36,490 nt of DNA from positions 1 through 36,490 of the IMG/VR virus record IMGVR_UViG_3300043431_000089; one strand, written 5' to 3'. The position numbers and the translations under genes were made by a program. The DNA comes from a virus. Positions 1 through 36,490 of this stretch are shown in pieces; positions within the stretch are counted from its first letter, which is position 1, and every line of letters begins with the position of its first letter. Below the pieces are notes generated by a model, which worked only from the letters and a program-made list of their open reading frames with translations, searched no databases and was not told the DNA's origin.

Positions 1-3
1 TAG

Positions 4-897
4 TTACTTCTTAAGTGTTTTCTTCTTTTCTGCAATCGCTGTTTTTATTTCTTGGTCAGCATCGGGATAAGAGCCTTCAATCATTTCAAGGTCTGCAATT
101 GTTGCTGCCTCGTCAACAAATCTAAGGACGCGGTTTTTTTCTTCGTTTGTTTTTATGGGTTCGTTTTTACCTGCTTCAAAAATTTCCTTTGCCGTTGCTT
201 CCCCGTTTTTAATTGCTGATCTAAATCCAGTTAGCGTTTGAAGTTTATCAAGATCAACGTCTTCAATCTTTTTAATCTCAAGAACCGCACAAATCTGAGC
301 GTCCTTTACTCCAATGCCGCGAAAATATTCAATTGCCTTGTCCCTTCTTTTCACGAGTGTTTCAGCACTACCACGAGCAACTTCTTTTGCAGATTCATAT
401 ACTTCATCCGAAAGAGCCGAAGGAATCACTTTAAAAACAGCATTGCGAAAAGCAATAGCACACGCAGCGTTTCCGGTAACCACTTGCATGTCTTCTGAAA
501 ATGTTTTGCCATTCTTATCTGTTATGCGCCTTTTAACTTCAACAGTAACACAGTTGTTTGTTTCAAGGTCGTGGCAAATTCCTTGCGCTGTTACTGTTTT
601 CCCGTCATTAGCAATAACACGTGCGCCTGAACGAATATTACCGTATGCAGCGCATATTATTTCGGCAAGCCTAACGCTTTTACCCTCAAGTGCTTTCCCT
701 GCACGCGGCATTGAATAAGAACATGATGCGGCGATATCCTCGTTAAATGTTGCCATGCTCATAGCGCGATCAATAAACATTTTTAAAGAGCGCGGAAATG
801 CTTTGGCTGTTGATATTTGCACATCAATTTCGGCCTTTGTGATTAAAGAAAGTGCGTCTGGTTGCTGTAAAATAATTTCTGTGTTTGTGTTTTCCAT
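4..897 (-). CDS. Probable single-strand DNA annealing protein (recombinase)
   Basis: A protein of 297 residues. The central part carries a conserved-looking patch (PRAGKALEGKSVRLAEI, then YGNIRSGARV) that I know from phage proteins annotated as recombinase or Sak3/RecT-like annealing proteins. The C-terminal third (GIGVKDAQICAVLEI, then LTGFRSAIKNGEAT) resembles the tail found on many phage annealing proteins. Such proteins pair complementary single strands during phage recombination and replication. The family assignment is from memory and moderate. Context supports it: a PD-(D/E)XK exonuclease lies two genes upstream in the same leftward operon, as in exonuclease/annealing-protein pairs. 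I chose the ATG at 897, 5 bases after the stop of the preceding gene and behind an A-rich stretch. An extension to 936 would overlap that gene by 34 bases and adds only a basic, unconvincing segment. Confidence 0.66.
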   Translation of the reverse strand: MENTNTEIILQQPDALSLITKAEIDVQISTAKAFPRSLKMFIDRAMSMATFNEDIAASCSYSMPRAGKALEGKSVRLAEIICAAYGNIRSGARVIANDGKTVTAQGICHDLETNNCVTVEVKRRITDKNGKTFSEDMQVVTGNAACAIAFRNAVFKVIPSALSDEVYESAKEVARGSAETLVKRRDKAIEYFRGIGVKDAQICAVLEIKKIEDVDLDKLQTLTGFRSAIKNGEATAKEIFEAGKNEPIKTNEEKNRVLRFVDEAATIADLEMIEGSYPDADQEIKTAIAEKKKTLKK

Positions 898-902
898 TTT
901 AT

Positions 903-1949
903 TTATTTTAAACTGTTTATTTCTTGTTTTGCCCAATTTTTAAAAGCCTCGAATTTAACGTGAATATCCAATGCTTTTTTATGACCAGCACCGCCAACTT
1001 CGGGAGTTAACCCAATCATAATATTGTCAACCCATTTAGTTAGTTTCTCTTTATCCGGTGCTAAAGCGGCTTTTTTTATTTCTTCTTCTTCAGTTTGCTG
1101 GCGTTTTATTTCATCTTGTTTCATTTTTTCTTCCGCTTCAACCTTGGCTCTTATTTCCGCTTGCAACTTTTCGTTTGCTTCCTTTTCGGCTTTCAACTTT
1201 GCATCAGCTTCGGCTTTCAATTTGGCTGCTTTAGCTTCCATTGCTTTGCGTTCCGCTTCGGCTTTGGCTCTTTCCTCTGCCAGTTGTTTTTCTTTCGCCT
1301 CTGCTTCTAATTTCAATCTTTCGTTTTCAGCTTTTATTCTTGCTCTTTCTTCGGCTTCCGCTTTTTCTTTTGCAATCATTTCTTCTTCGGCTTTGCGTTC
1401 AGCGTCTTCCTTTTCTTTTTTGGCTGTTTCTAAACCAAGTTTCAAACTCTGAAACATTTGTTCATCCATATTGCCTAAATCAAATCCGTTTTCAAATTGA
1501 AATCCAAGAGGTAAAAGCAAAGCCAATCTTTCAGCTTTAAGTTTCTCTTTTTGTTCTGCTTCCCATCTTTCAGCAAACTTTTCTTTTTCCTCTAATTTTG
1601 TTTCAAGGTTCTTGAAGGTTGCTTCCATCATTTGCCCTGCTTTCAGCCAAAGTTTATCTTCCAAAACAAAATTTGCCATTGCATATTTTACTTCATCCCT
1701 TTTAGCTTTCACGATTTTTTCGGCTTCAAGTCGCATGTTCTTTAAGGTCAACCGACCTTCTTTAGCCATTTTCATTTTACCTGTTTCTTCTGGACTTGTA
1801 ATTACAATACTTTGAATTGTGGCGTCCCATTCGGAGGCTTTATTGAAGAATACGCCAAGCGTTTCTGCAATCTGATTTTGTTTTGTTGCTTCCAGCCCGC
1901 TTGTTTCTACTAATTGAATTAATTCTAATGTTGTTTCCTTTGTCTCCAT
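903..1949 (-). CDS. Coiled-coil phage recombination-associated protein
   Basis: A protein of 348 residues. Residues 1-120 look like an ordered N-terminal domain, with lysine- and glutamate-rich helices and the hydrophobic segment KLWLKAGQMM. Residues 120-290 are a very long charged coiled coil dominated by Ala, Glu and Lys. The last 55 residues (from about LTKWVDNIMIGL) form a short globular end. Proteins of this build, some in the DUF1351 family, commonly sit beside phage annealing proteins and exonucleases, and this one lies between those two genes. A direct role is not known to me; an accessory or scaffolding function in recombination is an inference. The low-complexity coiled coil produces long antisense open frames that should not be taken as genes. 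Confidence 0.7.
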   Translation of the reverse strand: METKETTLELIQLVETSGLEATKQNQIAETLGVFFNKASEWDATIQSIVITSPEETGKMKMAKEGRLTLKNMRLEAEKIVKAKRDEVKYAMANFVLEDKLWLKAGQMMEATFKNLETKLEEKEKFAERWEAEQKEKLKAERLALLLPLGFQFENGFDLGNMDEQMFQSLKLGLETAKKEKEDAERKAEEEMIAKEKAEAEERARIKAENERLKLEAEAKEKQLAEERAKAEAERKAMEAKAAKLKAEADAKLKAEKEANEKLQAEIRAKVEAEEKMKQDEIKRQQTEEEEIKKAALAPDKEKLTKWVDNIMIGLTPEVGGAGHKKALDIHVKFEAFKNWAKQEINSLK

Positions 1950-1953
1950 GATA

Positions 1954-2634
1954 TTATTTATTTTGTTTATAAAGTTCGTTTAAATATTCCCTACATTCTA
2001 ATATACGAATTTTCAACGCTTCAATTTTATCGTTGTCCTGTTTAACATTGAATTTCTTAACCCGTTTTTCTTTTGGTATATCATCAAAAATCATGTTCTT
2101 TTTTAATTCAACTATTGCTATTTGATACGTTGCATCATCTTCTGACATTACGCCCATTTTATAAAAAAGGCTTTTTTCTTCACGCTCAATTAAATGGTCG
2201 GGGCTGTTTACCAAGCAATATGCAATATCTAATTCTGATAATCCGGTAAGCCACATATAACCTAATGCTTGCCATTCGTTTGCTTTTGTTAGTTCGGCAT
2301 TAAAAAACGTGTGTATACTCCAGCTTGATTTAATGTCAATACCGTGCAGAATGTCAGGTGTACCACAAATAAAATCATTTTTAATTGGTGCGCCCTTATA
2401 TTTGATATAAAGTTTTTTATCAACCTCGCTCAATAATGAAATACTTGTTTCTTCAACCAGCGTTCCTTTTTCCATAAACTTGCTGTATATTTCGTTTGAG
2501 CGTTTGTACACTTTTGAAATATAACATTCATGTAAATACTTTTTACACGTTTCGCCAAGCTCGCCTTTTTTACGTCCATCGGTCATGATTAACGATAGCT
2601 GAGAACACCGAAATAGATACGTACTAAAATCCAT
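1954..2634 (-). CDS. RecB/YqaJ-like phage exonuclease
   Basis: A 226-residue nuclease of the PD-(D/E)XK superfamily. Counted from the ATG at 2634, the motifs are a glutamate in KGTLVEE (E61/E62), GTPD with D94, the core D100-I-K102, and the RecB-family QxxxY box at Q122-Y126 (WQALGYMW). The start MDFSTYLFRCSQL with a nearby KGELGETCK is typical of phage lambda-exo/YqaJ-like enzymes, which degrade one strand of double-stranded DNA so that the annealing protein can load on the other. The probable annealing protein is two genes downstream. I prefer the start at 2634, which overlaps the preceding gene by 11 bases. An ATG at 2673 would add 13 residues ahead of the usual domain start and increase the overlap. 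Confidence 0.78.
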   Translation of the reverse strand: MDFSTYLFRCSQLSLIMTDGRKKGELGETCKKYLHECYISKVYKRSNEIYSKFMEKGTLVEETSISLLSEVDKKLYIKYKGAPIKNDFICGTPDILHGIDIKSSWSIHTFFNAELTKANEWQALGYMWLTGLSELDIAYCLVNSPDHLIEREEKSLFYKMGVMSEDDATYQIAIVELKKNMIFDDIPKEKRVKKFNVKQDNDKIEALKIRILECREYLNELYKQNK

Positions 2635-2854
2635 GCTCTGAAAATTTAAACCGTAAATTATTAAGTGTTCCATTGGCCTTGTTTCTCTCTGTGATAAGGG
2701 CGCGAAGCGATTCGTTCGCCTGTTCTATTATTGATTGTGTGTCAATTATTTCCTGTGAAAGTTTGCAAACTTCTTCTTCTTTGTGTTTTATATCACAAAG
2801 CAAATCTTCGCGCAGGCTTTCCCTTTCTTCTGGGTCTAAAATAGTGTTTTGCAT
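2624..2854 (-). CDS. Small coiled-coil protein of unknown function
   Basis: A 76-residue protein, strongly helical and charged (EERESLREDLL, then KHKEEEVCKLSQEI), predicted as one coiled coil. I do not recognise a family. It directly precedes the exonuclease and overlaps its start by 11 bases, so the two are probably translationally coupled. The ATG at 2854 is chosen because a TACATTTG promoter element ends 25 bases upstream; a longer reading from a TTG at 2881 would start right at that element. Confidence 0.6.
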   Translation of the reverse strand: MQNTILDPEERESLREDLLCDIKHKEEEVCKLSQEIIDTQSIIEQANESLRALITERNKANGTLNNLRFKFSEHGF

Positions 2855-2878
2855 GTCTGACAGTTTCAATTTAATAAT

Positions 2879-2886
2879 CAAATGTA
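2879..2886 (-). promoter_or_regulatory. Candidate Bacteroidota -7 element
   Basis: On the minus strand this reads TACATTTG, an exact match to the Bacteroidota -7 consensus TAnnTTTG. It lies 25 bases before the ATG of the small coiled-coil gene. I see no TTG at the usual 19-21 base distance upstream, so it is only half supported. It could provide a second, internal start for the coiled-coil, exonuclease and annealing-protein genes. Confidence 0.35.
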
Positions 2887-2895
2887 CAACTAATT

Positions 2896-3030
2896 TTAAT
2901 ACGTGCTATTAATTTTACAATCTTTTTTTTCAGGTATTCGGACTTTTGTTTCCCAAAGTGCTATTAATAAGACAAGTATGCCAATCCAGCATACCAACCG
3001 ATACCACCACCAATTAGTCTTTTTTCTCAT
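2896..3030 (-). CDS. Small single-pass membrane protein
   Basis: A 44-residue open frame starting MRKKTNWWWYR, followed by a hydrophobic helix (about residues 12-26, VCWIGILVLLIALWE) and a basic C-terminal tail. The positive N-terminus and single helix fit an inner-membrane protein. It overlaps the 3' end of the helix-turn-helix gene by 17 bases, in keeping with the tight packing of this leftward operon. No family is recognised. Such small membrane peptides are common among phage early genes, where some act in exclusion or inhibit host functions, but nothing here shows a role. Confidence 0.5.
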   Translation of the reverse strand: MRKKTNWWWYRLVCWIGILVLLIALWETKVRIPEKKDCKINSTY

Positions 3031-3250
3031 GTTTCTCGAAATAGGATTCAATAGCCATTATTTGTTTTGCTGTGGCACGTTTCTCCCTGAATATCGTTTG
3101 GATTGCGCTATAACTTAAATCGGTGTGTTTAGATAGCTTCTTTTTATCCCCGTGTTCAAGTGCCAGTTTCCACCGCCTAAGTACTGCCGGAAATATTCCT
3201 ATTCGTTTATCACGATAACGCATTGAGTATTTTTTTCTTTCTGCTTTCAT
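3014..3250 (-). CDS. Small helix-turn-helix DNA-binding protein
   Basis: A 78-residue basic protein. The N-terminal half is rich in Arg and Lys (YRDKRIGIFPAVLRRWK). The segment KKLSKHTDLSYSAIQTIFREKR looks like a helix-turn-helix, with a first helix, the turn LSYS and a recognition helix AIQTIFREKR. It resembles small phage Cro-like or regulator proteins, though it is short and the assignment is moderate. Its ATG overlaps the stop of the preceding gene by one base (TAATG). It could bind the palindromes in the divergence region at 5867-5912; that is an inference. Confidence 0.6.
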   Translation of the reverse strand: MKAERKKYSMRYRDKRIGIFPAVLRRWKLALEHGDKKKLSKHTDLSYSAIQTIFREKRATAKQIMAIESYFEKHEKKD

Positions 3251-3477
3251 TAGCTTAATTTTTTAGCTTGGTTAATTTGTCGGTTTGCAAGTATTAATGT
3301 GTACGCGTATTGCCTTGGTCGCATGGTTTGTTTATTACGTTCTTTCCAAATCTCGTATGCTTTAAGATAGCCGTGTTCGCGTGGCATGTTGCGATACGTA
3401 ACCACCTTCTTTTCAAGATTGAACTCGTTGCAAATAGCGTTGAGTTCTGGTAGTATTTTGCTTATTGGTTGGTTCAT
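3250..3477 (-). CDS. Small basic protein of unknown function
   Basis: A 75-residue protein beginning MNQPISKILPEL, mixed helical and basic toward the C-terminus (RPRQYAYTLILANRQINQAKK). I do not recognise a family. The ATG at 3477 is preferred: it lies 2 bases after the stop of a tiny membrane-peptide frame and is preceded by A/T-rich sequence. A longer reading to 3531 would begin with a hydrophobic stretch that is really the shadow of that peptide. It is coupled to the helix-turn-helix gene by a one-base overlap. Confidence 0.6.
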   Translation of the reverse strand: MNQPISKILPELNAICNEFNLEKKVVTYRNMPREHGYLKAYEIWKERNKQTMRPRQYAYTLILANRQINQAKKLS

Positions 3478-3479
3478 AG

Positions 3480-3563
3480 TTAGTAGTAAATACAAAGTAA
3501 ATAAAACACCGCGAACAGAAAGACCGAACACAGTAAGTTATATTTCAATCGTTGGTTATCCAT
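3480..3563 (-). CDS. Possible 27-residue membrane peptide
   Basis: A tiny frame beginning MDNQRLKYN followed by a hydrophobic segment (LLCSVFLFAVFYLLCIYY) that fills the rest. The ATG is preceded by an A/T-rich AAACAAATAA stretch typical of starts in this genome, and the stop lies 2 bases before the next gene. It is far too short for homology to be judged. The hydrophobic run and the close fit between its neighbours are the only support. Confidence 0.35.
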   Translation of the reverse strand: MDNQRLKYNLLCSVFLFAVFYLLCIYY

Positions 3564-3648
3564 TTATTTGTTTAAAAATGCCGTCTTTCCGTGCTGTCCC
3601 GATTTTAACATGCTTCTGGTTATTGGTTAACCGCGTTCGCCTTATCAT
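3556..3648 (-). CDS. Possible 30-residue basic peptide
   Basis: A tiny frame starting MIRRTRLTNNQKHVKIG, with nine or so basic residues and no cysteine. It overlaps the start of the 27-residue membrane peptide by 8 bases. It fills what would otherwise be an empty stretch in a tightly packed operon. No family is recognised, and chance cannot be excluded at this length. Confidence 0.28.
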   Translation of the reverse strand: MIRRTRLTNNQKHVKIGTARKDGIFKQING

Positions 3649-3719
3649 GTTTTAAGTCTTTTCACCGTCACTATTAATCTTGAAAAGCAATTTTAATGAT
3701 TAATCCGGTTCGCTTTCTA

Positions 3720-3944
3720 TTACCCATTTATTTGTAAGTCAAAATTATTCGAAACCATTTGATTCGTTGCTTTATCCAGTTGGTTAATCGCATCGGAAAT
3801 ATCAATCCCGTTATAACCATACTTTCCGGTTTGCACCCAGTAGTCTGGAATGGGCTGGTTTTCATAATCACCGCGTTGACCTTTTTCAAGCCTTACCTCT
3901 GCCTCGATTTCGAGGTTGTCAAATAATACTATTCTTATTTCCAT
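3720..3944 (-). CDS. Small protein of unknown function
   Basis: A 74-residue, mildly acidic protein starting MEIRIVLFDNLEIEAEVRL, with a short beta-rich N-terminus and a helical C-terminus (DAINQLDKATNQMVSNN). I know similar short proteins from phages and prophages of Bacteroidota, without a function. It stands alone between a 45-base gap upstream and a 71-base gap downstream. Confidence 0.62.
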   Translation of the reverse strand: MEIRIVLFDNLEIEAEVRLEKGQRGDYENQPIPDYWVQTGKYGYNGIDISDAINQLDKATNQMVSNNFDLQING

Positions 3945-3989
3945 GTTGTTGAGTATATCCCCATGTTAGCAGAAATGCCAAGATACACC

Positions 3990-4193
3990 CTAACCCTTTG
4001 GCAACTTTTTAAGAAACTCAATTTCTTCTTTAATGTCCATCATAGAATTGTATTCTAATTCGACCTTTAAAGAGTTGATGATTTTTCCTGCGGTGTTGGC
4101 TAATTCTTTTCCAACATTTAAACCCATTTTACCTGCCTTCATTTTAGTGTAATTATCACTAAGGCTTGTTCTTAATTCTGTGATGTTTTGCAT
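3990..4193 (-). CDS. Conserved small phage protein of unknown function
   Basis: A 67-residue helical protein. The motif GKELANTAGKIINSLKVELEYN is one I recall as recurring in small proteins of Bacteroidota phages; its function is unknown. Its first 22 bases overlap the end of the zinc-ribbon gene upstream, so the two are likely coupled. Strongly amphipathic helices suggest it may oligomerise; that is an inference. Confidence 0.66.
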   Translation of the reverse strand: MQNITELRTSLSDNYTKMKAGKMGLNVGKELANTAGKIINSLKVELEYNSMMDIKEEIEFLKKLPKG

Positions 4194-4765
4194 AATCTTT
4201 GTGTTTTAATTATTAATCTTTGTGTTTCTATTAATTCAGGATATTGTCTTATAAATTCCGCTTTTTTACCTATTCTTTTTGATAGAGTATAAATAACATA
4301 GCAGTCTTTTAATTCTTCACGCATCTTTTTATCTGTTGCGTTTTGCCATTCTCTTACTTTGTGTTTTGGTTGTGGATTGTCTTTATTATATTGAAGTCTA
4401 TGTTCTTTATTTTTTATATCCCAATCTTTTTTCCATTGTTTTACTTTATCTGAATTTTCTCTTTTGTAAACTTTTCTATATTCAGTAACATATTCTTTAT
4501 TTTTTTCTTCCCATTCCTTTTTTTTAATGGTGCTATAACCTTCGTTTTTATCAAACCATTTTTTACAAACTGAATATCTACATTCTCTGCATTGGCTGTG
4601 ATACCTTTGTTTTTTTGTTCCATCTTTTCTTTTATGTCCAAAAACAATAGGAAAATCATTTATACTTTTCTCAATATTACATTTTGGACAACACTTGAAA
4701 GGCGCCTCTGCTAACACGGTATTGGCAAAATTGCCGTTCTGTTTTTCAATTAAACTTTCGTCCAT
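4172..4765 (-). CDS. Zinc-ribbon, HNH-like or homing-type DNA-binding protein
   Basis: A 197-residue, very basic protein. A zinc site is formed by C26-x2-C29 and C59-x2-C62 (CCPKCN, then QCRECR), followed by a long lysine-rich, aromatic helical region. The C-terminus (ELKDCYVIYTLSKRI, then PELIETQRLIIKTQRL) resembles the end of zinc-finger proteins I know from phages, where they often travel with homing endonucleases. No HNH catalytic core is visible, so I call a DNA-binding protein rather than a nuclease. The first 20 or so residues are encoded within a repeat-like element (4702-4831), so the N-terminus may have been acquired or the true start may lie further in. Confidence 0.55.
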   Translation of the reverse strand: MDESLIEKQNGNFANTVLAEAPFKCCPKCNIEKSINDFPIVFGHKRKDGTKKQRYHSQCRECRYSVCKKWFDKNEGYSTIKKKEWEEKNKEYVTEYRKVYKRENSDKVKQWKKDWDIKNKEHRLQYNKDNPQPKHKVREWQNATDKKMREELKDCYVIYTLSKRIGKKAEFIRQYPELIETQRLIIKTQRLCKTSQN

Positions 4766-4831
4766 AATTTCAACTTTTGTTTTTCAATTTAGCTTTCGGT
4801 TCGGCAACTTCGCCAATACCCATACGTTATT
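4702..4831. repeat. Repeat-like element with inverted and direct repeats
   Basis: Two 19-base arms, 4718-4736 and 4802-4820, are inverted copies matching at 17 of 19 positions (GGTATTGGC[A/G]AA[A/G]TTGCCG). Between them two 19-base direct copies lie at 4742-4760 and 4780-4798, also matching at 17 of 19. Read on the minus strand, the element begins right after the stop of the small membrane gene with AACGTATGGG and ends with GTGTTAGCAGA. A similar TGTTAGCAGA stands at 3965-3974 in the opposite orientation. From memory this resembles interspersed intergenic repeats of Bacteroidota chromosomes; I could not verify this. Confidence 0.5.
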
Positions 4832-4964
4832 CCTCGTCCTCGTAATCAATCACGTCTTTTTGTGAGCGATTGTAACACCACAACCCATAAGCAACGCTTA
4901 TAACCAGTATCAAAAACGTGCCGGTGGCGTACCATATTTCAGGCTGGTAGCTTTTGTTGCTCAT
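4827..4964 (-). CDS. Small single-pass membrane protein
   Basis: A 45-residue frame starting MSNKSYQPEIWYATG, with one hydrophobic helix (about residues 16-30, TFLILVISVAYGLW) and an acidic tail ending DYEDEE. The tail is probably cytoplasmic or periplasmic depending on topology, which the weak charge bias does not settle. An A/T-rich AAACAAATATAAC segment precedes the ATG. No family is recognised. It is one of several small membrane peptides in the leftward operon. Confidence 0.5.
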   Translation of the reverse strand: MSNKSYQPEIWYATGTFLILVISVAYGLWCYNRSQKDVIDYEDEE

Positions 4965-5041
4965 TGTTATATTTGTTTAATTGTTAATAATCCCTCCCTT
5001 ATTTTTTAAAACCTTCGGCAACCCTCATCCGTTAACGTCAT

Positions 5042-5275
5042 TCATAAAGCCTCATTGAATTGCCCCATAATAATGCCGTGAATTTCCGCTATGCGTTCAA
5101 TATTCTTACGAATATTAGTTGTTTCATCCATTACCCTGTACGTGTATTCACCTCGTTGCTTGACGGTGAGCGCGTTGCCCTTCAAATGAATCTTCAATCG
5201 CTTAACACGGTTATTTGATACCGTTAACGTATTAACTGTATAGGCCAGCTTTTCTATTAGTTCGCGTTCGAGCAT
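5042..5275 (-). CDS. Small helical protein of unknown function
   Basis: A 77-residue protein starting MLERELIEKLAYTVN, basic in the middle (NNRVKRLKIHLKG) and helical at the end (IRKNIERIAEIHGIIMGQ). No family is recognised. I chose the ATG at 5275. A TTG at 5281 would add only two residues and overlap the previous stop. The gene starts 2 bases after the stop of the 52-residue gene upstream, so the pair is probably translated together. Confidence 0.6.
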   Translation of the reverse strand: MLERELIEKLAYTVNTLTVSNNRVKRLKIHLKGNALTVKQRGEYTYRVMDETTNIRKNIERIAEIHGIIMGQFNEAL

Positions 5276-5277
5276 AA

Positions 5278-5436
5278 TCAATTAAGTATTATCGTGCGCT
5301 CATACTTACGCATATTTGTGAAATACCCGATAGGGCTAATCCAAAGACATTTTGCCTCGGCTGATTTTCTCGGCATCCTTTTAGAAAGGTGGTGGTCTAC
5401 CGTGACCAAATTAAAAAACGGTTTGTAAGGTTTCAT
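5278..5436 (-). CDS. Small basic protein of unknown function, first gene behind a promoter
   Basis: A 52-residue basic protein starting MKPYKPFFNLVTVDHHL. No family is recognised. The start at 5436 is supported by a full Bacteroidota-type promoter on the same strand at 5458-5487, whose -7 element ends 22 bases before this ATG. A longer reading to 5487 would run through the promoter and is rejected. It is the first of the leftward genes expressed from that promoter. Confidence 0.52.
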   Translation of the reverse strand: MKPYKPFFNLVTVDHHLSKRMPRKSAEAKCLWISPIGYFTNMRKYERTIILN

Positions 5437-5457
5437 GACGGTTTCAATTTGTTTTGA

Positions 5458-5487
5458 CAAACATACAACCAATTTTAATATGCACAA
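5458..5487 (-). promoter_or_regulatory. Bacteroidota-type promoter for the leftward operon
   Basis: On the minus strand: TTG (5487-5485), a 19-base spacer, then TATGTTTG (5465-5458). This matches the Bacteroidota vegetative consensus TTG-N19-21-TAnnTTTG exactly. The predicted transcript starts about 15 bases before the ATG at 5436. It is the best promoter I can find for the small-protein, recombination-gene block to the left. Confidence 0.6.
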
Positions 5488-5540
5488 CCAAATTAGTAAG
5501 ATTTATTTTTAGTAAATATTGCAAAAAGGGTTAAAAACAA

Positions 5541-5837
5541 CTATTTAATACCGTGTTCTTTTTGGTGGCAATCAACGCATAAAACCTGTACATCTATTGG
5601 ATTCTCATCAAAAACGCGCTCATATGTTAAGTGGTGTACATGAAGGGCTGTTTTAAACCCGCTTATCCCACAAACTTCACATTTATGATTACGCTGGGCT
5701 TTTACCCGGTTCTTAAAGCTTTGCCATTTTTTAGATTTCAAATACCTGTGGTATTTTTCCTTGTGGGTTTCTTTTTGAAATAGCTTAGGGGCTTCTTTCT
5801 CGTCTTTAACAGCTACCCTTGATCTTAATAATTTCAT
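5541..5837 (-). CDS. HNH endonuclease
   Basis: A 98-residue HNH nuclease. A basic N-terminal helix region (YLKSKKWQSFKNRVKAQRN) leads to the zinc pair C53-x2-C56, then the HNH core LHVHHLTYERVF with H68/H69, N79, and the second zinc pair C87-x2-C90 with H91. This is the compact type found in many phages, often near the terminase, where it helps DNA packaging. Here it is the leftward gene nearest the divergence region, about 1.2 kb from the terminase on the opposite strand. The ATG at 5837 is chosen; the frame stays open to 5999, but that extension covers the operator-like palindromes and is cysteine-rich nonsense. Confidence 0.8.
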   Translation of the reverse strand: MKLLRSRVAVKDEKEAPKLFQKETHKEKYHRYLKSKKWQSFKNRVKAQRNHKCEVCGISGFKTALHVHHLTYERVFDENPIDVQVLCVDCHQKEHGIK

Positions 5838-5866
5838 TTTAACAAAAAATTTTTTACATACTTCGC

Positions 5867-5878
5867 TTATGCGCATAA
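5867..5878. promoter_or_regulatory. Perfect 12-base palindrome, possible operator
   Basis: TTATGCGCATAA, identical to its own reverse complement, 30 bases upstream of the HNH gene start and 40 bases before the rightward promoter. This is a plausible operator for a dimeric repressor, perhaps the helix-turn-helix protein at 3014-3250. There is no direct evidence of binding. Confidence 0.4.
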
Positions 5879-5892
5879 CACCATTACATCCC

Positions 5893-5912
5893 TGCATGCA
5901 CAAGCACATGCA
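5893..5912. promoter_or_regulatory. Inverted repeat upstream of the rightward promoter, possible operator
   Basis: TGCATG and CATGCA arms separated by 8 bases, ending 5 bases before the TTG of the promoter at 5918. Its position suits a regulator acting on that promoter. It differs in sequence from the palindrome at 5867-5878, though both carry GCAT or ATGC cores. Confidence 0.35.
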
Positions 5913-5917
5913 AAGTG

Positions 5918-5947
5918 TTGTGGATATTTCTTTTCTTATTATATTTG
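5918..5947 (+). promoter_or_regulatory. Bacteroidota-type rightward promoter in the divergence region
   Basis: TTG (5918-5920), a 19-base spacer, then TATATTTG (5940-5947): an exact match to TTG-N19-TAnnTTTG. Transcription would begin near 5954. No good coding frame follows before the terminator at 6255-6290, so it probably drives a non-coding RNA or a long leader of the late genes. Confidence 0.6.
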
Positions 5948-5953
5948 TAATAC

Positions 5954-6291
5954 TACTATGTATTACCTTTTTCTTTAAGAAAAGCTCTTTTCCATTCAAA
6001 GCCCAGTATTTTCCCCCGTCATCCTATGGGGCTATCGAGTGCTATTTGTGACTTAGCATGCAGGTCGGGGGTCGTCAGGTGTCGGACGTTGCTCCCTCTT
6101 TTCTCAATAGTGTCGGCTGAAGTTATCACAGCCTAAATCCAAGCGTAGTCTTTCGTTGACCGTTTTTAGTAACGGCATGGTGAAACAATTTTAATCCCAT
6201 TGAAAATGGTAAACTTTGGAGTGTGTGTAAGTGTGTTGTAATCATGTATTTAAAAAAGAAAACCCCAGTGTATCCTTCTGGGGCTTCTTTC
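5954..6291 (+). ncRNA. Candidate structured non-coding RNA or regulatory leader
   Basis: This fills the only gene-free stretch longer than 300 bases (5838-6410). It starts just after a consensus promoter and ends in a terminator. The middle (about 6010-6180) is visibly richer in G and C than its surroundings. It holds a row of perfect short hairpins: TGCTA/TAGCA (6040-6058), GGCTG/CAGCC (6115-6133), CCGTT/AACGG (6160-6175), CCATT/AATGG (6197-6209), then the terminator stem. The best reading frame is a doubtful 36-residue one near 6027. No tRNA cloverleaf or known riboswitch is apparent. It may be a regulatory RNA, or a leader used to control readthrough into the terminase operon. The ends are inferred. 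Confidence 0.42.
6255..6290. terminator. Rho-independent terminator, probably bidirectional
   Basis: The stem CCCCAG (6263-6268) and CTGGGG (6278-6283) has a 9-base loop, flanked by AAAGAA on one side and TTCTTT on the other, which extends pairing and gives T-rich tails in both directions. It closes the candidate RNA from the promoter at 5918 and separates it from the rightward coding operon. Confidence 0.7.
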
Positions 6292-6397
6292 TTTATAATA
6301 AATAGGCTTGCGCCTAAAACTATACTAACCAATGGATACTTAACAAACCTACATATTTTTATTTCATGTAAAACAACTGTTAAAAACATTTTTTTAC

Positions 6398-6405
6398 TAC
6401 TTTTA
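6398..6405 (+). promoter_or_regulatory. Weak candidate -7 element before the rightward operon
   Basis: TACTTTTA differs from TAnnTTTG at the last base; CTG lies 18 bases upstream in place of TTG. It sits just before the first ATG of the rightward operon at 6411. Some promoter is expected here because a terminator lies between this point and the promoter at 5918. Confidence 0.25.
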
Positions 6406-6410
6406 CATTA

Positions 6411-6488
6411 ATGCAACCAGATCGACAGGCACCAAGACCGCGTAAAAAAATCAAGCGTTCCATCAAAGTAACATCAACTAAAAAATGA
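6411..6488 (+). CDS. Possible 25-residue basic peptide, first gene of the rightward operon
   Basis: A tiny frame beginning MQPDRQAPRPRKKIKRSIK, with more than a third of residues basic. Its stop overlaps the next start as ATGA, the same coupling seen throughout the rightward operon, which is the main support. No family is recognised. It could be a leader peptide. Confidence 0.35.
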   Translation: MQPDRQAPRPRKKIKRSIKVTSTKK

Positions 6489-6763
6489 CCCAGCATATTT
6501 ACTACATAAATATTCGAACACTTCAGGTTAAAAAAGACGATGGAAAACGCCTTTTACAGCCCCACGAATGGGCAAAAGTAGCTAATGATAAAAATCATTT
6601 TATAACTTTATTCGTTAACTACATAATAGACAAAGGATTAGCACATAAAACATTCAATACCACAGCAAAAAAAGACATCATTCAGTTCATTAAAAATAAA
6701 AACAATAACCCCAAAATAGGCGCTGCCGGTGAGTTTGGACAACTAACACATTCAGAAAAATGA
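6485..6763 (+). CDS. Small protein of unknown function
   Basis: A 92-residue protein starting MTQHIYYINIRTLQVKKDDG, with beta-like N-terminus, central helices (ITLFVNYIIDKGLAHK) and a polar tail. I do not recognise a family. It opens the block of small genes just before the terminase and overlaps the membrane-protein gene downstream by ATGA. Its place immediately upstream of the small terminase subunit suggests a late or packaging-associated role, which is only an inference. Confidence 0.6.
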   Translation: MTQHIYYINIRTLQVKKDDGKRLLQPHEWAKVANDKNHFITLFVNYIIDKGLAHKTFNTTAKKDIIQFIKNKNNNPKIGAAGEFGQLTHSEK

Positions 6764-7011
6764 AAACATTAATAACTATTTTACTTATCGGTGTCGTTTC
6801 TGTTTCAGCTATTTTTATTATACAAACCGTTGTAAATCAGAATGGCAGAAAACAAAAAATCCAGCACGAACGCGAAAAACTTGCCAGAGAAATCAAACAA
6901 GATAGTATTCACAACGAAGGTGTTTTAACTTTCATGCGCTCAGGACTTTCAGAGCAAGAGGCTGAAATTCAGATGAATAAGATTGAACGTGAAGTAAAAG
7001 AAGGAAGATAA
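6760..7011 (+). CDS. Small membrane-anchored protein
   Basis: An 83-residue protein. Residues 1-25 (MKTLITILLIGVVSVSAIFI and following) form a single membrane helix or uncleaved signal anchor. The rest is a charged helical domain (KIQHEREKLAREIKQDS, then LSEQEAEIQMNKIEREV). It resembles an i-spanin or small anchored coiled-coil protein in build, but there are no neighbouring lysis genes to support that. It overlaps the small terminase gene by one base (TAATG). Confidence 0.58.
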   Translation: MKTLITILLIGVVSVSAIFIIQTVVNQNGRKQKIQHEREKLAREIKQDSIHNEGVLTFMRSGLSEQEAEIQMNKIEREVKEGR

Positions 7012-7472
7012 TGGCGTACAGTCAACAGGAAATTAATACGCTTTTTACACACATCTGTGATGAAATGTCTAAAGGCCGATCACTAAGGAGTGTTTTGCGA
7101 GATGAAGACATGCCTCATTCAGATACCTTTTACATTTGGGTTAATTCTGATCGACTCAAAACCGTACAATACGCGCAAGCCTGCGAGAAAAGAGCCGAGA
7201 AAATCTTCGAGGAAATGCTTAGTATTGCGGACGATAGCACGAACGACACGATGTATATTGAAACAAAAGGCGGTAAAGAAATTGAGGTTGAAGACAAAGA
7301 ATGGACTAATCGCAGCCGGCTCCGCATTGACACTCGTAAGTGGATGCTTTCCAAAATGATGCCTAAAAAATACGGTGATAAACTCGACATCACAACCGAT
7401 GGCGAAAAAATTGCAACCCCTGTTATAAAAATGCTACCACCATCAAATGGAGTTGAGCCAAAAACAGAGTGA
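7011..7472 (+). CDS. terS: Terminase small subunit
   Basis: A 153-residue protein of the Sf6-type small terminase family. The N-terminal half holds a helix-turn-helix-like DNA-recognition region (SLRSVLRDEDMPHSDTFYIWV). The middle has the characteristic QYAQACEKRAEKIFEEML helix, and the segment NRSRLRIDTRKWMLSKM is followed by PKKYGDKLD, a pattern I know well from this family. The protein recognises phage DNA and loads the large subunit to start packaging. It overlaps the large-subunit gene by 26 bases, the usual arrangement. Confidence 0.85.
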   Translation: MAYSQQEINTLFTHICDEMSKGRSLRSVLRDEDMPHSDTFYIWVNSDRLKTVQYAQACEKRAEKIFEEMLSIADDSTNDTMYIETKGGKEIEVEDKEWTNRSRLRIDTRKWMLSKMMPKKYGDKLDITTDGEKIATPVIKMLPPSNGVEPKTE

Positions 7473-8820
7473 TGCATGGCATTTACTTGAAGATAATAAA
7501 ACAACTGAAATACTTTATGGCGGTGCCGCGGGTTCAGGCAAATCAATGCTTGGTTGCCTTTGGCATATTTACAGGCGTACGAAATACCCCGGTTCACGCG
7601 GTTTAATAGGCCGGGCAAAGATTGCAAGGCTCGAAGAATCAACACTTATAACATTATTTGAAGTTGCTACAAGGCTCGGTTACAGGCGTGGAATTGATTT
7701 CAAATACAATGAACAGAAACACCGGATAAGTTGGAATAATGGAAGCGAAACACTATTAAAGGATTTATTTCTTTATCCTGCCGACCCTGATTTTACGTCC
7801 CTTGGCTCAACAGAATTTACAGATGCTTTTATTGATGAAGTGCCTGAAATAAGCCGCAAGGCTAAACAAATGGTAAGCAGTCGATTACGCTGGAAGATTA
7901 AAGAGTTTGGAATACAACCAAAGATATTAATGACGTGCAACCCTGCACCGGGCTGGGTAAAGGAAGATTATGTAATGAATAATGATGGCAAACCCGTTAC
8001 ACTAAAACCACACCAACAGTATATTCATGCAACCTTAAACGATAACCCTGACGAACACTTTAGAAACCTTTACGGCAAACAACTCGAATCACTAAGCGAC
8101 TACGACCGTAGAAGATTATTGTTTGGCGATTGGGACGCGCGGCCAGAAGTCACAAATCCGTTTGCCTTTCAGTATAACGAACAGAAACATGGTGACTGGC
8201 TTAACTATTGTGAACTTAAAAAGGATAAGGTTTTATACCTATCAATTGACTTTAACATTAACCCGTTTGCATTAACCGCATGGCATATTTGGGAAGATCA
8301 CCAAGGCGCCCATTGTTGGTGTGTTGATGAAATTGAAATAGATAATGGCGATATAAGAAAGATGTGTAATGAAATACAAGCGCGTTACGGACATTGGTTA
8401 CCAACGTGTTACATTACAGGTGACCCAATGGGCAAGCGTAGGGACATCGGGCAAATAGACCACGCGTCAAACTACCAACAGATTCAAAGGTATTTAGGAT
8501 TGATTGACCAGCAATTTGTTTTACCAGCAGCACCAACCCACGAAAATAGCCGGACTGATTTCAATTATATTTTGTTCTACCATCCAGACGTTCAGATTTC
8601 AAAGAAATGTGTGAACCTTCGAAGGGACTTACGTATAGTTGAAATAGACGCGTTCGGGCAAATTAAGAAAACTAACCGTTTACAAATCAGCCAACAAGCT
8701 GACTTTTTAGACACCGGCAGATATTTATTTAATACCTTTTTACGCGCATGGAAAGAAGATCATCAAAACAATTATTTGCCACTTATTGCCCGTGATACAC
8801 GCGAGCAAGAATATTTATAG
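7447..8820 (+). CDS. terL: Terminase large subunit
   Basis: A 457-residue packaging motor. The ATPase domain has Walker A GGAAGSGKS (25-33), Walker B FIDEV (D130, E131) and the coupling motif MTCNP (162-166). The nuclease domain, of RNase H-like fold, shows acidic residues D268 in LSIDFN, D326 in GDPMG, and a late Asp in the QQADFLDTGRY segment. The enzyme drives DNA into the prohead and cuts it. Length and motif order are complete. The start at 7447 fits MELSQKQSDAW, the usual beginning close to Walker A. Unusually, the portal gene is about 17.4 kb downstream rather than next door. Confidence 0.94.
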   Translation: MELSQKQSDAWHLLEDNKTTEILYGGAAGSGKSMLGCLWHIYRRTKYPGSRGLIGRAKIARLEESTLITLFEVATRLGYRRGIDFKYNEQKHRISWNNGSETLLKDLFLYPADPDFTSLGSTEFTDAFIDEVPEISRKAKQMVSSRLRWKIKEFGIQPKILMTCNPAPGWVKEDYVMNNDGKPVTLKPHQQYIHATLNDNPDEHFRNLYGKQLESLSDYDRRRLLFGDWDARPEVTNPFAFQYNEQKHGDWLNYCELKKDKVLYLSIDFNINPFALTAWHIWEDHQGAHCWCVDEIEIDNGDIRKMCNEIQARYGHWLPTCYITGDPMGKRRDIGQIDHASNYQQIQRYLGLIDQQFVLPAAPTHENSRTDFNYILFYHPDVQISKKCVNLRRDLRIVEIDAFGQIKKTNRLQISQQADFLDTGRYLFNTFLRAWKEDHQNNYLPLIARDTREQEYL

Positions 8821-8821
8821 T

Positions 8822-8829
8822 TATATTTG
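8822..8829 (+). promoter_or_regulatory. Candidate Bacteroidota -7 element before the tail module
   Basis: TATATTTG, exact to TAnnTTTG, directly after the terminase stop and 35 bases before the ATG at 8864. No TTG is found at the expected distance upstream, so it is half supported. It may start a transcript for the tail genes. Confidence 0.38.
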
Positions 8830-8863
8830 CTTTTTATGGACAACTGTTTACACCTTTATTTTT

Positions 8864-9244
8864 ATGAGTTGCAACGTAGGAACAAGAGTTAAAGACCTTT
8901 ATAAGTGCGGAAGCACGTTGATTATAGGTACAGCACCATCAGCAAATACCGCTTATTTAGTGTATTTCAAGAACTGGACAACCGGAAAAACATTCGTTGT
9001 TAGCACAACATCGGCAGCCGGAACTGGTGTAATTACGATTACACTACCAACCGATATGCTTGACGCTGACCATGATTACCAAGTTTGGGTTACATTAGCC
9101 AGCGCGGTAAACCTTGACACTAAGCAAAACATTACAATAAGTTCGGTTGTTTACACGTCATTCGCGGTATATTTCAGAACCGTTTACGATAGCACTCAAT
9201 CAGCCGTTGAAGATTTAGCAGCACAATCATTTATCCCTGCATGA
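8864..9244 (+). CDS. Putative virion protein, beta-rich, unknown function
   Basis: A 126-residue protein beginning MSCNVGTRVKDLYKC. It is rich in Thr, Val and aromatic residues in alternating patterns (GVITITLPTDML, then YQVWVTLASAVNL), as in Ig-like or other beta-sandwich virion domains. I do not recognise a family. The ATG at 8864 is preferred over an earlier one at 8786 that overlaps the terminase and would add a hydrophobic 26-residue leader running through the promoter element. It overlaps the next gene by ATGA. Confidence 0.62.
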   Translation: MSCNVGTRVKDLYKCGSTLIIGTAPSANTAYLVYFKNWTTGKTFVVSTTSAAGTGVITITLPTDMLDADHDYQVWVTLASAVNLDTKQNITISSVVYTSFAVYFRTVYDSTQSAVEDLAAQSFIPA

Positions 9245-9411
9245 CAATAGAAGACGTTAAAAAACTTATTAACGAGCCAAGGAAACAAAGCAGCCAACTA
9301 TGGTCAAAGGCTTTTAATTACTACAATACTCACAACTACAAACAACTACACATGGAATGTGCCGAGTGTTATCTTCGCGTGTATTATTGGATTAAAAACA
9401 ACATAAAATGA
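9241..9411 (+). CDS. Small protein of unknown function
   Basis: A 56-residue frame starting MTIEDVKKLINEPRKQS, helical, with two cysteines (MECAEC) and many aromatic residues (CYLRVYYWIK). ATGA overlaps join it to the genes on both sides, and it fills an otherwise empty gap, so I consider it real. No family is recognised. Confidence 0.55.
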   Translation: MTIEDVKKLINEPRKQSSQLWSKAFNYYNTHNYKQLHMECAECYLRVYYWIKNNIK

Positions 9412-9848
9412 ATGAACTTTTACTAACCGCACTTACCGCATCTTTATGGTGCTTAGGGCTTTGGAGTATCACTCAGCCCGGTAAACTATTGTCGTTCTTA
9501 CGTCAGCCATTTATGGATTATATTGATAAGCGCGAAACCGGTTACAGGAAACAAAAAGAGAATTTAATAGTTGAATACCAACAACTTCAAGCCGTTGCTA
9601 ATGATGATATTCAACGAAACATATACAGGGAACAATTAAAAAAACGCCTCGAAATTATTAATGCCGAGGCAAAGCATTTCAAACTCTCCATGAAGTTACT
9701 CAATCCGGTCATCCTCTGCCCGGTTTGCATGGGGTCGATTCATGGTTTACTAACTTTTTCCATGTTCTACCCCATTTCATGGTGGGTTGTTCCGGTTATG
9801 ATCGTAACATCAGGATTGAATAAAGTATGGCATGAGAAGATTTTTTAA
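9408..9848 (+). CDS. Membrane protein with CPVC motif
   Basis: A 146-residue protein with an N-terminal membrane helix (LLLTALTASLWCLGLWS), a long amphipathic, coiled-coil-like middle (residues 40-95), the motif NPVILCPVCMGSIHG, and C-terminal membrane helices (LLTFSMFYPISWWVVPVMIV). I know CPVCM-S-containing small membrane proteins from Bacteroidota phage tail regions, without an assigned role. The position before the chaperone and tape-measure genes suggests virion assembly or a host-membrane function. It overlaps the next gene by 17 bases. Confidence 0.6.
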   Translation: MNELLLTALTASLWCLGLWSITQPGKLLSFLRQPFMDYIDKRETGYRKQKENLIVEYQQLQAVANDDIQRNIYREQLKKRLEIINAEAKHFKLSMKLLNPVILCPVCMGSIHGLLTFSMFYPISWWVVPVMIVTSGLNKVWHEKIF

Positions 9849-10482
9849 CCGCATCAAATGGTTGCTTTGGAAAAAGCGTCAAGCGTTTAAAGCCAGCAAA
9901 CTGGTTTATGCCTTTACCGATTTAAACGGGCATGATTATTACAGGTTTGAAAATCAGGACTTATTAAGCATGGAACGCTTAGCCGAGTTAAAGAAGTACT
10001 TTACTTGGATTTTACGCGGGCTAACTAATGACGAGCTTAATGCGCTTATTGCCGAGGCCAACCAAGGTATTATCATGGCACTACAAAGTATTGACGACAA
10101 GAAACTTGTATCAAAATACCTCGCCAACGTTATATCACACCATGCCGAAATTCAAATGCGCTCTGAAAAGATTTCAAACTGTGAGCTTTATTATAATCTA
10201 TTGGCTGTTCAATACATACGCCACGATGAAGACCCATTAACGGTTTCTGAAACCATACAACGCGAAAAGGTTATCGCCTTTAAATCAGGGGCAGCCAAAC
10301 CAAACTCGTTTTTTTTTGCAATGCCCGAATTTCAGAAACTCTGCAAATTGTTGAGTATTACAGCAAACGAATGGACGGAATTTCAAGAGCTTTCGTTGAG
10401 GGTACAACAAAGAAACCAAAGCGTGAACTCAATGTTAAAAGAGAGGTTATCCAAAATCGGAAGTGGTTCGAAGAGTTCCTAA
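9832..10482 (+). CDS. Probable tail assembly chaperone, upstream frame (gpG-like)
   Basis: A 216-residue, mainly helical protein starting MRRFFNRIKWLLWKK. It lies immediately upstream of the tape-measure gene, where long-tailed phages carry the chaperone pair G and G-T that wraps the tape measure during tail assembly. Support is positional: a second open frame in the -1 register (10371-10616) overlaps its end by more than 100 bases, as expected for a programmed frameshift. Candidate slip sites are G TTA AAA at 10434-10440 and T TTT TTT at 10311-10317, both in the proper register. No family is recognised from the sequence itself. Confidence 0.6.
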   Translation: MRRFFNRIKWLLWKKRQAFKASKLVYAFTDLNGHDYYRFENQDLLSMERLAELKKYFTWILRGLTNDELNALIAEANQGIIMALQSIDDKKLVSKYLANVISHHAEIQMRSEKISNCELYYNLLAVQYIRHDEDPLTVSETIQREKVIAFKSGAAKPNSFFFAMPEFQKLCKLLSITANEWTEFQELSLRVQQRNQSVNSMLKERLSKIGSGSKSS

Positions 10483-10616
10483 TGATTCTTGCCGGTGGCT
10501 CAATACAAGAATTTGAGTTATTAAAAAGAATGAGCATTCACGATTTCTTGATAAAATTTAGTAATTTCGCAAAGGAGATAGAACACAGGGGCAAAAAGCC
10601 CTCCGATGTCAGATGA
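10371..10616 (+). CDS. Tail chaperone second frame (T-like part), probably a -1 frameshift extension
   Basis: An open frame in the -1 register relative to the gene before it, open from at least 10317. The segment KWFEEFLMILAGGSIQEF followed by KRMSIHDFLIKFSNF looks like a compact helical domain of the kind fused to phage chaperones by frameshifting. A slip at 10434-10440 would keep the whole domain in the fusion. Alternatively translation restarts at the ATG at 10482, which overlaps the upstream stop as TAATG, giving 44 residues but cutting into the domain. I favour the frameshift. The ATG at 10371 is only a nominal start. It overlaps the tape-measure gene by 11 bases. Confidence 0.55.
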   Translation: MDGISRAFVEGTTKKPKRELNVKREVIQNRKWFEEFLMILAGGSIQEFELLKRMSIHDFLIKFSNFAKEIEHRGKKPSDVR

Positions 10617-12750
10617 AATAATAATTCCATTTTCGGCAGACGTTGCCAGCTACGAGAAGGCAATTGACGATGTAGAAAAACGAACGCTTGGCCTTGCTGA
10701 CGCTGCTAATACAGCGGATAAAGCGTTTAATAAAATAGGTAAGGATGTTGCCAAGGGCGCGGACAAAGCGTTAAAAAGCACAAATCAAGAATTAAAGCAA
10801 ACCACTACCGAAGCAAACAAGGCAAGCAAAGCCCTGAAAGAAACAACCGGAACGAGTGGATTTCTTAAACTACGCAATGAGTTAAAAGCAGTTAAAGGTC
10901 AAATGGCCGACTTAGTTGTTTCCGGGAAAGAAGGAAGCGCGGAATTTAAGAAGTTACAAATTCAGGCCGGAGCATTGCAAGACCAGATGAAAGATTTGGG
11001 GACTTCGATTGCTCAAAACGCTGGCGACCCATTAGAAAATTTAAGCGGTACTGTCGGAAGTTTACAAGGCTCTTTTACAAGTTTAGATTTTGACGGTGTA
11101 AGTCGTGGGCTTAGTTCATTGGCTACAAACGTTGGACGTGTTGATTTAAAAACATTTAAAGACGGATTGTCTGGTGTTGTTGGTGGATTTGGAAAATTAG
11201 CCGGAGCAATATTAACGAACCCATTGTTTTTAGTTGCCGGTGCTGTTACCGCTATCGTTGCCGCTGTTATGACGTGGGGCGAATCACTCGAAGAAATACG
11301 CGCTAAAAACGATAGGTTAATTGCTGGAATTGATCGAAGACTAAGCATTGTACAAACAGGTTACGAAGCTGAGATAATCAAACTTCGCGCATCAGGAAAA
11401 GAAACAGATGAGCAAGAAAAGAAAAAACTTAAAGCTGTAATTAACGCAACTGAGCGTAAAATAAAACTACGGCAAAAGGAATTTGAATACGAGGTTAAAA
11501 ATGCTGATACCATTGCCCGTATTCTTGGAGATAAAAAGACCCAAGAAATTATTGACGCGTCTGAAACAAACAAAACAATCACAGACCTTAGTAACGAATT
11601 AACACTTGCTAAAGCTGAGTTTGCGGCCATTGATTTAGAGAATGAAAAGGAAAAGAACGATAAAATAGCCGAGGCGGCTAAAAAGGCAAGCGAAGATTAT
11701 AAAAAAGTTCTCGAAGATCGTCAAAAGAAAATAATTGATAAGGCTAATGCTGATTTTGCTGCCTCTGTATTTAAAGCTCAACAAGATGAAGCACAAACAT
11801 TAACCGATGGACATAAGAAGATTGACGCTATCGTTGATGAAGCCAACGGGGTAAAGAAAGAAAAAGCCAGAACACTTGAAGATGATTTACGCGAGATACG
11901 CAGAGAAAACTTACGCCACATATTCAACGATGAAAAGAAATCATACGAAGAAAGGCTGGCGGCACTAACCGAAGCAAACGACCAAGCGTTAATAAGTGAA
12001 GAAGAGTACAACAAAGAAAGCTATCAATTATCAATTGACAGGATAGATCAAAAGAACGCTGAATTTCAGCTAATAGTTAGTATTGCAAATAACGTAAACA
12101 ACATAGGAAAAGCAATAAACACGCTGGCCTCAGAAAACGCTGAAGATGCAGCAGAGCGTGACAAGTTATTCACTGCCTTTGGAATTGGACTGAGCCTCGC
12201 ATCATCATTAGCCGATACTATCGCTGGCGCAACAAAAGCAGCAAAAGCCGGTGGGGTAGCAGCACCTTTTTTATTGGCTGCATATATAACATCAGGACTT
12301 GCAACCGTATTGGGTGCATTTGCACAAGTTAAAACCCTACTCAACGCGCCAGTTCCAAAAGCGGCAGCACAAGGAGAAGAATGGGTGCAAGGACGGCAGT
12401 ACGGAAAAGATACAGAACATTATATGCTGGCACACGGTGAGCGTGTTGTAACAAGCGCGGTAAATAACAAGTATTGGGACGAGCTTCACGCTATGCACAC
12501 AGGTAGATATGATAAGTATGTGAATGAAAAAAGAATCCTTCCAGCACTACGTAAAGTATTAGGAAGTAAAGCAGAATTTGAAAATGAATCATTTGCAAGC
12601 AATATCGCTAATTCCATAATGATGAATAAAGACAATTGGAAGGGAAATAATATTGTTGGCGCACTTGTAAGAGTAAATGAAAGCGAAGAAAGACGGCATA
12701 AAGAATTAGTCAACGCAATGAAACCGCGCACGGCACGTAGGAAAAAATGA
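10606..12750 (+). CDS. Tail tape measure protein
   Basis: A 714-residue protein that sets tail length and is ejected with the DNA. It has a long helical, Ala/Lys-rich N-terminus (ADAANTADKAFNKIG, then NQELKQTTTEANKASKALK), a hydrophobic pair of helices near residues 195-225 (LFLVAGAVTAIVAAVM), a long coiled coil (230-510), and a second hydrophobic region (PFLLAAYITSGLATVLGAF) before a globular end with KAAAQGEEWVQG. At the usual 0.15 nm per residue the tail would be near 105 nm, a siphovirus-like length. It is the largest gene in the window and is coupled to the next by ATGA. Confidence 0.88.
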   Translation: MSDEIIIPFSADVASYEKAIDDVEKRTLGLADAANTADKAFNKIGKDVAKGADKALKSTNQELKQTTTEANKASKALKETTGTSGFLKLRNELKAVKGQMADLVVSGKEGSAEFKKLQIQAGALQDQMKDLGTSIAQNAGDPLENLSGTVGSLQGSFTSLDFDGVSRGLSSLATNVGRVDLKTFKDGLSGVVGGFGKLAGAILTNPLFLVAGAVTAIVAAVMTWGESLEEIRAKNDRLIAGIDRRLSIVQTGYEAEIIKLRASGKETDEQEKKKLKAVINATERKIKLRQKEFEYEVKNADTIARILGDKKTQEIIDASETNKTITDLSNELTLAKAEFAAIDLENEKEKNDKIAEAAKKASEDYKKVLEDRQKKIIDKANADFAASVFKAQQDEAQTLTDGHKKIDAIVDEANGVKKEKARTLEDDLREIRRENLRHIFNDEKKSYEERLAALTEANDQALISEEEYNKESYQLSIDRIDQKNAEFQLIVSIANNVNNIGKAINTLASENAEDAAERDKLFTAFGIGLSLASSLADTIAGATKAAKAGGVAAPFLLAAYITSGLATVLGAFAQVKTLLNAPVPKAAAQGEEWVQGRQYGKDTEHYMLAHGERVVTSAVNNKYWDELHAMHTGRYDKYVNEKRILPALRKVLGSKAEFENESFASNIANSIMMNKDNWKGNNIVGALVRVNESEERRHKELVNAMKPRTARRKK

Positions 12751-14672
12751 AGGTCTACCTTGACAATATATTATTAAAGCGTAACCCACAAGGACTTTCA
12801 GATATTAGCGAAGTCATTGAGCTTGACCTTGACCTTCACGGATATGTTCATTATTTTGATTTGCCGCTAACATTTGTAGGTGATGGATTCAAATATCTAT
12901 ACGATTTAAAAATAACAGATGGCTTTTGCCGAAAGGTAGAGCTACGAATTGAAGTACCAACACAACAGGGAACTAATGTTGTTACCGGGTATTTGTTTCT
13001 TACCGATTGTAAATTTAATCACACCAAAAAAACAGTTGAGTGCGAAGTAACAGATTCAACGTATGGGATATTTTTATCTGAAGCAAAGGAATTAAAAATA
13101 AGCCCCCTCGCTGATATTTCTCGCGATGGCACAACAATAACAGCCGTTACACCAGTAGGGTTAACGCTATTCGCACCATCCACAGGCGCGGACTTAGCAA
13201 CGGATGCCTACACATTTAAGATTGCTGAAATATATGAACACCTTATAAAATATCTAAGCAATAACACGTTGCAATTTTCTCAGTCGTATTTCACAGCTGC
13301 TTTTAACTTTTATTTCTGTAACAATTACTACATGCGTAACAGGGGTAACGTTCCTGATTTGCAATTCTCATTTGATGAAATACAACGCGGATGTTTTAAG
13401 TTGTTCGGTCTTTGGTTTAAGTTAGACAACACAACAATACCGGCAACATTTACATTAGTACAAGGCGAAAGTAATTTCTTTGAAGATTATGATTCGATAA
13501 CATGGAATAACATTCGAGATTTAAAAGAGGAGTTTTATCCTGAACGATTTTTTTCAACCGTTGGTGTTGGTGATAGCGATGCAATTATTGAACGCGGAAG
13601 CACATATCAATTGCCAACCGTACCGCTTGTAGGGTTCAGAGAAGAAACATATAATGCTGCCAATGATTGCGTTTTAGAAAATACATTAGACTTAAAATCT
13701 GAATGGGTAATTGACCACAATAAAATTGAACAAATAGTAGTGGCAGGTGAAGATTCAGAAACCCCTGTATTGATTTACGGTGATGCCAGTGACAACGCAC
13801 AAAAAGGAACGTACGGTAAAGATGGTGTAATGCGTTACTACAATGAAGAACTTTTAAATTTTAAGGTTCTTGAAAGACATAATTTACCAAGCGGCTTATC
13901 ACAGGCTCTTGGTGCTGATGTTAGTGGATTCAGAGCCTATGCCGGTAGTGATTTAGCGTTGGCCGCCAGTACAAATACAACCCCCTACCCGTTTGATGAC
14001 ACCGCAAGCGGCTATGATACAGGTACTAATTACAATACGGTAACTTACCGATATGTTGTGCCACAGGCCGGAAGTTATAAATTTCTTGTAAACCTTGAAT
14101 ATCTTGTTGCTGGTTTACAAGGCATGGGCGCTAATAATACCGGTGGCCGTGTTGATGTTGATGTTTACATATACCGTAGAAAAACCGGTACAGGCGCAAT
14201 ACTCGCACAATCACAGGTAATGAATATCGTTCACCTTGTAACAAGCACAACAAGAACAATCGACCAAGGAACAGCGGAATTTTTCTGTGAGGCAACAGAC
14301 TATGTAGATGTTCGTGTTGATGTTACTTTTTTAATTGCCGGGGCAGCAAACAGCCTTACTATTTATGGTGTTGGATTAGATGATAACGCAGAGGTAAACG
14401 GAAGTTATTTTGAAACAGTTTTTACTTTTAATAATGGTGGCACAGTTGACCTTGCAGCGTTACTCGACTATAAAGCAAGTGCATTAAAGTTCGATGGATT
14501 TCCTATAAATGCCACACATTGGAACAGCATAAAAGAAAATCCAACGCAGGGAATACACATTAACAACGGGGGCGGTAATTCCCTTTGTTGGGTTAAACTA
14601 ATTAAACGGAATTTAAAAACAGGCAAATCAGATTGTGAAATGATTTCAAGCCCATTACTTACGCAACTATGA
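12747..14672 (+). CDS. Tail tip or baseplate protein with C1q-like domain
   Basis: A 641-residue protein directly behind the tape measure, where distal tail and baseplate proteins lie. The first 120 residues (MKVYLDNILLKRNPQG, then YLFLTDCKFNHTKKTVECEV) are beta-rich and look like the start of a tail-hub type protein. Residues from about 420 to 550 (NTVTYRYVVPQAGSYKFLV onward) have the look of a C1q/TNF-like jelly roll, a fold used for binding on virion surfaces. The assignment rests on position and composition; I recall related proteins from Bacteroidota phages. It is joined to the next gene by ATGA. Confidence 0.6.
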   Translation: MKVYLDNILLKRNPQGLSDISEVIELDLDLHGYVHYFDLPLTFVGDGFKYLYDLKITDGFCRKVELRIEVPTQQGTNVVTGYLFLTDCKFNHTKKTVECEVTDSTYGIFLSEAKELKISPLADISRDGTTITAVTPVGLTLFAPSTGADLATDAYTFKIAEIYEHLIKYLSNNTLQFSQSYFTAAFNFYFCNNYYMRNRGNVPDLQFSFDEIQRGCFKLFGLWFKLDNTTIPATFTLVQGESNFFEDYDSITWNNIRDLKEEFYPERFFSTVGVGDSDAIIERGSTYQLPTVPLVGFREETYNAANDCVLENTLDLKSEWVIDHNKIEQIVVAGEDSETPVLIYGDASDNAQKGTYGKDGVMRYYNEELLNFKVLERHNLPSGLSQALGADVSGFRAYAGSDLALAASTNTTPYPFDDTASGYDTGTNYNTVTYRYVVPQAGSYKFLVNLEYLVAGLQGMGANNTGGRVDVDVYIYRRKTGTGAILAQSQVMNIVHLVTSTTRTIDQGTAEFFCEATDYVDVRVDVTFLIAGAANSLTIYGVGLDDNAEVNGSYFETVFTFNNGGTVDLAALLDYKASALKFDGFPINATHWNSIKENPTQGIHINNGGGNSLCWVKLIKRNLKTGKSDCEMISSPLLTQL

Positions 14673-16324
14673 GTGTATTCCCAGCTAACCAACCAATAAT
14701 ATTTGAACCATATTTACCGGATTCATGTAATTGCAATGACGACACATTTCGCCTATTAGCAAAGCGCGAAGATTATTGCCAGTTTCAAGTAATCGTTGGC
14801 GCATGTGATAATACCGAAAGCGTTATTTGTAATGCTGATTTTGACCCAGCCGAATCGGTAGAATGCCTTGGCTCAAATTGGGTTTTAACAGGTGGCTTTT
14901 CTATTGATACACATGCCGCTTGTTGTAGCGATGCAACCGGAACGATAACACAGTACGGAGTATTAATAGTTGGGACGCCTTACGAAATATCAATTAACGT
15001 AAGCTCTGTTATTGGTACGCTGTATATTTATAATGGGGCAACTCAAGTAGCTGAAATAAATGAAATAGGCATAACTACTTTTGTATTTGCCGCCACAAGT
15101 GACGACCTTTCAATGGTTATACAAAACGCAGATCATTCGGTTTGCGTGGCAACTATTTCAGCGAAACCATTATCCTTAAATATGGCTTTTGGTGTTATTA
15201 ATTCAGCTGGCAACACACTTGATGTTGAAACATACGCAGCAGCACCAAGCTTTTTTACTTTTGCTCAAAACACAGTAACAATAACATTTCCTTGGAGTCA
15301 CTTTGATATTGAAGACGGGCAATGCTACACAATAGGATTTGCTGACGGATGCAGTAATTTAAACGGTCAGTTTGGTGTTGCTAATGGTGATTTTTTAAAC
15401 TGCCTTTCTAATTGGCAGGTTAACATGGGCACGCTTGAAACAATAACATGTGAAGACCTTGAGAACCCTGAAACCGGTGACGTTGAGCCGTGTATTGAAT
15501 TTACTAATAGTGGTACAGGAAGTATTACAAATTACGCAACAATTCTAAAGGTTGGATTATCTTATCAGGTTACCGTTGATGCAATGTCAGACGATGCTGA
15601 TGGCGTTATTCGTGTTTATTGCGGTACTGCTTTTGCTGATTTTACAACAGCCGCCACACAAACAATTGTGTGTACTGGTAACACAGCATTTAAAATAGAA
15701 GCTATAACAAACACAGCAACGTATGTACGGTTGTGGGGAGTATCAATTGAATTATCTAACAGTACATATACAGAATTTGATTATGAAAGTTATGCTTTTA
15801 AGATAGGTGAAAACCAATGTACGCACTTAATAAACCTTTCGAATGATGATGACGGCATGGGATTCGTTTTCGTGGGTAGCGGATTTGCACCACAAATAAG
15901 ACTTGAAAGCGAGATAATAAATTCCGTTGCTGAAATAATTCGCGAATCATATCACGACAACCAAGGGAAAAAAGAAGTATTCTTTGGTGAATACCGCAAG
16001 CGTTTTATTTTCAATATTGATTATGTCCCCGCGTGGGTATTTGATTTTCTATGCGTTTGTTTTATTGCCGACCATTTCTTTATTGATGGAGTTGAGTATT
16101 TTATTGAAGGCGATACCGTAGAAACCAACTACCCGGAAAACGTTTGCTATTCTAACATGACATCAGTACGCATGGAAGTTTCAACAAAAGAACAGCTTGT
16201 GCGTAACGCTGACATAGGAAACGCAAGCCAAGCAATAACATTAGCCGGAACCGTTTACCTGACTGATGGCAATGGAAATATAGTAGTAGACGCATTTACA
16301 CAAACCGAAATAACAATAAGATAA
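14669..16324 (+). CDS. Tail protein with two related carbohydrate-binding-like domains
   Basis: A 551-residue, cysteine-rich virion protein. Two stretches, about 52-167 and 235-362, share a pattern: ANGDF- or NADF-like start, a tryptophan, a GTITQYGV/GSITNYAT strand, then ISINVSS/VTVDAMS strands and YIYNG/RVYCG. This suggests a duplicated galactose-binding-type beta sandwich. The C-terminal 180 residues (from CTHLINLSNDDDGMG) form another domain with an aromatic core (YRKRFIFNIDYVPAWVFDF), perhaps the attachment to the tail. Such modules often bind host sugars, so this is a good candidate for receptor recognition; that is inferred. It overlaps the next gene by one base (TAATG). Confidence 0.6.
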   Translation: MSVFPANQPIIFEPYLPDSCNCNDDTFRLLAKREDYCQFQVIVGACDNTESVICNADFDPAESVECLGSNWVLTGGFSIDTHAACCSDATGTITQYGVLIVGTPYEISINVSSVIGTLYIYNGATQVAEINEIGITTFVFAATSDDLSMVIQNADHSVCVATISAKPLSLNMAFGVINSAGNTLDVETYAAAPSFFTFAQNTVTITFPWSHFDIEDGQCYTIGFADGCSNLNGQFGVANGDFLNCLSNWQVNMGTLETITCEDLENPETGDVEPCIEFTNSGTGSITNYATILKVGLSYQVTVDAMSDDADGVIRVYCGTAFADFTTAATQTIVCTGNTAFKIEAITNTATYVRLWGVSIELSNSTYTEFDYESYAFKIGENQCTHLINLSNDDDGMGFVFVGSGFAPQIRLESEIINSVAEIIRESYHDNQGKKEVFFGEYRKRFIFNIDYVPAWVFDFLCVCFIADHFFIDGVEYFIEGDTVETNYPENVCYSNMTSVRMEVSTKEQLVRNADIGNASQAITLAGTVYLTDGNGNIVVDAFTQTEITIR

Positions 16325-16827
16325 TGGCAACAATTGAAAGCTTTACAGAAACCACCCAGATTGTACAGGGTAGCGATTACATGATGATAAGTCGCGGTGG
16401 CGTGGCTTATAAAGTCGAACCTAAGATAATAACCGGGGGTATTATAAAGGTGACCCGCACGTTAACATCTGCCGAGGTATTAGCCCTAAACGGCACGCCA
16501 ATAGTGTTACTTGCAGCACAAGGAGCCAGCACGCTGATTGAGCCGATTAGCGTAGCGTGCTTTTTACAGTATAATTCAACCACGTACGCAACGGCAACAC
16601 ATCTAAGGGTGCATAATTCCGGTAATACCAACTACCGAATGAAAACATCAACGTCCTTTCTTACTTCAGTAACCAGCAGACGCGAAGGAATGATTGCTGA
16701 TGATGCTGCGGCCGCCAACTATTTAATAGACGTTAACACCGCGTTGGTAATAAGTGCTAATGCTGTACCTATAACAGGCGACAGCCCAATTTTTATAAGT
16801 GCTTTATTAAGAGTAGTAACTTTTTAA
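16324..16827 (+). CDS. Small tail or fibre protein
   Basis: A 167-residue, beta-rich protein. After a short N-terminus (IVQGSDYMMISRGG, a linker seen in phage fibre proteins) the domain begins TRTLTSAEVLALNGTPIVL, a motif I recognise from many phage virion proteins, where it forms a compact beta domain. It ends LLRVVTF. It is the last gene before the tail-tube-like gene and probably forms part of the tail tip or a fibre. Its exact role is not known to me. Confidence 0.62.
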   Translation: MATIESFTETTQIVQGSDYMMISRGGVAYKVEPKIITGGIIKVTRTLTSAEVLALNGTPIVLLAAQGASTLIEPISVACFLQYNSTTYATATHLRVHNSGNTNYRMKTSTSFLTSVTSRREGMIADDAAAANYLIDVNTALVISANAVPITGDSPIFISALLRVVTF

Positions 16828-16828
16828 C

Positions 16829-16909
16829 TATATTTACAATGCGTAGTAAGTTCGTGTGCTTATCCTGCTCGGCATTAATGAGCAGTGTACAAACTAAACT
16901 TTTATAATC
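16829..16909 (+). promoter_or_regulatory. Leader of the tail-tube-like gene with hairpin and near-consensus -7 element
   Basis: TATATTTA at 16829-16836 differs from TAnnTTTG at the last base only, and no TTG is at the right distance. A perfect 6-base stem, CTGCTC (16865-16870) with GAGCAG (16880-16885), stands in the 80-base gap before the ATG. It may give the abundant tail-tube message its own start and a protected 5' end. Confidence 0.3.
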
Positions 16910-17449
16910 ATGTCTAATTGCATTGATTACAATTGTTCAGATTTGGAAGATCATTTACTAAATGATTGCGGAGAAGAATTGCCCGGTGGTTCAAACCAAA
17001 TGGTGATTTTAGACTGTGACCACACGGTAACTGACCCTACCAATGGTACAACGATTAACGCTGATATTTCGGCAGGTCGTGCTATACTTGTGCGTAACGT
17101 TAAGATTGGAATGCCAGCGCCTTCACCGGTGACTGTACCATCAAATATTGCCAATCAAACGGACAAACTTGTAAACTATGACCGTTCTTTAACGCTGATC
17201 GATGGAAACATTAATGCTCAAAACATTTTGTTCTATCGCGCTTTGTTACAAGGCCGAACTATTGGAGGTATTATTTTCTATGAAGTTGATGCAAATCAAG
17301 TTACATGGATTGACGCTGCGATAAAAGCAACGGGCGGTCGGGTATTCCCTGATTCAAACATTGAATTTCAGCGCGTTGAAACTACCTTCACATGGAGGAA
17401 GCTGGATGAACCACAAGTTTATTCAACTCCTACCGGGGTGTTCTCGTAA
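16910..17449 (+). CDS. Probable major tail (tube) protein
   Basis: A 179-residue, beta-rich protein starting MSNCIDYNCSDLEDHLL. I call it the tail tube from its size, single compact domain with an extended loop (AILVRNVKIGMPAPSPVTV), its own leader, and the strong terminator right behind it, all typical of a highly expressed tube gene. The segment LVNYDRSLTLIDGNINAQN followed by LLQGRTIGGIIFYEV fits proteins annotated as structural in Bacteroidota phages. It lies downstream of the tape measure, whereas in most phages it lies upstream, so the order is unusual and the call is moderate. Confidence 0.55.
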   Translation: MSNCIDYNCSDLEDHLLNDCGEELPGGSNQMVILDCDHTVTDPTNGTTINADISAGRAILVRNVKIGMPAPSPVTVPSNIANQTDKLVNYDRSLTLIDGNINAQNILFYRALLQGRTIGGIIFYEVDANQVTWIDAAIKATGGRVFPDSNIEFQRVETTFTWRKLDEPQVYSTPTGVFS

Positions 17450-17460
17450 AGAACATGAAC

Positions 17461-17496
17461 AAAAAAAAGACCCTCGCCAAATGGTGGGGGTTTTTT
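17461..17496 (+). terminator. Rho-independent terminator after the tail module
   Basis: The stem CCCTCGCC (17471-17478) pairs with GGTGGGGG (17483-17490) around an AAAT loop, with two wobble pairs, preceded by eight As and followed by six Ts. It ends the tail transcript just before the sugar cassette. Confidence 0.85.
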
Positions 17497-17512
17497 ATTT
17501 AATTATTTTGTG

Positions 17513-17520
17513 TACTTTTG
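17513..17520 (+). promoter_or_regulatory. Candidate -7 element for the sugar cassette
   Basis: TACTTTTG, exact to TAnnTTTG, between the terminator and the first cassette gene. The upstream spacing places the -33 region in the terminator T-run with no TTG, so support is partial. Transcription would begin at about 17526, almost at the GTG start at 17528. Confidence 0.42.
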
Positions 17521-17527
17521 GCAACGA

Positions 17528-18391
17528 GTGAAAAATTCAGGGGTTATTCTACTTGCACATGGTAAACGTGGTTACGGCTTTGCAGCCGTTAACATGGCGT
17601 TTTCAATCAAGCAACATTCGCCAGATATTCAAATCACGCTCTTTCATGATGATAATACACTTACTCAAGTCCCTGAAAAGTATTTAACATTTATAGATAA
17701 TTTCGTTAAATTAGATGATGAGTTCTACGAAACTGGTAGGGTCGAACCCGGAAGAGCCAAGCTTTTGGCAATGGATAAAAGTCCTTATGATAACACTCTT
17801 TACCTTGACGTTGATGGGATATGCCTTAAAGATATTACCCCAATTTTTGAACGGTTAAAAGGCACGCCTATTACCTGCCAGCAAATGGGGCAAGGTGGAT
17901 TTGGTGATGAAGATATTAAATACGATGGTTGGTCAAACCATGATTTTACTTTTCCTTTCTTTGATTTAAGCCCACACACGATTTGGAGAACAACACAAAC
18001 AAGCTGGTTCTATGTTGAAAAAGGCACACCATTATTGCTTGAGTTATTCCGGTACTACGATAAGCGTTACCCATTAGAGAAATTAAAATATCAATGGGCT
18101 GGGTTTATTCCTGACGAAATTGTTTGGTCTGGCGTAATGAGCAAACACAATGTTGAGCTTTACGGCAACGATGATATTATTTACTTTGGTACTGACTTTA
18201 TTCAGCACACAGAGGTAGTAGAAAAATACTTCTTCCTTTCTTTGTACGGCAACGGTAATGGAGTTACTTTAGTGCGCCCGATGTACTTTGATTTATACGA
18301 TAGGATTCTACACATGGATTATTCTAAACACAAAATGGAACATCAGTTCAAATGCCACTTTATTATGAAAGACAAAATACTAACGAGATGA
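17528..18391 (+). CDS. Glycosyltransferase, GT-A fold, DxD type
   Basis: A 287-residue protein. The N-terminus GVILLAHGKRGYGFAAVN is a first nucleotide-binding strand and loop. DVDG at residues 94-97 within NTLYLDVDGICL is the metal- and nucleotide-sugar-binding DxD of GT-A enzymes, most like the GT8 group. A tail end rich in His and Tyr follows. It would transfer a sugar from an activated donor in the cytoplasm; donor and acceptor cannot be read. It is the first gene of the cassette. I chose the GTG at 17528, just behind a -7 element; another GTG at 17510 would add six residues and overlap that element. The next gene overlaps by ATGA. Confidence 0.75.
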   Translation: MKNSGVILLAHGKRGYGFAAVNMAFSIKQHSPDIQITLFHDDNTLTQVPEKYLTFIDNFVKLDDEFYETGRVEPGRAKLLAMDKSPYDNTLYLDVDGICLKDITPIFERLKGTPITCQQMGQGGFGDEDIKYDGWSNHDFTFPFFDLSPHTIWRTTQTSWFYVEKGTPLLLELFRYYDKRYPLEKLKYQWAGFIPDEIVWSGVMSKHNVELYGNDDIIYFGTDFIQHTEVVEKYFFLSLYGNGNGVTLVRPMYFDLYDRILHMDYSKHKMEHQFKCHFIMKDKILTR

Positions 18392-18705
18392 AAAACAAAG
18401 CCCAAGAAATGAGAGAAGTTACAGACCGTAAACTTTCTGTTGAATGTAGATGCGGGGGCATATTATTAGCAATAGAGGGGTTGGCAAACTTAGGCGAATA
18501 CTATATGAGTTATGAAGCGGAATATAAAACGGACGTTATTGATTATTTAAAAAACCTTGGTTTTAGTTTTTATGAAACAATACCAACTGCCTATGTAGAA
18601 AAACGTAGGTTTATATTTTGGGGTGACAAGGAAAGGGTAGTTTATCAAATATCAAAAAATGAAGAAGAAATGAACCATATAAAAGTAGTTGAATGCTATT
18701 CATAA
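18388..18705 (+). CDS. Small protein of unknown function in the sugar cassette
   Basis: A 105-residue protein starting MKNKAQEMREVTDRKLS, with two close cysteines (VECRCGG) and aromatic segments (GEYYMSYEAEYKT). No family is recognised. The ATG at 18388 overlaps the previous stop by ATGA, preferred to an ATG at 18352 lying inside the glycosyltransferase gene. It overlaps the next gene by 13 bases. Confidence 0.55.
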   Translation: MKNKAQEMREVTDRKLSVECRCGGILLAIEGLANLGEYYMSYEAEYKTDVIDYLKNLGFSFYETIPTAYVEKRRFIFWGDKERVVYQISKNEEEMNHIKVVECYS

Positions 18706-19394
18706 CCTCAATTTCACCCAAGCATATTATCGAAGGCAGACAGGCCGAGTGTGTGGAAACCATCCTACAAAAAGGAGATCTTCATTCGCTTAACCATCCA
18801 GATGAAATTGAAATACTCAAAGACCTTTATCCTAAAGTAAAGTTCGTGCCAACGTACAGCACACAAAAACATCTACGAGAAAAGTATAAGTATTATGTTA
18901 GGGTTAATGCGCTATTCAACCATCCGTTAAACATTGGTTACAAAGGGGACGTTTGCATAATAAATTCAGACATTGAAATAGGTGAGAAATTCGACACGGG
19001 TAAAATAGCAACCAAAACAGGGCAGGGACTTGTTTATTTACACCGTCATGACTATGAAGAAAACAAAGAACGGGCGCAACGTTACACTATGGGTATTGAC
19101 GCGATGTGCATACACACAGAGTTTATAGATTGCTTGCCTCAAGTCATGCATTGCCTTGGTCAAACATACTGGGACATTCTTTTCCCTTATTTATTCTGGA
19201 AAGAAGGAATAAAACTATTCACGGTAACAGAGCCGTACATCTATCACAAGAAACACCACATTCAATATAACTCAAAGGATTGGGAATATTGGGGAAAACA
19301 TACCGCGCAAGTTGTTGGACGTGACAATCATAGACCAGCAGAAATAAGTACGTGGCTTTATAAACTACTTGAAACATCAACAACGATTATATGA
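18693..19394 (+). CDS. Glycosyltransferase-like protein (NSD motif)
   Basis: A 233-residue protein starting MLFITSISPKHI. A predicted strand, GDVCIINSDIEIG, carries N91-S92-D93 followed by E95, placed like the DxD of GT-A enzymes of the GT2 type. Downstream HRHDYEENKERAQRY and a late His-Lys patch (IYHKKHHIQYNSKDW) could bind the donor phosphates. Proteins with the INSDI(E/Y) signature are common in phage glycan cassettes. Donor and acceptor are unknown. It is coupled to its neighbours by short overlaps on both sides. Confidence 0.68.
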   Translation: MLFITSISPKHIIEGRQAECVETILQKGDLHSLNHPDEIEILKDLYPKVKFVPTYSTQKHLREKYKYYVRVNALFNHPLNIGYKGDVCIINSDIEIGEKFDTGKIATKTGQGLVYLHRHDYEENKERAQRYTMGIDAMCIHTEFIDCLPQVMHCLGQTYWDILFPYLFWKEGIKLFTVTEPYIYHKKHHIQYNSKDWEYWGKHTAQVVGRDNHRPAEISTWLYKLLETSTTII

Positions 19395-19624
19395 ATCCAA
19401 TAGATATTAAAGAGGCCGCGGCTATTGTTTACATGGCTAAGATTAAATCTAAAAGCCCACAGATTTACGAACTACTTGTTAAAAACAATGTTAAGCCAGA
19501 GGTTATACGAACACATTACGGAGGAATAGATGTTTATGTTTCTTTTGAAGAATTAAGATTTCAAGAAAAAACAACAGAAGGATTAATAGCAGACCAATAT
19601 AAACATTTAACACAACAACAATGA
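19391..19624 (+). CDS. Small protein of unknown function
   Basis: A 77-residue protein starting MNPIDIKEAAAIVYMAKIK, helical at first, then KPEVIRTHYGGIDVYVSFE with a small beta portion. No family is recognised. ATGA overlaps join it to both neighbours. It is the first of three small genes between two glycosyltransferase genes. Confidence 0.58.
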   Translation: MNPIDIKEAAAIVYMAKIKSKSPQIYELLVKNNVKPEVIRTHYGGIDVYVSFEELRFQEKTTEGLIADQYKHLTQQQ

Positions 19625-19923
19625 ATCCAATCTTTATCACAGTAGAAAAAACCGAAAAAGGTAAATTCGGAATACAAGTTCAGCACCCAGCAAGTCACTA
19701 CATGGATGGTGAAACGCACGTTCCAATTCCCTCACGCAAAACATGGATTGGTCACGATGGTCAGGATATGCAATACGGTACAGGTATTGAGTTCGACACA
19801 GCCGACCAAGCAAAAAAGTTTATTAGTGATAAGGTTTTAGAACTAAGAAAACGTGTTGCCGATGGTCAGTCGCTTGACATTAATTCGTATCTTTTAATTC
19901 ATCATGATGCGGTAATAAAATGA
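19621..19923 (+). CDS. Small protein of unknown function
   Basis: A 100-residue protein starting MNPIFITVEKTEKGKFG, with a beta-rich first half containing several His and Gly (VQHPASHYMDGETHVP, then WIGHDGQDMQYG) and a helical second half. No family is recognised. Its first residues resemble the gene before it (both begin MNPI) but nothing else does. It is ATGA-coupled on both sides. Confidence 0.58.
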   Translation: MNPIFITVEKTEKGKFGIQVQHPASHYMDGETHVPIPSRKTWIGHDGQDMQYGTGIEFDTADQAKKFISDKVLELRKRVADGQSLDINSYLLIHHDAVIK

Positions 19924-20327
19924 ATCAAACAGACGAAGAAATAATAATACACTTAACCAAATGCATAAACGCAGGTAAGGTTATAGCTGAATATTGGGAC
20001 ACGTCTGACATGTGCATACACAATATGTCCCATTCATCAATTTCAAAATCAATTTACATTACAAAGGTGAATTATTTATTAGGTACAGACGTCCTTATTT
20101 TTAATGATGACCATGATGGAAAAATTCTTTTTAATACTTCAAAAAGAACAAAACAAGACTTTTATGACGCTGCTAAAAAGTGTGCCGAATCTATTAGGAA
20201 CAGAAAAGAAAAAACACAAAGAGAACATCTTCTTGAGCGCGCGAAGAAAGATGAAATATACTACTATAGTATTGCAATGCAAGGACACCCAGACGAGTTT
20301 AAACAAATGAGAATTAAAACTAAATGA
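19920..20327 (+). CDS. Small protein of unknown function
   Basis: A 135-residue protein starting MNQTDEEIIIHLTKCIN. The middle has a polar stretch (HNMSHSSISKSIYITKV) and the C-terminal half is a long basic helix (CAESIRNRKEKTQREHLLE). No family is recognised. It is ATGA-coupled to both neighbours, and the stop overlaps the start of a glycosyltransferase gene. Confidence 0.58.
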   Translation: MNQTDEEIIIHLTKCINAGKVIAEYWDTSDMCIHNMSHSSISKSIYITKVNYLLGTDVLIFNDDHDGKILFNTSKRTKQDFYDAAKKCAESIRNRKEKTQREHLLERAKKDEIYYYSIAMQGHPDEFKQMRIKTK

Positions 20328-21034
20328 GAACAGCCCTTTTTATAAAGTCATACAAACCTGATTTCGTTTGGTTGGCATACGCTTTAAGATCAATTAAGAA
20401 ATTCTGCACAGGTTACCATGAGGTAGTTATTGTGGTTCCTAATTCTGATTTAGAAGAAGCGTTTAAACTATTGCCACAATTTGATACTGTTAATAATTAT
20501 AGAGTAATAGGTATTGACGAACCACCAAATGGTTATTTATACCAACAGGTTGTTAAAATGAACGCACATAATTATACTGATTGCGAGTTGATTCAGTACC
20601 ACGATAGCGATTGTATTTTTACCATGCCAACAGACCCAAGTTACTACATGGAAAACGGTAAGCCTTGGATGTATTGCACGCCTTATGATAAAGTAGGCGA
20701 TGCTGTTATGTGGAAACATTGCGCTGAAAAAGCACTTGGCTTTAGTGATGATTTCGAAAGAATGCGAAGGCACGGGCTGACTTACTATCGTAGTTCATTA
20801 GAATTACTGCATGAAAAATATCCGTTAATTAATAGTCATGTTATGTCACAACCGGGCAGACACTTTTCAGAGTTCAATGTAATGGGTTCGTTTGTTGCGA
20901 AGTTTGAACCTGAGAAATATCTTTGGAAAAACACAGATGAATACCCAATAATTCCTGAACGCATGAAACAGTTTCATTCGTATAGTCAATACACGCCTGA
21001 GAATATTCAATGGATGGAGGAGTTATTGTCATGA
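20324..21034 (+). CDS. Glycosyltransferase, GT-A fold, DSD motif
   Basis: A 236-residue protein. MRTALFIKSYKPDFVWLAYA is a GT-A first strand followed by helix, and QYHDSDCIF at residues 91-99 carries D94-S95-D96, the DxD metal site. The rest contains conserved-looking aromatic patches (WMYCTPYDKVGDAVMWKH, then HSYSQYTPE) that could form the acceptor site. It resembles short phage and polysaccharide-locus transferases. It probably acts in the cytoplasm on a nucleotide-sugar donor that cannot be identified. It is coupled to its neighbours by ATGA. Confidence 0.72.
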   Translation: MRTALFIKSYKPDFVWLAYALRSIKKFCTGYHEVVIVVPNSDLEEAFKLLPQFDTVNNYRVIGIDEPPNGYLYQQVVKMNAHNYTDCELIQYHDSDCIFTMPTDPSYYMENGKPWMYCTPYDKVGDAVMWKHCAEKALGFSDDFERMRRHGLTYYRSSLELLHEKYPLINSHVMSQPGRHFSEFNVMGSFVAKFEPEKYLWKNTDEYPIIPERMKQFHSYSQYTPENIQWMEELLS

Positions 21035-21291
21035 GATGCAAGGGTTGTAAATATTTTAAAAGGGACGGAAACGAAGCTTATGGGGATTGTTCTTTTATGG
21101 CTGTTAATCTTGCTATTGTTGATAAAAATATAATTACATCTGCTACGGGTCTATTTGCAATTGAAAAAGGGGAAAAATTATTAACAAAAGAAGATGCGTC
21201 TAAAAGACTCCAATGGTATAGCGGGGGCGGTTACGATACGCTTTATATTGGTGAAAATTTCGGATGCATACACTTTAAACAAAAAGAATGA
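21031..21291 (+). CDS. Small cysteine-rich, probably zinc-binding protein
   Basis: An 86-residue protein. C3-x2-C6 (MRCKGCKYF), C20 in YGDC, and C79 with H81 in FGCIHF suggest a structural zinc site of a kind common in small phage proteins (CKGCKYW at the start, GCxHF at the end). The function is unknown. The ATG at 21031 overlaps the previous stop by ATGA; an upstream ATG at 21010 lies inside the glycosyltransferase gene. It resembles in build the other small cysteine protein of this cassette at 24100-24306. Confidence 0.6.
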   Translation: MRCKGCKYFKRDGNEAYGDCSFMAVNLAIVDKNIITSATGLFAIEKGEKLLTKEDASKRLQWYSGGGYDTLYIGENFGCIHFKQKE

Positions 21292-21812
21292 AACCATTCG
21301 AAGGCGATACCCACATACCCCAAGAAATCCTTAAACTAAAGGAAAGGTTTGGTATTAAATCTGTTCTTGAGACGGGAAGCCAATACGGGTTTACTCAGAA
21401 ATGGTTTAAGGAAAACTTTGAAACCGTTTATGGTTGTGAGATTAATGTTGACTTCTATAACTATTGTGTAGAGCAGAAACTTGGTGTACTTAATTCTACA
21501 TCTGTATATGCAATACAAAATATTGAATTTATAAATCTTTACTACTTAGACGCTCACGGGTTTGGTTTTAAATGTCCTCTTAAAGACGAACTAAAAGAAA
21601 TAGCAGAAAAGAGGTGCCAACCAGTTATTTGTATTCACGATTTTTTCGTGCCGGGTAAAGACTTCGGTTACGATGAATACGAATATAAACTATGTTTTGA
21701 AGAAATTGAACCGTTACTACCAGCGATTTATCCTGATGGTTATGAGTATCATTATAATACTGAGGCAAATGGAGCTAAGAGAGGAATCATTTACATATAC
21801 CCGAAGAAATGA
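21288..21812 (+). CDS. SAM-dependent methyltransferase-like protein
   Basis: A 174-residue protein of class I methyltransferase type. SVLETGSQYGFTQKWF is motif I (the glycine loop that binds S-adenosylmethionine), YGCEINVDF follows as motif II, and INLYYLDAHG has an aspartate where a metal or substrate could bind. VICIHDFFVPGKDFGYD is the fourth strand with a late His-Asp. It looks like the FkbM-type sugar methyltransferases in size and motif order. Inside the glycan cassette it would methylate a sugar; this is an inference. It is ATGA-coupled to both neighbours. Confidence 0.62.
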   Translation: MKPFEGDTHIPQEILKLKERFGIKSVLETGSQYGFTQKWFKENFETVYGCEINVDFYNYCVEQKLGVLNSTSVYAIQNIEFINLYYLDAHGFGFKCPLKDELKEIAEKRCQPVICIHDFFVPGKDFGYDEYEYKLCFEEIEPLLPAIYPDGYEYHYNTEANGAKRGIIYIYPKK

Positions 21813-22510
21813 AAAAAATATTAGTAGCGGTAATTAGTTGTCAGGATTACCCTTATGGGGATATGATCGGCACATCAATGAATACTTGGGACAGCGTACA
21901 TGTAGAAGGTTGCGAAACTTTATTTTATTGCGGGTTACCACAGAAACAAAACACCGATAAGATTGTTTACTTTAACATTAAAGAAAGCTTGCATTCAATG
22001 GGTTTCAAGGATTTACTTTTCTTTGAATACGCCTTAACAAAAGAATGGGACTACATGGCGAGGGTAAATAGTAGCTGTTGGGTTCACAAAAAAGAGCTAA
22101 CAGAATACTGTCAAACGCTTCCAGATACAAATGTTTTTGCCGGACTCAAGGTGGCAGTAGAACCCCCTTGGATGTTCGGAGGGGGGCAGTTCTTAATGTC
22201 GCGTGATGTCATTCAGGCTATAGTAGATAACAAGCATTTATGGGATCATAGATTGATGGAAGATATGGCAATGTCGTATGTGATTAATCAGTTGGGGATT
22301 CCTTATACTCAGGGAAATGCAGTATCTTTAGACAACATGACAAGTGGTTTAAAAAGGTGTACTGTTTACGGGAACGCAGAGGGGTACGATTTTAAAGACT
22401 GGGACGAGTTTAAAAAGCTGAAAGGGCAATACTTTTACCGGGTTAAGGTCGATGGACACCGGCACATGGAACCAGAAATTATGCGTAAATTAAATGAAAT
22501 TTTGTTATGA
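21809..22510 (+). CDS. Glycosyltransferase, beta-1,3-galactosyltransferase-like (GT31-type)
   Basis: A 233-residue protein. The order ISCQDYPYGD, then EWDYMARVNSSCWV (N87-S88-S89, in the DxD place but without the two aspartates), GGGQFLMSRDV (124-133) and ME-DMAMSYVINQLG (E151-D152) follows the layout of GT31 enzymes, with the ED of their E/DDV motif and the gate GGG(Q)F preserved. Loss of the DxD acids is noteworthy, because the metal site may be incomplete or provided by other residues. Donor and acceptor are unknown. Its end overlaps a tiny frame at 22494-22568. Confidence 0.68.
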   Translation: MKKILVAVISCQDYPYGDMIGTSMNTWDSVHVEGCETLFYCGLPQKQNTDKIVYFNIKESLHSMGFKDLLFFEYALTKEWDYMARVNSSCWVHKKELTEYCQTLPDTNVFAGLKVAVEPPWMFGGGQFLMSRDVIQAIVDNKHLWDHRLMEDMAMSYVINQLGIPYTQGNAVSLDNMTSGLKRCTVYGNAEGYDFKDWDEFKKLKGQYFYRVKVDGHRHMEPEIMRKLNEILL

Positions 22511-22568
22511 AACAGATAGATTGCAAGAATGGTTTGGTGAGTTCGCTAACCTAAACTTTAAGAAATGA
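22494..22568 (+). CDS. Possible 24-residue peptide
   Basis: A tiny frame beginning MKFCYETDRLQEWFGEF, which overlaps the end of the previous gene by 17 bases and the next start by ATGA, like most genes here. Without it the 54-base gap between the two genes would be the only untranslated one in a long coupled chain. The composition is protein-like, but length prevents certainty. A 15-residue frame from an ATG at 22507 is a weaker alternative. Confidence 0.3.
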   Translation: MKFCYETDRLQEWFGEFANLNFKK

Positions 22569-23389
22569 TAAACACCTACAACGTAAAACAAGCACAACTT
22601 AAATACGGGAGTTTTAAGGTTGGCACAGGTAAGGAAGTTATTCTTTTGATTGGTTCGTGCAGGTCTGTAATGTATTTAAACTACTTGGATAAGTGGAATC
22701 GTGAGAATGGCAACAGGTTTACTATTCACCACCTTGACCCTTTCAATTGGAGTTTCGATGCTAACGACAAAATAATTGATTTGGAAACAAGGTTAAAAGA
22801 ACTTGAAACCGATGAAAACTTATTGAACATATTTAAAAGTACGGATATTTATCTGCACGAATACTATCAGCATTTTGGAATGTTTAATTCTAAGGTGATA
22901 AAATCATTCGGACTTAACCCTAAACTTGAAGTTTGTATTCCGAATTTTAATGATTTGTTTATCCTATTCAACGACCTACTAACATTTGACGTAGAATTAA
23001 AAACGCGCGCCAAAGAAGATTTGAGCAAAGGAACATCGCTATCTCAGGAAACGCAGGACATAATGAAATCAAAAGGCGAGGCGGCAATTGAAAAGTTTTA
23101 TGAAGTTTGTAGGCTATCCGATTTGCCTGAAATGGAATTGTACTTTAAAGCTGTACATAAATCAATACGTTTATTTTGGAGTTACAACCATGTAAGCCGT
23201 GATTTTAATTTACAATGCTTTAAACTAATGAACGAGAAGTTTTTGAAATTACATTTAACGGCTGACTATTGGAATGAGATAAGCAACTGGCCGGATATGT
23301 TTGCCAAGCCTTCAACCGGATTAACGCAATACGATAAAGACAACTACGGATTTAATTGGAATGAACCTTTAAAAGAATTGGCGGTATGA
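22565..23389 (+). CDS. Possible WcbI-like polysaccharide biosynthesis enzyme
   Basis: A 274-residue protein. VILLIGSCRSVMYLNYLDKW near the N-terminus resembles the GSCQS-type loop of WcbI-like and SGNH-related proteins of capsule loci, which have been proposed to act as acetyl- or acyltransferases. The rest is helical, with IHHLDPFNWSFD and KLEVCIPNFNDLFILFND patches I cannot place. The placement among sugar enzymes fits. The assignment is tentative, and an unknown glycan-related function is the safer reading. The stop is coupled to the next start by ATGA. Confidence 0.45.
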   Translation: MINTYNVKQAQLKYGSFKVGTGKEVILLIGSCRSVMYLNYLDKWNRENGNRFTIHHLDPFNWSFDANDKIIDLETRLKELETDENLLNIFKSTDIYLHEYYQHFGMFNSKVIKSFGLNPKLEVCIPNFNDLFILFNDLLTFDVELKTRAKEDLSKGTSLSQETQDIMKSKGEAAIEKFYEVCRLSDLPEMELYFKAVHKSIRLFWSYNHVSRDFNLQCFKLMNEKFLKLHLTADYWNEISNWPDMFAKPSTGLTQYDKDNYGFNWNEPLKELAV

Positions 23390-23577
23390 AGTATGAATTA
23401 ATATTTCATAAGGCTAAAAGCAGATTACTAACGGCACGGTTACGCTCTGAATATGGAACATTTCACCCATGTGAAGTATTGAATTATGCTTTTAAAATAT
23501 GTATTGTAACAGCAAGGGCCTCAACAAAATATAACAGATACAAAAGAAAAAATGAAAACACTACAAGAAATATTTAA
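23386..23577 (+). CDS. Small basic protein of unknown function
   Basis: A 63-residue protein starting MKYELIFHKAKSRLLTARL and ending in a run rich in Arg, Lys and Asn (STKYNRYKRKNENTTRNI). It overlaps the next gene by 26 bases. The end of the frame is low in complexity and might be a shadow, but the ATGA link to the previous gene and lack of any other frame in the gap support it. Confidence 0.42.
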   Translation: MKYELIFHKAKSRLLTARLRSEYGTFHPCEVLNYAFKICIVTARASTKYNRYKRKNENTTRNI

Positions 23578-24100
23578 CGGCATAGGAAATCTTACACCTG
23601 TGGATGGTGGGCATAATGACAAGGGAGGACAGATACACACCTACTTAGAAACCTACGACAAACTATTTAAGCCTTTTCAAAATGGATGTACGTTCATGGA
23701 GATAGGTTTAGCAATGGGAAAATCTATTGAGTTGTTTGATGAATACTTTGAAAATTCTAAAATTTATGGGGTTGATTTATCTATTGTATTCGAGCCGTTG
23801 AAATATAAAAATGATGTTCATTTAATAGCATCAGACGGCACGAAGCCCGAATTTTTGCACATGATTAATGATAAATTCGATATTGTTATTGATGACGGCA
23901 GCCACATGACACAAGATCAAATAGATACTTTTAATTTGGTTAAGCCATACATGAAGGCGGGAGGCGTTTACATCATTGAAGATATTCTTGCGCTTGATTC
24001 GCAGAAACATTTATTCAAAGCCATTCACGACAATTGTGAGATTATCGACATGCGAAGTAATGGCAGATTTGATAACGTGCTTTTAGTTTACCGATTCTGA
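23552..24100 (+). CDS. Sugar O-methyltransferase-like protein
   Basis: A 182-residue class I methyltransferase. FMEIGLAMGKSI (48-59) is motif I, IYGVDLS (71-77) is motif II, and FDIVIDDGSHMTQDQI (109-124) carries the DDGSH box of MycE/ElmMI/TylF-type enzymes, which use a metal held by these acids to methylate hydroxyls of sugars. VKPYMKAGGVYIIEDI completes the sheet. Inside a glycan cassette, O-methylation of a transferred sugar is the natural inference. The next gene begins at the last base of its stop (TGATG). Confidence 0.65.
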   Translation: MKTLQEIFNGIGNLTPVDGGHNDKGGQIHTYLETYDKLFKPFQNGCTFMEIGLAMGKSIELFDEYFENSKIYGVDLSIVFEPLKYKNDVHLIASDGTKPEFLHMINDKFDIVIDDGSHMTQDQIDTFNLVKPYMKAGGVYIIEDILALDSQKHLFKAIHDNCEIIDMRSNGRFDNVLLVYRF

Positions 24101-24306
24101 TGTCTGAAGAAAACCCATCTGAAGAAAACCCATACGAAAGAAAATGCTGTTTTGATTGTGGTCATCTTTATTCAGCAGTTTCTTGGTGGTGTGGTTCAGA
24201 AGAAGCGACTGAATATAGAGGCACTAAAATACCGGGATGTTCAAAATGCCCTTTTTGGAAACCTGATTTAGAAATGATTGATAAAAAATGGCAGCCTAAA
24301 AAATGA
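24100..24306 (+). CDS. Small cysteine-rich, probably zinc-binding protein
   Basis: A 68-residue protein with C16, C17, C20, C31, C47 and C50 (KCCFDCG, then GCSKCPFWKPD). The two CxxC pairs suggest a zinc site. Its build is close to the cysteine protein at 21031-21291, though the sequences are not clearly related. The N-terminus repeats SEENPSEENP. Unknown function. The stop overlaps the epimerase start by ATGA. Confidence 0.58.
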   Translation: MSEENPSEENPYERKCCFDCGHLYSAVSWWCGSEEATEYRGTKIPGCSKCPFWKPDLEMIDKKWQPKK

Positions 24307-25013
24307 AAATCCTTGTAACCGGACACACTGGCTACATTGGTCGGCAGGTTTGTGAAGAACTTATTCACATGGGGCATACACCTATCCGGTGTGATTTCCG
24401 GTTTGAAAATACACCAAAGAAAAACCTATTTAAAGCCTACGGAAACCCTGATAAGTTAATTCATTGCGCTTGGTCAGGGCTACCAAATTATACTTCAATT
24501 AACCACTATAACAACGTGCCGGGGCAATATCGGTTCATTGAACACCTTGTCGATTGTGGATTAAAGGATGTAACGGTACTCGGTTCATGCCTTGAAACTA
24601 TCGATATTCAAACACATTACGCACTGGCTAAAAGGTTGTTACGTCAAAAGTTAGAAGAACTACCCATCAATTTAAAGTGGGCGCAATTGTTCTACGTTTA
24701 TGGGGGTAATGATAAACCGTACAAATTAATACCTCAAATCAGGAAGGTTATCGAAAGAGGGGAGAAAACCTTTAGTATTATTGACGCTGAAAGGGATTTC
24801 ATCCATGTTAAAAACGCGGTTCAGGCCATTTGTGATATTGCCTTACAGACCGATGTGACTGGGCGTATTGAGGTTGGAAGCGGTCAGGCTGTTCCGGTTA
24901 TAGACTTCGCAAAACGGTATTTTCATGAAATTGAATTTGTTAAAGATTACCCGGCAAATGATTATGAACCGTTCAGTTATTTTTGTAATTTGCAAAAGTT
25001 GAACACGATATGA
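24303..25013 (+). CDS. NAD-dependent sugar epimerase/reductase (extended SDR)
   Basis: A 236-residue short-chain dehydrogenase of the sugar nucleotide type. GHTGYIG at residues 7-13 binds the dinucleotide; the catalytic triad is S95 (LGSC), Y106 and K110 (THYALAK); RDFIHVKNAVQAI and RIEVGSGQAVPVIDF are typical of the epimerase/dehydratase family. It is shorter than the usual 300 or so residues but the C-terminal substrate region seems present. Paired with the C-methyltransferase that follows, it most likely reduces or epimerises the C4-keto sugar. No activating enzyme is encoded, so substrate would come from the host. ATGA-coupled on both sides. Confidence 0.82.
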   Translation: MKILVTGHTGYIGRQVCEELIHMGHTPIRCDFRFENTPKKNLFKAYGNPDKLIHCAWSGLPNYTSINHYNNVPGQYRFIEHLVDCGLKDVTVLGSCLETIDIQTHYALAKRLLRQKLEELPINLKWAQLFYVYGGNDKPYKLIPQIRKVIERGEKTFSIIDAERDFIHVKNAVQAICDIALQTDVTGRIEVGSGQAVPVIDFAKRYFHEIEFVKDYPANDYEPFSYFCNLQKLNTI

Positions 25014-26164
25014 AATTAGCTGAATGCCTTTGTTGTGGTAGTGCTTCCTTGAATCAGATTTTGGATTGGGGTAGTATGCCGCCTGCCAACAATTATAACA
25101 TCAAAGAAACATTTCCGATTAAATTAAATCTTTGTTCAGAGTGTAAGCATTTGCAGTTAGATGAAAACGTAGACCCTGAAATTCTATTTAAAAACTACCC
25201 TTACTTTTCAGGCACATCAAAAACATCATTAGACTTTTTCAAGGGGTTTGCAGAAAACGCATTGAGATATTTTCCAGAAGCTAAAAACGTTTTGGATATT
25301 GCGTGTAATGACGGGGCGCAGTTGGATGCGTTTAAAGAATTAGGGTTAAGAACTTTTGGTATTGACCCAGCAGAAAACCTCCTTAGTGTTTCTAAATCAA
25401 AAGATCATTTGGTCCATTGTGGAATGTTTCCAGATGAAAGGATGCTTAAAACCACACAGGACATTATCACGGCTCAAAATGTTCTTGCTCACGTTCCCTC
25501 ACCTTTGAAATTCTTACATGGTTGTAAAGAAATAATGCACGAAGATTCTTATTTATTTGTTACAGCTTCTCAGGCCAACATGATAACCGGAATTGAATTT
25601 GATACTATTTACCATGAGCATATTTCATATTTCAATACTCGTTCAATGGAAGCCCTTGTTAAACGCGCGGGGCTTACGCTGGTTGATGTATTTACAAATC
25701 CGATTCACGGCACTTCATACGTGTTTGTTATTAAAATAAATCCAGAGAAAGACCCGGTAGATGTAAGGAAAAAACTTGAAGAAAGTCAAGGCTTACACGT
25801 AGAAGAAACTTATTTAAAATGGGTTGAGCTATGTAAAGAAAAAGCACAACGCACAAAAGAGATAATCGAAAAATACCGCGACCAAGGTTATAGAATTGTA
25901 GGGTGCGGAGCAGCGGCAAAAGGAATCACATTTTTAAATATGAGTAAAACAAAAATGGATTTTATTGTAGATACTACACCAGCGAAGTGGTACAGTTCAG
26001 CAGCGGGAGCGCAAATATACCCATTCGAATATTTAAAATCTTTAACAGATGAAAAATGTTTGTTCGTGGTGTTGGCTTGGAATTTCGATTTTGAGATTAA
26101 ACAGAATGTTTTAAAATACCGCAATAATGAAAAAGATATATTCATTACGACCAATGAAAAATAA
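25010..26164 (+). CDS. NDP-hexose C-methyltransferase (three-domain TylC3/TcaB9 type)
   Basis: A 384-residue enzyme with the full three-domain build. An N-terminal zinc domain has C6/C9 and C42/C45. The methyltransferase core has motif I LDIACNDG (95-102) and the catalytic box YHEHISYF, with Y201, E203 and H204 matching the residues used by TcaB9 for deprotonating C3. The C-terminal Rossmann-like domain has YRIVGCGAAAKGITFL. Known members methylate C3 of an NDP-4-keto-2,6-dideoxysugar from S-adenosylmethionine on the way to branched sugars. Its presence in a phage late operon is unusual. It is coupled to the epimerase before and a tiny cysteine-rich frame after. Confidence 0.85.
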   Translation: MKLAECLCCGSASLNQILDWGSMPPANNYNIKETFPIKLNLCSECKHLQLDENVDPEILFKNYPYFSGTSKTSLDFFKGFAENALRYFPEAKNVLDIACNDGAQLDAFKELGLRTFGIDPAENLLSVSKSKDHLVHCGMFPDERMLKTTQDIITAQNVLAHVPSPLKFLHGCKEIMHEDSYLFVTASQANMITGIEFDTIYHEHISYFNTRSMEALVKRAGLTLVDVFTNPIHGTSYVFVIKINPEKDPVDVRKKLEESQGLHVEETYLKWVELCKEKAQRTKEIIEKYRDQGYRIVGCGAAAKGITFLNMSKTKMDFIVDTTPAKWYSSAAGAQIYPFEYLKSLTDEKCLFVVLAWNFDFEIKQNVLKYRNNEKDIFITTNEK

Positions 26165-26234
26165 TTGTGGTGGCAAGAAAAAAGGTTGCCATTTCCCGGT
26201 TGTTAAATTACCAAAATGTAAACTTGCAGCATGA
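26154..26234 (+). CDS. Possible 26-residue cysteine- and lysine-rich peptide
   Basis: A tiny frame beginning MKNNCGGKKKGCHFPVV, with cysteines at 5, 12 and 22 and a lysine-rich body. It overlaps the C-methyltransferase by 11 bases and the portal start by ATGA, filling the whole gap between them. The ATGA coupling and absence of another frame are the support. It may be a small metal-binding peptide or simply a coupling device that carries ribosomes to the portal gene. Confidence 0.42.
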   Translation: MKNNCGGKKKGCHFPVVKLPKCKLAA

Positions 26235-28360
26235 CACCAGAAGAAATAATGCGTTTTGTTTTACCGGACGTAATAGACAAAATAAAAAACCCTGAGAAAA
26301 GAAAGGCAGACGCAACCGATCAACTGGCTGATGTGCCGGATTTTTACCCTAACTATCGCAAGGTTGTAACTGATTATCGTAATATACGCGTACACGCAGT
26401 TAAACATGTTTACCCATATAAGTTATTCGCAGACCGTAGTCCCAACCAATCACAAGAAGAATGGGAATACGTAAGAGCGAATTTCAGAAAAGTTACCATG
26501 CCCGTGTTCGTTGATTTTATTAATCTTATTCAACGCGCTTTCTTCGATCAGAATTACCAGATTGATTATTCAAATCAAAGAAAAAAAGACGATGAAGAAA
26601 TTGATAAGGATTCATTTGAGTGGTATTTAAAGAATGAAATATGTGAGTATGATTCAATTGACGCGTGGTTAAAGGCTTTGCCGTCAATTAAAATCATTGA
26701 TGCAATGGGTGTTATTGCCGTGCGTCCTGAGATACCTAAAATGAAAATCGTTGATGATGAAGAAATTGTTGACGAAACAGAACTACCTGAACCGCAACCG
26801 TATTATTATTCATGCGAAAGTGTTTTAAAATATGACGAAGATCATTTTTATTTAATTCAAACGGAACGTAAATCACAGGTTAAAGAAGGAAGCAGAACGG
26901 AATGGTCTGGTTTAGTATTTGAATTATACGACAAAGAAAACATTTGGTTCATTACTCAGGTAGGTAAAAAATCTGATTACAAGTTTGAAATAACATTGTT
27001 TTTTAATCATGGATTTGGTTACCCGCCAGTTAAAAAGCTGGACGGGGTTTCGGTAATTGAAGAAGGCAAGCCATACAAACAAAGCCCGTTTCTTTATGCC
27101 GTTGATAATCTTGACCTTGTTTTATTAAACGCTACAAACTTACAGTTAGCGTGTAATAACTCTGTATATCCTATTAAAGTAATGATAGGAAACAAGTGTA
27201 CATTCTCAACACCTGAAGGTATACGCTGTTCTGATGGCGTTATTTTAAATCCGGCAAAAGGCGAGCGTATTACTTGCCCCGGTTGTGGTGGTTCGGGATT
27301 ACAACAAAGAACTTCACCAATTGGTGTTTACTTGGTACGTCCTAAAGGAATGGGTACAGAAGAAGAAAGCCCACAAGATGCTATTCGATTTGTAAGCCCT
27401 GAAGTTCATTCATTAGAGTTCTTAGAAAAAAGAATCAACACGGATGAAAAAAGAGCGCGGGCAATACTACACTTAAAAACAGATCAGCAATCCGGTACAG
27501 GTGAAAACGTTGTTGAATCAGCATCACAAGCAAAATCTACAACGGCATTTATTAAACCGATAAGCGATCAGATTTTTGATGTATTGGAATTTACAATTGA
27601 TTCGATGCGTAAAATACGTTATGGTGTTGATTCAGATATTCCAAACCCTGAAATAATGCGTCCCAATAGTTTTGATTTGCTTACCCATCAAGATTACCTT
27701 AATGAAATATCTGAGGCCATTAAAAACAAACTTCCGGGTGTTGTTATTAACGCAGCTATTGACCGTTACATTAGTTCTCTTTATAGGAATGAGAAAGATA
27801 AATTAGCAGTATATAAATTACTTCGTGAAACAGATTCGTTGCTAATGAATACGGAGGACGAGGTTGCTGCTAAACTTTCGATGCGAACTATTCAGCCTTG
27901 GGAAGAAGTACTACATAATTCATCGGTTATTCTTGTTAACGAATTACAAAACGAGGTTCAGGATTTTTTAAATATTCCGATTGAAACACAAAAGAAACTT
28001 TTAATTAAAAAGGCTCAGGACAAAGCGGGGTTATTGCCACAAATAACTGGCGTTCCTTCTGCTGATTCAATTATAGCGGGGGGAGGGGGATTAGCTGAAG
28101 GAAATCAAATAGACACTCCTATTGATATTGAAGCAGAAGCTAAAGCAAAATTAAAAGGCTCTGTTGGTGGTGTTCAGGGAATACTTGAAATACAAACGCA
28201 GGTAGCGGAAGGGATTACAACGTATGACGCAGGTATTGCGATACTGGATATTATATACGGAATAGACTCCGTTGCATCGAAAAGAATATTAGGAAACAAA
28301 GCAGAGATACAGAAAAAACTTAATGATGGAAATAAATTAATGAGTGGCAAAAATATCTAA
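26231..28360 (+). CDS. Portal protein with zinc-ribbon insertion
   Basis: A 709-residue portal, the ring at the special capsid vertex through which DNA enters. The call rests on length, the helical wing-and-stem composition, the RAFFDQNYQ and DNLDLVLLNATNLQLACNN segments, and the position before the minor capsid gene. A cysteine set C323, C333, C349 and C352 (CPGCGGSG) interrupts the middle; I recall the same CxGCGGxG insertion in portals of Bacteroidota phages. The C-terminal 150 residues are acidic and helical, like portal crown regions. It is 17 bases overlapped with the next gene. It lies far from the terminase. Confidence 0.76.
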   Translation: MTPEEIMRFVLPDVIDKIKNPEKRKADATDQLADVPDFYPNYRKVVTDYRNIRVHAVKHVYPYKLFADRSPNQSQEEWEYVRANFRKVTMPVFVDFINLIQRAFFDQNYQIDYSNQRKKDDEEIDKDSFEWYLKNEICEYDSIDAWLKALPSIKIIDAMGVIAVRPEIPKMKIVDDEEIVDETELPEPQPYYYSCESVLKYDEDHFYLIQTERKSQVKEGSRTEWSGLVFELYDKENIWFITQVGKKSDYKFEITLFFNHGFGYPPVKKLDGVSVIEEGKPYKQSPFLYAVDNLDLVLLNATNLQLACNNSVYPIKVMIGNKCTFSTPEGIRCSDGVILNPAKGERITCPGCGGSGLQQRTSPIGVYLVRPKGMGTEEESPQDAIRFVSPEVHSLEFLEKRINTDEKRARAILHLKTDQQSGTGENVVESASQAKSTTAFIKPISDQIFDVLEFTIDSMRKIRYGVDSDIPNPEIMRPNSFDLLTHQDYLNEISEAIKNKLPGVVINAAIDRYISSLYRNEKDKLAVYKLLRETDSLLMNTEDEVAAKLSMRTIQPWEEVLHNSSVILVNELQNEVQDFLNIPIETQKKLLIKKAQDKAGLLPQITGVPSADSIIAGGGGLAEGNQIDTPIDIEAEAKAKLKGSVGGVQGILEIQTQVAEGITTYDAGIAILDIIYGIDSVASKRILGNKAEIQKKLNDGNKLMSGKNI

Positions 28361-29303
28361 AATACTTCAACAGAAGCTATCCATACTTACCAATGCACCG
28401 GATGAGTTTTTAAGTTCCGTTGAAAAGACTCAAATCAAATTGCTTCGTGAGGTGGAAAGCCTTATGGATAAATTACAATTTGAAGGTGATAAATTAAAGG
28501 TAACGCAAAAGAATTTTTCCATCATTGAACAAATTGATGAACGTCTACGGTTAACATTTAATCGTAGCGAGTATATCAAAGGAATGGAATCGTTTACCAG
28601 TAAGTTTAAGGATTTAGAAAAGCTAAACATTAAATACTTTACTAAAGAATTTAAGGTAAAGATTGGCGACATTGTAAAAACGGTTATTAAAAATGCACGT
28701 AGTCAGGCAACTGAATTGCTCATGGGTCAATCTGCAATGGATGCGGCTTTGTTTAATCCAATAAAAGAAGCCCTTGTTCAGGCGGTAACATCTCAAAGTT
28801 CATGGGGGGATTTAGTTACAAACATTCGAAATATTGCTATTGGCACGGATAAATTTGAAGGCAAGTTATTAAAATACGCCAAACAAATCGCCAGCGATAC
28901 GCTTAACACGGCTGATAGATCGGTAAGCGCATCGGTAATAGCTGAGCTGGGGGCTGAGTTTTGCCAGTACGTAGGCAATGAAAAAGACACGACAAGGTGT
29001 TTTTGCTTAGAGCGATACGGAAAATTTTACCATGTTGAAGAAGTAAAAGCATGGGGCAGAGGCGATTTAAGCGAGGCTGTTCCAGGTGGCTCTGAATGTG
29101 ATATTGGTAAGGGAGCATGGGCTGGAATGTTTAAAGGCACAAACGAAAGCACTATATTTATATGGGCTGGCGGTTATAATTGTAGGCATAGCATTGTATT
29201 AAGAAGCGCGGCCAGCGTACCAACAACAGTATTGCAACGGGCTATTGATGCCGGATATTATAAACCAAGCAAGAAGGAAAAGGAAGCATTAGGATTAGAT
29301 TAA
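28344..29303 (+). CDS. Minor capsid / head morphogenesis protein (MuF-like)
   Basis: A 319-residue protein. The first 200 residues are helical. The C-terminal part carries the cysteine pattern of Mu gpF-like head proteins: RCFCLERYGKFYHVEEV (C219, C221), then GGYNCRHSIV with C280 and H282, which probably hold a zinc ion. Such proteins are injected with DNA or line the portal vertex, and are usually encoded immediately behind the portal, as here. After it a 26-base gap breaks the chain of overlaps that began at the sugar cassette. Confidence 0.76.
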   Translation: MAKISKILQQKLSILTNAPDEFLSSVEKTQIKLLREVESLMDKLQFEGDKLKVTQKNFSIIEQIDERLRLTFNRSEYIKGMESFTSKFKDLEKLNIKYFTKEFKVKIGDIVKTVIKNARSQATELLMGQSAMDAALFNPIKEALVQAVTSQSSWGDLVTNIRNIAIGTDKFEGKLLKYAKQIASDTLNTADRSVSASVIAELGAEFCQYVGNEKDTTRCFCLERYGKFYHVEEVKAWGRGDLSEAVPGGSECDIGKGAWAGMFKGTNESTIFIWAGGYNCRHSIVLRSAASVPTTVLQRAIDAGYYKPSKKEKEALGLD

Positions 29304-29329
29304 ATTTATTAATTTTATAAAAACATATT

Positions 29330-29788
29330 ATGGCAGCGGGTAAATGGAAAATGTACGCTAAAGCGAAGTTAGCAATTGAAAATGGTGAGATAGATTTTAA
29401 TGCACATACATTTAAAATCAACTTGTATTTAAGTACTTCGAATTGTGATACACTTACAACACATAGCGCGCTTACTGATTTAACAAATCAAGTCGCCACA
29501 AACTTTGGTTATACGCAAAATACTAAAGCAGTAACAATAGCCACGTCTGAAGCAGCGGGAACTACCACAGTTGACGAAACAACCAATCCAGTTTGGACTG
29601 CTTCAGGTGGTTCAATAACTGCTCGATTTGCGGTTATTTATGACGATACTCATGCCGATAAAATACCTGTGCTTGTTTGTTTACTTGATACAACTCCGGC
29701 TGACGTAACGGCCACAGATACCAATACATTTACAATCACACAACCAGCAAACGGATTATTTACTAAATCAGGGGCAGACTCTAACTAA
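29330..29788 (+). CDS. Virion protein, beta-rich, function unknown
   Basis: A 152-residue protein, rich in Thr, Ala and Val. The start AAGKWKMYAKAKLAIENG leads into FKINLYLSTSN, and the motif NPVWTASGGSITARFAVIYD is one I have seen in many phage structural proteins of decoration or fibre type. It has no cysteine cluster beyond two residues. It lies between the minor capsid and scaffold-like genes, so it is likely a head decoration or head-fibre protein; that is an inference. It overlaps the next gene by one base (TAATG). Confidence 0.62.
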   Translation: MAAGKWKMYAKAKLAIENGEIDFNAHTFKINLYLSTSNCDTLTTHSALTDLTNQVATNFGYTQNTKAVTIATSEAAGTTTVDETTNPVWTASGGSITARFAVIYDDTHADKIPVLVCLLDTTPADVTATDTNTFTITQPANGLFTKSGADSN

Positions 29789-30690
29789 TGATTACACTAA
29801 CAACAGCGGACACTATCGCAGCGGTTGCCTCCGTAGCATCACAGTTAACATGCACCATGTTTGGTATGGAGTTAAACGGCACAACAGAAACCTACAAAGT
29901 ATTATATCAAGGGCAACTTGCAGCGGCAGCGGCAACGATTTACACAGCCCCAACAAGTAATATTTCTTTTATTAAATCAATTACAATTGTAAACAATGAT
30001 ACAGCTGCAAGGACGTTTAGTTTATACAGGGGTGGTACGGCTGCGACAAATAAAATAACACCAACATTTGAAATACAGGCAGGTGGTCAGGCTGTTTATG
30101 AAGATGGGCGTGGTTGGATGTTTTACACTTCAACCGGAATACTTTTAAGCGGAGCAACACCTTTAAAACAGTTTGATTCAGCTATGTTTTTAACGGGCTG
30201 TAAGGCTGAAACATTCCCAAGGCATTTAACGACAGAAATTAACACCGCCTTACTTTCAACCGGTAGGTTATCGCTTGAAGCGATAGTAATAATGCAGGGC
30301 GAGCTATTAACGTCTATAAGTTTTTGGAGCGCAACAACAGCCGCTGGAACACCAACAAATCAATTGTTTGGTTTATACGATAGTAGTTTAAACCTTTTAC
30401 GCGCAACAAATAATGACACTACAACAGCGTGGGCTGCCAACACAAGAAAAACGCTAAGTCTTACAAGCACATTTACCACTACATATTCAGGGCTTTACTA
30501 CTTGGGTATTATGGTTACAGCTACAACAGTACCAACCATTAAAGGGTTTGAGGCAAGAATTAACGGAGCCTTAAATGCCGCTGCTCCATCAATGGGTGGA
30601 ACGTCAACAACAGGGTTAACAACATCTTTACCAAATCCGGCAGCCGCGCCCGGAACAGTAACTACAAGCGCGTGGGGATGCGTGAACTAA
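29788..30690 (+). CDS. Virion decoration or head-fibre protein
   Basis: A 300-residue protein, beta-rich and low in charge. Residues 37-125 (YKVLYQGQLAAAAATIYTA onward, with ITIVNNDTAARTFSLYRGG) form a domain I recognise from phage virion proteins. The second half (SLEAIVIMQGELLTSISFW, then TYSGLYYLGIMVTA) is another beta domain. It has very few Lys and Arg, as is usual for exposed fibre parts. It follows the previous gene with no gap and precedes a repeat protein, so the three likely act together on the virion. Exact function unknown. Confidence 0.6.
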   Translation: MITLTTADTIAAVASVASQLTCTMFGMELNGTTETYKVLYQGQLAAAAATIYTAPTSNISFIKSITIVNNDTAARTFSLYRGGTAATNKITPTFEIQAGGQAVYEDGRGWMFYTSTGILLSGATPLKQFDSAMFLTGCKAETFPRHLTTEINTALLSTGRLSLEAIVIMQGELLTSISFWSATTAAGTPTNQLFGLYDSSLNLLRATNNDTTTAWAANTRKTLSLTSTFTTTYSGLYYLGIMVTATTVPTIKGFEARINGALNAAAPSMGGTSTTGLTTSLPNPAAAPGTVTTSAWGCVN

Positions 30691-31152
30691 ATGGCTCGAT
30701 TAAATTCCAAATGGAATAATTTTTGGCAACGCGGGCAGGCGTGGTATCATTTCTGGGAAGACGCGTCCACTGCCGGTGGTGGTAGCCCGATAAATATTAC
30801 CCCTGATACGGGCGCAATTATCTTAACCGGGTACGCGCCATCGGTAAGCGTTAGCGACAATAAAAATGTTTCGCCTTCAACAGGACAATTAGCATTAACT
30901 GGCTACGCGCCAACAGTAACAGTATCAGACAATAAGAATATTTTACCAAGTACTGGGGTTGTCGTGTTAACGGGTTATGCTCCTGTTGTTTCAGTAACCA
31001 ACCACATTAACGTTTCGCCCGGAACAGGGGTTATTATTATGTATGGTTTTGCGCCAACCATTACCACTTCATCAGTATCATATCCCGGCACACCAAGAAA
31101 AAGGAAAAAGATATTACACCCAAGAATCAGAACAAGGGGTTATCGCAAGTAA
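30691..31152 (+). CDS. Virion protein with four tandem 24-residue repeats and basic tail
   Basis: A 153-residue protein. An aromatic N-terminus (WNNFWQRGQAWYHFW) is followed by four tandem copies of a 24-residue unit (residues 36-59, 60-83, 84-107, 108-131) built on SPSTG and LTGYAPTV, and a C-terminal tail rich in Arg and Lys (PRKRKKILHPRIRTRG). The LTGYAP repeat is one I know from phage proteins; it probably forms short stacked beta turns. The basic tail may bind DNA or the capsid. It could be a head fibre or decoration protein. The repeats are also evident in the DNA at 72-base spacing. Confidence 0.62.
   Translation: MARLNSKWNNFWQRGQAWYHFWEDASTAGGGSPINITPDTGAIILTGYAPSVSVSDNKNVSPSTGQLALTGYAPTVTVSDNKNILPSTGVVVLTGYAPVVSVTNHINVSPGTGVIIMYGFAPTITTSSVSYPGTPRKRKKILHPRIRTRGYRK
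30796..31083 (+). repeat. Four tandem 72-base coding repeats
   Basis: Four diverged 72-base units inside the repeat protein gene, each encoding one LTGYAP-type unit. Units two and three agree best in protein sequence; unit four has drifted most, with YGFAP for TGYAP. There are no spacers, so this is not a CRISPR array. Confidence 0.7.
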
Positions 31153-31165
31153 TTAAAAAAATACA

Positions 31166-31173
31166 TATATTTG
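31166..31173 (+). promoter_or_regulatory. Candidate -7 element before the scaffold/capsid block
   Basis: TATATTTG, exact to TAnnTTTG, 31 bases before the ATG at 31204, in the 51-base gap behind the repeat protein. A TTG at the right distance is absent. It may boost expression of the small protein, scaffold and capsid genes. Confidence 0.4.
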
Positions 31174-31203
31174 CAACTGGAAGTTAAACAAAATCTATTT
31201 ATT

Positions 31204-31476
31204 ATGTCTGAAAAAATGGTGATGTGTATAAACATCGAAACAGGTGTAGAAGTTGAAATGCCTGAACATGTTACAAAAGATAAGGGCTGGCTTGAAGGGC
31301 ATCTTAACCTTAAAATCAAACCAGAATTAAAAAAACTCTCTCAAAAAGAAGTGCTGGTAAAAATTCAGGATGCTAAAACGGCTGAAGAAATCGACTCTAT
31401 TATGGAAGGCGAAGACCGCCAGCAATGCATCAACGCTGCAACAGAAGCAAAAAATAAACTAACAACAGGAAAATAA
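31204..31476 (+). CDS. Small protein preceding the scaffold
   Basis: A 90-residue protein starting MSEKMVMCINIETGVEVEM. It has a beta-like N-terminus and a helical second half (KKLSQKEVLVKIQDAKTAEEI) that looks like a short helical hairpin. The ATG at 31204 is chosen; an upstream TTG at 31171 lies inside the -7 element. No family is recognised for certain, but small proteins of this place and type often help assembly of the head. The scaffold start follows after a 1-base gap. Confidence 0.62.
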   Translation: MSEKMVMCINIETGVEVEMPEHVTKDKGWLEGHLNLKIKPELKKLSQKEVLVKIQDAKTAEEIDSIMEGEDRQQCINAATEAKNKLTTGK

Positions 31477-31477
31477 C

Positions 31478-32338
31478 ATGGAAATTAAAGACGTACTATC
31501 ATACCTCGACATTAAAGAGGCCGACATAACCGTTGATGGCAAGCCGTCAATGGATAAATTCAAAGAACTTTTTAATGGTGACGCTGGATTTTTAAAACGG
31601 GCTTTGCTTAAAGATGAAATAAAAAGCAATCCAACATTGCTAAGTGAAATAACAGGCTCGCGCGTTGGTGCTATTGATACCGCTGTTAACCGCGTTGCTA
31701 AATCATTGGGTGTTGAACTTGACGAAGAAACGTCTAAGGCTGGCGTTGAAAAGAAAATAGATTTTATTTTCAAAACCCATTCTAAAAAATACAATGAAGA
31801 AGTAAGCACCCTAAAAAAGGAGCTTGATTTAAAAGATGTTGATGCCGCTGTAAAAGAATACAAAGATAAGTACGTAAAACTTGAGTCTAAATACAATGAC
31901 ACTAAATCTTTGCATGACCAAACGGTCGCGGCTCTTGAGGCTGAGAAGAAGGGTCGTATGGACTTTGAAAAAAGCATTACCATTAAGTCAGCCCATGAAA
32001 ACGCTTTAGGTAAAATTAAGTTTGCCAAAGATGTTGATGAATTGAAAAAGGAGGGTTTTTTAAGCATCCTAAACCGGTCTTATAAATTAGACACTGATGA
32101 AACTGGTAAGGTTGTAGTATTTGACGCTGAAGGCAAGCGCATTACAAACCCAAATAAAAACGGCCATTTCATGGAAGTCGAAGAACTTTATAAACATGAG
32201 GCTGTTAAAAACAAATTATTAGCTACCGAACAAAGTCAAAAATTTGGTGATAAGTTTGTAACATCTACAACCACTAATAATGGTTCGGATAATGGGGCTG
32301 AAAGTAAACGGAAAACATTCCGCGAGATTCAACCCTAA
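31478..32338 (+). CDS. Probable capsid scaffolding protein
   Basis: A 286-residue, charged, helical protein. The middle is a coiled coil (KYNEEVSTLKKELDLKDVD through VAALEAEKKGRMD), the C-terminal part is basic and glutamine-rich, and the end KRKTFREIQP is a short basic tail of the kind scaffolds use to touch the capsid. It lies just before the capsid gene, the standard place. It shows no protease motif, so if maturation requires one it must be elsewhere. Family membership is inferred from position and composition. Confidence 0.68.
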   Translation: MEIKDVLSYLDIKEADITVDGKPSMDKFKELFNGDAGFLKRALLKDEIKSNPTLLSEITGSRVGAIDTAVNRVAKSLGVELDEETSKAGVEKKIDFIFKTHSKKYNEEVSTLKKELDLKDVDAAVKEYKDKYVKLESKYNDTKSLHDQTVAALEAEKKGRMDFEKSITIKSAHENALGKIKFAKDVDELKKEGFLSILNRSYKLDTDETGKVVVFDAEGKRITNPNKNGHFMEVEELYKHEAVKNKLLATEQSQKFGDKFVTSTTTNNGSDNGAESKRKTFREIQP

Positions 32339-32467
32339 GAACTTAAAACGCCCCTTACGGATAGGGAATAAACCGCAACCGTGCTAACTGGAAGCATCTA
32401 AACCAGCAACTGTGCCTGACACGGGCATAATAGTGTTAATCTTATTATTAACTTAAAACTATTATGT
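32339..32467 (+). promoter_or_regulatory. Structured leader of the capsid gene
   Basis: A 129-base gap between scaffold and capsid genes with several pairings: CCGTG (32379-32383) with CACGG (32420-32424) enclosing CTGG (32388-32391)/CCAG (32403-32406), a TGCCT/GGGCA hairpin competing at 32412-32426, and a perfect GTTAAT/ATTAAC inverted repeat at 32434-32451. No TAnnTTTG is present. It likely stabilises or boosts the capsid message; no known riboswitch is recognised. Confidence 0.4.
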
Positions 32468-33514
32468 ATGTCAGCCTCGGCCTCGTCATTAATAAATTGT
32501 CCTACGTTTCAAGCAGAACTTGAAGCCAATTGGAAAAATTGCCATACGGTGCGTGAACCGCTACCGATTTTAGAATTTCTTTATTCCCCTGCAAACCGCC
32601 AACCAATCGTTGAGCAAGTTTCAATGGGTAGTAAAATAAAAACAGTTGAATTACGCTACGACCAACGCAGGTTAGAATCAGCGGTTTCAACAAACCAACC
32701 AAACCCAACATGCTCGGCATCTAATAAAGTAGCAGACAAGTCTTCTACTTATACGATTGACCCGAACATTAACGTGCAGTACGGTGAGTCATTCGATATT
32801 ATCGACCTTACTCGTATTTGCCGCGACAACGGCACGTTTATGCAACAAACCATTCAGAACATGATTGATGTTCTAATGCGTAAAGTTGCGTCTGTTACTG
32901 CAACTCAATCGGTTGCTTTAGCTGGTGCATGGTCAGCAGACACCGCCGTAAACGCTTTAAGTGAATTTGAAGTAACAACTTTACGTTCAGGTACTACCGA
33001 TGAATTGTCCCCTTTTGCAATGGAAAACGTTAACATGGCTCTTATGGAGTCTGGTTACTGTGACCAAACAGTATTAATCGGTGGTAAAACACTTTATCAA
33101 TACATGCGTAGAATGCAATCAGGTTGTTGCGCTCAGTACGGAAACGACCTTTCCGCTATCTGGAATCAGTACGGCCTTGCTACTATGTGGGACAGACGTG
33201 TGCAAACTGCATTCGGTTCAGCTAACAAAACATTAGCTATCCAATCAGGCGCATTGCAAATCATCACTTTCAACATGTTCGATGGAACACCGGGTATTAA
33301 CTTCATTGATGATTCAGCGTACAAGCGCATGGTTATCAACGACCCAATGACTGGATTCCCTATTGACATGGTTATTAAGGATGACTGCGGAGCGATTTCA
33401 ATTGTATTGACTGCTACCCATAAAGTAGTTGCATTACCTCTTGACATGTTTGCCGCTGGTGATGTATTCCGTAACGTAAACTACGTTGGAAAAATTAAAG
33501 TGAATAACGTTTAA
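32468..33514 (+). CDS. Major capsid protein
   Basis: A 348-residue protein starting MSASASSLINCPTFQAELE. The position after a scaffold-like gene, its own leader, a strong terminator directly behind, and low-charge mixed alpha/beta composition all support the main shell protein, probably of HK97 fold. The segment TFMQQTIQNMIDVLMRKVASV is a good candidate for the long spine helix, and the end AAGDVFRNVNYVGKIKVNN is typical of a P-domain edge. An unusually high number of cysteines (11 or so) could allow disulphide or metal stabilisation. I recall similar capsid proteins from Bacteroidota phages. Confidence 0.76.
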   Translation: MSASASSLINCPTFQAELEANWKNCHTVREPLPILEFLYSPANRQPIVEQVSMGSKIKTVELRYDQRRLESAVSTNQPNPTCSASNKVADKSSTYTIDPNINVQYGESFDIIDLTRICRDNGTFMQQTIQNMIDVLMRKVASVTATQSVALAGAWSADTAVNALSEFEVTTLRSGTTDELSPFAMENVNMALMESGYCDQTVLIGGKTLYQYMRRMQSGCCAQYGNDLSAIWNQYGLATMWDRRVQTAFGSANKTLAIQSGALQIITFNMFDGTPGINFIDDSAYKRMVINDPMTGFPIDMVIKDDCGAISIVLTATHKVVALPLDMFAAGDVFRNVNYVGKIKVNNV

Positions 33515-33534
33515 TTCCCTGTTGTATAACTCCG

Positions 33535-33571
33535 AAAAAAGCCCGTCCTGTTAATAGGGTGGGCTTTTTTT
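33535..33571. terminator. Strong bidirectional terminator after the capsid gene
   Basis: AAAAAAGCCC (33535-33544) pairs with GGGCTTTTTT (33561-33570), with an inner CCT/AGG pairing and a short loop, followed by more Ts. It closes the head transcript and separates it from the connector genes. Confidence 0.88.
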
Positions 33572-33584
33572 TATAACTTATTGT

Positions 33585-34604
33585 ATGGCAGAGTGTTTAG
33601 AAAATATTGTAAGTATTCGCGGTTCATGTAGCCCTGAAACATCCGGAAGCGGATTCTACCTTGACGATTTTGATATTTCTTTAGAGGAGATAGGCAAATA
33701 CGTAGGGTCTGAATTTGCTAACGCAGAAGCATTAGTGCAAGCTAAAAAAAGAGTTGCAGCGCATCAGGTTGCCGCTAAAATTGGCGCGTACTTTAAAGGG
33801 CAGTTCCTGCATAAAAGTATTTTGTCAGGGGAAAGGATTGGCTTTGAGCAAACAGACCAAGAGCTTATCGCGGCTGACGCCACTAAATGGGGCGGTACTT
33901 CCGTTGAATTTAAAAACCTTGATAGCTTTTTACAAGTTAACATTAGCGAGATTTCATTGTATTCTAATTATACTGGAAACGTTTCATTAAGAGTTTATGA
34001 TATTGTACAAGGTAAATTACTTGATACGATAACGCTGGCAACGGTGGCCGGAGAAATAAGCCGGACGTATGTAAATAAAACATATAGTTCAGATCGTAGA
34101 AACTTAATACTTGCGCTTGTTTATTTGCGTAACGGTATTGGAAGTTATAAAACGCTTCTAACTGGTTCGCATTGCGGACAATGCACCGACACCAACGGAA
34201 ACAAAACGCTAAACAATTTTGCTATTGGCAGGGCTGTTTCGTTAGACGATGGCGATTCTTTTATATACGACAACTTCGATAGTGCAGACGATACCGCTGG
34301 CCTTTCGTTTGTTTATTCTATTTCGTGCAATCATTATAACTGGCTTTGCTCTATTCAAAAAGTATTGGGTTTGCCAATGCTTTATAAAACAGCGGCCGAA
34401 TTAATGCATTATGGGTTGCAACAGGTTAACAGGTTTAACACAAATGCCGGGTTAAATCCAGATGTGTTGAAAATGAAAGCCGATAGGTACGAGGCGTTAT
34501 TTGAAGAATCAATGACCGATTTATTACCGTCAATGATTTTACCAAGTGATACACGTTGTTTTTTATGTAATGATTATGGAAGGTTTTACACAATATTACC
34601 ATGA
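33585..34604 (+). CDS. Structural protein after the capsid gene, function unknown
   Basis: A 339-residue protein starting MAECLENIVSIRGSCSP. It has a helical N-terminal part (ANAEALVQAKKRVAAHQVA), then a beta-rich middle (LQVNISEISLYSNYTGNVSLRVYDI) with LTGSHCGQCTDTNGNK, and a helical cysteine-containing end (SISCNHYNWLCSIQKV). I recall proteins of this type immediately behind the capsid gene in Bacteroidota phages, where they are reported as structural without a role. It may be a head-completion or adaptor protein. It follows a terminator directly, so it must have a promoter I cannot see, or depend on readthrough. Confidence 0.6.
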   Translation: MAECLENIVSIRGSCSPETSGSGFYLDDFDISLEEIGKYVGSEFANAEALVQAKKRVAAHQVAAKIGAYFKGQFLHKSILSGERIGFEQTDQELIAADATKWGGTSVEFKNLDSFLQVNISEISLYSNYTGNVSLRVYDIVQGKLLDTITLATVAGEISRTYVNKTYSSDRRNLILALVYLRNGIGSYKTLLTGSHCGQCTDTNGNKTLNNFAIGRAVSLDDGDSFIYDNFDSADDTAGLSFVYSISCNHYNWLCSIQKVLGLPMLYKTAAELMHYGLQQVNRFNTNAGLNPDVLKMKADRYEALFEESMTDLLPSMILPSDTRCFLCNDYGRFYTILP

Positions 34605-34686
34605 GTTTGTCACTTATATTGAGTTTTACAAATATCACGGGAATGTGGATTGTTTAAGAATCACTTTTAAGATATGGCTAAATTAA
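34576..34686 (+). CDS. Possible 36-residue peptide
   Basis: A tiny frame starting MEGFTQYYHEFVTYIEFYK, aromatic and protein-like, overlapping the previous gene by 29 bases and the next by 13. It fills a 69-base gap. An alternative 18-residue frame from the ATG at 34601, coupled by ATGA, is equally possible. Support is weak. Confidence 0.3.
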   Translation: MEGFTQYYHEFVTYIEFYKYHGNVDCLRITFKIWLN

Positions 34687-35291
34687 GCATACAGGAATAT
34701 TTTAATAAGCTGCGTGCCGCTGGGCAAGTGTTGGCAGAAGAAGATATGCCTTTAGAAATAGCCGCGCGCGATACTGTTGCTGTAATGTTTGAGCGTATTT
34801 TTATTAATGGTAAGGACAGGAATGGTGCTGCTATTGGTAAGTATGACACTAACCGAGAGTTGTATGCAAACCCTAAAATGTTACCGAGAGCCGTGCCAGT
34901 TGTGGGCAAGAACGGTGATAAGGGAAACGTTGGCGAGAAACCACGTAAAACAGCATACTTTGAAAACTATAAAGCGTTACGCGCTGCAATGGGGGTAAAC
35001 ACTAAATACGTTGATTTACTTTTTTCTGGGCGGCTTGCTTTTAATTTCGTTAACAGTTCGGTTTCTCCGAGTTCATCAACGATGAGTAAAAAGGCGGTTT
35101 CAAGTAAAGATATTTCACTTGAGAAGATTAATAAACTGACGTACGCAATACGATTGAATAAAGAAAATACAGCCAAGGCAAAGGGCGCGCAATTTCATTT
35201 TCGCGCACCGATATTTTTAAAGTCAAAAGCTGAAAAAGAAAATTTCATAAAGGTTCTTAAATTTGAAACAATACGTTTACTAAATGCTTGA
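34674..35291 (+). CDS. Head-tail connector / virion morphogenesis protein
   Basis: A 205-residue basic protein starting MAKLSIQEYFNKLRAAG. The segment RIFINGKDRNGAAIGKYDT is typical of phage virion morphogenesis and HK97 gp10-like tail-completion proteins, in which FxxGxDxxGxxxG marks the start of the conserved domain. KTAYFENYKALRAAMG and LFSGRLAFNF follow. These proteins sit at the interface between head and tail. The ATG at 34674 is well placed. The stop overlaps the next start by 8 bases. Confidence 0.66.
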   Translation: MAKLSIQEYFNKLRAAGQVLAEEDMPLEIAARDTVAVMFERIFINGKDRNGAAIGKYDTNRELYANPKMLPRAVPVVGKNGDKGNVGEKPRKTAYFENYKALRAAMGVNTKYVDLLFSGRLAFNFVNSSVSPSSSTMSKKAVSSKDISLEKINKLTYAIRLNKENTAKAKGAQFHFRAPIFLKSKAEKENFIKVLKFETIRLLNA

Positions 35292-36490
35292 AACTATTAT
35301 AAATTTTCAGAATGCTAAGTTTGAAAACCTCTCATATTTTTCAAGGGTTTTCGGACGATGTGAAACTATAACGGTTGACAACAAGTTTGCGCCATACCAT
35401 TATATTGGCAATGGCGAGTATATTCCGGTAAGTGATTTTGATTTATATGGCGGTTCTATTTACTGGCGTAAAAATGGTCAGGTTAGTATTTCAGATATAA
35501 GTAGCACGTCTTTAATTGGAAGCCGGAAACTTGTTGAAGTTAATATGCCGATGCGTATTATCGTAGTTGTTCCAAAAGGCAAACTGAGTGATGATGATGC
35601 TTACGCTTCTGAGCGTATTGCAAATACATTAATAAGAACGATTCAGGAAAATAATAGCACATTAAAACAAGCTATTGAGGCGAGAAAACTAACTTTTAAT
35701 ATTACTGGTTGTGAAGATAACGCGCAAGAAATAAAGAAACAGGAATATTCAGGGCGTGATATTTTACCACAATGGGTTTATTTGTCAATGGATATTAATG
35801 TAGTAATTGAGGCTGATGCTTCGTGTCTTTCAACCGAATGTGAATACTACGTAACACCTTGCGAAATATTAACCAAACTAACAACAGCCGAAACACGTAG
35901 AGATTGCATATTACCTGAATTTGATTTCTCAACAGACGCTGATTTTAATGCGTTGAGCAATACACAAGAAGCCGATTTAACCAATAGGCTTTGCGGTGGA
36001 GGTAGTGATGTGACTATAACAGTAAACAGTGCTGCGTGGTCTACAGAGACTTGCGGAGATACTGAAAATATCCCAGTTAAAAACACAGCAGGAACTAATT
36101 TAGGTTCAAAGGTTGGGGCTAATTGGGAGATAGCAGATATTAATTTAACCGATACAGATGCTTCTGTTTTACCAAAAGTTGCAGGAATAAATTTAGCGTG
36201 TACCTTAATTCCTGCTTTATCATGCGCTCAACTTAATCACCAGACAAGCGGGTTAACAATTACCCAAAGGCAATTAGTCCAAACTGTTGAAAATATTAAA
36301 ACAGGGCAAACAACATCATACAGAACAGGTGATGATGGTGATAATGAATATGGCCGATTATCTGATTTTTATACTTTAAGTTGTAATAATCCTTTTGGTA
36401 ATACAAATAGATTCACGGATGAATTAGGTGGTCAAACCTATACAAATGATTTAGTTGTTGATTGGGCAACACGAGGTATGTGGTATAGAG
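35284..36490 (+). CDS. Tail completion/fibre-like virion protein with Lcl-type domain (partial, runs off the right edge)
   Basis: An open frame of 402 codons with no stop before the window ends. It starts at the ATG at 35284, within the end of the previous gene. The first 185 residues (KLVEVNMPMRIIVVVPKGK, then YASERIANTLIRTIQENN, GRDILPQWVYLSMDINVV) form a compact domain like tail-terminator or connector proteins. A linker repeats cysteines. Then SDVTITVNSAAWSTETCGD and NTAGTNLGSKVGANWEIAD are a domain seen in phage virion proteins. From about residue 325, ENIKTGQTTSYRTGDDGDN is the start of a DUF1566/Lcl C-terminal-type domain found in fibres. The order suggests a connector fused to a fibre-like end. 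Confidence 0.66.
   Translation, partial: MLETIINFQNAKFENLSYFSRVFGRCETITVDNKFAPYHYIGNGEYIPVSDFDLYGGSIYWRKNGQVSISDISSTSLIGSRKLVEVNMPMRIIVVVPKGKLSDDDAYASERIANTLIRTIQENNSTLKQAIEARKLTFNITGCEDNAQEIKKQEYSGRDILPQWVYLSMDINVVIEADASCLSTECEYYVTPCEILTKLTTAETRRDCILPEFDFSTDADFNALSNTQEADLTNRLCGGGSDVTITVNSAAWSTETCGDTENIPVKNTAGTNLGSKVGANWEIADINLTDTDASVLPKVAGINLACTLIPALSCAQLNHQTSGLTITQRQLVQTVENIKTGQTTSYRTGDDGDNEYGRLSDFYTLSCNNPFGNTNRFTDELGGQTYTNDLVVDWATRGMWYR

Follow-up and report, generated by a model that had tools for sequence, protein, structure and literature searches.

Candidate control region with promoter, untranslated leader and terminator preceding the terminase operon of a likely Bacteroidota phage

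Introduction

Which function has a stretch of phage DNA that carries a promoter and a terminator, with no gene on the same strand between them? This question is raised by positions 5918–6294 of the window, i.e., of the 36,490-base virus record that was analyzed here over its whole length. The original prediction, made from the letters alone, had proposed a structured RNA or an antitermination leader at this place. To our knowledge, late gene control in Bacteroidota phages has been little studied, and a limited literature search yielded no description of such a terminated leader. As outlined below, the parts of the region look like ordinary phage regulation, more so than like a new structured RNA.

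Results and Discussion

Setting and Promoter of the Region

The left part of the window carries leftward genes and the right part a long rightward operon (Table 1). The region of interest lies in a divergence region of about 650 bases between the leftward genes and the terminase operon, which is the location given by the original prediction. The first genes of the rightward operon are two orphans encoding 92 aa and 83 aa. Cellulophaga phage phi10:1 and Flavobacterium phage 11b are among the named phages that match the large terminase best, which makes a phage host in the Bacteroidota likely.

Table 1: Features of the window discussed in the text.
Feature	Position	Strand	Remarks
Exonuclease gene	1954–2673		Leftward, left part of window
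HNH endonuclease gene	5541–5837	−	Leftward, borders the divergence region
Inverted repeat TGCATG-8-CATGCA, candidate operator	5893–5912	No strand	Just 5' of promoter
Bacteroidota sigma-A type promoter	5918–5947	+	TTG 5918–5920, N19, TATATTTG 5940–5947
Inverted repeat GTAATAC-6-GTATTAC, candidate operator	5947–5966	No strand	Spans predicted start site
Predicted untranslated leader RNA, ~340 nt	5952–6291	+	No plus-strand coding frame; ends deduced from promoter and terminator
Inverted repeat TTTTCTT-1-AAGAAAA, AT-rich	5969–5983	No strand	After predicted start
Inverted repeat GAAAAG-2-CTTTTC, AT-rich	5979–5992	No strand	Overlaps repeat 5969–5983
GC-rich core of leader	~6000–6150	+	GC 0.52–0.56 versus 0.26–0.40 around
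Perfect 5-bp hairpin TGCTA-9-TAGCA	6040–6058	+	
Perfect 5-bp hairpin GGCTG-9-CAGCC	6115–6133	+	
Antisense 87-codon frame, borderline	6126–6389	−	0.14 bits per codon; overlaps terminator
Perfect 5-bp hairpin CCGTT-6-AACGG	6160–6175	+	
Perfect 5-bp hairpin CCATT-3-AATGG	6197–6209	+	
Intrinsic terminator CCCCAG-9-CTGGGG, 6 bp	Hairpin 6263–6283, with tail to 6294	+	Followed by CTTCTTTCTTT
Possible 25-codon first frame of late operon	6411–6488	+	Start context weak
Rightward late operon start	6485–8820	+	Two orphan genes first
Small terminase, Sf6-type	7011–7472	+	Third gene, after the 92-aa and 83-aa orphans
Large terminase, Terminase_3	7447–8820	+	

A perfect promoter had been claimed for this region, and TTG-N19-TATATTTG was indeed located exactly at 5918–5947. 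The element exhibits both hallmarks of a sigma-A promoter of this phylum, TAnnTTTG at −7 and TTG/TTTG near −33, with a spacing of 19. In flavobacteria the −7 box occupies positions −12 to −5 (PMC9723704). The promoter of the window also matches the consensus described for Bacteroides promoters (PMC7366714). From the fit to the Flavobacterium and Bacteroides consensus a transcription start at about 5952, some 5 nt 3' of the −7 box, is predicted. Three matches to the full pattern were counted in the window versus 1.37 expected, and 5918–5947 is the only perfect match in the divergence region (5838–6484), both strands considered. When one mismatch was allowed there, leftward promoters were the only additional ones.

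The folding of both strands was scanned in stretches of 120 bases. The stretch 5881–6000 ranked first of 1,214 (z of −6.1 and −5.6), and 5945–5995 reached a z of −4.3 on the plus strand. The low values at 5881–6000 are caused by a cluster of inverted repeats. Hence the most pronounced fold signal in the window, which the original prediction had missed, comes from the inverted repeats at the promoter and not from the body of the RNA. The position of these repeats around the promoter and their equal strength on the two strands make operator-like protein binding sites in the DNA more likely than RNA structure.

The Untranslated Leader and Its Terminator

The absence of a convincing coding frame was upheld for the plus strand, over about 310 nt after the promoter, by tests of codon use and start context. 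The plus-strand frames of the region scored −0.61 (36 aa at 6026), −0.20 and −0.12 bits per codon, compared with 0.01–0.39 bits per codon for real genes of this phage. The small frames, among them the one at 6058 and the 36-aa frame, whose possible translation near 6027 had been pointed out, were rejected on codon use and mostly poor start context. The minus strand contains an antisense frame of 87 codons that the original prediction did not consider. This frame is borderline; its codon score is reached by 5% of wrong frames, its start context lies in the 96th percentile, and a search for homologues of the 87-residue product found none. It is unlikely to be a gene.

The GC content of the leader core is among the highest 120-nt values of the window. 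The rise in GC is thus genuine at about 6000–6150, but the claimed extent of about 300 bases is too long, since GC values at 6150–6290 drop to 0.33–0.40, resembling the flanks. Exactly four perfect 5-bp hairpins, at 6040, 6115, 6160 and 6197, are present as described. Counting 5-bp stems and excluding the terminator, their number was matched by 0 of 300 shuffled sequences with loops of up to 10 and by 51 of 300 with loops of up to 8. The excess over shuffles disappeared on the plus strand when G-U pairs were allowed or 6-bp stems were used. Whether the hairpins exceed chance therefore depends on the loop limit.

The RNA folding energy of the whole plus strand is ordinary (z of about −0.5), and parts of the core taken by themselves fold no better than shuffled sequence (z from −0.4 to +0.7). 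The minus strand folds somewhat better than shuffles (z of about −2). A search of the window with Rfam 15 gave no family above the gathering threshold and only chance-level matches at E values up to 10; the relatives L002–L009, including L003, gave nothing. ARAGORN detected no tRNA or tmRNA in the window. Beyond the terminator, the idea of a structured RNA thus found no support: the core folds no better than shuffles, no RNA family was recognized and no homologue was available for an analysis of covariation. The leader might still be a structured RNA of a novel type in Bacteroidota phages, acting for instance in cis as an RNA antiterminator or in trans as a late regulator, with no relative among the described families; this appears quite improbable.

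The terminator at 6263–6283 was confirmed, and on both strands. It displays the GC-rich hairpin and the U-tract of an intrinsic terminator, and it is a terminator in the minus direction too, with the tail TTTTCTTTTTT and the better U-tract. Within the window it represents the third strongest terminator-like site on the plus strand and the strongest on the minus strand. The top terminator-like hairpin of the plus strand (−17.2 kcal/mol), strong on the minus strand too, is found at 17468–17511, 3' of a gene ending at 17449. Pairing of leader segments with the terminator arms was no better than that of shuffles, and thus gives no indication of a classical attenuator switch.

Search for Homologues and Comparison with Related Phages

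No homologue of the region was detected by blastn and nhmmer in phage records, terminase loci and 32 whole phage records. The terminase loci comprised 80 large-terminase loci from IMG/VR, 80 large-terminase loci from bacterial genomes and 80 small-terminase loci from IMG/VR; the collections searched may omit records very near the window. A search of 395 genomes from the class to which a Flavobacterium host belongs, performed without a positive control, revealed no homologue, and an exact 18-mer pattern scan of IMG/VR gave no match. Close relatives were sought with the major capsid protein, the 92-aa gene and the HNH endonuclease as protein anchors, and none was found. The 8-mer GGTCGGGG, common to the window and L003, was dismissed as a chance match.

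The promoter element recurs in related phages. TAnnTTTG was counted on the operon strand in 27 gaps that precede terminase operons, namely those of the window and of 26 relatives. It was seen 19 times versus 8.9 expected, a number reached by none of 200 shuffles. Since the gaps were picked by a simple gene-calling script and include related phages, this enrichment is indicative and not strict; it favours a late promoter at this place. The commonest form of TAnnTTTG across the gaps is TATATTTG. Usually the element precedes the first gene by 10–115 nt. The distance is 15 to 61 nt in L192, L201, L206, L207, L209 and L128 (about 61 nt in L206 and L207), and L206, L207 and L210 align with the promoter of the window.

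A long non-coding interval between the element and the operon was observed in three phages, with 471 nt in the window (up to the 25-codon frame), 351 nt in L003 and 448 nt in L064. L003, whose small terminase is 50% identical, carries a TACATTTG element 351 nt upstream and a hairpin with TTTTTT just before the first late gene. In L064 a tRNA-Thr gene is located between the promoter element and the operon. Late promoter and operon are thus repeatedly separated by untranslated sequence, the content of which varies by phage. Most relatives have the element directly before the first gene and no terminated leader; such control is therefore not a general trait of these phages.

Genes for tRNA-Trp and tRNA-Leu are found directly 5' of the small terminase gene in L215 and L220 (both at 3342–3416) and in L262 and L266 (both at 3259–3331). 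The 34-base motif ATTTTTTTCATATTAATATTTTGTGATTTGGTGT is located in L003 at 3116–3149, just 5' of the terminator upstream of the late operon, and also in L183–L189 near 1501–1536. In the host order, 49 of 296 genomes gave matches, most of them due to this motif or a near-identical copy. In the seven cases that were read, a tRNA gene immediately precedes it and a terminator hairpin immediately follows, as in a conserved signal associated with terminators. L206 (3290–3420) and L207 (2610–2722) contain a large nested palindrome with arms formed by CAGTACGCATTACGTTGA and its complement, the inner sequences GGGACACCCCCC and GGGGGGTGTCCC, and further copies of AGTACGCATT. This palindrome, just upstream of the terminase promoter, is possibly a replication origin or a packaging element. 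On the minus strand of L008, at 2600–2710 just before the leftward operon, a T-run follows a long stem in which approximately CTCCCTTCCCGTAATTTCGCAC pairs with GTGAAATTATGGGAGGGGG, and many ACGTCC repeats lie to the right of this stem.

Possible Functions of the Region

We prefer to read 5918–6294 as the region that controls the rightward late operon of packaging and structural genes, composed of a late promoter and a terminated untranslated leader that is passed by read-through or antitermination. We put it forward tentatively, as a good possibility somewhat short of probable. A host sigma-A promoter would start the untranslated leader at about 5952, and the inverted repeats at promoter and start site may bind a phage or host regulator. 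About 330 nt further on, before the first well-supported gene at 6485, the leader would meet the intrinsic terminator. In one state transcription would stop there, with a short untranslated transcript as its product; in the late state RNA polymerase would pass the terminator, by antitermination, attenuation or incomplete termination, and enter the terminase operon. Simple incomplete termination could be sufficient for this read-through. Since the stretch from the terminator to the operon contains no further perfect promoter, late transcription from 5952 would in the simplest case have to cross the terminator. The better U-tract in the leftward direction and the many relatives that have no terminated leader count against leader control. 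The comparison of the leftward genes with PHROGs, which covered part of these genes, many of them orphans on a possibly incomplete contig, gave no antiterminator match. Of the antitermination leader in the original prediction, the order of promoter, leader and terminator before the terminase operon is borne out by the anatomy and by the relatives, and such a leader is the interpretation that fits best. No Q-like gene was found among the leftward genes compared.

The same anatomy might be that of a free-standing small RNA gene producing a trans-acting RNA of about 340 nt, with the late operon transcribed from another, non-consensus or phage-specific promoter. Promoter and terminator do bracket a GC-rich non-coding core, and tRNA genes occupy the same place in L064 and stand just before the small terminase gene in L215, L220, L262 and L266. 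However, this RNA would belong to no known family and folds no better than shuffled sequence, no homologue was found, and relatives use this promoter position for the terminase operon. We regard such a gene as rather unlikely. Transcription of the region in the opposite direction, as the 87-codon gene or as a long leader of the HNH operon, would agree with the codon score and start context of that frame, with the better folding of the minus strand and with the leftward U-tract of the terminator. But the 87-residue product has no homologue, its frame would run through the terminator, and the leftward promoters carry one mismatch, a quality matched or exceeded by 64 sites in the window. Such a leftward unit is very improbable.

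The palindromes at 5893–5992 could also serve as a DNA control element, i.e., as operators, a replication origin or a packaging site, and everything downstream would then be incidental spacer closed by a bidirectional terminator. This explanation, clearly unlikely in our judgment, agrees with the top fold signal on both strands at the promoter, and a large palindrome with repeated AGTACGCATT units is located just upstream of the terminase promoter in L206 and L207. A spacer would make the terminator superfluous, and a GC-rich spacer is unusual in an AT-rich phage. Packaging in Sf6 is of the headful type; the Sf6-type small terminase therefore indicates headful packaging and argues against a cos site. 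An HNH endonuclease adjoining the terminase can nevertheless act at cos, as in HK97, where the product of the HNH gene next to the terminase helps to cut cos (PMC10448857).

On the reading as a terminated late leader, the recurrent TATATTTG ahead of terminase operons, sometimes parted from them by a terminated leader or a tRNA, would provide a simple and testable picture, namely late expression from host sigma-A. The importance would be greater if read-through of the terminator needed a phage factor, because this would open a route to antitermination in this phylum.

Comparison with Known Systems

In phage lambda, Q enables RNA polymerase to pass the terminator that follows pR' (PMC6266700). 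The window shares with the lambda pR'-6S RNA-tR' arrangement the order of late promoter, untranslated leader, intrinsic terminator and late operon. It differs in its longer leader (about 340 nt), in phylum and promoter type and by having no recognized Q gene, Q-binding site or sequence kinship. The put-type antitermination leader of HK022 likewise goes untranslated and places hairpins before the terminators of a phage operon. The leader of the window shows no excess folding, and the two are likened by layout, with no similarity shown. A cos site of the HK97 type would lie between the HNH and terminase genes of a cos-packaging phage; such genes flank the region, but the small terminase of the window is of the Sf6 type, which points to headful packaging. 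The arrangement in L064 also has a non-coding RNA following the TATATTTG element ahead of the terminase operon; in L064 it is a tRNA, while the stretch in the window is not. Finally, compared with the sigma-A promoters of Bacteroidota (TTTG / TAnnTTTG), the promoter of the window is an ordinary member by sequence and exhibits no difference.
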